From NCBI GenBank assembly GCA_034620365.1, contig JAQGEQ010000084.1:1302001-1366000 (forward strand): DNA of 64,000 nt. Direction: 5' to 3'. The notes beneath the pieces were generated by a model, which did no database searches, was not told where the DNA came from, and was given only the letters and a program-made list of their open reading frames with translations. This document shows positions 1-64,000 of this stretch, piece by piece (within the stretch, counting starts at the first letter, position 1; every line of letters begins with the position of its first letter). Made by a program: the position numbers and the translations under genes. The DNA comes from Pegea sp. RAD2-039 (taxonomy: Eukaryota > Chordata > Thaliacea > Salpida > Salpidae).

Positions 1-2477
1 GCTGCATATTTCTTTTTATAAATATAAAACACAGATGTTGTAACCTATAAATACAGTAATGATGCTTAATAAAACTTAGATAAAATAAGATAGTTTTTAA
101 ATTTAAAGTTACTTAATACAAATTTAAGCCTAATTATATATCAACTACCTATAAACTTATTATTCATTTGATGTTTAAACAATAAAGTGTTATGAAGAAT
201 GCTCTTTTTAATGCAAATAACTTAATACCATTTAGCTTAAATATATAAAAACAATACATCAACTAAATCTTATATATTTAAATAAAATTAGATTTATAAA
301 GAATAGAGTCTACCAAAAATATAAAATTTTCAGTTAAATTATCTTTTTTTAATTCAATTTTTCTCTCAACTATACGGCTAAAAAATCAAACTTAAACATT
401 AAATGCTGTTTAACAAATATGCATAAGTAAATCAATTAGAAAATTGTACATTAAACTAATATGTTGAGCTATCAGGTTAACATCAAAAATAGTAAAAGCT
501 AGTTGTATAAAAATACACGAAAGAAATACATTTTGAGAATTTAAAATTAAGACGGATTTTTCCTGATTATTTATTTGCATTTGCTTGGTTCTGAATGCAG
601 AACACAACAACGAATAAGGAAAGAACAATCTAGTCTAGGTTACAATGACTAGGATGAATCAAACATACGATAACCAATTTGTAAAAATTAAAAAACACAA
701 GTTGGAAACACTTTTTGTTTGTAAATTAAGATCTGACTTCCCAGATTTATTTTGTTATACAACCCAAAAAACCACTAAAATAGTAGTTTCTATCAAATAT
801 AAAATTTTACATAAGAGGTCTATATTTATTATTCTAGTTGAAATAGTTCATTATTTTTTATTACACTTTAAAAACTTGGAGCTAGAATGTTAGCATAACT
901 AAGCTCATTATAAAAGTTGATAAGGAATTACAATTATATATTAATTTATTGTCCTAGATTTTTGGGTATCTTGCTTGAAAAAGTACAAACTGGAAAAATT
1001 CTATTTATATTACATACTCTGTAAACTTCGATACTTAGAAGCTTATAATCTGTAAGATTTTTTTATTGATAATACAAAACGTCTTAAAAAACCATTTTAA
1101 AATCTTGTGTAAAGTAACACTACAGTCATGCAATCTTTTATGCAACCCTTTATTTATCAGAAAATCGTTACTTATCTATATCTTTACTTTACAAAATCAG
1201 TTTTACATTGATTTAGTTTGCTTTTGTTGCCCGGAAATAAATCACGGAAAATGCTTATAGAATACTACGGTGTACCTTCCTACAAATTTCCATCATTTTT
1301 TTATAGTTTAACTCATCTGTTTAGTCATTTTTTTAATGTATTAAGCAATTTATCGTAAAAAATTTAAAATATTACTAGTATAAAACATTACACCTTCAAT
1401 TGACTTCAATTTATTTATAAACTTATTTTGTGAGAATGTTTTCTTTAAGCACCCTCCTTTGCATTTATTGAAATAAATAAGTAAATAAACCAACCGTAAT
1501 TTTTCAAATCCAAATGTACTAAACGTAATGTAGTTTAACATATCATTTATCATTAGCTGGTTAAGATTAGATGAATCTATTTTTTGGAAACCCAGCTAAT
1601 TGATGAATACAGATGCTTAATTTCAATTGTAGGTTTCAAGTCTTTTATAGTAAATAATTTTAGCTGAACTTATTGTTAGTAGGTTAAACAAAATTGGGCA
1701 TACTTTTTAATAATTTTTTAAGGTTTGTTGAGTGGGACTTCCCCTAATGAATCAATTTGCAATGTTGTTCAAAATTTTATACATTATAGTATTTGTATAT
1801 CTTAGCAGAATGCTGATAATTAAGCCATTTGTTTTAAGCAAACTTAATATATAGTTAATTAGTGAATATTATATTTGTATATAGTTTATCATACATAAGA
1901 TTATATATAAATTTTGCCAACTTGCATGAACTATATAGTTTTTAAAAAGGATAACATCATTCTTTTTCTTAGCTTTCGGCTGTTCAAAAAAGTTAAAATG
2001 CCTTAAAGAAATATTAAGAATTAAGATTATAGTTATATTACATAAATTTTCAGTTTTATAACTATTTTTAATGGTCTAATTTTCAAACTTTATGAATCTA
2101 AACCCCCTGATTGTAATCTAGGAGAATTATGTCCTTTTGGTTGAAACACCTTGTAGTAGGTGTAATATTTAGAAAAGGTTTTTGTATTTCAGTCATTATT
2201 ATATTGATTTAATAAATTTCTCAAATAAAATTATCAAGAAATTTGTTTTTGGATTTTAAATAGTTGATTGTAGGATTTGTTAATACTTTTTTTCCATAAC
2301 ATTTTTTTGTACTTTCACTTAATCATAGCTAAAGATTTATATATTATTGAGAATTATGAATAAATAATCAAGCATATTTGACTAATTTTTAATTTTGTTG
2401 CTGTTCATAAATATGCTTTTATTTTTAGACACTCTAAACTGTTTTATAACAAATTATAATTCTATCAAAATAAATTG
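1..2477. other. AT-rich region without a recognisable gene
   Basis: Long runs of A and T with only short chance ORFs on both strands (the longest are about 60-80 codons, low-complexity and unlike any family I know). The only recognisable item is a short LINE 3' end listed separately. The last part is the 5' flank of the ZCRB1 gene. Confidence 0.6.
1429..1490 (+). mobile_element. 3' end remnant of the local CR1-like LINE
   Basis: About 60 bases match the 3' terminus of the LINE at 14.3-18.5 kb: the TGTGAGAATG block, the CACCCTCCTTTGCATTTATTG block and an (AAAT)-type tail ending near 1490. No coding part is left, so this is a severely 5'-truncated insertion. Confidence 0.75.
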
Positions 2478-3928
2478 ATGAGCTCTAATAAACTTGCACC
2501 CAGTAAAAGTACAGTTTATGTTGGAAACTTGCCATATTGCCTTACAAATAATGATTTGCATAAGGTATATATGAAAATCTAATGATATTATTTAATAAAG
2601 TTTTTAAATTGAGAAAAGTTACAACTACTTTGAACTTTTATAATAACTTTGTCTATGAATAGTTGCCAGGCATTTGGGTATACTTTCATTTTAAAGTTTT
2701 TTTTAAATTAATCTATAAAAAAAGAACAGTTGTTATTTTTAATATCTCTTTTTTTTAGATATTTGAAAAGTTTGGGAGAGTAGTAAAGTAAGTAAATACA
2801 ATTTTGACTTTTATAAATATCAATTTACATGATTTTTTAATAGATTTTATATAAAACAACAAAATTTAGCTATATGTTTTGCTAGTAAATAAATAGATTA
2901 TAAATATTTTTATCATTCTTTACATAAAACTTTTTATCTTAGAGTTTCAATTGTAAAAGAAAATCGGAAAAGTACTGGAATTGCTTTTGTTTTATATCTA
3001 AAGCTTGAAGATGCAATTAAAGCAGTATCAATAATGAATAACAAAAAGGTGAAAAAATGATTGTTGTTGAAAACCTTTTGTTACCTTAATTATTAATTTT
3101 TATTTAAAATATTTGTATTTTATGCTGATTCTATATCAAATTTAATTAAAGATTCTGGATAGAACTTTGAAATGCAAAATTGCTAATGATAATGGTAGAG
3201 CTTCAGAATTTATCAGAAGGAAAGAATATAAAGATAAATCACATTGTTATGAATGTGGGGTAAGTTTAGTTTGTTATAATAAGTTGCTTACTTTGTAGTT
3301 TTCAATTTGTTTGTGTCGATTTTTACTGAATTTTAAATCTACTATAGGAACTTAATCATCTCAGTTATGTTTGTCCAAAAAATAAGTTGGGAGATAGAAA
3401 ACCACCACCAAAAAAGCATACTAAGAGAAAACATCAATCTAATTTAAACACATCAAGGTTTGTTTTTAACTATGGCGAAAAATTATGATTAAATTATATT
3501 AAAATCTGTTATTTACTTTTAGAACCATATTGATGATAATATTTTATAAATTTAATCTGATTCTTATTTCAATGCAGCCATTAAAGAATACTTTTATTTT
3601 GTGTAATAGCTATAATAATAACTATAGAAAATTTCTGTTCAAACTGATTATTATGATAAGCTAAAAAATTTATTCTCAAGGAAAAAAAATGTCAAAGAAA
3701 TTGAGGAATATGATGAACAGGATGATTATAAAGATGAAGATCTTTTTATGGAGACGCTGAGCTGTGTGATTCAAGTGAATAGTCAAACAAACTCACTTAA
3801 AATGATAAATGTTTATATAAATTCAGGAGTCTTCATCAAGTGAAAAGCAGAGTTACCACACTACAAAAAGAAAGAAATTTAAAAAGAATGATTACTTCAG
3901 TGATGAAGAAGAGCTACAAGATGATTGA
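2478..3928 (+). CDS. ZCRB1: ZCRB1: RRM and CCHC zinc-knuckle protein of the minor spliceosome
   Basis: Seven exons that I joined by eye: 2478-2564, 2759-2787, 2943-3048, 3152-3259, 3348-3457, 3681-3774 and 3827-3928. All introns are GT-AG, phases agree, and the product is 211 residues (human 217). An RRM spans about residues 10-88 (RNP2 [13 protein letters not shown]1-like TGIAFVLYL). A CCHC knuckle follows ([14 protein letters not shown], about residue 107), then a Lys-rich stretch, an acidic stretch and the conserved tail YFSDEEEL. The family is the 31K protein of the U11/U12 snRNP, which acts in U12-type splicing. The start is the first ATG and begins with the family-typical [10 protein letters not shown]. 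Exon boundaries are inferred, but the phase agreement through all seven makes the model strong. Confidence 0.93.
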
Positions 3929-4092
3929 TAAAAATCCCAATTTGTTGAAAGTTCAACCTAACTTGTTAAAAGAGATTTTATTTGATTGCTTCAGTTTATT
4001 ACTTTTTATCTATAGCAAAAAATTAAAAGAATGTTTTTGAAAATTATAAGAAGTGATTTACTGAGTTTTTGTTTAAAAAAAAATAGAAAAAG

Positions 4093-5036
4093 CAGCTCTA
4101 CACGTCGTAGAAAGTTTGTCTATGAGCTGGCAGCTCAGAATCTAGCCCACAAAGTCTGAACTTATAACTTTCTCTCGTAAACCAGCTGCAAACTCTTTAA
4201 ACCAATATTCCATCAATGGATTTATTATTCCACGAATATCTTCGGTTCTAGACCTTGGCATTACTCTATCATCTAACTTTAAATGGTACAATTATATTTC
4301 CAAAATCTTTGAAAAATCAATCAACCTTGTAAAGACCTTTAATTCTAAGGATCAATACTTCTTAATTAGTCTTTTCAAATTATACGTACGTCCAATTCTT
4401 GAATACAATGTTAGTGCATGCATGCAATATCAAGTTAGTGATATCAAAAAAATCGAGTCTGTTCAGGCGACATTTACGAGGTTGGTATGCAGGAAACTTA
4501 ATATTAAATATGATAGTTATAAACATCGTCTTAACTCTTATTTCAGAGATAATCCACATTTTAGTTAACCTTAAATTCGATGATTTCTTTTCTATTAGTC
4601 CTTTCCTCAAGTTATATCAACTCAGACGACACACATTACATCTTAATAAGCCTATATTACCTGGTACGTTAATCAGAACACATTTTTTCTCATATCGCAC
4701 AATTAGTACTTGGAACCAGCTGCCGTCAGACATTATCATATCAGAATCACTCGTGTTCAAGCAGAAGTTGAACCGTTATAATATTACCAACATTGTCATT
4801 TCTAAACTTTGATTCCTTTTCTCTTTTTATATAATTAACATTCTATGTATTTGTTCACTGTTATATGTTTTGGGGACTATTGAAATGTCATGTGTTACAT
4901 CTTTTTCTTTCTATATTTATAACTTAATTATATCTAACAGGTTTTTGTATGTGAGGATGTCTGTCAGTGGGAGTTGCTCACTGCAGCCACTTTCCTTCGC
5001 GTTAATTGCAATAAATATATCAATCAAACAAACATC
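4093..5036 (+). mobile_element. 5'-truncated CR1-like LINE, RT C-terminal part and 3' UTR
   Basis: Translated pieces align with the end of ORF2 of the LINE at 14.3-18.5 kb: SEL.TFSRKPAA, SSVLDLGITLSSNFKW, LFKLYVRPILEYNVSA, RLVCRKLNIKYDSYKHRL, and the last residues NIVISKL before a stop near 4812. Stops and frameshifts interrupt it. The 3' UTR keeps a diverged version of the family's terminal block and ends in AATAAATATATCAATC near 5036. Confidence 0.85.
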
Positions 5037-7012
<1,976 letters not shown>

Positions 7013-7407
7013 TACAAAAGTTTAGATATAAAGATTACCAACTTCTCAATTATAAACTACTTAGGAACTTTTGGGATGGATCTCTCTTAAACATTTGATT
7101 ATTGTTTTTTTTTATACTTGCATGATTAAATTTTATTAAGAATAAACTATTGTTTTGGTTTTATAGAATTTATGAATTTCTCGTCGAGGTTTTAAATTAT
7201 AAATATTTTATGTTTCAAATGCAAGATAAAAATTTATTTATTCTTTTTAAATAATTCAAAACTATAATAATATCATAATCATTGATGGTTTTAATTTGTG
7301 ATTATTATATGTTTTTATAATTTTCATTATTTATTTAACTTTTATGAATGATTATTTTGATCTTACTAATGTGAACTTTGTTATTTATTTAAGTTATCTA
7401 TTTAAAA
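7013..7407 (+). other. ZNF330 to FARSA intergenic region
   Basis: AT-rich. It holds the AATAAA at 7141 that probably ends ZNF330 transcripts, and the FARSA promoter, in which I could not identify a specific element. Confidence 0.5.
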
Positions 7408-9171
7408 ATGACAACAAAAAACGTTCCTCAACTTGTTTTACAACAAGTTGAGAAGTTTGGGACTGTTGAATCAAATGTGCTGGCAGCAGCATTAGAGGTT
7501 GATCATCAAGTAATAGTTGGAGCCATTAAAAGCCTTCAATGTGTAGAAGGTCTTATTAATGTAGATTTGAAGACTATTACAAGCTGGGAATTAACTGCTG
7601 AAGGAAAAGAAGTTAGTATATTTGACAATATAAACTTTCTAAAACTATCCTGTTATATTATGATTTCATCTGATAATAATTGAAATAATCATATTAGTTA
7701 TTTATAGCTTATATATCAACTGTTACTTTCATCCAACTAACTATTTTTATGAATGTTTAAAGGTTGTTGAAGGTGGAAGTTATGAATATAATTTGTTTAT
7801 GGCTCTACCTGAAGAAGGAATCCTTCAAAGTACCTTGATGGATTTAGTTCCAAATTCAAAGTTTGGATTCAGCAAAGCGATGGCGAACAAATGGATTAAA
7901 GTTGATAGAACTGTGGATCCACCATTGATAAAGAAATCTGTTGAAAATATAAAAGATGACATTAAAAACTTGCTTATCAGTGTTGAATGTGACATTAAAT
8001 CAGTTGAAGCTAAAACTCTCAACATTTTAAAAAAGAGAAAGTTTGTTCAGTTGATTAGTACTAAATCTTATTCTATCACAAAAGGAACCAATTTCCATTT
8101 GAATATTGAGAAACATGAAACGGACCTCACATCTGAAATGCTAAACAATGACTCTTGGAAGACTAAAACTTTCAAAGAATACAATTACAACTCGTTAGGA
8201 AAAGTTCTCTCATCAGGTCATCTTCATCCTCTACTCAAAGTTCGTTCTGCTTATCGAGATATCTTTCTGGAGATGGGTTTTTCTGAAATGCCCACTAACA
8301 ACTTCGTTGAGAGCTCCTTCTGGAACTTTGATTCACTTTTTCAGCCTCAGCAGCATCCCGCTAGAGATGCGCATGATACATTTTTTCTTAAAGACCCTGC
8401 CACTAGTAACAACTTTACTAAAGAGTATATGGAAAAAGTGAAAAAAGTTCACAGTGAAGGTGGATTTGGTTCACAGGTGACTATCTTGTCTTTTGCTTTT
8501 TAATTATTTTCATTTGTTTTTGATAATTATAAAAAAAGGTTATTAAAAAAGTTCCAAAACTAATTTGGCTTAAATAACAGAATTATTAAAATCGTTTACA
8601 GGGTTATGGATACGACTGGAAAATAAGCGAAGCACAAAAGAATATTCTTCGAACACATACAACAGCTGTTAGCGCTCGAATGCTTTATAACATCGCCAAG
8701 CAAAAACCTTTCAAACCCATCAAGTTGTTTTCAATTGATCGAGTTTTTAGAAACGAAACTTTAGATTCAACTCATTTGGCTGAATTTCATCAAGTTGAGG
8801 GCGTAGTTGCTGATGATACTGTAACTTTAGGAGATTTGATGGGTATTTTGGAAGCTTTTTTTCGTAAACTTGGTATCGAGCGTCTACGATTCAAACCAGC
8901 TTATAACCCATACACTGAACCATCTATGGAGATATTTGGTTACCATCCTGGCTTAAAAAAATGGGTTGAAATTGGGAATTCAGGTGTTTTTCGTCCTGAA
9001 ATGCTTAGACCGATGGGTCTACCAGAAGATGTCAATGTGATCGCGTGGGGATTATCCCTCGAGAGACCGACGATGATAAAACTCGGCATCAATAACATCC
9101 GAGATCTCTGCGGACACAAAATTGATTTACAGATGGTTTATGACAGTCCAATATGCCAAATGGATATATAA
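7408..9171 (+). CDS. FARSA: Phenylalanyl-tRNA synthetase alpha subunit (cytosolic)
   Basis: Three exons, 7408-7611, 7763-8476 and 8602-9171, all phase 0 with GT-AG introns, giving 495 residues (human 508). The N-terminal 85 or so residues form the winged-helix DNA/tRNA-binding-like region. The class II catalytic core has motif 1 around [17 protein letters not shown], motif 2 in [19 protein letters not shown] and motif 3 in [20 protein letters not shown]. The alpha subunit pairs with the beta subunit as an (alpha-beta)2 enzyme that charges tRNA-Phe in the cytosol. A reading frame continues past each donor for some codons, so single-ORF models would overrun into introns; homology and phase place the junctions. 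Confidence 0.96.
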
Positions 9172-10280
9172 GTTTTATCTGATATTAATTTCGATTTTGC
9201 TTTTCATCAAAATTTGTCATTAATCACTAAATATATTTCGGTCTTAAATATCAAACAAATCTGTTCTTTTCATTTCTGATAATTCCATAAAAATCTCCTG
9301 GTGTTGCTGGATCTAGCTACTTTTTTAAGTTCTGATCTTAAAAATTGTTTTTTAAATTTAATGATAAGTATCAATTTGTATTTTAAAAGTCAACAATTTT
9401 CTTGTAGTTTCCAATATTATGATTAATATCTTAAATATATTAAATTATTTTCGTTGATCAAAATTTGCAACCTTTTTTCCAAATGTCTGATTATTTATCG
9501 AAACAATTTTAACAATTTGTTTTCTTGTTTAAACTAAAAACTAAACCGTACAATTTCCACACAAAAATATGTTTTTGGTATTCTTCACTTTTTTCTAGTT
9601 GATGAAAGTTACTTCAGAAGATAGATAATAGTAGTCAGTGCTGACCCTCAATTTTTAGTTAATTCGATTTTTATGTTTATTTTTTAACTTTTTTTTAACT
9701 GCAAAGCGATTGAAAGAATGTAGTTTTTAAGCAAAAGAGCATATGCTGGTTGAAAAGATAAAAGAGCTAAAAAATGATTTGTTCGTTTCAGCATCTTGTT
9801 ACCAAAATTATTTTTCAAAAGTTGGAAGTATGTTATAAAACAACCCCAAAACTTGAGATGTAAGAATATTATATTTAGTATTTTTCATTTGTGAAAAAGT
9901 TATTTACTTCACGAGTTGCTGCGAGTAACAATTATAACAGATCTAATAGCGAACAAAAACCAAATATTACGAGCAAAGAGATAATTGAAAGGTCTTATGT
10001 ATCACAGTTTAAGATTAATATAAAAAGAATTGAGACCCTGTAGAGACGTAGATAAAATATAAATTATGTTAAAAATTTACTGTGACAAAATAGGTGAAAG
10101 AACTGAGGAAACCAGCAGAGTTTATTATTTGTTAAAGAAATTACTTGAATCATCTTTCTAGCATAATTTTAAAGGATGTGAAAAATTTTAGTGTAGTGAT
10201 AGAATCAGGAAATGAATTCCAACCCTTAGTTATCCGGTTGAATGTAAGTTATTCTTTGCTTCCCAAACACGATGTAGGTA
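9172..10280. other. Intergenic, no gene seen
   Basis: AT-rich sequence with stops in all frames between FARSA and a degraded LINE. I see no RNA gene or repeated motif. Confidence 0.5.
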
Positions 10281-12000
10281 ATTTTGACTACAATGTCAGA
10301 AATTATAAGTAGTAATACAGCTATCACTCGTGGTGTATACATAGAGAGCATCAATGATAAGAAGAAATTATCAGGAATACATTACATGTACAGTGAAGCA
10401 TGGAGTCATTCACAAATCAAGATTTTTAAGCTTTTCTACAGTCGGTGGAGGACAAAGTTCCTTGGATGACGTAAAGACGCTTTACCGAGTCAGTTCAACA
10501 TCTTTTAATGACATACCAATGATCATCAAGCTCTCAAATTCGAAATTTCTGCATCAGCTACCCTGAACAAACCAACCGTATCTATATACATCCAAATCGA
10601 ACTAAAAAGCAGCAAGGAGCTTCACAGAAAACTGATAAAAAAAAACTGCGTGAAAAACAGGAGATTGCCCAAGTGAGTAAGAGAGGTGATAAACTTGTTA
10701 TTATCAACGACTCGGTTGTCAAGCTTCAGTCCTTTCGTTTTAACCCCAAGTTTCTCTCAAGTTGAAACTAACATTTCTGGTATCAATACTATGAACCCAC
10801 CTACCTTACAAAGTTTAACAATCAACTATTGCAACATCAGATCTATGGCAAATAAGATAGACCTCGTGTTCCCCTGTTGTGACTCCAAACAAACTGACCT
10901 ATTCTTCCTAACTGAGTCTTGGCTATTTGATAAAATCTCGAACTCAATGGTATTTCCCCTGGGTATAATATCATTAGACGTGAGGTATTGGACATTAGAG
11001 GTGTGGTGTCTGCTTACTTTATAAAAGTGATTTAAAAGTTTAACAGGTCGATATAAATTTAGGCGTTTTCCCATTTTCCAAAAACAGTTTTGAAATTATT
11101 TGTGTTGATGTATACAAACTTGAAACCCAAAGTCAGATTTTTTTGTATTTATATCCCTCCTTTAACGTCTCAAAATGGATAGTAATATTCCTTTGTACCT
11201 GTTAGGAGATTATAATCTTCTCAACATAGATTGGACTATCCTCTATGTTCAGACGATTCTGTCCGTGACACCTTTCTCAATTTTACTACAACGAATTCTC
11301 TAACTCAATGTATTAATGAACCCACTTATTCAAAAGGTCATATTCTAGGTCTCTTATTCTGTTCAACAGACTTCTGTTCTGTTAATTCTCTCTTCTCTTC
11401 CACCTACAACCATTTTGTTATCTTTTTTCAAGTTCTGTTTAAAACATCTATAAATTCTCTCTATGGTGATATAGCCTATCCTAACTTCTATAGAGCTAGT
11501 TTTGAAATGATCAAGACCTATCTACCTACTCTAACTGAAAATGCATAATTGATAAACAGCTATCCTTACAGTAATTCGGTGATAATTTCATACAAGTTCT
11601 GAACAATTCAAATTTTCTTCGCAATGAAAGCATCTCAATTGCATTAAACCTCCACTAAGCCGCACATTAAACGCTTGTTATATTAAAAGAATCTCTTATA
11701 GAAAAATTCAAAAATGGAAAACTCATACAAATTAAAATACAAGCTTAAGTGTAGGAAATATGAAATTAGAGTTAATAAGTGGTACGACTGTAGAGAAAGT
11801 AAATTTTGTGACAGCGGCTCATCACAAAAGTTAATGAATTTGTTAAACCATAAATAAACTCCAAATCATCCATACCACCCTTTATTGATGAAAATAGAAA
11901 GTGCTCGCAATGATCTTAAAAAACGGAACTTTTCAACCAAAGATATTAGAAGGTCTTGCTTTATCTACAAACTCATAGATGAATATTAAAAGTTTTTAAT
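10281..12000 (+). mobile_element. Degraded CR1/Jockey-type LINE, ORF1 end and endonuclease region
   Basis: Fragments of an apurinic-type endonuclease are readable on the plus strand: TINYCNIRSMANKIDL with FFLTESWLFD near 10820-10930, then a broken SKWI...DWTILYVQ region near 11170-11240, and FTTTNSLTQCINEPTYSKG near 11280-11340. Near 11900 a linker reads SARNDLKKRNFSTKDIRRSCFIYK. No RT domain is left. Many stops and frameshifts are present. It differs clearly from the LINE at 14.3-18.5 kb, so it is an older copy or a sister family. The outer borders are approximate. Confidence 0.7.
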
Positions 12001-12976
12001 GACTATCGATATTGATGTAATTAACGATGAGACTAGATTTAGATAAACTAGACACACATTTTGTAATTAGATCAATTTTGATATACCACATGTCAATCAA
12101 GTTACATGTGTAGCCTTGAAAAATCGTTTAAAGGAGAAAAATTTTTGTTAAACATTTCATAGCTAAAAGATTTAATTTATTAACTTGAAAAATTTATCTC
12201 AAAATTGAATTTATTGTTTGACTTCAAATTTGAATTTTTAAACCGATTTATACGTTCAGTTTGCAATTAAATTATCAAATATTCAAAAATCACTTTTTAT
12301 AGACTTTAATAATCAAAATTGTGACACTTTGTTTATAAATATTGGACATACATTTGTACGACAACAGTTGTAAACACTGATAAAAAAATTGTATTTCTTT
12401 AAAACATTTTTATTTCATTTTTATTTTATAATTTAATTCATCATTACAAAACTTTAATTAGAAAGTCTTTGAAAATATGAATCTTTATTTATATCTATAC
12501 AACGATTGGGAGTTTATATTTGCTAAGAACTACATTTGTGTATCTACTTTAAACATATTTAAACTGCCTGTCAAAAAGTGTTTACAAACTGACATTAAAA
12601 CTTTAATAAAGCAGCTTTATTTTGAAGATATTACTAAAAAGCTACTGCTACAACTGCAAAATAAGCAATTGAGAAAATCATGTAATCTTATTTGTAAATG
12701 TGCCTGAACAGAGAAAACAAATTTTGATTTTTTTAGGTCTATTGAACTAAAATAAAAACCCATCAATAGGTAAAGTAATATAACTTAGATAACATAACTT
12801 TCATTCTAATTGTATCGAAATAAAAAACTAAAATAATTTGAGTTGTTTAGGTGTATTGAAGTTAAGTAAAACCTATGCTTATAACACACATTAAAATCAA
12901 GTTGAACAAACTTTTTATTTACTGATTTATCACTTAAACAATTTATCGAAATCAAAAAATAACCAATGACTGTTGA
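12001..12976. other. AT-rich stretch upstream of the broken H3
   Basis: No gene recognised. The sequence immediately before 12977 shows no similarity to the 5' half of the intact H3 genes, which marks the truncation point. Confidence 0.45.
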
Positions 12977-13232
<256 letters not shown>

Positions 13233-13248
13233 TGTGTTTTATGCACAA

Positions 13249-13264
13249 GGTCCTTTTAAGGACC
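13249..13264 (+). terminator. Histone 3' stem-loop (H3 pseudogene)
   Basis: GGTCCTTTTAAGGACC: six-base-pair stem, TTTA loop, 16 bases after the stop codon, identical to the stem-loop of the intact H3 genes. Confidence 0.92.
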
Positions 13265-13815
13265 ACCAATTTCTGATGTGAATCAAAATGCTTTAATTTC
13301 ACTGAAACTTCGAATTTAATTTTAAGAAAAGTATAATAGTAATGTATTAAAGCTAACATGTTATGATCGTAAAAAGTTTCTTAACGGATGACTATCTACA
13401 AAAATTTTTAACTTGTCAAAAGTATGTTTTCAAATACTCTTCTTTAATACTATCTATCAAAAGCTATTGTTTCAGTCTACAGATAAACTAATTCTAATGA
13501 AGCTAGTAATTAGTGCTAACTAGTATAAGTTAAACGTGATCATAATTTGGAATGAGTGCTGCTATAAGCATTTTGAGAGTAGTTTAAAACATAAGGTTTG
13601 CTTTTTTAGGAAATATAAACATTTTGACTTTAAAATTACCTTGTAAACTTTTATACCAAAAAATAACAAACTTTAATTAATTAGATTAACAACTAGCAGT
13701 ATTTCATTCAAATTAAAGCTTAGTTATTAGCTATTTATACAAATGAAGAAAAATATTTGAATCTGTTATTTAAACTTACATAAAATTTAATATTTAGCTA
13801 ATGAATTAAATCACA

Positions 13816-13829
13816 CTCGCTGACGTCTG
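13816..13829 (+). promoter_or_regulatory. Shared histone promoter element (H4, copy 1)
   Basis: CTCGCTGACGTCTG, about 62 bases before the H4 ATG. The same 14-base element occurs in the same orientation before the other two H4 genes and in related form before H1, H2A and H3. It resembles the ACGTCA/CRE-type core. That it binds a factor is inferred. Confidence 0.65.
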
Positions 13830-13878
13830 TACCATTAATTAAATTAAACAAGAATCATTGAAAAATTGTTCTATTTGA

Positions 13879-14202
<324 letters not shown>

Positions 14203-14216
14203 ATATTTCTATCAAA

Positions 14217-14232
14217 GGTCCTTTTTAGGACC
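14217..14232 (+). terminator. Histone 3' stem-loop (H4 copy 1)
   Basis: GGTCCTTTTTAGGACC, 15 bases after the stop, with a six-base-pair stem and TTTT loop. It stands in for poly(A) in replication-dependent histone mRNA. Confidence 0.95.
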
Positions 14233-14493
14233 ACTCTAATAAAACTGAAGTTTAATTTGAACATGTTTTTGCGTCGCATATATGGCTGAACAACCTTAAA
14301 CAAATTATGAGATTATATATACGGAACAAACTTTATTTATTTATTTATTACAATAAATGTGAAGGAGGGTGCCTAAAGAGAGCACCTCTCGCTAACACAC
14401 ATTCTCACAAATTAGATCTATTTGACGTGTAAACGAAAAAGCATATGACAGTGAAGAATTGCATAGAATCATAGTATTGTAAAAGAGAAAAAT

Positions 14494-17400
14494 TCACAGT
14501 TTAGAAATGGCAATGTTGACGATATTATAACAATTCAGCTTTTTTTTTGAACAACACAAGTGATTTTGACATGACAATCTCTGATGGCAGATTGTTCCAT
14601 ATACTGATTGTGCGGTATGAGAAAAAACTTAATCTGGTTAACGTAGCTGGTGGAGTGGGCTTATTAAGATGTAATTTATGTCTTCTAAGTTGATATAACT
14701 TGAGGGAGGGACTAATGGAGAAAAAGTCATCAAACTGAAGATCAATTAGGTTGTGAATAATTTTAAAAATCAGAATAAGGTCGTATTTAATTCTTCGGAT
14801 TTCCAAAGTATCTAGATTGAAGAAGCTGAGACGATGCTTATAACTCTCGTATTTGATATTAAGTTTCCTGCAAACTAATCTCGTAAATGTTGCCTGAACA
14901 GATTCGATTTTTCTGATATCACCAACTTGATATGGCATCCATGCACTGACATTGTATTCAAGAATAGGGCGTATGTACAGTTTGAAAAGGTTGACGAAAA
15001 ACCATGGATCTTTAGAATTAAAAGTCTTTATGATGAGGTGGACAAGCTTGATAGATTTTCCAAAGATTCTGGAAACATAACTGTGCCATTTGAAGTCAGA
15101 TGTCAGAGTAATGCCGAGGTCTATGACTGAGGATACTCGTTCAAGAATAGATCCATTGATGTAGTATTGGTTGCTGAAGTTGGCAGCTGGCTTACGGGAG
15201 AATGTTATAACTTCAGACTTTGTTGGCTGGATTTTAAGTTGCCAATTCGCAGACCAGTTTTCTACAATATTTAGTGCAGTTTGGAGTTTTGAGTGAGAAC
15301 CAGATAATAGCTTGATGTCGTCTGCATACACAAATACACTGACATTGTCTACTGTTATTAGTCTTCTGATGAGGTCTTCAATAAAATCAAAAAGAGAAGT
15401 GGACCCAGAACGGAACCCTGAGGAACACCGCTGGTGACTTTACTAGGAGTAGATAAAGATCTTTCTACACGGGTTCGTTGGGTTCTACCTGATAAGAAAT
15501 CTTCAATCCATTTTAAGATAGAGTTGCTGATTTTTATGTTTTTCAATACAGTAATGAGCTTGTTGTGTGGAACAGAATCAAACGCTTTAGCAAAATCAAG
15601 GTATATGATGTCACATGGAGTATTACTTTCGTAATGAGCTGTAAGCTCATTGAAAAAAGTGAGATGTTGAGTCAAAGAAGATCTTTGCTTAACAAAGCCA
15701 TGCTGGACATCAGATATCAGATGATGCTCCGTCAAATGGCTAGTTATATGGTTGTGAATGATATGTTCTTGAGTTCTGCAGATAGCCGAAGTCAGCGAAA
15801 CTGGTCTGTAGTTAAGTGCAGTGTTTCTGGGACCCTTCTTATAAATTGGAGTAATAATAGCATTCTTCCAAATTTGTGGAAGTCTTCCCCGCTTAAGAGT
15901 CATGTTAAAGAGTAGCGATAAGGGTAGCGCTAAAGAACAAGTACTTTTTCTTAAAAACAAAGCTGGGATTTGATCTGGGGTGTTGGAAACTGTTGATTTT
16001 AGAGAAGAAATAGCCTTAGATACTATATCAACTGTTATGTCTAGATCTACCATCTCAGAGATATTTGAAAGGATATTGGAGTAGGAAATAGTAGGAGTAT
16101 TGCCATCATCGGTTATAAAAACCTTTTCAAATTGTTTGTTTAGCAATTCAGCTTTACTCTTTGGTTCCATCACCAGCTGATTGGCGTTATCAAGCAAGGG
16201 AGGTAGATGAGATCTCACCTTAAGCTTGTGATTAATGAAGCCAAAAAACGTTTTCTTGCTAGGTGAAGATAAGATTGCACTTTCTTTTCCTAAATAGAGG
16301 CTATAAACTGATTTCTTGTAGACTAGACAAAGATCTTTGTATAGAGGTTTGATGGAAGGATCTGCTTTAGTTTGTTTGTATAAGAGGTTTTTCAAATGCT
16401 GTAAATTCCTTAAATATCTTGGCAAGTGGGGTTTTTTGTTGACTCTATATAAAGGTATGAACTTTTTAATTGACTCATTAACAATGTTAGTAAACCTCGA
16501 GTAGATATCATTGATGTCTTCGGTAGAGTTGAAAACAGAAATCCAGTCAACACCTGATAAAAACTTGTTTTTACTGTTATAATTTCCACGATAAAAGTTC
16601 CGTATGCTTGGAGTTTTAACGTTCGTAGAAAAAGTTTGTTGGAGTTTGAATTCAATCATGTTGTGATCGCATGTCAGAGCAAAAGGTTCATTTTGATCAA
16701 CGTAGATAACGTTCTCAGGTTTTGATGTGATGAGAAGATCCAAAGTATTACCACTAACTTGGGTTGGAAAAGTAACCATCTGAGATAGATTATTGGCATC
16801 AAGGAAGTTTACAAAGACATGACTCAGATTGGCTAAATTAGTTTTGTCTCCATTCAAATTAAACAATTTTCCATTGAATGCTAAATTTGGGTTATTCCAA
16901 TCAATTCTACTAAAATTAAAATCCCTGAGAATATAAATCTCAGGACAAACAAGGCTTTTCAGAACCTTCAATAAGGCCTTAATAGTAACCTCATCGTTAA
17001 CTTTAGACGGTGGTAGGTAGGTACATATAAAGCGGGAAAACTTAGACTTTGAGTAATGAAAATTGAAAGCAATAATCTCAAATCCTGGGCAATCAATGGT
17101 ATTTATCTTAATTCTTGAAATCATGGGTGCCAGTGATGTTTTATAGATCACACAAACACCGCCGCCTCTATCAAACAGTCTATCACAGCGCAAAGCACGA
17201 AAAAGATCACTGTCATCCAGAAAGGAGTCAGGATAAAAGGGTTTCAACCAAGTTTCGGTAATGAAAACAAATGTAAAATCTTGAGAAAACAAAAGAGCTT
17301 TCAATTCGAAAATTTTGTTGACAATTGACCGTGCGTTGAAAAACATACCTAATATAAAAGAAAAATTGTCTTTTTGACACTTGTAAGATTTGGTGGTAGG

Positions 17401-17541
17401 CTTCTGTGTACTGTTATCTTGGGCTGGAAGCATAGTATTAATAATTTTGTGCGAAGAGAGGTTGAATAAGGATGATGTGGGTCCAGTGATTATTTTGCAC
17501 TTCCGTTTTTTGAAAAGACCTTCACAATCTTTAAAGCCCAT
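14494..17541 (-). pseudogene. LINE ORF2: AP-type endonuclease and reverse transcriptase, frameshifted
   Basis: The endonuclease occupies about residues 65-310 (FNARSIVNKIFELK, FITETWLKPF, RDFNFSRIDW, CDHNMIEFK). The usual GDFN motif reads RDFN here. The reverse transcriptase follows (WKNAIITPIYKKG, NYRPVSLTS, IYLDFAKAFDSVPH, SGVPQGSVLGPLLF, YADDIKLLSG). The frame ends at 15358 because of a one-base loss near 15385, and resumes in another frame at 15331 with the YADD catalytic box. A second slip in an A-run near 14548 truncates the last dozen residues. The EN/RT pair would nick target DNA and copy element RNA. This copy cannot make the full enzyme. Confidence 0.92.
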
Positions 17542-17669
17542 GGTGGACCTCGAACTTTGTATTTGAAATCAGTTGGTTGCTCTTTCTGATTTCGGCTGTA
17601 CGCCTCTTTTAGAAGACGCTTATTTTCTAAGCGATCATCTTCACACATATCATGTGCTACTCTGATGCC

Positions 17670-18485
17670 CTAGAATTTTTCGTCCTGCTTAAGCTTATAC
17701 AGCTTAGCAAGAAACTTACGTTTGTCCCATCTTTCCTGAAAGGACACTTTTAACGGTCTTTTATGATTTGATCCTTTTGCCCCGAGTCTGGTCATTGAAA
17801 CTTTTGGAGCGTCCACAGCACCAATGCTTTGAGTGCACATTTGATTAAAAGTCTTGATGTCATCGTCTTTATCAGTCTCAGAGACACCAAAGATGATGAC
17901 ATTGTTTTCTCTATCCTCCCGGTCCAGAGTAAGTTTTTTGTGCGTGTCAGTAACCTTCTTGGCAAGAAGTTGCACCACGCTAGTATTTTTTTCGGATCCA
18001 GAATTACCAACAACTGAGGCCCATGTGAGAGGCTTCTTTGTGGAGGCATCCAGTTCAATCATAGATTTGGATAAGATAGAAATCTTTTCATTGATTTTGG
18101 CAACATCGTTGCCAATTTCGGATTTAAATTTGGCCAATTCAGTGGATATGGTGTTGCTGATGTCGGACAATAGGCTTGTATTAGTGTTGGACGAGGTGGT
18201 TGTTTTGTCCATAGATCTACATTTAATGCAGGACCAACAAAATCCCAATTGCTGCATTTTATTATTTTCAAATATATCATAAAATTTTTTACTCACATCA
18301 CTACAAGTGAGGTGAAACCTAGAGAGGCATTTGATGCAATCTATTGCCAGATCTTTACCAGAGCAAGTTTTGTTACAAGCTTGGCAATTGCCATTGCAAG
18401 CTTGTTTTGAAGAACTTGGTTTGCTTGGGTTTTTTGGAGCTTTTGACCGCAAGGTCCTGTCATTTGTATCTACCATAGTTTCCAT
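17670..18485 (-). pseudogene. LINE ORF1 protein with PHD finger, premature stop
   Basis: 271 codons to a TAG at 17670-17672. Residues about 33-85 form a C4HC3 PHD-like finger (CNGNCQACNKTC, CIKCLSRFHLTC, FCWSCIKC). A helical stretch follows, then an esterase-less nucleic-acid-binding-like region (NNVIIFGVSETD, MTRLGAKG). The same frame continues after the TAG to a second stop near 17490 through a segment typical of this ORF family (ENKRLLKEAYSRNQ, VRGPPWALK), so the TAG is probably a nonsense mutation. The uninterrupted frame would overlap the ORF2 start by about 50 bases, as in many CR1 elements. ORF1p of this group binds element RNA. Confidence 0.85.
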
Positions 18486-18490
18486 GATAG

Positions 18491-19236
18491 ATTTTTAGTA
18501 ACTCCCACCAAAGTATACAAGGTTAATAAAGTATACCAAATATACCAAGTTAATAATATATAATAATAAGTAGAAATATAAATAAATACACCACAAAAGT
18601 TAATCACAGCTTATTAGCAGCTATTCAAAAATGTGTATCCACCAAAGATTTATAAAAGATTTTTGCTGTCACCAACCACAAAATATAATATATATATAAT
18701 AAACAATTCACTTCCTAGAAATAACTTTATCACAACTTATAAGCACTTATTCAAATAGAACCTATAACCTTTAGAATTGAAATAAATCAAATATTTTATG
18801 TTAAGCATTTTCGCTATGTAAATCATTTATTATTAGTTTTTATAATGTTATTTCTTAGTTTATTATTAATTACCATTTATTGAAAAAGTTCAGATTATAT
18901 ATAGATTTAAATTAATGCCATTTATAAATATAACTTTTTGGCAAGTTTAGATTCTCTTTAAAAAGTGATTTATTTGATAAGTAGCTATATAAACTTCTGA
19001 ATTAAAAAATATCATTTATAATAATCTATATTTTGAATCATTATTCATTTAAAACATAATAAAGATTTAGTTTAGAATTAATAATTATTATTTATTACAT
19101 CTGTTTTTTTGTTTTTATTTACTTTTTGTGTTTTTATTGAAGACAGTTTTATTAAAAGCCTTCTTTTCTTTTTTATTAAAAAATGAATTTAATAATTTTC
19201 ACTTTTTTGGATTTAAATCTTTTTTTTTTCTTGTAG
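18491..19236. other. AT-rich gap above the LINE
   Basis: Contains probable LINE 5' UTR to about 18.75 kb, including two related segments (near 18599-18650 and 18715-18758), then plain AT-rich DNA ending in a long pyrimidine tract before a possible 3' splice site at 19236. Confidence 0.4.
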
Positions 19237-19311
19237 AGATCTTATAAATATCTGGAACCAAAAATTCATGCAATGAAGGCTCTTCAAGAAGATGAAGATG
19301 ATGATGAATAA
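19237..19311 (+). other. Possible terminal coding exon of an unidentified gene
   Basis: A strong pyrimidine tract and TTGTAG precede 24 codons ending with an acidic tail and stop (RSYKYLEPKIHAMKALQE, then alternating D and E), with AATAAA at 19329. The composition and the splice/polyadenylation frame look like a real last exon, but I could not find its partner exons, and the LINE lies in the way. The family is not recognised. It could also be a chance match in AT-rich DNA. Confidence 0.35.
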
Positions 19312-20168
19312 ATCTATTTTCTTGATTCAATAAAGACATTCTAATTCTGAAATTATTTTGAAAATTTTAGAAAAATTTGTGGAATAAATTCTGAGTCTTC
19401 AAAAAAGTTTGTAAAAAAACTTTTTATAGAAAGTTGATTTGTTTAAATAAATATCAAATTCAGTTTTTTATATATCATAAAAATGTTTACTTAGAGATGA
19501 TTTAGTTGCAGATTCAAAACTTATTTATATTTTAGACGCAAATTTGAAATTTCTTGTTTTACAAATTAACTTTTACTAGCTGAGAAATAAATAGAAAATT
19601 GGTTGGGAAGTAAACAGAGATGACTTCAAAATTGATAAATTTTCAGCAATAAAATATCAGAATGAAGGTTCTTATATATCTTGAATTTTACAATTTGTTC
19701 ATTAGACTGGTATATTTCAAAATACAGATCCTGACCAAATTAGCAACTTAAATATCTATTCATCTCTATAATTAGATTAAATCTCATTAAAATATTCCAG
19801 TTTGGAAATTGGAAGTTTAAAAAATTGCTTCAGACATGTTGACAAAAAATATATTTTAAAATCAGATAATTGAAACGAAAATTGTTAGTGATTTGCAAAT
19901 CTGTAGATTTATTCCTGAAGATATTGATGAAATTTCACTAGAAAAATATCAAATAAATCATATTTAATTATTTTTTATTGAAATATCATTTGCTTTTAAT
20001 AAGATCTTCGTTAAAATGTTGTTGACAAAACTTTTTAAGTTGTTCATAAAAATGCTGTAAAGACGAAGACAGACAGAATATTAGATGACAAATTATTAAA
20101 AAGATAAGAAAAAGAGACTGGAAGAAATTAGTGAAAAATCATCTGAGAGAAATTATTTTTCTAAACAT
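19312..20168. other. Intergenic, no gene seen
   Basis: AT-rich with stops in all frames. I looked here for the upstream exons of IFT122 and found none. Confidence 0.45.
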
Positions 20169-20402
20169 TTATTCCTCCCAGGGTTCCCAGACACCATTCC
20201 TGAGACTGGGATCTGATAGAGGATCACATGGCGGGAAGTTTACAGCAACTGCAGAGTGATTATAAGCAGCTATCTTTTCTAAGAGTTGATCAACAATTTT
20301 AGGAAAATATTCTGTAAGATCGACTTTCTCAGAGCAATCGGATTCGATATGAAGAGGTGATTGGTTGTTAACTAAATATTTTAATTTAGATTCAGAAGAC
20401 AT
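20169..20402 (-). CDS. Small uncharacterised protein, 77 residues
   Basis: One exon, ATG at 20402. The composition is unlike the surrounding AT-rich noise: acidic, with a helical middle (DLTEYFPKIVDQLLEKIA) and a distinctive tail (CDPLSDPSLRNGVWEPWEE). No signal peptide or membrane segment. I do not recognise the family. Its start codon lies on the same CATG as the first ATG of the IFT122 fragment on the other strand, so the two genes abut head to head, or this one sits in what was an IFT122 intron. The well-mixed codons and stable composition favour a real gene; a conserved-ORF search would decide. Confidence 0.55.
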   Translation of the reverse strand: MSSESKLKYLVNNQSPLHIESDCSEKVDLTEYFPKIVDQLLEKIAAYNHSAVAVNFPPCDPLSDPSLRNGVWEPWEE

Positions 20403-21654
20403 GCTGAAGAAATTTCACAAATTTCAAAAATTGGCAGAAATTTATTACGTATATCATTCAATTCAGAGATATGCGGTAAGTTGATGACGTAGTTATTGAT
20501 GACGTAGCTGGTGACGTAATTTTCTGTAGGATGAACCTTTCACGTCACATCTTCCCGAAGCACTTTTTAATCTTTCAAGATTTCTCGTTCATTCAACTCA
20601 AAAGTCACAAACTCCACGCGGCATTTCTAAAGTGTTAGCATGATGTCACTTGTCTAGTAATGACGTCATCTGCTCTAGTAATGACATCATCTTTGATGCA
20701 GAGCAACTTTATGGACTCTAGCGAAGCAAAGTAAACATTTAGGAGCTTATAAAGTGGCCAGATTTGCATATGATAAATTACAATCCCTGAAATTACCTCT
20801 CCGATTTCAAAATCTTATTGATGTCGGATCTATTCTTATCAGATCACAACCTTTCCATGATGCTGAGGTGACGTCATCATACGTGACGTCATCAGTAGTG
20901 AAGTATGTTTGTGTGTGACAGGAACTTTTGCCATTATGTTATCGATGCTCAACAACAAATCCTCCAGTTAATCCCCAAGGACCTCAATGCGTTAATTGTC
21001 GTCAACCTTACATTCACTCCTTCTCGTCGTTCGGTGATGACGTCATACACGCTTTGATGAAGTCACTGACTTTTAAATTGTAGAAGTACTTCCGGTCGTC
21101 GAATTCTCACTTCCTGATGACGTCACAGATGAAGAAGCTTGTCGATTGATTGAAGCATCTTCGATGACGTCATCAACAATTGAATACCGAGATTCAATGA
21201 CGCAATCACTCAAATTAGATGATGACGTCATCAAAGATCCATTTGACTCAGGACTCGTCACTTATGACGTAGGATTTATTTCATCGATTCAATGACGTCA
21301 TATAGCTGTTTACAGCCCAGTAGCGACTTCGAGCCGGTGGTAGCATCACGTGATCTACTTCGACGCTTGTCACGTGATCAGGTTTTGGTTCGACGTTGGC
21401 CGAAACCTCTCCGATTTCAATTTTATCAAAATCTGGTCGCTGAGGTTGCTGTTGCTATGTGCGATTCGTGTTTTCGAGTTAGTGACGTCATTGCTGATGA
21501 CGTCATCATCATTTAAATGCTCTTCATCTTTTAGATGTTTCATGCAGATGATTTTGAGCTTGTAGCTCTTCAGAAGCGGAAATGTCCCTTCTGTCGAAAG
21601 AGAGTTGAAGCTGCTGATGAAGATGTTCAAATCTCAATTCCTCGTTATTTGTGA
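20391..21654 (+). CDS. IFT122: IFT122 (WDR10), C-terminal part only, seven exons
   Basis: Exons 20391-20475, 20530-20633, 20702-20867, 20922-21033, 21084-21268, 21316-21477 and 21535-21654, with consistent phases and no stops. The joined product covers about the last 265 residues of the roughly 1240-residue family: [20 protein letters not shown], then [20 protein letters not shown], the first zinc-ribbon pair (LCYRCST...CVNCRQP), [19 protein letters not shown], and a second pair (MCDSCF...KCPFCRK). IFT122 is a core subunit of intraflagellar transport complex A in cilia. The WD40 and most TPR repeats are absent upstream. The first exon has an acceptor-like AATTTAG at 20384-20390, so either missing exons were separated by rearrangement or this is a 5'-truncated duplicate. 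Intact splice sites argue for recent origin or continued use. Confidence 0.9.
20476..21534 (+). repeat. TGACGTCA palindrome swarm in the IFT122 fragment
   Basis: Perfect TGACGTCA at 20661, 20869, 20884, 21038, 21118, 21165, 21223, 21293, 21483 and 21498. Seven lie in introns 2-6 and three in exon 5. Intron 1 has near matches (TGATGACGTAG twice, GTGACGTAAT). The introns are only 47-68 bases, so the motif fills a large part of them. Confidence 0.85.
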
Positions 21655-22026
21655 CTCAAAAATTTTTTTTTTATTTTTGAGTTTCGTGATTTGTTAGAAA
21701 TTATTTAAAGTGAAAAAATTGTTAATTTTTGAAAATAAAATTTTGTAGAAATTATTTTGAGAATTTTTTCTTTATTTATTTTCTAATTTATTTAAACCTT
21801 AAAAGTTTTCCTACTAATATAATTCACAAAATGAAGAAATCAAATTTGAATCAGCTGAGTCTTAAAAACATTTCTTAGTATTTCAAAATTCATTTTATTA
21901 ATAAATAAAAACAGTTTTTAGACAAATGTTAATCTACAAAAGAAGCTTTCTTCTAAAAATAAATCCATCAAAAAATATGTTCTTTTTTTTATTCACAAGA
22001 AACGTTTATTACAAATCAAAAAAAAA
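21655..22026. other. Downstream flank of IFT122
   Basis: AT-rich. AATAAA at 21735 and 21901 could serve as polyadenylation signals. No other feature seen. Confidence 0.4.
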
Positions 22027-22296
22027 TTACTTTCGAATAAAAATTTCAGAAGAAATTGATTTTAAAACCTTGAGAAGTTCACAGCAAGAATGAATCAACT
22101 CAAAGTCTTTAGAAGTATTATTTCCTGATCCAGCACCATATAAAACTGAATTTACATAACTCACACATTTTTTCAAACATATTTCATCCACAAAAATAGT
22201 TGGATCTTCAGGGATTTTCTCATTAGTCTTTTTGATCTCCAACGACATGCTCATCTTTGGGGATTTTCTCATGAACACCTTTTTCACTTTCTCCAA
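22027..22296 (-). CDS. Hypothetical 89-residue ORF
   Basis: Minus-strand ORF from ATG at 22296. It starts basic (KVKKVFMRKSPKMSMSLEIK) and then has an amphipathic helical stretch with four Cys (CLKKCVSYVNSVLYG, HSCCELLKVLKS). No family is recognised. An overlapping frame begins a few bases upstream (MNSFGESEKGVHEK) and shares a near-repeat of GAGAAAATCCC, so the true start is unclear. It could be a small helical subunit or chance. Confidence 0.35.
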   Translation of the reverse strand: MEKVKKVFMRKSPKMSMSLEIKKTNEKIPEDPTIFVDEICLKKCVSYVNSVLYGAGSGNNTSKDFELIHSCCELLKVLKSISSEIFIRK

Positions 22297-22961
22297 AAGA
22301 ATTCATTTTGATAAAAAAAATTGATTTAAATACCTGTAAAAAATTAATTTATTAAAATAAGAAAAAAAATTTCATAGCAAAAAGTTATTCTTTAAATAAA
22401 AACTTTGTTTAATAATAATACAATTAATAAAGAAAGAAATATAAAACCATTTTTTTCAATAAAATTTGTGTTTAAATAAAACTAAATTGTGCAAAAATAT
22501 TAAAGTTGAATCTAAAAGTTAAATATCTTTAACAAATGTTAATAGTTACATTTCTAAGTTAAAAAATTATATTTAAAGAAAATTTAATTCAAAAATTATT
22601 AAAATGAATTAAAACGAAATTTAAAAGTTTAAAAACTGAACTGAATAATTAAAAAGCAAAATATAAATAGTTTAACTTGAAGCTCTGTGAAAATAAAAGA
22701 ACAATTTGAGCAAAAACAAAAAAGTTTATATTAAAATATATTTCAAAATATCTAAAGTCAAAAATTTGTATAAGACAAACTATAAAACTTCCTGATAAAA
22801 ATAAAAATTTGTATCTCAGTGATCTTGAAAAAGCAGAACTTTTCATTATAAGCTTTTAAAAGGTCTTCACTAAATACAACGAATCTACAAATATTAGTCT
22901 AAGCAAAGAAGTCAAATCAGTAGGTTGATTTTGTTATCTATGCTCACTGCAATCCACAATA
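22297..22961. other. AT-rich gap 3' of the truncated H2A
   Basis: No gene seen, and no histone stem-loop where the H2A 3' end should be. The H2A sequence stops being recognisable at 22971. Confidence 0.45.
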
Positions 22962-23252
22962 TTAAATATTGTTCAATTCCTCATCATTACGAATAGCCAG
23001 TTGTAAGTGACGAGGAATGATTCTACTCTTCTTGTTGTCACGAGCAGCATTGCCAGCTAATTCTAATACTTCAGCACTAAGATATTCCAACACTGCAGCC
23101 AAATACACAGGCGCTCCTGAACCAACTCGACTGGCGTAATTGCCATTTCTCAATAGTCGATGAACACGACCAACTGGAAATTGAAGTCCGGCTCGAGAAG
23201 AACGAGTCTTTGGTTTAGACTTGGTACTAGCACTCGTATCTTTGGATGACAT
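22962..23252 (-). pseudogene. Histone H2A, 3'-truncated (unit A)
   Basis: Residues 1-94 match the intact H2A at 31904-32278, with a slightly different N-tail ([14 protein letters not shown]). After RNDEELN the sequence changes abruptly to two foreign codons and a stop. The C-terminal 30 residues (docking domain, [12 protein letters not shown] onward) and the 3' stem-loop are missing. The protein would lack the surface that holds H3-H4, and the mRNA could not be processed normally, so I call it a pseudogene. It shares a divergent promoter with the intact H2B at 23418. Confidence 0.85.
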
Positions 23253-23319
23253 TTTAGCTATTAGATATATGATAAATAAGACAGCTGTAATATGTTGTTT
23301 TTAGATATAATCTATTTTG

Positions 23320-23333
23320 CAGACGTCATCGAC
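23320..23333 (-). promoter_or_regulatory. Shared histone promoter element between H2A and H2B (unit A)
   Basis: CAGACGTCATCGAC on the plus strand, read GTCGATGACGTCTG toward H2A, lying between the two divergent ATGs. A TATATATA box for H2B lies at 23375-23382, about 36 bases before its ATG. Confidence 0.65.
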
Positions 23334-23417
23334 ATTAATAAGAACTACTATTGCTTATTTACATAATATTAAGGTATATATACTTATAGTTTATAACACT
23401 CGATTTAGACACCTAAG

Positions 23418-23777
23418 ATGGCAGGATCCAAAGCATCTACTAAAATCGTCAAAGCTCCTAAATCGGTCGAAAAAGCCAAAAAGCGACGTCATCGTCGAAA
23501 AGAGAGCTTCGGCATTTATGTTTACAAAGTTCTGAAACAGGTTCATCCTGATACCGGTATCTCTAGCAAGGCCATGAACATCATGAACTCGTTTGTGAAT
23601 GACATCTTTGAGAAAATTGCTTCTGAATCTGCTCGACTTGCTCATTACAACAAACGATCTACTATCAGCAGTCGAGAAATTCAAACAGCTGTTCGCTTAC
23701 TTTTGCCTGGTGAATTATCAAAGCATGCAGTTTCTGAAGGCACTAAGGCAGTCACCAAGTATACTAGTTCAAAATAA
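23418..23777 (+). CDS. Histone H2B (intact, unit A)
   Basis: 119 residues, intronless. A basic N-tail is followed by the conserved histone fold ([60 protein letters not shown]) and the family end [11 protein letters not shown]. It pairs with H2A in the nucleosome. It is transcribed divergently from the truncated H2A over a 165-base promoter with a TATA box at 23375, and followed by a stem-loop at 23794-23809. It is the only full H2B in the window. Confidence 0.98.
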
Positions 23778-23793
23778 ATATTTCATATCTTAG

Positions 23794-23809
23794 GTCCTTT
23801 TTAGGACCA
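23794..23809 (+). terminator. Histone 3' stem-loop (H2B)
   Basis: GGTCCTTTTTAGGACC, 17 bases after the stop codon. Confidence 0.95.
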
Positions 23810-24500
23810 CTTATTTCAAATGAAATTAAAATAGTTTCAAGCTACGGGTCTAGTTATCAGCTTTTAATTTAACTGTGTAGAAAAGATTAGTCTTGAAAAT
23901 GAAAGTTTATGATGTTTTCAATATAAAATAAATTCAGAAATAATAAAACTGACTTTAATATGCAATTTGGAAGATATTTATTTTAAGATGTGAAAGTAAA
24001 AATGCATTTTTATTCTTGCGTAAACACCTTACAGATTTAATTTATTGAAATTCTGAGCTTTAGTCATCATATTTTGTTGACATTATCGATGTTTTATTTT
24101 GAAAAATTTTATTTTTACCAAAATGATTCTTGCCTTTTTCTTTAGACTAATTATAAGTTTTATATTATTTAGAATCTTATGAAAGTTTTGGAATGAGAAA
24201 AATGAAAATCTCGTGAGATATACTTATAACTTAAAAAATCCATACTAAAGTTTTATTATCATATGGATAAAATGGAACAGAAATACCAAATACTTAACAT
24301 TATTATCTTCAGTTTCAAGAACTAAAGTTATACTATAAAATAATTAGTATTGAAATTTTTCATTTTCTTCCAGCAGTCCTTAAAACCAATGTGCATAATA
24401 GACCTCAACTAATTATGCACTAAAGTGCCAATTGAATATCTCTTAGTACAACTGTCACAACCTTGCACAAACCTTCAAATGCTCAGTTTAAAAACTCAGT
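23810..24500. other. Spacer between convergent H2B and H4
   Basis: AT-rich, no gene. The last 75 bases begin to resemble the matching spacer of unit B (CCAATTGAATATCTCTTAG against CCAATAGAATACCTCTTAG), placing the edge of the duplication near 24425. Confidence 0.45.
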
Positions 24501-24516
24501 GGTCCTAAAAAGGACC
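24501..24516 (-). terminator. Histone 3' stem-loop (H4 copy 2)
   Basis: Reverse complement of GGTCCTTTTTAGGACC, 14 bases after the H4 stop. Confidence 0.95.
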
Positions 24517-24530
24517 TTTGATAGAAATAT

Positions 24531-24854
<324 letters not shown>

Positions 24855-24905
24855 TCAAATAGAATAGCATTTGACGCTATTTTTTTGTTAAATTACTTAA
24901 TGGTA

Positions 24906-24919
24906 CAGACGTCAGCGAG
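24906..24919 (-). promoter_or_regulatory. Shared histone promoter element (H4 copy 2)
   Basis: CAGACGTCAGCGAG on the plus strand (CTCGCTGACGTCTG toward the gene), 64 bases before the ATG. It is conserved although the sequence between it and the ATG has changed. Confidence 0.65.
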
Positions 24920-25468
24920 TGTGATTTAATTCATTAGCTAAATATTAAATTTTATGTAAGTTTAAATAACAGATTCAAATATTTTTCTTCATTTGTATAA
25001 ATAGCTAATAACTAAGCTTTAATTTGAATGAAATACTGCTAGTTGTCAGTCTGATTAATTAAAGTTTGTTATTTTTTGGTATAAAAGTTTACAAGGTAAT
25101 TTTAAATTCAAAATGTTTATATTTCCTAAAAAAGCAAAACTTGTTTTAAACTACTCTCAAAATGCTTATAGCAGCACTCATTCCAAATTATGATCACGTT
25201 TAACTTATACTAGTTAGCACTAATTACTAGCTTCATTAGAATTAGTTTATCTGTAGACTGAAACAATAGCTTTTGATAGATAGTATTAAAGAAGAGTATT
25301 TGAAAACATACTTTTGACAAGTTAAAAATTTTTGTAGATAGTCATCCGTTAAGAAACTTTTTACGATCATAACATGTTAGCTTTAATACATTACTATTAT
25401 ACTTTTCTTAAAATTAAATTCGAAGTTTCAGTGAAATTAAAGCATTTTGATTCACATCAGAAATTGGT

Positions 25469-25484
25469 GGTCCTTAAAAGGACC
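25469..25484 (-). terminator. Histone 3' stem-loop (H3 copy A)
   Basis: Reads GGTCCTTTTAAGGACC on the minus strand, 16 bases after the stop. Confidence 0.95.
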
Positions 25485-25500
25485 TTGTGCATAAAACACA

Positions 25501-25920
<420 letters not shown>

Positions 25921-25967
25921 TTATGTAAGCATAAATATTGATTGTGTTTAACGCTTATTTACAATTA

Positions 25968-25981
25968 CTGACGTCATCGAC
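25968..25981 (-). promoter_or_regulatory. Shared histone promoter element (H3 copy A)
   Basis: CTGACGTCATCGAC on the plus strand (GTCGATGACGTCAG toward the gene), 57 bases before the ATG. An AATATTTATG TATA-like stretch lies between. Confidence 0.65.
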
Positions 25982-26059
25982 AGCGTTTCAAGTCACTTGT
26001 TTGATAAATAACTTAAATTGAAAATAATTTTAACTAATTATAAAAAGTAACTATCAATA

Positions 26060-26330
26060 GTTTTGAAGAGTAAGATTTACCCTGGTCAACACTAATAATT
26101 TCATACAAAACATCAACCATTAATTGCCATTAAGTATGCTAATCACTTGTGTAATGTTGATTTATCACACCCACAATCTGATTAATGAAAACACTTCTAG
26201 TTTGTCTGTTCTGCTGCATTACGTTGATGGCGTAGAGTGGAATCCTGCTGTATGGGCAACAGCTGGATCTCTTTATTACTGCCCTAGCATGTGTGCATGA
26301 TCTTCCGAGGCCAAATTTGGCCAAAAATAA
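26060..26330. other. GC-richer conserved block in the H3-H1 spacer
   Basis: Stands out from the AT-rich spacer and is kept in unit B at about 35000-35260, including CAACATTACACAAGTG-like and CTGCTGCATTACGTTGATGG stretches. The 61-codon minus ORF present here is broken in unit B, so coding is unlikely. A TGACGTTATCGATGG motif resembling the histone promoter element lies nearby at 26456-26470. Function unknown. Confidence 0.4.
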
Positions 26331-26597
26331 TTCCTAATCATACTTGTTAATTTTGTTTTAAAATAAGAGCTATTAAGTGTGCGAGAAAAGCGCAAAGTTA
26401 ACAAAAATTTGGAATTTGCGAAAAGGGCTGTTTTAAAATAATTCTTCAGTATTACTGACGTTATCGATGGAAGAAATTATTCTTGTAGCTTAAGTTATAC
26501 TCAGTCTGATACTGTCCGAACAATAACCTGAAAACTAACTTGTCGACTTTATTAATGGCTTGAATAGCGCTTATTGCAATGTATCTTTCATTTAGGT

Positions 26598-26613
26598 GGT
26601 TCTGAAAAGAACC
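26598..26613 (-). terminator. Histone 3' stem-loop (H1)
   Basis: Minus strand GGTTCTTTTCAGAACC. The stem base pairs differ from the core-histone version, but the loop TTTC is the metazoan consensus. It lies 23 bases after the H1 stop. Confidence 0.95.
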
Positions 26614-26636
26614 GGCTTGAAACTAAAATTTACAGC

Positions 26637-27203
26637 TTAAGCTTTTTTACCCACAGATTTATTTGAAGCTGACTTTTTAACACTACTCTTAGAATTACTT
26701 TTTTTTGCAGCAGACTTCTTAACAACTTTCTTTTTTACTGTTGTTTTATTTGCCAACTTTTTAGGTTTCGATGGCAACACTTTCTTCTTAGATGTTTTAG
26801 AAGCAGGCTTCTTAACTGTTTTGACTTTTGAAGAAGCAACAGATTTCTTGGTTGATTTTTTTGGAACTAACGTTGTTTTTTCAACCTTGCTTACAGATTT
26901 ATTTTCCACTTTCGCAAGTTTAAAAGATCCAGAAGCTCCTATTCCACTAGCTTGAATTAGAGCGCCATCCGTAATTGCCTTTAGTATAGCTTTTCTCACA
27001 TGCAATTCGAAGTTATCTTTGACTTTATAATGTTCTTTAATATAATTAGCAATAGCATGGCGGGAACTTCCTTTGCGTTGCTTCAATGCAGCAATAGAAG
27101 CCAGAACCATTTGCTTAAAAGGTGGATGATCTGTCAGTTTTTTCTGAACATTCTTTGTACGTTTAGAAGCAGCAGTATCGCCAGAAGCAGTTGAGACAAC
27201 CAT
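26637..27203 (-). CDS. Linker histone H1 (intact)
   Basis: 188 residues. An N-terminal tail is followed by the H15 winged-helix globular domain at about residues 24-95 (HPPFKQMVLASIAALKQRKG, SSRHAIANYIKEHYKVKDN, HVRKAILKAITDGALIQASG, SGSFKLAKV). A Lys/Ser/Ala-rich C-terminal tail ends VGKKA. It binds linker DNA at the nucleosome exit. It is upstream of H3 and H4 on the same strand. Stem-loop 26598-26613; promoter element 27278-27291. Confidence 0.97.
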   Translation of the reverse strand: MVVSTASGDTAASKRTKNVQKKLTDHPPFKQMVLASIAALKQRKGSSRHAIANYIKEHYKVKDNFELHVRKAILKAITDGALIQASGIGASGSFKLAKVENKSVSKVEKTTLVPKKSTKKSVASSKVKTVKKPASKTSKKKVLPSKPKKLANKTTVKKKVVKKSAAKKSNSKSSVKKSASNKSVGKKA

Positions 27204-27277
27204 AACTAGTTATGAGTAAGATTAATTCTAATCAATTGACAACCAAAAAACGTAAATTTTATATTGTATGTAATGTA

Positions 27278-27291
27278 CGGACTTGAGCGAC
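27278..27291 (-). promoter_or_regulatory. Shared histone promoter element, H1 form
   Basis: CGGACTTGAGCGAC on the plus strand (GTCGCTCAAGTCCG toward H1), 75 bases before the ATG. It matches the H4/H3/H2A element at its two ends but not in the ACGTCA core, and is conserved in the broken H1 of unit B. Confidence 0.5.
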
Positions 27292-28084
27292 ATAAATTCC
27301 TTTTTGAAAAACGTAACATTTCGAAAGTCAACAATTTTAATTAAATCTGTGCTTTAAACCAAGATAACTATGTATACGAAATTACTCAAATTCTTTTGTT
27401 TATAATTTTAGATTTTAAATGAGGAATTCAACATTTATCTACTTCCTTCTTATCCAGTTGTAGTCGATTTTTTTACGTTATCTCTCACAAAATATCAGTG
27501 TATGAGATAGTAGTTTTTATGATAGTATTATTCCATTTTTAACTGGTTTTTATTTAACTAAAAGCTATTCTAACTTGCAATTACAGTCTTGATTTTTATT
27601 AAAGGTGCATGCTAAAGGTATCAATAATTGTATCTTTAATTAATTAACTTAAACAATGGCAATTACTAATTAATTTTATGCTGGAATTCTAATTTTAATT
27701 ATAAAACTACAGATACGTAATTATGCATTTTTAATTTAGCTCAATAAACTTTTAAAAAAACTTAGATTATCGACCCACTATTTATTTTTAATAATTGCTA
27801 GTTACTTATTGACTGATGAACTAGTAAAACTAACTTATTGACTAATCAACTCATAATCTTGATCTATTGACACAATATCAATTTAATTTACACCAGGAAA
27901 GCTTTATTGCTAAAACTCTAGACATGCTAAAAATATCGAAGGTTCTATTATCTACATTAGATTAGAAGAAATACACTAAGTAAACACAAGTTTAAACGTT
28001 TATATTGTATACATCCGCTATTAATTCATTGACTAATTCTTTTAATTTCTTTTCGAAAACACTCAGTTGTAGTTTCTATTTTAG
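27292..28084. other. Upstream flank of H1
   Basis: AT-rich, no gene seen. It is matched by 36145-36815 in unit B, so it belongs to the duplication. Confidence 0.5.
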
Positions 28085-28590
28085 TTAAATTCCTTTCCTG
28101 GTTTCATCTCACCTGTAGTGATGTGAGCAAGAAAATTTATAAAATATTTGAAAACAACCAGATGAAGCAAATGGGATTTCAACCATTGGTTATAAAAATG
28201 CTATTAAGTTGGTTGTTTAGCCATTTAGCTTTATTCTCTGGTTCCATAACCAGCTGGTCGCTGTCATTAAGGAAGGGAGGTCTCACCTCAAGCTTGTGAT
28301 TTATAAAGCCAAAAAACGTTTTCTTGTTAGTTAAAGATAAAATTGCGCAATCTCTTCTTGAGTAGAAACTAGAATTATATTTCTTGTAAGGGTCTGTTTC
28401 GGACTGTTTGTATAGGAGGTTTCTTAAATGTTGTGAGTTCCTTAAATATTTAGACAGATAATATTTTGTCGACTCTATAAAAACGTCTAAATTTCTCAAT
28501 CGACTCATAAAAATTGTTAGTAAGCCGAGAGTAAGAATTATTGATGTATACAGAGAGTTATTATACTTCACTTCCATCCAAATGTACGAC
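28085..28590. mobile_element. Composite LINE fragment with inverted halves
   Basis: About 28090-28190 on the plus strand reads the PHD part of LINE ORF1 (FLSWFHLTCSDVSKKIYKIF, QMKQMGF). Immediately after, 28180-28577 on the minus strand reads the ORF2 linker before the RT (KYLRNSQHLRNLLYKQ, KKTFFGFINHKLEVR, DQLVMEPENKAKWLN). The two halves face each other. Both match the element at 14.3-18.5 kb. Confidence 0.8.
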
Positions 28591-31083
28591 TACTCATCGT
28601 AGTAAGATGCTTTTTACAGCAAACCCCATACCATATAAACAAAGTTCGTTGACAGGCTTTCCTTGACAGAAAAAGGTGTAGTCTCTCTCTCTTTAGGAGC
28701 CTTGGCCAGCAAGACGAGTCTCTTGAAGGCCGGTAAAACCAACTTAAAGGCGATCAAGCTCATTTTCGATAATGGCAGTTTTTACTGACGTAATCGTCCA
28801 TGAAGATGGTCATAGTACGAACGTTCCAACTTTTTAGTTTAACGATGGGTATCTCATTGTTAATTTTTTAATTATAGCCAGCTGCACCAGTTACAGTCTG
28901 CTTGTCACAGTAGGAAACTGCTAATCCCTATGCACCCAATTATGATGGCAAACTGTAGTGGAACAATACTTTGTTGGCTGGGATTTGCCTTGCCTAAGGT
29001 AGGCGACAGCTGTTCGATGGAATCGATATATCTCTCATACCGAGAGAAACTACCCCTAGCACTTCTTTTTACGCCAAACAAGAATAGGTTTATAACTATA
29101 GTTTTCCGTGTTGGATCTACACTAAACAGCAAAGCTAGAGTGACCTCTACATAACACAAAGCCTAAAGAACTTTAAACTTTTAGTTTAAACAGACATATA
29201 AACAATCATAATTAGATTTGTCGAGTAATAAAAGTTATTCAAATAATTTATTATGCTTGATCTTTAGTGCGGTTAGTGAAAGTTAATATTCATTATTACA
29301 AATTATTAAAAGCATTTTTTTGTCACTTATTTGTATTTCGTCATTTTTTATATTCTGTTATTAAACTGACTTAAATCCATTTTTGGTGTGCAATTTATAG
29401 TTTTAATAAATTTTTTTAACTTTTACAATAAAAAGGTTTTTTCATGATCTATTGAAGCTGTATTTTACAGTTTTAATTCCATGCATTCAATAAATAAGTA
29501 ATTTGGTAATAGTTCTTTCAACATTACTTTTAGTTAAAGAGTTATTTGTTAAATTTTCTTTAATCTTTTTTTAAATAATCATTGATTAATTAAAAAGAGT
29601 AAAAATCCTGATCATAAAACTTTAACATATAGTTGAATCTGCCAATAACTAATGATTATATTTAATCAATTAATACAATAATTAATAATTAATTATAATA
29701 ATTAATAATTAAAACAATTATGTTATATTTTCAATAGTTTAGCTTTTTCTAATAAGTATAAACTTTAATAAATTTGCAAAAATATTTTGTGAATATTTCC
29801 ATTAAAGAAATAAAAGTGAAAAAAAATCATGAAAATAAATGATAAACTCTTTCAATTTAAGAAAGTTTTCAATTTACTAAATTTGATGACAGCTTAAATG
29901 TACTTTATGTGAAGGGTATACAAATTTCTTTTTGGTAGATCTAATTTCTATTTCTTCTGTTTCGAATTTATAACTAAATAAATTCATTGTTTGTGCATTA
30001 TTAAAAATTGTTTACAACTTTTTTGAAAATACTTTTCTGTAGAATTTATTGCTTTATATATAATTCGAAAACCGTTTATGATTAATTTCACGTTATTATT
30101 AAGTGTTAGGTATTAAGAAGGTATTTGAACTTTTATAAGCTTTATTAATGATTTGCATAAGTAATTAAACTATTGCTTTTATAATAATGAGTCTTATTAG
30201 ATAAGAATTTAAGTAATAGAATTTGAAGAATAATTTTCATCGGCCGAAAAATAAAACATCTTATGGCAGTAATGATGACACAAAACAATTTTAGTGAAAA
30301 ATATCAACTTCTAAAAACTTTTTTTGCTTTCAACGATTGATATTCTAGCAGAAGTAACATTTTCTAAATCAAAATCTTAATAACTTTTTTGAGGATAAAA
30401 TCATTTCTGCTTCAAAATTTCATTTAACTTTCCATTTATTAATAGGTTTGATAAATGTTTTAAGTTCAATAAAAGCTTATTGAAAGCTATTCTTAGATCT
30501 GTTGATTAAGTTCTTCGCAATGTTAGGTTTTCTAATTGTAGAAACGTATATGTTATCTTTATGTCTTTAACAAAGTTAAAATTATAGGATTCATTTGGTG
30601 TTGTTAAATAAGTGTGTAGCCAGCTACACTTTTAGCTTAATGTTTAAACTTTAAGTTTTAAGTATATAGGATCTGTAATTTAAGCTCTAGCATAGTCTTA
30701 GGTTTTCTGATTGTAAGGTTGTATATATTATCTTTTTGTTTATAACAGACTAAACAAATTTTTAAATTTTTATTGCTGTTAAAAAAGTGTGTAGTTAGCT
30801 AAACTTGGCTGCTTTTACTTGTTACTTTTTAAGTATATTCTTGTTTTACTATTTAAAGCAAAAGAAAAATTAAGTTTTCTATGAGTATCTTTCTAAAATA
30901 ATGTTTTTGCTTAAAAGTAATTTTATGTTCATGATAAAAATATTGTGTTTTCAAATAAATCTTTAGAAAAACTGCAAATTTATTATTTATAGACTATTAT
31001 ATTGTTATTTCAGTATATTAAAAACCCAACATTTTAAATATTTTTTTATAAAACTCTGATTTCTTTAAAATTAAAATAAAAAA
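28591..31083. other. Gene-poor stretch between histone units
   Basis: The first 550 bases are GC-richer and contain ORFs on both strands (for example 28905-29159, minus, ending in a hydrophobic IVPLQFAIIIGCIGISSFLL). I could not link these to any family. A TTACTGACGTAATCG motif resembling the histone promoter element lies near 28782. The rest is plain AT-rich. An old imperfect tandem duplication is present at 30520-30810. Confidence 0.4.
30520..30810. repeat. Old tandem duplication, two diverged ~100-base copies
   Basis: The segment starting GTTAGGTTTTCTAATTGTAG (about 30520-30632) recurs as CTTAGGTTTTCTGATTGTAA (about 30703-30808), both ending with AAGTGTGTAG.TAGCTA. The offset is about 185 bases. 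Confidence 0.6.
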
Positions 31084-31551
31084 ATGAGTGACAATATTGA
31101 AAAAGATCAGTACAATCAACTAGTATACGAGGCTAGTGCAAACCTTAATTATGGCATGAAGCAAGATATAAACTTGTTTAAAGATCTGTCTAAATCTGGA
31201 GTTATTAAAGAAAATTATGAAATAAAGAAGCTTTATTGAAAAACGAAAACGATCAAATCGAAATAAAAACTTCTCTCTTTAGTTCTTTTAATCTTAAGGA
31301 AAAACATCAAAAAACGAAAAAGTTTCAGTGTGAGGTTTGTCTGAAGGAGTTGAAAAGCAAACAAGCATTAAATCAACACTATCGCCGTCATTATGAAATA
31401 TAACCTGAATGTTGTGGATTTTCAGGGAAATCGTTGACAAGTTTAACTGAATTAAATGTTCATATGAATAACACACACTTGTGAAAAGCCTTTCCAATGT
31501 AAAGTTTGTGATAAATGCTTTACAGTCTCAAGTAATCTAACAAGACATAAA
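31084..31551 (+). pseudogene. C2H2 zinc-finger gene fragment, frameshifted, fused into H2B
   Basis: From an ATG (MSDNIEKDQYNQLVYEASAN) a frame runs to 31239. After a frameshift near 31230 it continues to a C2H2 finger (FQCEVCLKELKSKQALNQHY..H), an in-frame stop, a second decayed finger (CCGFSGKSLTSLTELNVH), another frameshift and a third finger start (FQCKVCDKCFTVSSNLTRHK). The third finger ends exactly where the truncated H2B begins, in the shared AAACATAAAT. No introns are visible, so it may be a retrocopy or a one-exon gene. It is dead. Confidence 0.8.
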
Positions 31552-31656
31552 AACATAAATGCCAAAGCTTTCTTTTCGACGATGACGTTGCTTCTTGGCT
31601 TTTTCGACCGATTTAGGAGCTTGGACGATTTTAGTAGATGCTTTGGATCCTGCCAT
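31552..31656 (-). pseudogene. Histone H2B, only the first 35 codons (unit B)
   Basis: [20 protein letters not shown] onward to ESFGIYV matches the intact H2B with two substitutions (K to Q at 12, R to Q at 23), then stops at the zinc-finger pseudogene. The histone fold and stem-loop are absent. It shares the promoter with intact H2A at 31904. Confidence 0.9.
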
Positions 31657-31740
31657 TGTAGGTGTCTAAATCAGTTGTTATAAACTATAAGTATATATAC
31701 ATTAATATTATGTAAATAAGCAGGATTAATTATTATCTAT

Positions 31741-31754
31741 GTCGATGACGTCTG
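31741..31754 (+). promoter_or_regulatory. Shared histone promoter element between H2B and H2A (unit B)
   Basis: GTCGATGACGTCTG on the plus strand, oriented toward H2A as in unit A. It is 150 bases before this H2A ATG, farther than in unit A. Confidence 0.6.
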
Positions 31755-31903
31755 CAAATAGATTATCAACAAAATTGTATAAGAGTAATTGTTATTAATT
31801 TCAATGCGGTCCGCTAAATAGTTTATAAACAAAAATAAAATTTTACGTTTCGCTGTGATTTATACTATATTATTTACATTCTATACCATATAATATAGCT
31901 GAA

Positions 31904-32278
31904 ATGTCATCCAAAGGTAAAGGTGCTATTACTAAGACCAAACCAAAGACTCGTTCTTCTCGAGCCGGACTTCAATTTCCAGTTGGTCGTGTTCATCGAC
32001 TATTGAGAAATGGCAATTACGCCAGTCGAGTTGGTTCAGGAGCGCCTGTGTATTTGGCTGCAGTGTTGGAATATCTTAGTGCTGAAGTATTAGAATTAGC
32101 TGGCAATGCTGCTCGTGACAACAAGAAGAGTAGAATCATTCCTCGTCACTTACAATTGGCTATTCGTAATGACGAGGAATTGAACAAGTTACTTGGTGGT
32201 GTAACTATTGCTCAAGGTGGTGTTCTACCAAATATTCAATCTGTTCTCTTACCCAAGAAAACATCTAAGAAAGAGTAA
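31904..32278 (+). CDS. Histone H2A (intact, unit B)
   Basis: 124 residues, intronless. N-tail [20 protein letters not shown], histone fold ([38 protein letters not shown]), acidic patch [11 protein letters not shown], and tail LPKKTSKKE without the SQ motif of H2A.X. It is divergent from the truncated H2B and carries a stem-loop at 32295-32310. It is the only full H2A in the window, and complements the only full H2B in unit A. Confidence 0.98.
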
Positions 32279-32294
32279 ATAAGATTTAATCTTA

Positions 32295-32310
32295 GGTCCT
32301 TTTTAGGACC
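32295..32310 (+). terminator. Histone 3' stem-loop (H2A)
   Basis: GGTCCTTTTTAGGACC, 16 bases after the stop. Confidence 0.95.
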
Positions 32311-33418
32311 ACTAAAATGTGGTAGCTGCTTTAGTTTTTCTCTATTAATTACAGGATTTCATAAAACTAGTAAACTATACTGTAATTAATATTCAGTGTC
32401 TATAGGTACATAAGTAGTCATTAAGTATTAATAGTTCAAAGTATATATTTTTGATTTTTTGCACCACCAAGTTTACAAATGAAATAATTTCTAATAGCTT
32501 AACAATTATTTTTTAATTATAAATTAGATGTGAATTTAGGTATTTGTACATTTCTAGCAAAACATTATTTACATTTTGAGAAAATTACATCTTTAATTTA
32601 GTTATCCTGTAAGTATAGCTACAATGACAGCTTGAGAAGATATCACTCTAAATAGCTTTTCACTGCCTCTTTACAATCATCACTTATAGCACATCCAGCA
32701 TGGTCGTTCTCGGTCGAAGCATGCCTTATTATTATAAGTAAAGTAGTACTGAGGAAAATTAGTTTGCTCTGTTATGAAGTTATTTTTCAAAAATTCCTTA
32801 TTATGACGTCATAATTCAAAATGCAATTTTAAATCTTGTTTGCTAATTCAATAATCTCTAGATTTGACATATTTAAATTCTGAGATTTAAAAATTATAGT
32901 TTGTTGATTCTTTAATTTTAATGGTTTATAATTCAAAAGATTTATAATATCTAACATTATAATTCTGTGTAAATACCCTAAATAATCTAATTAAACATAT
33001 ATGGAACACTTGTAATAAAAATTGACTACCTTTTGCAAAAGAATATATCTCTATTCAAACTTATTGAAATAACAAGAGCAACGACGAGTGTTGCTTGTTG
33101 TGTCGTAGTTGTTTGTTTATGCTATCGATGCTTTAATTTAAATGATTTTACTATTATCTAAAATTTGTACAATGAGTTTTCGATAATAATCTATGTGAAG
33201 ATATAATCAGTAAGTTAGTTATAATAGTTAGTTTTTCGTTGTTAATTACTGGTTTTCATAAAACTACTATTCATTTATGTATAAATTAGTAAGTGGAAAA
33301 TACTGAAAGGTTTAGTTTTTACAGACACGAAAAGCTGATTCTCTACTAATGGACCAATAGAATACCTCTTAGACAATTGCAGACCTTTAAGATTTTAAAC
33401 GCTTAGTTTAAAGTCAGT
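32311..33418. other. Spacer between convergent H2A and H4 (unit B)
   Basis: AT-rich, no gene seen. One TGACGTCA lies near 32804 inside TTATGACGTCATAA. The right edge (from about 33345) resembles the unit A spacer. Confidence 0.45.
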
Positions 33419-33434
33419 GGTCCTAAAAAGGACC
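33419..33434 (-). terminator. Histone 3' stem-loop (H4 copy 3)
   Basis: Reverse complement of GGTCCTTTTTAGGACC, 14 bases after the stop. Confidence 0.95.
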
Positions 33435-33448
33435 TTTGATAGAAATAT

Positions 33449-33772
<324 letters not shown>

Positions 33773-33821
33773 TCAAATAGAACAATTTTTCAATGATTCT
33801 TGTTTAATTTAATTAATGGTA

Positions 33822-33835
33822 CAGACGTCAGCGAG
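33822..33835 (-). promoter_or_regulatory. Shared histone promoter element (H4 copy 3)
   Basis: CAGACGTCAGCGAG on the plus strand, 62 bases before the ATG. Confidence 0.65.
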
Positions 33836-34384
33836 TGTGATTTACTTCATTAGCTAAATATTAAATTTTATGTAAGTTTAAATAACAGATTCAAATATTT
33901 TTCTTCATTTGTATAAATAGCTAATAACTAAGCTTTAATTTGAATGAAATACTGCTAGTTGTCAGTCTAATTAATTAAAGTTTGTTATTTTTTGGTATAA
34001 AAGTTTACAAGGTAATTTTAAAGTCAAAATGTTTATATTTCCTAAAAAAGCAAAACTTGTTTTAAACTACTCTCAAAATGCTTATAGCAGCACTCATTCC
34101 AAATTATGATCACGTTTAACTTATACTAGCTAGCACTAATTACTAGCTTCATTAGAATTAGTTTATTTGTAGACTGAAACAATAGCTTTTGATAGATAGT
34201 ATTAAAGAAGAGTATTTGAAAACATACTTTTGACAAGTTAAAAATTTTTGTAGATAGTCATCCGTTAAGAAACTTTTTACGATCACTACATGTTAGCTTT
34301 AATACATTACTATTATACTTTTCTTAAAATTAAATTCGAAGTTTCAGTGAAATTAAAGCATTTTGATTCACATCAGAAATTGGT

Positions 34385-34400
34385 GGTCCTTAAAAGGACC
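34385..34400 (-). terminator. Histone 3' stem-loop (H3 copy B)
   Basis: Minus strand GGTCCTTTTAAGGACC, 16 bases after the stop. Confidence 0.95.
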
Positions 34401-34416
34401 TTGTGCATAAAACACA

Positions 34417-34836
<420 letters not shown>

Positions 34837-34883
34837 TTATGTAAGCATAAATATTGATTGTGTTTAACGCTTATTTACAATTA

Positions 34884-34897
34884 CTGACGTCATCGAC
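34884..34897 (-). promoter_or_regulatory. Shared histone promoter element (H3 copy B)
   Basis: CTGACGTCATCGAC on the plus strand, 57 bases before the ATG, as in copy A. Confidence 0.65.
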
Positions 34898-35473
34898 AGC
34901 GTTTCAAGTCACTTTTGTTTGATAAATAACTTAAATTGAAAATAATTTTAACTAATTATAAAAAGTAACTATCAATAGTTTTGAAGAGTAAGATTTACCC
35001 TGGTCAACACTAATAATTTCATACAAAACATCAACCATTAATTGCCATCAATTATGCTAATCACCTGTGTAATGTTGAATCATCACACCCACAATCTGAT
35101 TAATGAAAACACTTCTAGTTTGTCTGTTCTGCTGCATTACGTTGATGGCGTAGATAGTGGAATCCTGCTGTATTAACAACAGTTGGATCTCTTTATTACT
35201 GCCCTAGCATATGTGCATGAATGTTCTAGGCCAAAGCTGGCCAAAAATAATTCCTAATCACTCTTTTTTTTTTTATGTTTATATTTAAAACAAGATCTAT
35301 TAAGTTAATGAAGAAAGCGAAAAGTTAACAAAAATTTAAACGTAATCGAAGGAAGAAATTATTTTTATGCTGTACTCAGCCTAATACTGCCGGAAAAAAT
35401 AACCTGAAAACTAACTAATCGAATTTATTAATGGCTTGAGCAGCGTTTATTGAATTTTAGCTTTCATTTAGGT

Positions 35474-35489
35474 GGTTCTGAAAAGAACC
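35474..35489 (-). terminator. Histone 3' stem-loop (H1 pseudogene)
   Basis: Minus strand GGTTCTTTTCAGAACC, unchanged although the gene is broken. Confidence 0.9.
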
Positions 35490-35511
35490 GGTTGAAACTG
35501 AAATTTACAGC

Positions 35512-36063
35512 TTAAGCTTTTTTACCCACATACTTATTTGAAGCTGACTTTTTAACACAACTTTTAAAAATACATTTTTTTGCAGACTTTTTACCGAATG
35601 ATTTCTGTTTTACATGTCGGCTTTTTAGATTTCAATGCCAACACTTTTTGAGATGTCTTAAAGCAGGCTTTTTAGTTACTTTAACTTTTTGAAAAAGCAA
35701 CAGATTTCTTAGTCGATTTTTTTGCAACTAACGTTGTTTCTTAACCTTGCTTACAGATTTCTTTTCCACTTTAACAAGTTTAAAAGATCCAGAAGCTCCT
35801 ATTCCACTATCTTGAATCAGAGCGCCATCCGTAATTGCCTTTAGTATAGCTTTTCTTACATGCAATTCGAAGTTTTCTTTTACTTTATAATGTTCTTTAA
35901 TATAATTAGCAATAGTATGGCGGGAACTTCCTTTGCGTTGCTTTAATGCAGCAATAGAAGCCAGAACCATTTGCTTGAAAGTTGGATGATCTGTCAGTTT
36001 TTTCTGAACATTCTTTGTACGTTTAGAAGCAGCAGTATCGCCAGAAGCAGCTGAGACAACCAT
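35512..36063 (-). pseudogene. Linker histone H1, frameshifted C-terminal tail (unit B)
   Basis: The first 111 codons are open and keep the whole winged-helix domain (to SGSFKLVKVEKKSV). A frameshift then ends the frame at 35728 (SKVKKQR). The rest of the Lys-rich tail is recognisable to 35512 but carries several indels. A protein with globular domain and no tail could still be made, but decay of the tail suggests loss of function. Confidence 0.85.
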
Positions 36064-36130
36064 GACTAATTATGAGTAAGATTAATTCTAATCAATTGAC
36101 AACTGAAAAAGTAAACCTTTTCGTAATTTA

Positions 36131-36144
36131 CGGACTTGAGCGAC
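36131..36144 (-). promoter_or_regulatory. Shared histone promoter element, H1 form (unit B)
   Basis: CGGACTTGAGCGAC, identical to the unit A copy, 68 bases before the ATG. Confidence 0.5.
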
Positions 36145-36811
36145 ATAAATTCTTTATTGTAAAATGTTAAATTTCGAAAGTCAACAATTTTAATTAAATC
36201 TGTGCTTTAAATCAAGATAACTATGTATAAGAAATTACTCAAATTCTTTTGTCTATAACTTTATATTTTAAGTAAGGAATTCAACATTTATCTACTTCCT
36301 TCTTATCCAGTTCTAGTGGATTTTTTACGTTATTTCTCACAAAATACCAGTGTATGAGATAACATTTTTTATGATAGTATCATTCCATTTTCAACTGGTT
36401 TTTATTTAACTTGAAGGTATTCTTACTTGCAAGTAAAGTCTTGGTTTTTATTAAAGGTGCATGCTAAAGGTTTTAATTAGTTAATTTGAACAATGGTAAT
36501 TATTAATTAATTTTTTGTTGGAATTCCAATTTTAATTATAAAACTACAGATAAGAAAGCATACAGTTTCAATTTAGTTCAACAACTTTTTAAGGAGCTTA
36601 GATTGTTGACCCACTATTTATTTTTAATAATTGCTAGTTACTTATTGACTGATGAACTAGTAAAACTAACTTATTGACAAATCAACTCATAATCTTGATA
36701 TATTCACATGGTATCAATTTAATTCACACCAAGAAAGCCCTAAAATTCTAGACATGCCAAATATATCAAAGGTTGTAATATCGACATTAGATTAGAAGAA
36801 ATTCACGAGTC

Positions 36812-37570
36812 ATGGCAAGTTCAAAATTTAAGGCTACGCTAGAAAATTGTATATTAAAAATCGAGATGAAATATATTTGTATTATCCACTTATTATTTAT
36901 AAAATGTCGAGCTACGTCAAGGTTGTGTTTCAAATGTGGGGAAGGGGGACATTATAATATCTTCTTTAGAGTAGTAAAGAATCTTCCAGGAAATAGCAAA
37001 GTAGACAGAAAGTAAAGTCTTTAAAATACTAGGTTCTATTCAAGTTTCAGAGAAATTGAATCATGCCATGGTGGATATCCCTACTTCAAAAAGCTATATT
37101 ATTCGAAGAGTTGCTCATAGTAAAAAGTTCGAAATTAATTTAAGGTGGAAATTTCTACATCTTCCAGTGCTTGTAAAGTAGGTAACTTTTGCTGAACTGA
37201 ACTCAAACTATTTAAGAAGTAGTATAAGGGTATAAAGCTGCTTGTTATGGAGGACCTCTACATATAAGTGTTGCTGGGAAAGGATTTTCTCAAAATTCAT
37301 ATAAAGATGTTTATTAGATCCCAAGGAGAGTTAGCCGTTGGCACTAAACATTTAACAAAGAAAAAACTCGAAACTGTCGAGCCAAAATATATATGTTTTA
37401 AATTTGGACAGAAAGTATAATCTAGTCGGTTATGAGTTCATCAAACAGGGTAGTCCAGAAAACAGTCGGGTAGGGAAAAAAATAATGAGAGAGCTGCATT
37501 GATTACAATCACTGTGAGTACCTGTGTCCTGCTGAGCTATACGAAAGATTGAACAATACCATTGTGGATG
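36812..37570 (+). mobile_element. Decayed gag-like/ORF1-like fragment with zinc knuckles
   Basis: A 67-codon ORF contains CFKCGEGGHYN, a CCHC-type knuckle start whose last Cys is lost. A second related segment follows near 37390 (CFKFGQK) and then a broken DYNHCEYLCPAEL near 37500. The pattern suggests a retroelement nucleic-acid-binding protein, heavily decayed. The family is not identified, and the borders are rough. Confidence 0.35.
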
Positions 37571-37799
37571 ATAAATTAATTAATTATATTTGAAAAAGGT
37601 TTTCAGGTTATATTTTATTGAATAGTTTTTATAAGTTGTGATAAAATGTTTTTTAGTAAGTGATAAATTATTCTATCTGGATAAGAAATCAGTTCGAACT
37701 ATATGGTTTGGTTAAACTAGATTTCTCATGAAAGTAAAAACCAAATAAAAGTGGCAAGACCTTACGTTCCAACATACAGAAAAAATCTGACAAACCGAC

Positions 37800-38660
37800 T
37801 TCATCAAAACAAGCTTGCAATGGCAATTGCCAATCCTGAATTTTCTCCGGTGAAGATCCGGCACTAGAATGTATTAAATGCCTCTCCTGGTTTCATCTCA
37901 CTTGTAGTGATGTGAACGAGAAAATTGATGATATATTTGATACCAGCCAGATGAAGCAAATGGGGTTTAAATGGTTCTACATTAAATGTAGAACTATGGA
38001 CATAACATTTACCTCCTCTAGCTCTAATCGAAACCTATTATCTGACATCAGCTAATCTATATCTGCTGAATTTGCCAAATTTATATCTGAAATTGCAACG
38101 ATTTTACTAAAATTTTCTATTTTGTCTAAATCAATGGATAAACTGGATGCCTCAACAAAAAAAATTGTTACATGGGCCTCGGTGGATTAGTGATTCTGAT
38201 CCCTACAAAAATGCTAGCATGGAGTAGCTTCTTGCCAAGAAGGTCACCTACACGCACAAAAAACTTACTTTGGACCGTGAAGACGGAGAAAACAATGTCA
38301 TCATCTTTAATTTCTGTGAGACTGATAAAGATGATGACATTAAGTTTTTAATCAAATTTGCTCTCAAGGCATTGAGTTTGTGGACGTTCCAAAGGTATCA
38401 ATGACCAGACTTGGAGCGAAAAGCTGAGATCATCAAAGACCGTTAGAGAAGTCCTTTTAGGAAAGTTGCTCAGAAAATAAGCGTCTTCTAAAAGAGGCGT
38501 ATAACCGAAATCAGAAGGAACAACCAACTAATTTCGAAAACAAAGTTTGAGGTCCACCATGGGCCTTGAAAAATGTCAAGGCTTTTTAAAAAATGGACGT
38601 GGCGAATAACTACTGGTCCCACATCTTTATCATGAATTAAAGTACTAAGTTTAGAACAGA
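37800..38660 (+). mobile_element. Decayed CR1-like LINE, ORF1 and ORF2 start
   Basis: Plus strand. PHD-finger remnants (QACNGNCQS, CLSWFHLTCSDVNEKI, QMKQMGFKW), then TWASV, AKKVTYTHKKLTLDREDGEN, VSMTRLGAK, and the ORF1 end/ORF2 start (NKRLLKEAYNRNQKEQPT, GPPWALKN). It aligns with 18430-17500 of the main LINE. Many stops and indels. Confidence 0.85.
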
Positions 38661-39174
38661 AATAAATATCGAAATCTTGCTTTTAAAACATGACATGCTC
38701 AAAGAAATAATAAACGTTGACAAAAACTTCATTAAAAAATTAAAACGAATATCTATTTATCACCTAAAGATTTTGTATAAAAACTATAGTTTATCATAAA
38801 ACTGCTAAAGGTATTGATGAAAATAAATTTCACAGATAAAACAATTTCTGTAATATCGTAAATTTGTAATTCTAACTAATTCAGAGTTTATATCTTCGTT
38901 ACACTGAAGTTTATTTTAAAAATGTCAACTAATAAAATAAAACGATTAGAACGACAAGTGCCTAAAATTGAAGTGAAATTTGTGTGAGGTACAATTCTAT
39001 CTAAGTGTTCTAAATAAAATTTAAAGAATTTAATATATTTTAAACACTTTGACCGACTTTTTCAGAAGGTTTTTATTTAATCAGTAGAATTGATTTTTTT
39101 TTAATCAAGCTAACTTAATTGCAATTATAATTAAGTCTCTAAGTTCTCACCTATTGATAAAAGTGTTGATAAAA
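38661..39174. other. AT-rich gap
   Basis: Nothing recognised. Confidence 0.45.
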
Positions 39175-39294
39175 GTTCTTTAAAAGAACCATTTTGATAG
39201 AAATATTTATTTTGGAGGATTCGCCAGATTTTTTAACAACTTTCTTTGCTTGTTTTGAGGCAACAGTATCACCAAAAGCAACTGAGATTGCCAT
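39175..39294 (-). pseudogene. Internally deleted H1-like histone relic with stem-loop
   Basis: The minus-strand frame starts MAISVAFGDTVASKQ (compare MVVSTASGDTAASKR of H1) and passes directly to KKVVKKSGESSK, resembling the H1 C-terminal tail, so the globular domain is gone. The following ATAAATATTTCTATCAAA matches the 3' UTR of the H4 genes, and the stem-loop (GGTTCTTTTAAAGAAC, 39175-39190) is of H1 type with a lost terminal pair. It looks like a chimera of histone parts. Confidence 0.65.
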
Positions 39295-39366
39295 ATTTTA
39301 GTCATTTTAGAAAGTTCGGAAATAGATAAAAGCTTTTAATATATTGAATTAACGTATTTCAAATTA

Positions 39367-39380
39367 CAGACCTTAGCGAA
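39367..39380 (-). promoter_or_regulatory. Relic of the H1-form histone promoter element
   Basis: CAGACCTTAGCGAA on the plus strand, 73 bases before the relic ATG, at the same distance as in intact H1. Confidence 0.4.
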
Positions 39381-41333
39381 GTCGTGAATTTGATGAATTC
39401 CGAAAGATTGGTAATTAATACTTTTAATTAAGTTTGTTTTCGATTACATTAAGCAAGTAATAAAATACTCAACAAAATTTGCTAATTTCTTTAGACTATA
39501 AATAAATAAAAGTAGATTCTCTTGCTTCTTGTTTTTTCTCCGTTGTAGCCGAAGTTTTATTTAAGTATCTCAAAAATGGAATTTTCTTATATAAAAGTTT
39601 TACCACTGGTTAAATACTACTACTTATTAAATTATTTTTAACTGGTTTCAATTTAACTTAAAACCATGTATACTTTGAATCAAAATCTTATTTTCGCTTG
39701 ATTGCATAAGAAGGATTTAAATTTGCTTATCTATAAAACATAAAGTGTAGTTTCACAATTTACGATCATCTAATCCAAAATCATGTAAAACATAAAAAAG
39801 AATACTGATTATAAAAATGCTGCAAAATTATAAAAGAAGAAATTTAGTCAGTTTTTGGAGCATTATGTTCATTAAAGGTTGACAATCTAATTCTCAGGAA
39901 AATAATAATTATTCAATAATGAAAACTTAATTTAGTTCAAGAAAATATATTTAACTTTCAAAACTTTTGCATAAAACTAGACGAAATTATTAAAAGAAAT
40001 TAATCATATTACAATGTAAAGATTGCTTTACTTACGAAACGTTTTTCTTCACTTTAATTAATTTTAAAATTTTCATGTGTGCCTGTGTATTCCAAAATCT
40101 TACAAATGACTTTCCCCTCTTTCTAAACAGCAAATTTTATGAATGAGTTTTATACAAGATGCTATAAATTCATTCTAAGATTTGTTGCGCAAGTTGATTT
40201 TTACAGTTTAAATTTGATTATTTTTGTAATTAAGTATTCTTTTGTAAACAAGCCTCTTACAATATTTCTTAGGTTATTTGTCCTTTTTACTTTTTTATCA
40301 GCTGGATTTTGGAATCTTTACTCATCTTCATTAAATGATAATAAAACATTATATTTGTAGTTGATGTGAATTAACTTGTATTTTCAGGTTTAATTTTCTC
40401 AAAACAAGTTTGTATACTATCATTTTGTATACAGAAAATTAGATTAATAGTATAAAGTTGTGGAAAGTAAGAGAATTTAAAGACCAATTACTTTAGAACT
40501 TTTAAATGCTTCAGTAACATTGTATTCAAAAAACTGAGAATATTAAAAAAATATTTTATTTACAATTTTTCTATAGTTTGTCAAAGAGATGATTCAATTT
40601 TTACTTAAATACAAAAGCAAAGTATATTTGAAGGCAAAATTTTGTTGATATTTCATACAAGATAATTAGCTTAATGAAGTTAAAACGTTTTGGAATGTTT
40701 AACTTAATAACTTTTTAATTTATTATTTTTCAATTTAAAGAATCGAATAATTATAATGATTTTTAGAAGTTTTCCAGTTTTATAAATTGCAAATTTTATT
40801 TCAAATTTAATAATTTTTTTGACAACTTGATTTTCTACTTGCTCATAAAAATGATGCATGCAACGGTTATACCATCATATATCAAAATAAACAAATAATC
40901 TAATTTTTTTTTTTTTGATCATTAATTTAATTACAGAGCTTATATCAACTTACAAGCTAAAAGGCTTTATAATATATATTTCTAACATATCAAAAAATTT
41001 CTTAAACTGTTAATTTCACTAATAACAAAAGTAATCAGATAGTTCTATGTTTATCAATGATTATATTCATTTGGCTTATTATCTTCATAATATCTAAAAG
41101 TCTTTATTTTATTCAGCGTTGATAGAAAGTAATCTTTAATTGTATTTAATTGTATTTTTTAAAAGTAAGTCTTGTGATATTAAAATATTATAATTGAAAA
41201 TAGAGTAAAATAAATCAACCTAAATTTCTTCTGTTAGTTTGTAATTTATTTGTTTTTGTCAAAAATTCAAAAAACCTATAACACACAAAATAGAAAGTAA
41301 AATAAGCAATAGAATCAGAACTTTAATTGTCAT
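39381..41333. other. AT-rich gap
   Basis: No supported gene. The start (39381-39700) faintly resembles the upstream flank of H1. A 73-codon plus ORF at 40139-40360 is hydrophobic and low-complexity, and I do not support it. Confidence 0.4.
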
Positions 41334-41481
41334 GATTAAACTGAAAAGTTTTTTAAAAACTTTATTTTTTGATTAAACTGAAAAGTTTTTTAAAAACTTT
41401 ATTTTTTGATTAAACTGAAAAGTTTTTTAAAAACTTTATTTTTTGATTAAACTGAAAAGTTTTTTAAAAACTTTATTGCTT
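41334..41481. repeat. Four tandem copies of a 37-base unit, each a palindrome
   Basis: Units start at 41334, 41371, 41408 and 41445 with no visible differences. Each contains the inverted repeat AAAGTTTTTTAAAAACTTT, so four hairpins can form in a row. The array lies 330 bases downstream of the IL-17-like gene. Confidence 0.9.
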
Positions 41482-41809
41482 TTATCTGTTTCTTTCTTAA
41501 ATTTTTCAAAAATAAAATTACATTTTTCAAAAATTGTAATTATTACTTAGTATTAAAATTGATTTCAAGCTTAAACAAAGTTACTGTAAAAAATTGCTAA
41601 AGAAAATAAAATTAAACAAAACTATAAAAACCATTAATTAAAAAACTTTTCCAATAAACCTTATTAATTTTATTTTATAAATAAATCAAATGGTATTTAA
41701 AAAGGATAACTTTTAAAAAACACAAAAAGCTGAAAGGGAAAATGGTTTCATTAAAAGTGTAAATAAAATATGCAATCAAATTGTATTTGAATCAAATTGT
41801 CAAATATTT

Positions 41810-42504
41810 TTATAAATTTTTTACACAAACACAAGCAACTGGAACATAAACAAAAAAAATCTGATATCTTTTTCTCTTTTTCTGATATTTTACTTGAATA
41901 GGTCGAATAACAGGCAATGATGTGTTATAAGAAGCTGTGCCAGAAAACTGATCAGGAAAAATACATCCATCAGTCAGACACACAGCAGCCCTAAACTTCC
42001 TCGGAATTGTTCGACGGCATTTGATAATCACTTCTTTCCATGGTGCAAATCCCTTCTCGGGAACTAGAAGCCTTTCTCGTTGTGATTTACAATTTGATAC
42101 TAAAAATTCTCTAATAAAAAGATTTTATTTCTTGATGATGTAATATTTTTTGTAATCTTTTAGATATTTTAAATAAATGATCAACAATTCCAATTAACCA
42201 AATGTATTTATTGGAAGAAGTTTTTGAAATATTATGTCTAATAAAAGCTAATATTTACTGATATCTTTGGAATTTCCCCAAGACTGTCATCATTCTATTT
42301 AAGTCTTCATCAACTGCATCAATAAATTGACAGGAAAAATATATAGAAAGTACCTTAATAAATGAAATAATTAAAATAAGTTACAATATAAAAATGGAAT
42401 GTTACAATAAATATATTTTCAAAAATGATTTAAGCAATAAAAAGTAGGTTACTATTAAAAGATAAATATAATAAACTTACTATAAAAGTATTCGTAATTT
42501 TCAT
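41810..42504 (-). CDS. Secreted interleukin-17-like cytokine, three exons
   Basis: Exons 42481-42504, 42259-42353 and 41810-42110 (minus), GT-AG introns with matching phases, 139 residues. Residues 1-21 form a good signal peptide (MKITNTFIVLSIYFSCQFIDA). The C-terminal domain has IL-17 landmarks in order: APWKEV, IPRKFRAAVCLTDGC (compare the family's RxPxxxxEAxCxxxGC), LPVIRPIQV (PVxxPxxV) and VPVACVCV (VPVGCTCV). The two Cys pairs CxxxxC and CxC are the four that build the IL-17 cystine-knot-like fold. The Cys usually found between strands 3 and 4 is replaced by a basic KKRKRY. IL-17 proteins are secreted dimers that signal through IL-17 receptors in immunity. No other gene lies nearby. The exon 2 frame and start depend on my splice calls. 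Confidence 0.8.
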
Positions 42505-45394
42505 TTTCAATTATATATTTATCAGAATTGTTTAGTTAAGTGACCACGTGATTTATTTCATTAGTAAATGTCACAAATTATTCAGTTATAATCTAGTTAG
42601 TTCTGTAAGAGGTTATCAATAATTATTTATAATAACGTTTTTTTTAATTTATGCCAATTAAAAATGTATCATTTACGATAAATAAAAAAAAGGTTTATTT
42701 TCTGAATTTTTATTGAGTTAGCACGGTATCCATTTACAATATTTTATTATTAAACTTATATTAGATGAAACTTAATTTTAGATTGGTCAGGCATAACAGA
42801 GGAAGCACCAACAACATATCAACAAAGCAAACACAAGTTCAACTATATTTTATCTAAAATATGATATAAACTCGATCATTAACTCCTATTACTATGATCT
42901 TAGTTGATTTGCGATCGACTGTAAAGATAAAACCACAGCAAACAGTAAGTAATCACAACAGTCTTTGCAATATAGTCATTAGCTCAGCAAGTTTCAGGTT
43001 CTATATAATTATACAATATAAAATTTTACAAAAATACATTAAATTAATTTGAGGTTTTAACTTGGAACAAATTGTTAAACTAAAAATATATTGAGTTTAG
43101 TATTTAAAAAAAGTAAGGACATTAAGCAGATAATCACAAAGTTTTTAAAACATATTTTTTATAGTAATAAAGTATTTAAACCAGGGTTGATTAATAAAAT
43201 TTTAAGTCAATACTCAAAAACGCTAGTTACAGAAAAATGTAGAAAAAGTACACATTAATTAAGCAAATTTCTGTAGGTAACATCTGTAAGTCAAAACATT
43301 TCCTTGAATTTATAGAAAGGCGAAAAAATTGTTGCTTCTATCAATTCGATTAAAGATCTTCGTTTGTAATTAAAATATGTTTAAGTATTCTAAAATCTAT
43401 ACAGAAGCGTTTTACTTTTTTAATCATAAATTTTTTAAACTATGAAAATGAAAAATAAGCAAAAAGGACATACAAACAAATATTTCTAAGTATCACTTTT
43501 CCAAATATTATCAAAAAGTAATCTGTTTGGTTTGAATAATAATTTATAAAAGAAACTAATATTTGATAAGCCTGATTGACAAAATAAAAGGCAGAAATTG
43601 ATAACAAGATAAAACAAACGATAAACAAAATTAATTCTTTAGATTTACTACAACTATAACTTTCTTACAAAGTTCAGTTTCAATTCTACCTTGCTTAAAT
43701 ATATAAATTCTGTGTAAATCTGTTATAATTAGAAATACTATTTATTACTTATTAAAATAAATTTCTTTATTTTTATTGACTTCATTTGTTAAGCCTAATT
43801 TTTAGTTTACTAAATTAATTTTTCAATTTACAAAATTTACTTTCAATAAATGTACCTACTTTTACTCTAAGTAAATGTAGATAAATCTTTTAAATTTAAA
43901 AACGAAATCAGATAACGAAAAAAATTTACAATTCTTTTTATACTTTTTCAGTCAACTGAATTTATAGTATTAAGAGGAATGAGCTAAAAACACATTATTC
44001 ATAATATCTTTAGAGCTTCAAGCCTTGATTTGAATCTAATGAATAAAACAGTGTAACTTATAAAATCAACAATTGTAAATAGCATCAACAATTTTATATA
44101 TTAAAACTTATTATTTTATGATGGAAATATTTTACATAAGTTTGTTTATAAGTATTGACAATAATACTTAAAGTAAAATAATTGAAAAATATTTAGATGA
44201 CGCATAATATAAATCATTTATATGATACCAAAATCATAAATAACTTTTAAAACGCTTTAACGATTCAGTCGATTTATGTTTAGTCTATGTTTAAATTTCA
44301 GATATCTAGCAGCTCAATTTAAAAATAATACCAGATCGACTATCAAACAGTTTTGTCATTGACTTGGGAAACAAAAAGACAAACAGGAAAACCTCTAAAT
44401 GAAGTTCAGTGAATTCATACAAGTCCATATGAATCCTATATATAGATTTTTTATGTAGTCACTATAAATAACTTTATTATTTTATATGTGATCAGTGAAA
44501 AAGTAAATATATTACTAGTATATATATAATCACAGTAAGTAGCACATGAGTACATTAAAATTATATTACGAAAATTTTAATTATAAATGAGATTACAAAC
44601 AAATCTAGGTTGTCTGTAACCTGCAAAAAGACCTGATTTAAAACCGTTTAAATTTGATAACAGTGAAATTGAGCTGAAAGTTAGAATATGAGTTGTGTAG
44701 TTATCATTTTTGTTTATCTTTTAACTTTCGTAAAAATATTTATTTTTTATTTATTTTAAACTTGTGTTACTGAATAAGCTTGAAATACAAATTTAGCTTT
44801 TAAAGTAAATTGACGATGATCAAAAATGGTTATTTTATCTAACTAAACTTGAACAATTTCTAATTTAATTACTTTATATAGATTTTTTGATTCATTTGTT
44901 TTGTAAAACAAATAGGATTTTTGGGATCTCTCAATGTAGGTGAGACAGGCTTGTAGCAAATAGGACATCTCATCTGAGTAACTATAAATCAAATATAATA
45001 TTTTTGTTGAATATCTGCTGAGTTTTGTCTTTTTAATTAATTCAATAATGGAGTTTCTACAGATTCATTTAATTCATTCATCTTCAAATTTTGACTTCTT
45101 GTGAAAGCTTTGAACTTTATCTAAGTTTTTTCCAACATTTGTTTTGAGCTAACCATGCAACAAAGAGCAACTAAAGATTGAAAAACTTAGTTCTGCATCT
45201 ATAGATTGCTCATTTAAATAAACAAATCAAGATTTGAGTTGTAGATTTTATTTTCTCGACTTAGAGAGAAGATCACGACAACACTTCAATGTGAAAGATT
45301 AAATAAAAATAAGAACAAAACAAAAGTAAGAAAAATTCACCTAGATCATATTATGTCGCCCTCTAGTGGCTACTCATCAGTCTTCCGTTGTTTA
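42505..45394. other. AT-rich gap between the IL-17-like gene and NAA35
   Basis: No gene established. On the minus strand near 44890-44985 an open segment after a TTTATAG acceptor reads MRCPICYKPVSPTLRDPKN, a possible zinc-binding exon without recognisable partners. NAA35 transcripts probably end at the AATAAA (minus) near 45248. Confidence 0.4.
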
Positions 45395-48300
45395 TCAGTT
45401 AATTTTAATGATTGGAAAAACTGAATGAGTAGAAAAATCAAGATTGATATTCTTAGCAGCCGACAAATGAGCTTGCGAAGCGAGAATTTTTGTCGCGATC
45501 AAATTAGTCTTGGAAACCAACAACAGTTTTTGAGACTATAAAATAATATTTAAAGAAGAGCTTTTACACAGGATTTCTTACCTCTTCAGATTCAGGAATA
45601 ATCTCACAAAGAGTTTTTGCAGCTGCAAATAACTTTGAAGACTCCGAAAATAAATCCTGAGAAGAAGTAGGAGAAGACGAGACAGACGTTTCTAGAACCA
45701 TCTGAGCATCAACAAGAATTAGAGCAGATCAAATACAAGCACACCCACCTGATAGAACTCGTAATTACGATAAGGCGGCGTAGATACGAACTGAAAAGGC
45801 CCAAATCGATGCTCGTATCGAATTTTTTCATTGTCAAAGCGAAAAGTAGGTGTTTGGAACTTGCCTTCGTTGGAAAAACCCAAAACAGCTTTGAAGGTCC
45901 CCCAACCAAGCGAGAGCCAGGCCTAGTAGTAAGTAAGACATCAGAACTTCTATTTTTCATCATCTACTTCAACCAACCGACTTTTGTGAGCGTGATTTCC
46001 TCCGTGTGAGCAGCTACGCTTTTTTTCTTAATTTTTTTCAACTTTTTGTTACTTTTTTTATTCCTTGAATCATTGAAATCAGTGGATTTGTTGTCAAGCT
46101 CGTGTAATTGGTGTTCAGCTCGGTTAAGAACTTGAAGCTTCCAGTGAAGTAGATTATCACACAAATACCTGAAGCAAGTCATTTGTATTGAAATAAGTTG
46201 AAAGTATAAAACTTACCAATAAATATAATGAAGCTCATGGTTGCTGTAGAGCTGAAGAACAAATCCGCTTGTAATGTATTCTATCATCACCTGATAACAA
46301 AATTGGTGAAAAAAATATATTTGGAGGCAAAAACTGACTTTGACGGTATAATAAAGAGCCCATCCTGCCAAACTACCGATGTGGTCGCGACCACTTTCGC
46401 TGTCTAGCTTTTTCATGATTTCACTGATATTTGTATCACATTTATCAGCATGCTCCTTGAAAAAATATCATGAAAATGATGAAAGCGTTTGAAAATAGAG
46501 ATATACTTTAAGCACAGAGAAGTTCTCAATGATACCAGGGAGCTTTTCTCGCTTTCTTGCATAGTTGTGTCCATAAGCTTGAATAAATTCCACCATCGTC
46601 TACAAATGATAAGATGTTGAATTGTGATCTGATCAATCAGCTAGATTTACTCACAAATAAAGATTGACTGATGAATCCTTTCAAGCAGTTTTTAACACTT
46701 GTGTTTGAGTAGAGAAGGCTTCGAACGTTTAGACAAGGTGAAGCATTAAATGCTCGAATTGAGTCACAGATCACATCACCAGCTTGTGCGCCGTACAAGA
46801 AGGCTGAAAGGAAGTGTAGCTGGGCCAGGGATCGGGTCAAAACACATGGGTTTGTGTTGGAAAATTTCACTATAAAGCGCTATTAATGATAAAATTGGTG
46901 AGAAGAATTTGTAGAAGTGACCAAATTACTTACTAAGACACTTGAAAATGTGGTAACTAACATCATATCAGTGATTATTAACATTCGTTTGATGATATCT
47001 TCATACAATTGAAACATCTGTGAAATTGTGTACAACTTTGTATACCTGTAAATAAATTGATTAAGTTGTTATCAAGCTAGTATTTAAAAAGACCAACAAA
47101 CCTGGGAAAAGTGGGTGGTAGAAGCTTTTGATTGAGTAAGGGCTCAAAACCAGGTACAAGGACATAGTTATCATTTGATGAGGTTGTATCTTTTGTAAGT
47201 GGAGCAGTTCTGTTAGAAAAGTATTTCGATTACAATTAACTTTTTGATGAAATCATTTGAACTCACTTTTGCATTATTTTCAGTTGCTCTAACATCTGAT
47301 TAAATAACTTCTTGATCACTTGAGGCGACTCATTCTACAATCAATCATTCATTGATAGATCACTAAACAGCACAAGGTGTCAACTTACCGTTTGGCATCC
47401 AAAAGGAGTTATTGCTTGCAAAAAAATTCGTAAAAATTTGATACGCCGAAGAACCCCATCCAAATTAATTAATTCTTCTTCAATTTCTTTCTTATTTGAA
47501 TCATCGATTTTTGATTTTAAACTCTAAAAATAATTTGTAATTATCAATTGTTGAATCCGAGGCTTTGTACCATCACAAACTTACTCTGCTGGTTCTACCA
47601 TATTTGTCTTCTACATCTCGAAGCATACTGATGACCTTAGCAGTAGTTAAATTATAAGCAAGATCAAAATTGTACGAAATAGATTGGAAATCTTCTTCTT
47701 CGTATACACTAGCCTACACAAAACAACATTAATTACTTAAAGAGAAGTTTAAATGATATCAAATCATTGTAAAGTAATCATATTTGGAAATTTATGATGT
47801 GTATTGAAAACAAACAAGCAACCTGCTTGATTCTATCAAACATCAACGAGCACAGCTTTAAAACTCCAAAACAAAAAGCTCTCAAACATGAATCAAGGAC
47901 TTGAGAAGGGTCATGAAGGTAGAGGAAAGTAAAAACTGTTTGAACAATTGATTGGCCATCTAACCAAGATAGCTGTGAATATAATTCAAAAGTTAGAACT
48001 TATGTAAACATTAAAGGCAATTAAACCATTCAATTTTTGTGAAAGTGGGTCTTATTTTAGCGTCTGCTTTGTATATAACAATTGATCATATAGTTTAAAT
48101 GTAATAAAACAATATCTGGTGTTGTTATATAAATGTTGTAATCGTCTTTATTATATATTGCAAGCTACTTAAGAGTTTTATAGCTTCAAAAGTCAAGTTA
48201 AATGAGAGAATTGATTATGTGAAAATCAAGAAAATGTAAACAACACATTAGTAGTTATGAGCTTACAATACAAGCTTGGCAGTGATCCATTAGTAAAATT

Positions 48301-49085
48301 AGCTCTTCATAACTAAAGTTTTCTAATTTTATTGCATTTTTTTCAATACTTTCACTTAATGACATAATCTGTAAAACACAAAAAGTTTAATTTTATCAAT
48401 TTTAAAGTTTTCTAAACTTCTGACTTATAGTGCACTAGCTCCAAAAGTCTACAAATTTGTTCAAATCAAATAGTCAAACTTAAAAAGAAATTGCTAAAAA
48501 ATATAAATTTTATTTGAACTGATTTCTTATAAAAATTTAACATAAAAATGACTTTTTAATAATTAATTATTTTATTAAAATTTTATAAATATTGATTACA
48601 CTAAACAAATACCCAACATTAACACAATGCTAAAAATATTTCAAAGAAATAATATTGAGTTTATGAGCACACAAGTTTTTATGTAAGCTTACTTTTCGAG
48701 TCACTTTTTGTCCTGCCATCCAAGAATCCATCTTAGGATCCATCATCTCAATTGCACTCATTGCTTCATATAAAGTAAAGCTAAAATAAATGATCAGATT
48801 ACTTCGAATTAATATATACTGAGACAGGTTATCAGTTAGAATATTGACAACAAACTAACTAACTTTGGACCTTTAATAAGAACTTCAGAACCAAGAGCTG
48901 AAAATATAGTTCAAAGACATCAAAAATAAAGACATTTAAATTTCATAAATTAACTTACTACTACAAGCATCTGCAAATTGTTGTGTAATATCAACCCAGT
49001 TGTACTTGACCGTTGATTGCGGAGAAGGGTGCTCTTGCTGTGGTACAGGACTACAAGAGGGTGTCTTAGCTGGCAGATTATCCAT
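45395..49085 (-). CDS. NAA35: NAA35 (MAK10): auxiliary subunit of the NatC N-terminal acetyltransferase
   Basis: Eighteen exons joined by eye, from 48959-49085 to 45395-45535, all phases consistent, 727 residues (human 725). Landmarks in order: [151 protein letters not shown] and a C-terminal [15 protein letters not shown]35 scaffolds NatC with NAA30 and NAA38 and anchors it to ribosomes, for acetylation of Met-Leu/Ile/Phe-type N termini. Introns are mostly 45-70 bases; the one between 47972 and 48267 is 294. The exon ending at 45982 uses a GTCGGT donor, because reading on hits a stop. Confidence 0.97.
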
Positions 49086-52000
49086 TTTAAAAATATTGTT
49101 TATATTTTATTCAAACTGAAGAAACTTAATTAAGCAAAATTAGATAGAGTGTTGAATGACTGTAATAAGATATTTATACTAAATAAAAATTAAATTATTG
49201 AACATTAAAACAATTAGCTTAAATTAAATATATGTTGTAAGAAATATATATATTTATAGCCAAGTATAAAGGTTAAATTTATACAAATAAATAGATTAAA
49301 ATGAATAATTATCATGATAAAAATAACAAATATTTTACATAAAAAGCTAATAGAGTTATATATAGCATCTATCCATTTCTGATATATATATTGTAACAAA
49401 GTTTTATTTTAGAACTAATTAGTCAACTAATTTATATATAGAGTTTAGTTATAATAAAAAATAAGTTTGTTTATATCAAATCAATAAAAATACTTGAACA
49501 TTAACTTAATAAAATGATTCAAGTTATCAACTTGCTTTAAATTTGATGTAAGCCAAACAACTAATTATAATGTTTATCTAAAGAAATGATAGATAAAAAA
49601 ACAAACCAAACAAAATACATTAAAAGTAAGAGAATAAACTAAAAATGTATTACTAATATTGTAATTTAACAAAAATCCACTTTAGAGTTTATGTGACACT
49701 AAAATATTTAATAAATTTATACAAATATTATTAAGAAAAAATTTATTACTTTACTTAATTAATATACAAAATGAATAAAGAAACAAATTTTCATTTTCAT
49801 GCCACCAACTAAAGATCTACAATTCAAAGATTAATGCCTGATCAAATTTAAAACGATCAAAAATAGTTTTTAAACTTTTTATTATTTTAAATTTTTATTT
49901 GTAATATACTCAAATATCTATTACAACAAAATTTGATAAAATACATTTGGTAAAAAATGGCTATATCAATGTTTGATTAAGAAAAATCCTGCATCTTCTG
50001 ATATAAAATGAGATAAACTATATCAATTCAAAAGTTATATAAAGATTCACTTTAAAAAAATATTTTTTGCCACATTTAATAGCAAATTTTGGTATATATA
50101 CTAAGGTTAAAAATGATAACTAGGATTTTTACGATAAATTTTTTAAGTGATTTTGATTAATTAATTTGCATCTTTTTTGCACAGCACAAAAGATATCAAC
50201 TAATCAATTGAAGTTGTTTTAAAATATAAAACGAGCATTAAGTCGAGTTTTTGTATTAACTATTGGAGTAATTTTCGTAAAATGGTAATTTTTAAAAAGA
50301 TTAAATTACGATTTGATAGTAAACAAAGGGCCAAACAAATTTAGTTAAACAACTTTTATCTAATTTACTTAAACGGACTAATCAATTTTCTAGTAAAGAG
50401 ATATTGCTCTTTTAAAAAAATGCTTTAAACGTTTACTACATAAAATAATACTAGACATCAGACAAATTAGAAGTTTTGAATTTTTAAGTGTGAAAATTTT
50501 TAGTTTTCTTTAAAAGATAATTAGTTTTTGATTTTTAAAATTATCTATACTATAGATTTTAGTAAAATGTCAACTCAACAAACTTTAACAATTTATTTAA
50601 TGACAATTCAGTTTTATATTCTAGTTCATATTTAGACTCAAAAAAGTATAAAAACTTTAGAAATCGTTTTGTTTCCCTGAAGTTTTTCTTGGAAACCAAT
50701 AAACGAAAAAGTAAGCTTTCGACTTAAAATGAAAATTTATTTCTAAAGGTTGAAAAATCGGTGTGAGAAGTAATTTTAAATTTATCTTTTTAAGATATCT
50801 AGATAAATTCTCCATAAATGCTATATTCTATATTTTTGACTAAATAGATGTTATTTGTGAGAATGTGTGTTAGCGAGAGGTGCTCTCTTCAGGTACCCTC
50901 CTTCGAATTTATTGTAATAAATAAATAAAACTATAATGACGTGAAGAAAAAAAAAGAAAAAAGTAAGAAACATATAATATTTACTCCTGAAATTTCATAT
51001 AGGTTCAAATCTGATTAACAAAATTTTAAGTATTAATTTTTCAATGTTTGCATGTTGATCAGTATTTAACGTTGATTTAAAAAAGTCAATGATCTAGTAT
51101 ATGTAATTCCTAGATGTGTACTATGATTAGTCTTAATATAAAGCTTTTACCAATTTTTAATAAGCGACAAATTTTATTTATGTTCTTAATATATACTTGA
51201 AAAATAGCATTCAATAAAAAGCAACAATACTGTCATCTGCACAAAATGTGTTTAAAATTATCACTCACTTATTTCGTAGATAATGTTTATCCAGAAAGTG
51301 AATGTTTCTGATGGATTTTTGTAAGTAAAAATGTAAAAGATAGTTCATTTGAGTATAATAGATTGAAATTAATTTAAAATATGATTCTTAAGTTAGTTTT
51401 TTTAATATACACCTACATACTTGTTTTTAGAAAGTTGATTAATCGTATGCAACTCTCAATTACTTAGACTGCCATTTGACTTGTGATTGATCAATAAAAT
51501 ATATTAACAGTTAGTTCGGTTAAAAATATTCTTTTAATTTGTAAAATGTCAGCCAGGATCTAATCAGCAGTGGTATTGGAATCATACTACTTTTAATAGA
51601 TCTAGACGTTTTATTAAACATAAATCCAAAAAATAAAGATTTGTGAAAAGTATTTTGTTTTTTAATCCACAGAAACGAAAAGATTTTCCGAGAATAAATT
51701 ATTTGAAATAGAAAATTATAAAAAGATAAATTATAGAATAAGATTAGCTATTTTCAAAACAAACGTCTGAAAGTATAAACTAAATAGTACTTGTTGTTTA
51801 TATATATATATAGGTTGGGTTTTTAAATGTATAACAGCAAAGTATTTGGCCCCGGACGTAAATGTGTTGAAAGTGATTATCGTATAGACCATTACTATCC
51901 GGTCATTTTTGATTCACAATATATAAGTAACTTATACCTTTTCAATATTGATGTTCTTTTTATATCAATTACAATAAATTGTGACACTTAATTCCTTTTC

Positions 52001-52361
52001 ATTACCTTTTTACTCATATTGTTTTTGTTGGCTGTAGAATTTCTTATTCGCAGCCATGCACTTAATGAAATAAGTACAATTCTTAATGCTAAATTTTGAG
52101 TGAAATTGTTGGAAATATTAAATTAGTATGGTTTGAAGATTATAGCTCTATAATGATGTTTTTTGATATTTTACTTATCATGATAATTATGGCATGACAT
52201 TTTTATTACTTTTCAGTTTTGTTTGATTTTTTTCATAAAAAATATTAATCGTTAAGTTGCTAAAATTATTTATTCTAGTTGCCCTATAGTATTACAAAAG
52301 TAATAATTTTTAGATGCATATTTATAAAAATAAATAACATATAAACTTCTAAAGTTATGTC
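49086..52361. other. AT-rich intergenic region upstream of NAA35
   Basis: No gene supported. It holds a LINE 3' remnant (separate entry). An open segment near 51549-51634 (CQPGSNQQWYWNHTTFNRSR) is unassigned. Confidence 0.4.
50855..50930 (+). mobile_element. 3' end remnant of the local CR1-like LINE
   Basis: TTGTGAGAATGTGTGTTAGC, then the hairpin region GAGAGGTGCTCTCTTCAGG and an ATAAATAAATAAA tail: the terminal 75 bases of the element at 14.3-18.5 kb, close in sequence, with no coding part. Confidence 0.85.
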
Positions 52362-52433
52362 GGTTCTATGGTGTAATGGTTAGCACTTTGGACTCTGAAT
52401 CCAGCGATCCGAGTTCAAATCTCGGTAGAACCT
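52362..52433 (+). tRNA. tRNA-Gln (anticodon CTG)
   Basis: 72 bases. Acceptor stem GGTTCTA/TAGAACC, D-arm with TGGTGTAATGGTTAGCAC (A box), anticodon loop CTCTGAA with CTG at 52395-52397, T-arm CCGAG-TTCAAAT-CTCGG (B box), discriminator T. No intron; CCA not encoded. A TTTTT run at 52436 would end Pol III transcription. It reads CAG codons. Confidence 0.97.
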
Positions 52434-53200
52434 AATTTTTATTTTTCATAACATGCTTTCTTAAAAAGATATCTTTGGTGAATTTGCTTCTGCAAACTAC
52501 AAGATTGTAAATTTTTTTTATAAAATTCAATCATTTAAACTAAACTCTGTCTCATATGATATTAGCTGAATAAATTTTACAAAATTAAGATAACTCATAA
52601 ACATCATAAAATTCTCATTAAAGTTTAAGGGGCTCAAAATTTATTTTCAAATTTTGTGTTGGTAAACAAGATGTGATGAAGATCTTACTTATCATTTCTT
52701 TACAACTATTTAAAAAAATACTTGTAGGTGATTTTTCTATGCAGCAAATATAAAACAATTCATTCAAAAGTATTTATTTTCTATACGCGTATTTAGCTGA
52801 ATAAAAACATTTCCACAACAAAGAAAAACTATAAAAAAGTATGTTGTATGTAGCACTTCGAAACTAGCTTCACCAGCTTTTATGGAATTTGTGAAAATCA
52901 AATAATTTGAAATACAACAATATTCCCATAAGCTGTAACTAACATTTATCTATAACAGCGGATGGAATACATTGAAAGAAAAGAGAAATTCACACAGTAA
53001 ACATAATACAAACTACAGTGCAAGCTAGAAACAGACAACAATACATATTTGTGTAAATATAATCACTAATATCTCATTTGTTTCAACCAGGCAAGCTAAA
53101 AGTTGCTAAAAAATACTTAAATTTGAATATAAATTCAGTAAACAAAAAATATTGGTAAAAATAGCTTTTACATATCAGGCCAGATAGTACAACGACCATT
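52434..53200. other. Intergenic, no gene seen
   Basis: AT-rich. It would include the SCAPER 3' UTR (minus); several AATAAA-like sequences on that strand. Confidence 0.45.
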
Positions 53201-56200
53201 TTATTCACATAAACCACGTGAAAAATAACCTATTGAATTTTTCATGAAGGTGTCAGTTAAAAAAGTGTTTTCAGCTGAAGTACGTACACTGGTTGAATCT
53301 ACAAACAAAGTAGATGTTACTAGAAGTAAATTGAAGCTTTTAAAATCACCTTTAAACCCATTTTTGTTAGATGTTTTCTCAAAACTTGCCAAGCGAGACT
53401 AAAAAAATAAGTTAAGAAAATAAAAAAAATAAAATGCAAACAAATACTTACTTGAAGATAAGTAACAAGATTATTGCCACTAACTTCTACTTCTAGTGTT
53501 GAAAAATTGAAATCATTTTCATAGCAACATGCAATGAGAGTGGGAAATAAAATATTAGTAAGTTGAGGGTTGGAATAATATGCAAAAGGAAGTGAAGTCA
53601 ATTGCTGGAGTATTGTGGGTTGAACCCCACAATTAACTACTTCCTGTAAAACTTGCAATCAAATATGATTCAAATGTTTTGTTAGTCACCTGGTTAGATT
53701 TGTTTGCAAGTGAAAAGTTACCAACACATATAATGACTTCATTTAGTAATTTCGAATGTTGTTTATCGTTTGAACAGTACCACAACAAGTACGTGCAGAT
53801 ATGACGAAACTCCAAAGAGACGCCTTCATATCCCAAGTTTTGCTATCAAGTATCCAGATTAATTGTAGCTCAAAAGTAATTTACAAATTATACTTGAACT
53901 AGTTTGAGATCCATTTCAGCTGTAGCATTTAACATTTGCATTACAGCAACAGCTACTTTTAAGGCAGGCGAAGGAATTGCTTTCTGTGGTTTATCTGGCT
54001 CCGATTTCAGTATTGTAGGTCTCTCTGGAGCTTCATGAAGTAACAAACCATACAAAACAGAAACAATTCCCATCAATTTAGTGTGCTGCAGCATGTAAAG
54101 TAGGTAGGTCGAGTCGGTGATGTCTGGGTTTGGCTTGTTGCAGTTCGAAGAGTTCAGCAAACGATTTCTGAACCAAAAAGTTAACGATAGAAGAAACTTG
54201 TATAAAAGTTAAAACCTTTTGGCGACAAAACTTGTAATGGAAGCGAGGAAGGCAAGCGCACTTTCAATAAAAGTCATCTTTGAAGAAGAGGGCGAATCAA
54301 CATTCCGTACACTTTGTAGCTGCTTGTTCAATCTTTCCAAGACCTCTGAGGCTACTATGTAACTGAAAATTGAAACAAAATGAAAAAAGGAGAAGACCAA
54401 CGACGTGACTGACCTAATCATATCCGATCCACGATTAAAATAAGCTTCAACCAGCTTCTTCTGATCACCAGAAGATGTGGAAGCGATCAAATCAATAATT
54501 GTTTCAATTTTATCTTTTTTGCTTCAAATAAGAGTCAATTAGAGAATGGAGAAAAGCACTTCAGTTTTTGTAGTATTTACTTTTGTCTGACTTTCAGAAG
54601 ATTTTCATTTGCAAGCGATTCCATGATAAAAGCAAATGTTTTTAGAACTAAAGATGACACGTCATCAGACATGACTTCATTAGATACTTTTTTGGACTCT
54701 TGCAAATTTGTAGATGTTTTCTAAGAAAATAATAAAACATTAAATAATAAAAATTATTTAAACAATTTATCACTTACTTTGATTAGAAGTAAATCAATAA
54801 AAGGAGGTAAACGGTTAGAATAAAAAGCGTAAAAGATATTGTTGGTGTTGTTGTGACAAGCTAATTGAAATACAAGAACTGCTTGTAACAGCGACCTACA
54901 AATATCTTCTGTAAAAATAGTTGAAAGATGAAAGATTAGATCACCTAGATGGAAGAGGTGTCTTGAAGAGCTCTTCTAGAAGTTGAAATCCTTCAAGGTT
55001 ACGAAAACAATTTTGATGAAAAGCATTAGACTGAAATCAAAGAGAAATTTTAATGATTTTTGATTTATTAAATTGATAAAAGACCTTTGCATCTAACAAA
55101 CAAACAACTTCTTTCAATAAACGATCCAAATTACGAACACTAATAAGCGGCCAAGGTATCTTTTGATTGGTTATCAGCTTTTTTAAATCTTTAATAAGTG
55201 TGACTAATCTGTGAAAGAATTTCAATTTTGCATCAAAAGTTGTTGAAGTAAAACTAACTTTTTGTTACTCGATGATTTGTGATTGTCTATCGATATATTT
55301 TCAATTTGTTTTAAAAACTCATTTGATCTGTTAAAATGAAGTAAAATGTCTCAGAGATCTTTTTGATCAAGGTATCTTACCGATTTGTCATTCTTTTCCG
55401 AATCTTTTTTATTCTTTTTTTCATAATCTTTTGGATTTCTTCATTAGATAAATCTTCATTAACTTCAACTGCTGCAAACTGAAACATATTTGAGAATCAG
55501 ATGATAATCAGGTTGATGAAGAAGTTACCGTTCTGCCATTTTGAAGCAATTTTTCATCTTCAACAAGTTTTGAACTCAAAATATTTCTGAAAAGTTATCA
55601 AATTATTTCCAACAAAATTGTCAACAAATTCAGTTATTTTATCTCACCTGTTATCTTCTTCCAATTTACTGACCATTGGTGTCGAACTACAAAAGAAGGG
55701 TGGTCAACTAACAAACAGATTTACTCAGGTATCAACTGACTCTATCATCGGATTCTGATTGGTTGATGAAAATCTTCCAAGGTTGCTCAATTCAATACAT
55801 TTTTCTTTTTTAATTTCCAACAGCTCTTGATGTCGACGCTCGCTTTTATCATGCTACAAAATATTAGATAATCACCAACTCGGTGGTGATGATGATGAGT
55901 CACTACTTTCAGTTGAATCTTCTTTTGTAGTTCATTAAGCGCTTCTTCATGGGCAGCATTCAGAGCCGACAATCGCATCTCTCGATCACGCGCTTTCTCC
56001 TTCGCCGCTTTTTCGCGCTCTTTTTCCCTCTCAACACGCTGTTGTTGAACTCTCGCGTTCGACTCTTTCATCTTCACCATCAAATCCTCCCTTTTTTGCT
56101 GTCGATCTTTCTCGATGGCCCTCAAACGCTCCTACAAGACCTCTTCGTGAAGATCAATCATCAAACAAATAGGAAGTTGACTTACTTTCACATTCTCCTC

Positions 56201-59200
56201 TTTTGCTGACTTCATTTCAATGATTCGCGTCTTCTCCTGCTCCAGTTCTTGGAGTCGATCTTCATGATCATTGATCCTCATCAAGACTTCGTGTTTCTTG
56301 TTCTTTTCCTGATTGAAACACGATTGAGACGGTTTATTGGGCGTTTGGACGAAGCAGGGGCACCTGCAAACTGTTGATGAAAGCTATCTCGTTCACTTTT
56401 GTCTCTTCCACTTGCGCCTTTTCAACAATCTTCCGCAACTTCATCTCACGCTGTTCCTTCGCACGCTCCAGCTTCTCCTGAATGACAACTTGCTGTAAGT
56501 TGAGACCCCAGTTGAAAGAAATCAAGTCACCAATTGAGAAGACTTGAGAAAGTTTCGTTGACTATGAATCAGATCTTCTTTCCAGCTTCTCACTTCCTGC
56601 ACCTTCTCCATCAGCTCTTTGATACGCTGAGCGCGCGCTTTTTCCATCTCTTGACGTCTTTCTTCCGCCTTTCGATGTTTCTCTTCCAACTTCCGCTTTG
56701 ATTCAGCCGGATTTCTGCCACAAGAAGCTGAAAGTGAAAACAAAAGACGAGAAGTTTGAGTGTCACCTCTTCCTGAAAGGCGATGACAGCTTCTCGTGCA
56801 TCTGAACCATACTTCCGGGTTCGCGAACCTTTTCATCGTCTTCCATCATATCAAACCAACTCACTGACACCTTGTTCTTCTGTTCCGCTATTCAATATCA
56901 ACAACTTTGTTGAAATAAACAAATTGGAATTGATTAAAGTACCTTCAATTATAGAAAAGAACTCTGACCAGCCAGTCACCGCTTTTACAGGAGTCTTTTC
57001 AACACTCGTCAGCTCTTTGGCACCGTTGCTACTTCTCGCGCTTTCCTGTTCATTCAGAATATTTAAATTTCGATCTGTCACTTTCAAGCACGTCACAAAC
57101 ACAATCAGTTTCGTCCACGTCAGAATTCTCTTCTTCTACCTCCCGGATTTGTCTCATCAGATCGCGTTCTCGCTCTTCTGCTACTAGAATGTTTGCGTCG
57201 TGCTGTGCGTTGATAGATCGCGCCAGTGACGCTTCACGCTCCTCTAATTTCACCAAAGACGAGGTTTGTTCTTCATCTTGCTACAAAATCATTTAAATAA
57301 GTCTCTAGATGAAGATGTGAAATATGCAGCGGGACCTTTTGATACTCTTCCACTTTTTCTTTATCTACAAATACTAAGCTCTTTACTACAGTTGATTTGC
57401 TGCTTTGTGATTGGTCGTTAGGTCGACGATTACTAGCACGTGATCCATGCCGATTTCTATGAGAAGAAACTTTCTCCCAACCGCCTTCATCCACACCAAA
57501 ATCATCAACTAAACAATTTGTAAGTGAACAACCATTAGTTTGCATAATCGCACCTTCTACAGCGGATTCTTCTTCTTCGTCACGTGACACAATCGTGCTT
57601 TGCTGTGGCAACGTGGAAACACCTTTAACAAGATCTGCCCAAGTGGTTACGGATGGTAAACTGGTAGATTTTGATGGTAGTTGATGAGAAACTGGTTTTT
57701 GAGACTGGTTGTTGTTACTGAAAAGTTTTTTGATGAAAATGTTGAAACTCAGAAATGTATATTCTGTTAGTAGATTGCTGTGATGATGGTTTAGTCGTTT
57801 GTTAAACAGATTTTGTGTTAAAATTTAGTTTTGGTATAGAGATTGCTGAACAAAAGATTAATTCTGAGGTAAAAAGCAAAAAACAAATTAATAAATAGAT
57901 CAACAAAAAAGTGAAATGTGCAAACATGCAGTAAACAGTAGCCACCCAACTAACCCCAACCCAACACGTTTTAATTACACACCCTTCAAACTTGTCATCT
58001 TTGTCTGTAGTTTGTTCAATATCAAATGTTTGTTGCGAGTAACTTGTTGGTACACCAAAATTCAGGCACCTGTATATTTTCGACCTTTGTTGTTGATGTA
58101 GTAATTGAGTAGGCATGTCTCCACTCCCACTAGGTATCAGCCCAGAGTTTCCTTTGGACCCATTTTTTTTCTGACGTGGTCTTCCCGGGGAAGACTTTCT
58201 AACTTCCCAGCTCAATGAAGTTGGGCTGCAAATTGTAAAAACTCAGATTATTGATTTGATCAGTTACTGAAAGCTCATCAATATTTTAAAGCATTAAAAT
58301 AAACTGTTACAAAAAAGATAAATTGTGATAAAAAATTGGTTGAAGTGATCTTATGTCTTCAGAAGAAGATTTCATCTTACCGCTCGTGGACATCTTTATT
58401 TTCAAGTTTTTCTTCTAATTGAATCCAATCAATCAATGCTTGAAATTCATGATTATAATTGTCCAAAATCAAAAGAACTTCCTACAAATTAGAAATTGAT
58501 CAAAGAGTCAACGAGTCTAATTGAAAACTAACTTTACATTCAACTACACTAGAGTCACTCTGACACGTTGCATATATCTCATCAACTGCTCGCCTCAAGT
58601 TTTCAAATAAGTATGCCCAGTAGCGAGCACGAAAGCTAACAGGCTTTCGGTCATTTGCTCTTCGTGACAGAGCCGATCTAATCTTCTTTCTATCACCTAT
58701 TCAATATTTTTTCGATTAAAAATTAATCTCAACTTATTTTCCTTCAAGATATTCGTCAATATAATTTCAGCAGAGTAAATATAAGCACAATATTAACTGC
58801 TATAAGCAGTATGCAGCAGCTAGAAAACGACAAACTGTTACAACCATTCAAGTCAATAATATAAAAAATTGAAGTTATTCTGTTAGCTGGACTACCACGC
58901 TTACTTGTAGTGTGAGAAAAATTTAAGAGTTAAATATAAGAACAGTAAATAATGTTAGCAGTTACCTGAGAGGATGTAATCTTTCTGTGGAACCCTTCTT
59001 GCATCTCTAGCAGCAGATGACTCGGAATTATTCTTGTTTCTTCTCTTAGACTTGGTAAAATCTAAAGGAATATTTTTGACAATTGACCCACTAAGGAAAA
59101 AATGAACCTCTATTCTTTTCATTAACAGGTATACTCCAAGAAAGTAAGTTTCGAGCGGATCGTCCTTCTTTTTGCATAATTTGTTTTACTTTTTCTACTG

Positions 59201-59366
59201 TTACAGGTCTTGGATGCTAGAAATTAATTGATGAAATTTTAATAAGTTGAGTAATCACATGCCAGACCTTGGGAGAAGGACTTTTAGTATTTTCTTCTGT
59301 TGAGTCAGGAAGACTTCTCCGAATTTTCATTCCACTAATTTCATCCTTTTCAAGGCTTCTTTGCAT
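53201..59366 (-). CDS. SCAPER: SCAPER: S-phase cyclin A-associated protein residing in the ER
   Basis: More than 20 short exons with small introns. From the N terminus: TVEKVKQIMQKEGRSARNLL (59210-59130), the conserved RARYWAYLFENLRRAVDEIY and DSSVVECKEVLLILDNYNHEF (58640-58440), SWEVRKSSPGRPRQ (58215), VTTWADLVKG, DEGGWEKVSSHRNR, QMHEKLSSPFR, a long Arg/Glu coiled coil (56720-55870) with KVNEIAFINSLQ and NELQKKIQLK, then the helical C-terminal part with EAPERPTILK and LPFAYYSNPQLTNILFPTLI, ending at 53201. SCAPER is linked to cell-cycle control and ciliary function. The C2H2 finger present after the coiled coil in the human protein is not found. The start at 59366 is the ATG giving QRSLEKDE; an in-frame ATG at 59435 is also possible. 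Not every internal junction was resolved. Confidence 0.93.
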
Positions 59367-59516
59367 TTTCACAATTATTCTTGCATTTAAACACACCACT
59401 GAATAAAAGTAACTTTCTAGTTTCAAAGTTATCAAAATTTACAAAAGTAGTTGGTGCTTAGTTGATGTTTTTACTAGAATAATAAATACAAAAAAGAAAC
59501 TCAGCAACTATTTTCC

Positions 59517-60410
59517 CTAAGGTTTACGAAGTGACCTTTTCTTTTTGTTCTTTCTTTTTTCTTTTATTTTAGTTTCTGATTCTATATTTTCAAGTTCAAA
59601 TAAAGATTTAGGTGGAACAATTCTTTTTTTTGCAAGTTCATCTTCAACTCTGTCATAAATGTGATATAAACCAATGTCAATTTTGTCTTGAATCAATTTA
59701 ACTTCTTCTTCAATTATAGCTGGAATAATTTGAACAACCTTAGAATACTTAATTTTATTATTTTCATCTGTATTAAATGAAATTCGTTCTTCTCTTTTAT
59801 CTAATAACAAACTTGTTTTAAATTTTACATATGATTTAAGGCTTTCAATTTTTTGCATTTTAAGAACTTCTTCAGCCTTGAGAGCTTTCATTTGCCTATT
59901 ATACTCTAAATTCTCAATAGTTTGAGCTTCTTCCAAAGGTATTGGAGCTAGTGGTGTGTTAACAATTAATAACATCTCTCTTAGATTAGTTTCTCTTTCT
60001 TTAGTATATACGTATTGATATAATTTAAAATTTGGAAAAATCGATGATGATAAATAACAAGCTAACTTCTTAGAGGTAGTAATTCCAATCTTAGATTCTT
60101 TTACAGAAGTTAATAAAATCAAGGTTAACAAATTTACAGATTGTGTTAGTGATAGACTAAATATAGACAAAAGAAACTGCTGACATATCAACATAGATTG
60201 CACTGCTTCTTCAACTGGAGTTCCAATTGATATAATAAATTTAAAACAATCGTAAAGATAATCTATAAATGAAGCTAACCTCAAATCATAAAGTAATTCA
60301 TGAAAATTTATTTGCAACTTCAAGGCCAAAAACTTTTTTGTTTCAATTTTATTTAAATGTAATATTGAAATTACATCTTCATAAGTTATATCTATTTGCT
60401 TTTTAAACAT
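59517..60410 (-). CDS. C8orf74-like protein, 297 residues
   Basis: One exon. It resembles human C8orf74 along its length: an N-terminal helical half (INFHELLYDLRLASFIDYLY, IGTPVEEAVQSML), the landmark FKLYQYVYTKERETNLRE followed by a Pro-rich LAPIPLEEAQ, a coiled coil (MKALKAEEVLKMQKIESL), a helix around EEEVKLIQDKIDIGLYHIYD, VPPKSLFEL, and a basic C-terminal run KEKRKNKKKRSL. The function is poorly known; mammalian expression suggests testis/cilia. The stop lies only 150 bases before the SCAPER ATG on the same strand. No introns. Confidence 0.75.
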   Translation of the reverse strand: MFKKQIDITYEDVISILHLNKIETKKFLALKLQINFHELLYDLRLASFIDYLYDCFKFIISIGTPVEEAVQSMLICQQFLLSIFSLSLTQSVNLLTLILLTSVKESKIGITTSKKLACYLSSSIFPNFKLYQYVYTKERETNLREMLLIVNTPLAPIPLEEAQTIENLEYNRQMKALKAEEVLKMQKIESLKSYVKFKTSLLLDKREERISFNTDENNKIKYSKVVQIIPAIIEEEVKLIQDKIDIGLYHIYDRVEDELAKKRIVPPKSLFELENIESETKIKEKRKNKKKRSLRKP

Positions 60411-63064
60411 ATTTAGCTTTATTAGTTGTAATTACATAAATCTTACAACTTTCTGGTTATAATTAACAAATCAAATAAATGGTCTAATGGAAAACCACAA
60501 TCACTACAAATGAACAGCCATTACAAAAGGAACTACAAATATCTGAAAAAATTGTTAGATTTTTGAGTTTATAATAAGGAAAGGTTATAGCCGTTCAGTA
60601 AAGCAATTACTTAAAAGACAATAATCTTTTTTTAAGATTTCTAAAAAAATGAAGATGCATCTAAGAAACGAAAAGAAATTAATAAACACATTAAAAAAAT
60701 TAATAAAATAAATTATAACAGACTAACAAGAAGTTTACAAGTGACATTATTATAAAAAATGTAAACAAGTAACAATTACAATTTAGAAAATCAATTTCCC
60801 AACAACTTGTTACATGTTATAAAAATAAATATAGTTTATAAAACAAGAAATTTATATGCTATTACTGAATTAAGTCAATGTAGAACAACATTACAATATT
60901 CTTATTATTCAAGTATTTTCTAAATTTTTTCACAATAAAAGAAAATATATAATAGTAAAGAGGTATTAATTAATAAGTAATTCCATATTTAAATCTTTAA
61001 TGTATAGAGATAATGCAACAACTGCCTAATGTAAAAATAGCCATCTGAAATATATAAAAATAGCAAGTTTAAATTAAGTAGATTATAATGAAGAAATTAA
61101 TATAAATTAATACATTAAAAAGCCCTCGTATGATAATTACAGTCTTAAATAGGATCAAAATCAAATGTTTCTAAGATAATGTTTTAAAAATTTTGACGAA
61201 AATTTCTAAATTAATTTTAATTGGGTTCTATACAATTGTATCAATCCTAAATTAATTGTATACAATAATATCAAACTTCATAGAAAGTTTAAAATAGTAC
61301 TTATGGTTTAAATTTAATGTAGTTTATTATAGTAAGAAATAATAACTTGTTTTTTGCAAATGCAAAAAACGTTATTGCATTTAATACCTTATCTGATTAT
61401 ATCCACTTTCAATACACAACATACTTATAAGTATCAATATTAATTAAAATTTTCAATTACCATTTTATGTGAGCTTTACTAATTATTTTTATTTAATTTT
61501 GTAAAACTGATTCTAAATAAAATTGCTAGAATTTAAGCTTAAAAGTTTAATCTTGATTAATTATCACATTCAACATCACGCTTAAGAAAAATTATAACTA
61601 TAATTACTAGACGATCTGTGTGCTGACAAAAAAGGACAAAATAAAAGAAATCCAAAAACAAATTGTAAATAAATAAAAAGCATAAGATTTCTATATCACT
61701 ACCGTTAGAAAAAGTAAATAAACAGTAAACTTAAAACTCATGTTAAACTTCTGTTTAAATTTATTTCAAACGTTAAACGCAATTGAAAAAAAATCCATTT
61801 TGGAAGATTGTCGAAAATAGTTTTGTAAAATTAAAGTCTATAATTATACTTTTTAAAAGTGGATTTTTAAGAAAGTATCATAGAGTTTAATAAAATAGAT
61901 ATCATAGAGTTTAACATATCATATTTAATCTAATGAACAGTTTAAAGTATGCTTGAAGTATGTAAAAAAAACTTAGAGTTCAAAACTAATATTTGAAGAC
62001 TTGTAGTCAAGCCGAGATAAAACATTTTTGAGAAACATATACACTAACATCAGATATTACTGCTTTAAATAATTTTTCAGCACGCATTTGCACGTCTTTT
62101 AATTACACTCGATTTCCAAGAGCCAAGACCTGATAAGTAAGATCGTTTTTTAATCAGTTTATTTTATTGTGAAAAGTTTTAAATTATTATTAATTATATT
62201 ACACACGATTTTTTTACTTTTTCAATGACTTCACTTTAGTGTAATCACAAATATTGATGAAAAAATCAAAACTGAGTTTAACAGTACCACTTATGAAATT
62301 TTATAAATAATACCAATCTAAAAACAAATATCAAACAAAATTTATTTTCAGATTTTCATTCCATCAACAAACAGTGAGATATGTTTTTATAAATCTTGAG
62401 ATATTTTTATTTTTTATTAACAACAAGTACGAAAAATGCATTTTTCAAACGAAACTTATTTTTTGCCAAATATTAGATATTAGAAGTATTAGCATAAAAA
62501 GATTTGCATAAAAGATAAATAATTACCTCAAAAGTATTTAATTACAGCTTTGTGAAATAATCAACTTATTATCATTTAATAATTATTTATATATAAGAAA
62601 AATTGTTAATATATCTTTTTTTACAAGAAAAAATCAGATAATTTCACCGTTTTTCAAACATAATTGAGTTCTAATAATTAGTTTAGCTTCTATATACTTT
62701 TTATCTAATATTTCTATACAATAGTATTTTCAAAATTTTAAATACAAAAATTTTAACCATTTAACGAATAAGATAAAAATAAAACTTTGACAAAAGAATT
62801 ATATAAAGTTAACTCGTTTAATTTTAGTTAAAAAGCTGCTATTAAGTTTATGGATTTATATTTCATACAAAAGATAATTGAAAGTGCAGTTTGTATAAAA
62901 AGATGCTATTAGATTTTCAAAGAAAACTATTACATAAAAAAATAACTTTAAAGTATATAGATAATACTTCAGATCATTATATCGTTCAGAGTTAATAAAA
63001 TATTCCTTTAATTTTATAACTAAGTAAGAACCACAACTACTAACAACTCTGTCATTTTGAAATT
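60411..63064. other. AT-rich gap upstream of the C8orf74-like gene
   Basis: No gene or RNA gene seen. A short open segment on the minus strand near 62035-62095 (MRAEKLFKAVISDVSVYVSQ) has no recognisable partner. Confidence 0.4.
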
Positions 63065-64000
63065 TGCGCGAGGCTAGAAAGACATTTTATACAGCTGCAA
63101 GAAAATGTGTTAACGAGTTTTGGCTTTGCAAAAGCGAAATGATCGAAGTAGCAGCAGCAAGAGACTGACACTAGATCCGTTTACGATGGTGTTAGATGTG
63201 CAACCAGACCTATAAAACGCCTAACCGTTTCCCTACAATCTGCCACAGATGAGATCTTATAAAATAGAAATGAACAATTAGAGAGTATTTTTCGCTCCTT
63301 TAGTCCCAAAAAAACATCGCGCTGAATAAAATGGAAGATTACCAATCACACTATATAGATGGCACACCAACAAGAGAACAACTCGGTGAAGTCATTTCTG
63401 GAATGGTTCTGAAAAAGCACCAGGTAGTGACGGTACACCACCTGACCTCCTGAAACAATGTAAAATTTGCCTTCTCCACGATGGTTTAATCAAATGTTAG
63501 AGGAAAGGACAGATTCCAGAAGACATGGGTGATGCAAAGATTATAAAGTTGTACAAAAACAAGGACTTACTAAAGCTTTCGACTTTGTCAGTAGGGAAGG
63601 TCTGTTCTCGAAATTGTTGGAAATTGGCTGCTTACCTAGCCTCTTTAATATGGTGATATCATTTTACATGAACACCAAGGCAACAAACAGTCTAGTACGA
63701 CGAAAGCTACTCTGTACCATTCACCATCATAAATGTAGTAAAACAGGGATATGTATTTCCCAAACGCTCTTTGAGATTTTCTTCTCAGTGTTACTAAAAC
63801 AAGCGTTTCATGTGTCTATTGAAGAAATTTACCTTCATTCAAGATCTGACTAAAGCATTTAAAAAAGTTGCTAAAAAATCTACAATCGCGACCTGCTTTT
63901 TGCAGATGACGCAGTAATTGTTGCACATTCAGCAAAATACCTATAGATGCTGATAGACCGATTTTCATCAGCCTGTGCAGACCTCGTTGTAGAAATCAGT
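63065..64000 (+). mobile_element. Degraded LINE reverse transcriptase of a second family, runs off the window
   Basis: Plus strand, multiple frames: KAPGSDGTPPDLLKQ, IPEDMGDAKIIKLYKNKD, LTKAFDFVSREGLFSKLLEI, TICFLQ-like decay, and LLFADDAVIVAHSA (catalytic FADD box) near 63892-63935. These match non-LTR RT motifs but differ from the 14.3-18.5 kb element, so this is another clade. Stops and frameshifts show it is dead. The 5' border is approximate. Confidence 0.85.

Follow-up and report, generated by a model that had tools for sequence, protein, structure and literature searches.

A divergent three-exon gene for a probable IL-17-type cytokine in the salp Pegea sp.

The question raised by this locus is whether a frame divided over two short leading exons and a longer last exon represents a genuine and intact gene for a secreted cytokine of the IL-17 family, or whether its resemblance to that family has another explanation. 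The locus lies in a stretch of 64,000 nucleotides from Pegea sp. RAD2-039 (contig JAQGEQ010000084.1, positions 1,302,001 to 1,366,000; hereafter the window), and the minus-strand gene at 42504-41810 is referred to as the window gene; C1, C3, C4, C14, C29, C76, and C265 are contigs of the same genome. The evidence set out below favors, with a probability of about 0.85, a small secreted IL-17-type tunicate cytokine gene that is intact and protein-coding and whose product is predicted to act through SEFIR receptors.

A preliminary description had proposed that exons of 8 codons, 95 bases, and 301 bases join with exact phase into 139 residues. All of these elements are present: the three exons (42504-42481, 42353-42259, and 42110-41810) splice together without a break in the frame into 139 residues followed by a stop codon, and both introns are of the GT-AG type. 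The proposed motif order (PW, IPxxxxAAxCxxxxC, PVxxPxxV, VPVACVCV) was likewise found in the protein. The features of the gene, in window coordinates, are as follows.

42481..42504, minus strand: coding exon 1, 24 bases, 8 codons (MKITNTFI), ending in phase 0 at the donor GTAAGT
42354..42480, minus strand: intron 1, GT-AG, 127 bases, GC 0.15
42259..42353, minus strand: coding exon 2, 95 bases, with the remaining predicted signal peptide and the start of the mature protein
42111..42258, minus strand: intron 2, GT-AG, 148 bases, phase 2, GC 0.18
41810..42110, minus strand: coding exon 3, 301 bases, with the putative IL-17 domain and the stop codon
41822..42046, minus strand: match to Pfam IL17, profile positions 3-80 of 81, covering W64, C71, C84, C89, C133, and C135
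41669..41674, minus strand: AATAAA, a possible poly(A) signal some 135 bases past the stop codon, weak as evidence because the surrounding sequence is AT-rich

Exons 2 and 3 have a GC content of 0.31 and 0.35, respectively, against the much lower intron values listed above, and exon 1, at 0.17, is intron-like. At the DNA level, a search with exon 3 finds a single place in the 105.7 Mb assembly. The signal peptide that had been claimed is borne out to the extent that the N-terminus has a signal-like start, scoring 2.56 by a crude rule combining a hydrophobic core with the -3/-1 positions rather than by SignalP, and cleavage would be expected after A21. With an open three-exon frame, intact splice sites, a signal-like start, and four knot cysteines, the window gene reads at the sequence level as an intact, protein-coding gene.

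The window contains several other elements. Histone genes are dispersed along it (H3, H4, H2A, H2B, and H1, of which H3, H4, and H2B were named by eye), with frames at 13002-13232, 22962-23300, and 35728-36069; some of the frames look shortened, including one 3' part of an H3, an H2A without its C-terminal tail, and a short H1. One histone 3' stem-loop at 35449-35494 exceeds the Rfam gathering score. Positions 14525-18494 hold a LINE-like element that encodes endonuclease and reverse transcriptase domains, and a frame at 4146-4568 resembles such an element by eye. A perfect 37-base tandem repeat of 3.9 copies lies at 41333-41477, about 330 bases beyond the stop codon of the window gene.

The reading of this gene as a diverged IL-17 is supported by the Pfam IL17 profile (PF06083, cut-off 24 bits), which scores the spliced protein at 42.4 bits (E 9.4e-11) and exon 3 by itself at 43.6 bits. 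The sole other Pfam family listed for the protein, FlhE, stays under its cut-off of 25 at 13.4 bits. In a genome-wide search, the IL17 profile identifies five places: the window gene ranks best at 43.3 bits (G000:C11:1343822-1344046, converted to the coordinates above with the window offset), C29 has two matches over the cut-off (35.8 and 25.8 bits) and one below it (23.1), and C3 has one below it (17.8). No solved IL-17 structure was retrieved from the PDB by phmmer with the window protein or with a three-member profile, and AlphaFold2 gave a poor model of exon 3 alone from the single sequence without an alignment (mean pLDDT 41.3). A CPW or SPW motif is reported to precede the knot in the IL-17 family (PMC8353272); the window gene has APW, with PW retained at residues 63-64 and a different residue ahead of it.

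Four relatives in the same genome form a class with the window gene. Three of them, C3A, C3B, and C3C, have three-exon gene models.

L023 3756-3764, 3841-3938, 4036-4312: C3A
L023 1550-1542, 1485-1379, 1274-965, minus strand: C3B
L045 1193-1201, 1286-1383, 1500-1764: C3C, found with C3B as the query (E 0.0012)

In each of these, a first exon of 3 codons (MIK, MLK, MYK) is followed by a phase-0 intron, an exon 2 of 98, 107, or 98 bases encoding the predicted signal peptide, a second intron in phase 2, and a last exon resembling IL-17. The intron phases of the window gene are therefore repeated in three paralogues, which upholds the three-exon model, and the short-first-exon architecture is common to four of the five class members. 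The fifth, C265, matches the window-gene exon 3 weakly (E 0.48, and 0.26 in the reverse direction), and its model includes a guessed first exon and two possible acceptors for the last. A genome search with exon 3 of the window gene returned only itself and C265, the C3 genes not being among the matches. By BLASTP the window gene scores 26.9 bits against C3B and 24.6 against C3A, and those two score 62.8 against each other. The class is nonetheless recovered by leave-one-out profiles, in which each of the five scores 34.1-71.6 bits against the other four with none of 500 shuffles as high in any case; the window gene reaches 39.1 bits, and the best of its shuffles 9.8. Pfam IL17 places two of the sister genes below the cut-off, at 17.6 and 14.2 bits, and a Pfam scan of C3C and C265 yields no family up to E 10. 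Since four of the five members thus lie under the Pfam cut-off in this genome, counts of IL-17 repertoires based on the profile only may be too small.

Seven positions are invariant across the class (C47, W64, C71, C84, P106, P130, and C133), and the PW pair is kept in three of the five. The knot cysteines of the window gene, C84, C89, C133, and C135, follow the order CxxxxC ... CxC, and C84-C133 and C89-C135 would pair as they do in IL-17. C89 and C135 are present in every member except C3C, which lacks both; their joint absence fits a bond between them, albeit as one case. C47 and C71, which like C84 and C133 occur in every member, may form an additional bond. A further cysteine, in the loop, occurs in C3A, C3B, and C3C and is absent from the window gene and C265; its position resembles that of the chain-linking cysteine of human IL-17. 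The earlier suggestions that the window gene has lost one family cysteine and gained a KKRKRY patch are consistent with these comparisons, as this member alone has three or more consecutive K/R residues (KKRKR, residues 117-121). Because this patch replaces the loop cysteine, the window-gene product may dimerize non-covalently; speculatively, its basic loop might bind acidic glycans. Taking K, R, D, and E into account, the product has a net charge of +13 past residue 21, and it has one sequon, at N102. A fifth spatially conserved cysteine is reported for the IL-17 family (PMC4517768); the window gene has C47 and C71 and lacks the loop cysteine.

A second type of IL-17 gene resides on C29, where at least five last exons of the CCVCxxC ... 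GCTC type were found (L021 and L022, about 804-818 kb). Like the window gene, these genes match the IL17 profile, with frames at 36.9, 30.8, and 24.2 bits over the cut-off and at 19.1 and 11.5 below it. Unlike the window gene, they have a separate upstream exon that ends shortly past SPW in three of the four copies inspected and past SPG in the fourth. When the five C29 exons are made into a profile, its matches include IL-17F structures at E 0.005; unrelated DotN chains follow at E 0.03. Together, the class of five and the C29 genes bring the genome to about ten IL-17-type genes. Recognition between the two types is poor: the C29 exons score -2.5 to 6.9 bits on the class profile, hhalign gives no significant alignment (probability 0.7%, E 0.075), and the window gene obtains 5.1 bits on the C29 profile, a score matched by 11 of 500 shuffles. 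Consequently, it is chiefly the Pfam profile and the order of motifs that tie the window gene to IL-17.

Whether the leading exons are the right ones deserves separate consideration, as exon 3 might be a genuine IL-17 exon whose real 5' exons are others, with a different first exon or start codon. This is unlikely. Such an error is suggested by the 8 codons of exon 1 compared with 3 in the C3 relatives, and by an N-terminal-only profile that on joined peptides gives the window-gene peptide -0.5 bits and does not discriminate, one other acceptor tying with it and the high-scoring sites sharing exons 1 and 2. Against it, the phases are identical and the length of exon 2 is near that of the three paralogues, and a profile made from C3A, C3B, and C3C alone rises from 23.5 bits on the unspliced exon 3 frame to 29.7 on the spliced protein (the next best of 1862 searched sequences scoring 7.5), so exons 1 and 2 contribute similarity. 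The scarcity of comparable joins points the same way. AG sites on both window strands, excluding the first 700 bases of each, were scanned for joins in which an ATG plus 3-12 codons runs up to a GTRAG donor, the first intron measures 51-250 bases and the second 61-200, and exon 2 is 80-125 bases long, ends in phase 2, and has a pyrimidine-rich acceptor in front and a consensus-like donor behind. Joins of the window-gene architecture were possible at 21 of 6843 sites, a figure that is a description and not a clean probability because the rules were set once the genes had been seen. Eight of the 21 had a signal-peptide-like start, and all eight used exons 1 and 2 of the window gene, leaving one distinct signal-bearing peptide under these rules. 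A predicted signal peptide is reported to be absent from one third of invertebrate IL-17 members (PMC4517768).

Two further explanations question the identity or the activity of the gene rather than its 5' end. The product could be a secreted cystine-knot protein that resembles IL-17 by convergence only and uses an unrelated receptor, a very unlikely reading to which the four class members under the Pfam cut-off, the non-significant comparison with the C29 profile, and the PDB search without a solved IL-17 lend some weight. However, the window gene stands 18 bits over a curated cut-off, retains the motif order PW ... P ... A.C....C ... P ... P..C.C, and has as its next family only FlhE, at 13.4 of the 25 bits required; moreover, the C29 IL-17 profile gives C3B 12.2 bits, a value equaled by none of 500 shuffles. 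Least probable of the alternatives is a decaying or newly silenced IL-17 copy in which the frame is open and expression has been lost. This idea is suggested by C3C without two knot cysteines, C265 without the loop preceding the last motif, and the shortened histone frames and the retroelement frames of the window, but in the window gene itself the splice sites are intact, the frame is open, the start is signal-like, and none of the four knot cysteines is missing, and it is the top IL17 match in the genome search.

An intact IL-17-type cytokine gene, then, is the preferred reading, and candidate receptors for such a ligand exist in the same genome. A search for SEFIR domains gave six matches, five of them over the cut-off: two on C1, two on C76, and one on C4, the last adjoined by a sub-threshold second piece. 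The C1 and C76 pairs are each arranged in tandem.

L025 4500-6323 and 6662-8428: C1 tandem SEFIR genes, frames of 608 and 589 residues, SEFIR at residues 379-523 and 383-515
L026 2516-4288 and 6802-8580: C76 tandem SEFIR genes, frames of 591 and 593 residues, SEFIR at residues 266-403 and 268-405

By eye, these four frames have a hydrophobic start and a transmembrane-like stretch ahead of SEFIR, and scans of them matched no IL-17 receptor ectodomain family; the SEFIR genes are probably IL-17 receptors. In the C76 pair, the DNA is 99.3% identical over the 1220 bp of the membrane and intracellular half, whereas at the protein level the outer halves agree at 59 of 175 aligned residues (about 34%) within the first 180 columns. 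This pattern suggests that the signaling half was recently duplicated, or copied by gene conversion, alongside a different ectodomain. The window-gene product would fold as an IL-17 dimer, the dimer may bind a SEFIR receptor as its partner, and binding might trigger an inflammatory or barrier response, by analogy with IL-17s elsewhere.

Several other features of the genome point to a tunicate. On C14, a CesA-like exon with TED and QxxRW motifs, which we take to be those of cellulose synthase, is followed by a GH6 exon (L040 2238-4833), the GH6 match lying about 1.5 kb past the CesA-like exon and scoring 27.5 bits against a cut-off of 27; among animals, a CesA-GH6 gene is characteristic of tunicates. 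TTAGGG arrays occur on four contigs. A rotifer spliced-leader sequence had no match in the genome, and a rotifer origin was set aside in view of the CesA-like/GH6 locus; COX1 gave no hit either. Homeodomains presumably represent Hox1, Hox2, Hox4, two posterior Hox genes, Cdx, and Xlox, and the 10 homeodomain matches at E 1e-8 or better include no central-class Hox, with neither Hox5 nor Hox6 seen among them. Early tunicates are reported to have lost Hox7-9 and Hox11, and some homeoboxes to contain introns; Hox5 and Hox6 are reported as present in Ciona and Corella (PMC7337526).

A more ambitious proposal is that the five genes form an IL-17 branch confined to tunicates, whose disulfide plan would be distinct: an extra C47/C71 pair, a knot bond that C3C has lost as a whole, and an interchain loop cysteine that the window gene has exchanged for a polybasic loop. 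Its receptors would diversify their outer halves while their signaling halves stay near-identical, as in the C76 pair. This is tentative and rather unlikely; if true, it would amount to a system for diversifying ligands and receptors in an animal closely related to vertebrates. In any case, natural variation within the branch can be used to ask which IL-17 disulfides can be dispensed with. No short-first-exon IL-17 branch is described among the literature matches listed, which cover titles and the starts of abstracts and lie mostly outside subscription journals. The novelty lies in the branch and in how its cysteines vary, the window gene itself being an ordinary, divergent member of a known family. 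With the IL-17 family (PF06083) it shares a profile score over the cut-off, the CxxxxC and CxC knot cysteines, PW, a signal-like start, and the presence of SEFIR genes in the genome. It differs in that its class keeps C47 and C71 throughout, in having KKRKR in place of the loop cysteine of its relatives, and in its very short first exon. Among the closest characterized systems are those of other tunicates, in which three Ciona IL-17 genes and one Botryllus orthologue are described (PMC5465252, PMC10433773), one survey counting 7 Ciona IL-17 sequences (PMC8353272) and another also covering the Ciona genes (PMC4517768). Ciona IL17-1, IL17-2, IL17-3, and IL17R come from the same subphylum as the host of the window gene, and these ligands are reported together with one receptor, some of them reacting to microbial stimuli (PMC10433773, PMC5465252).
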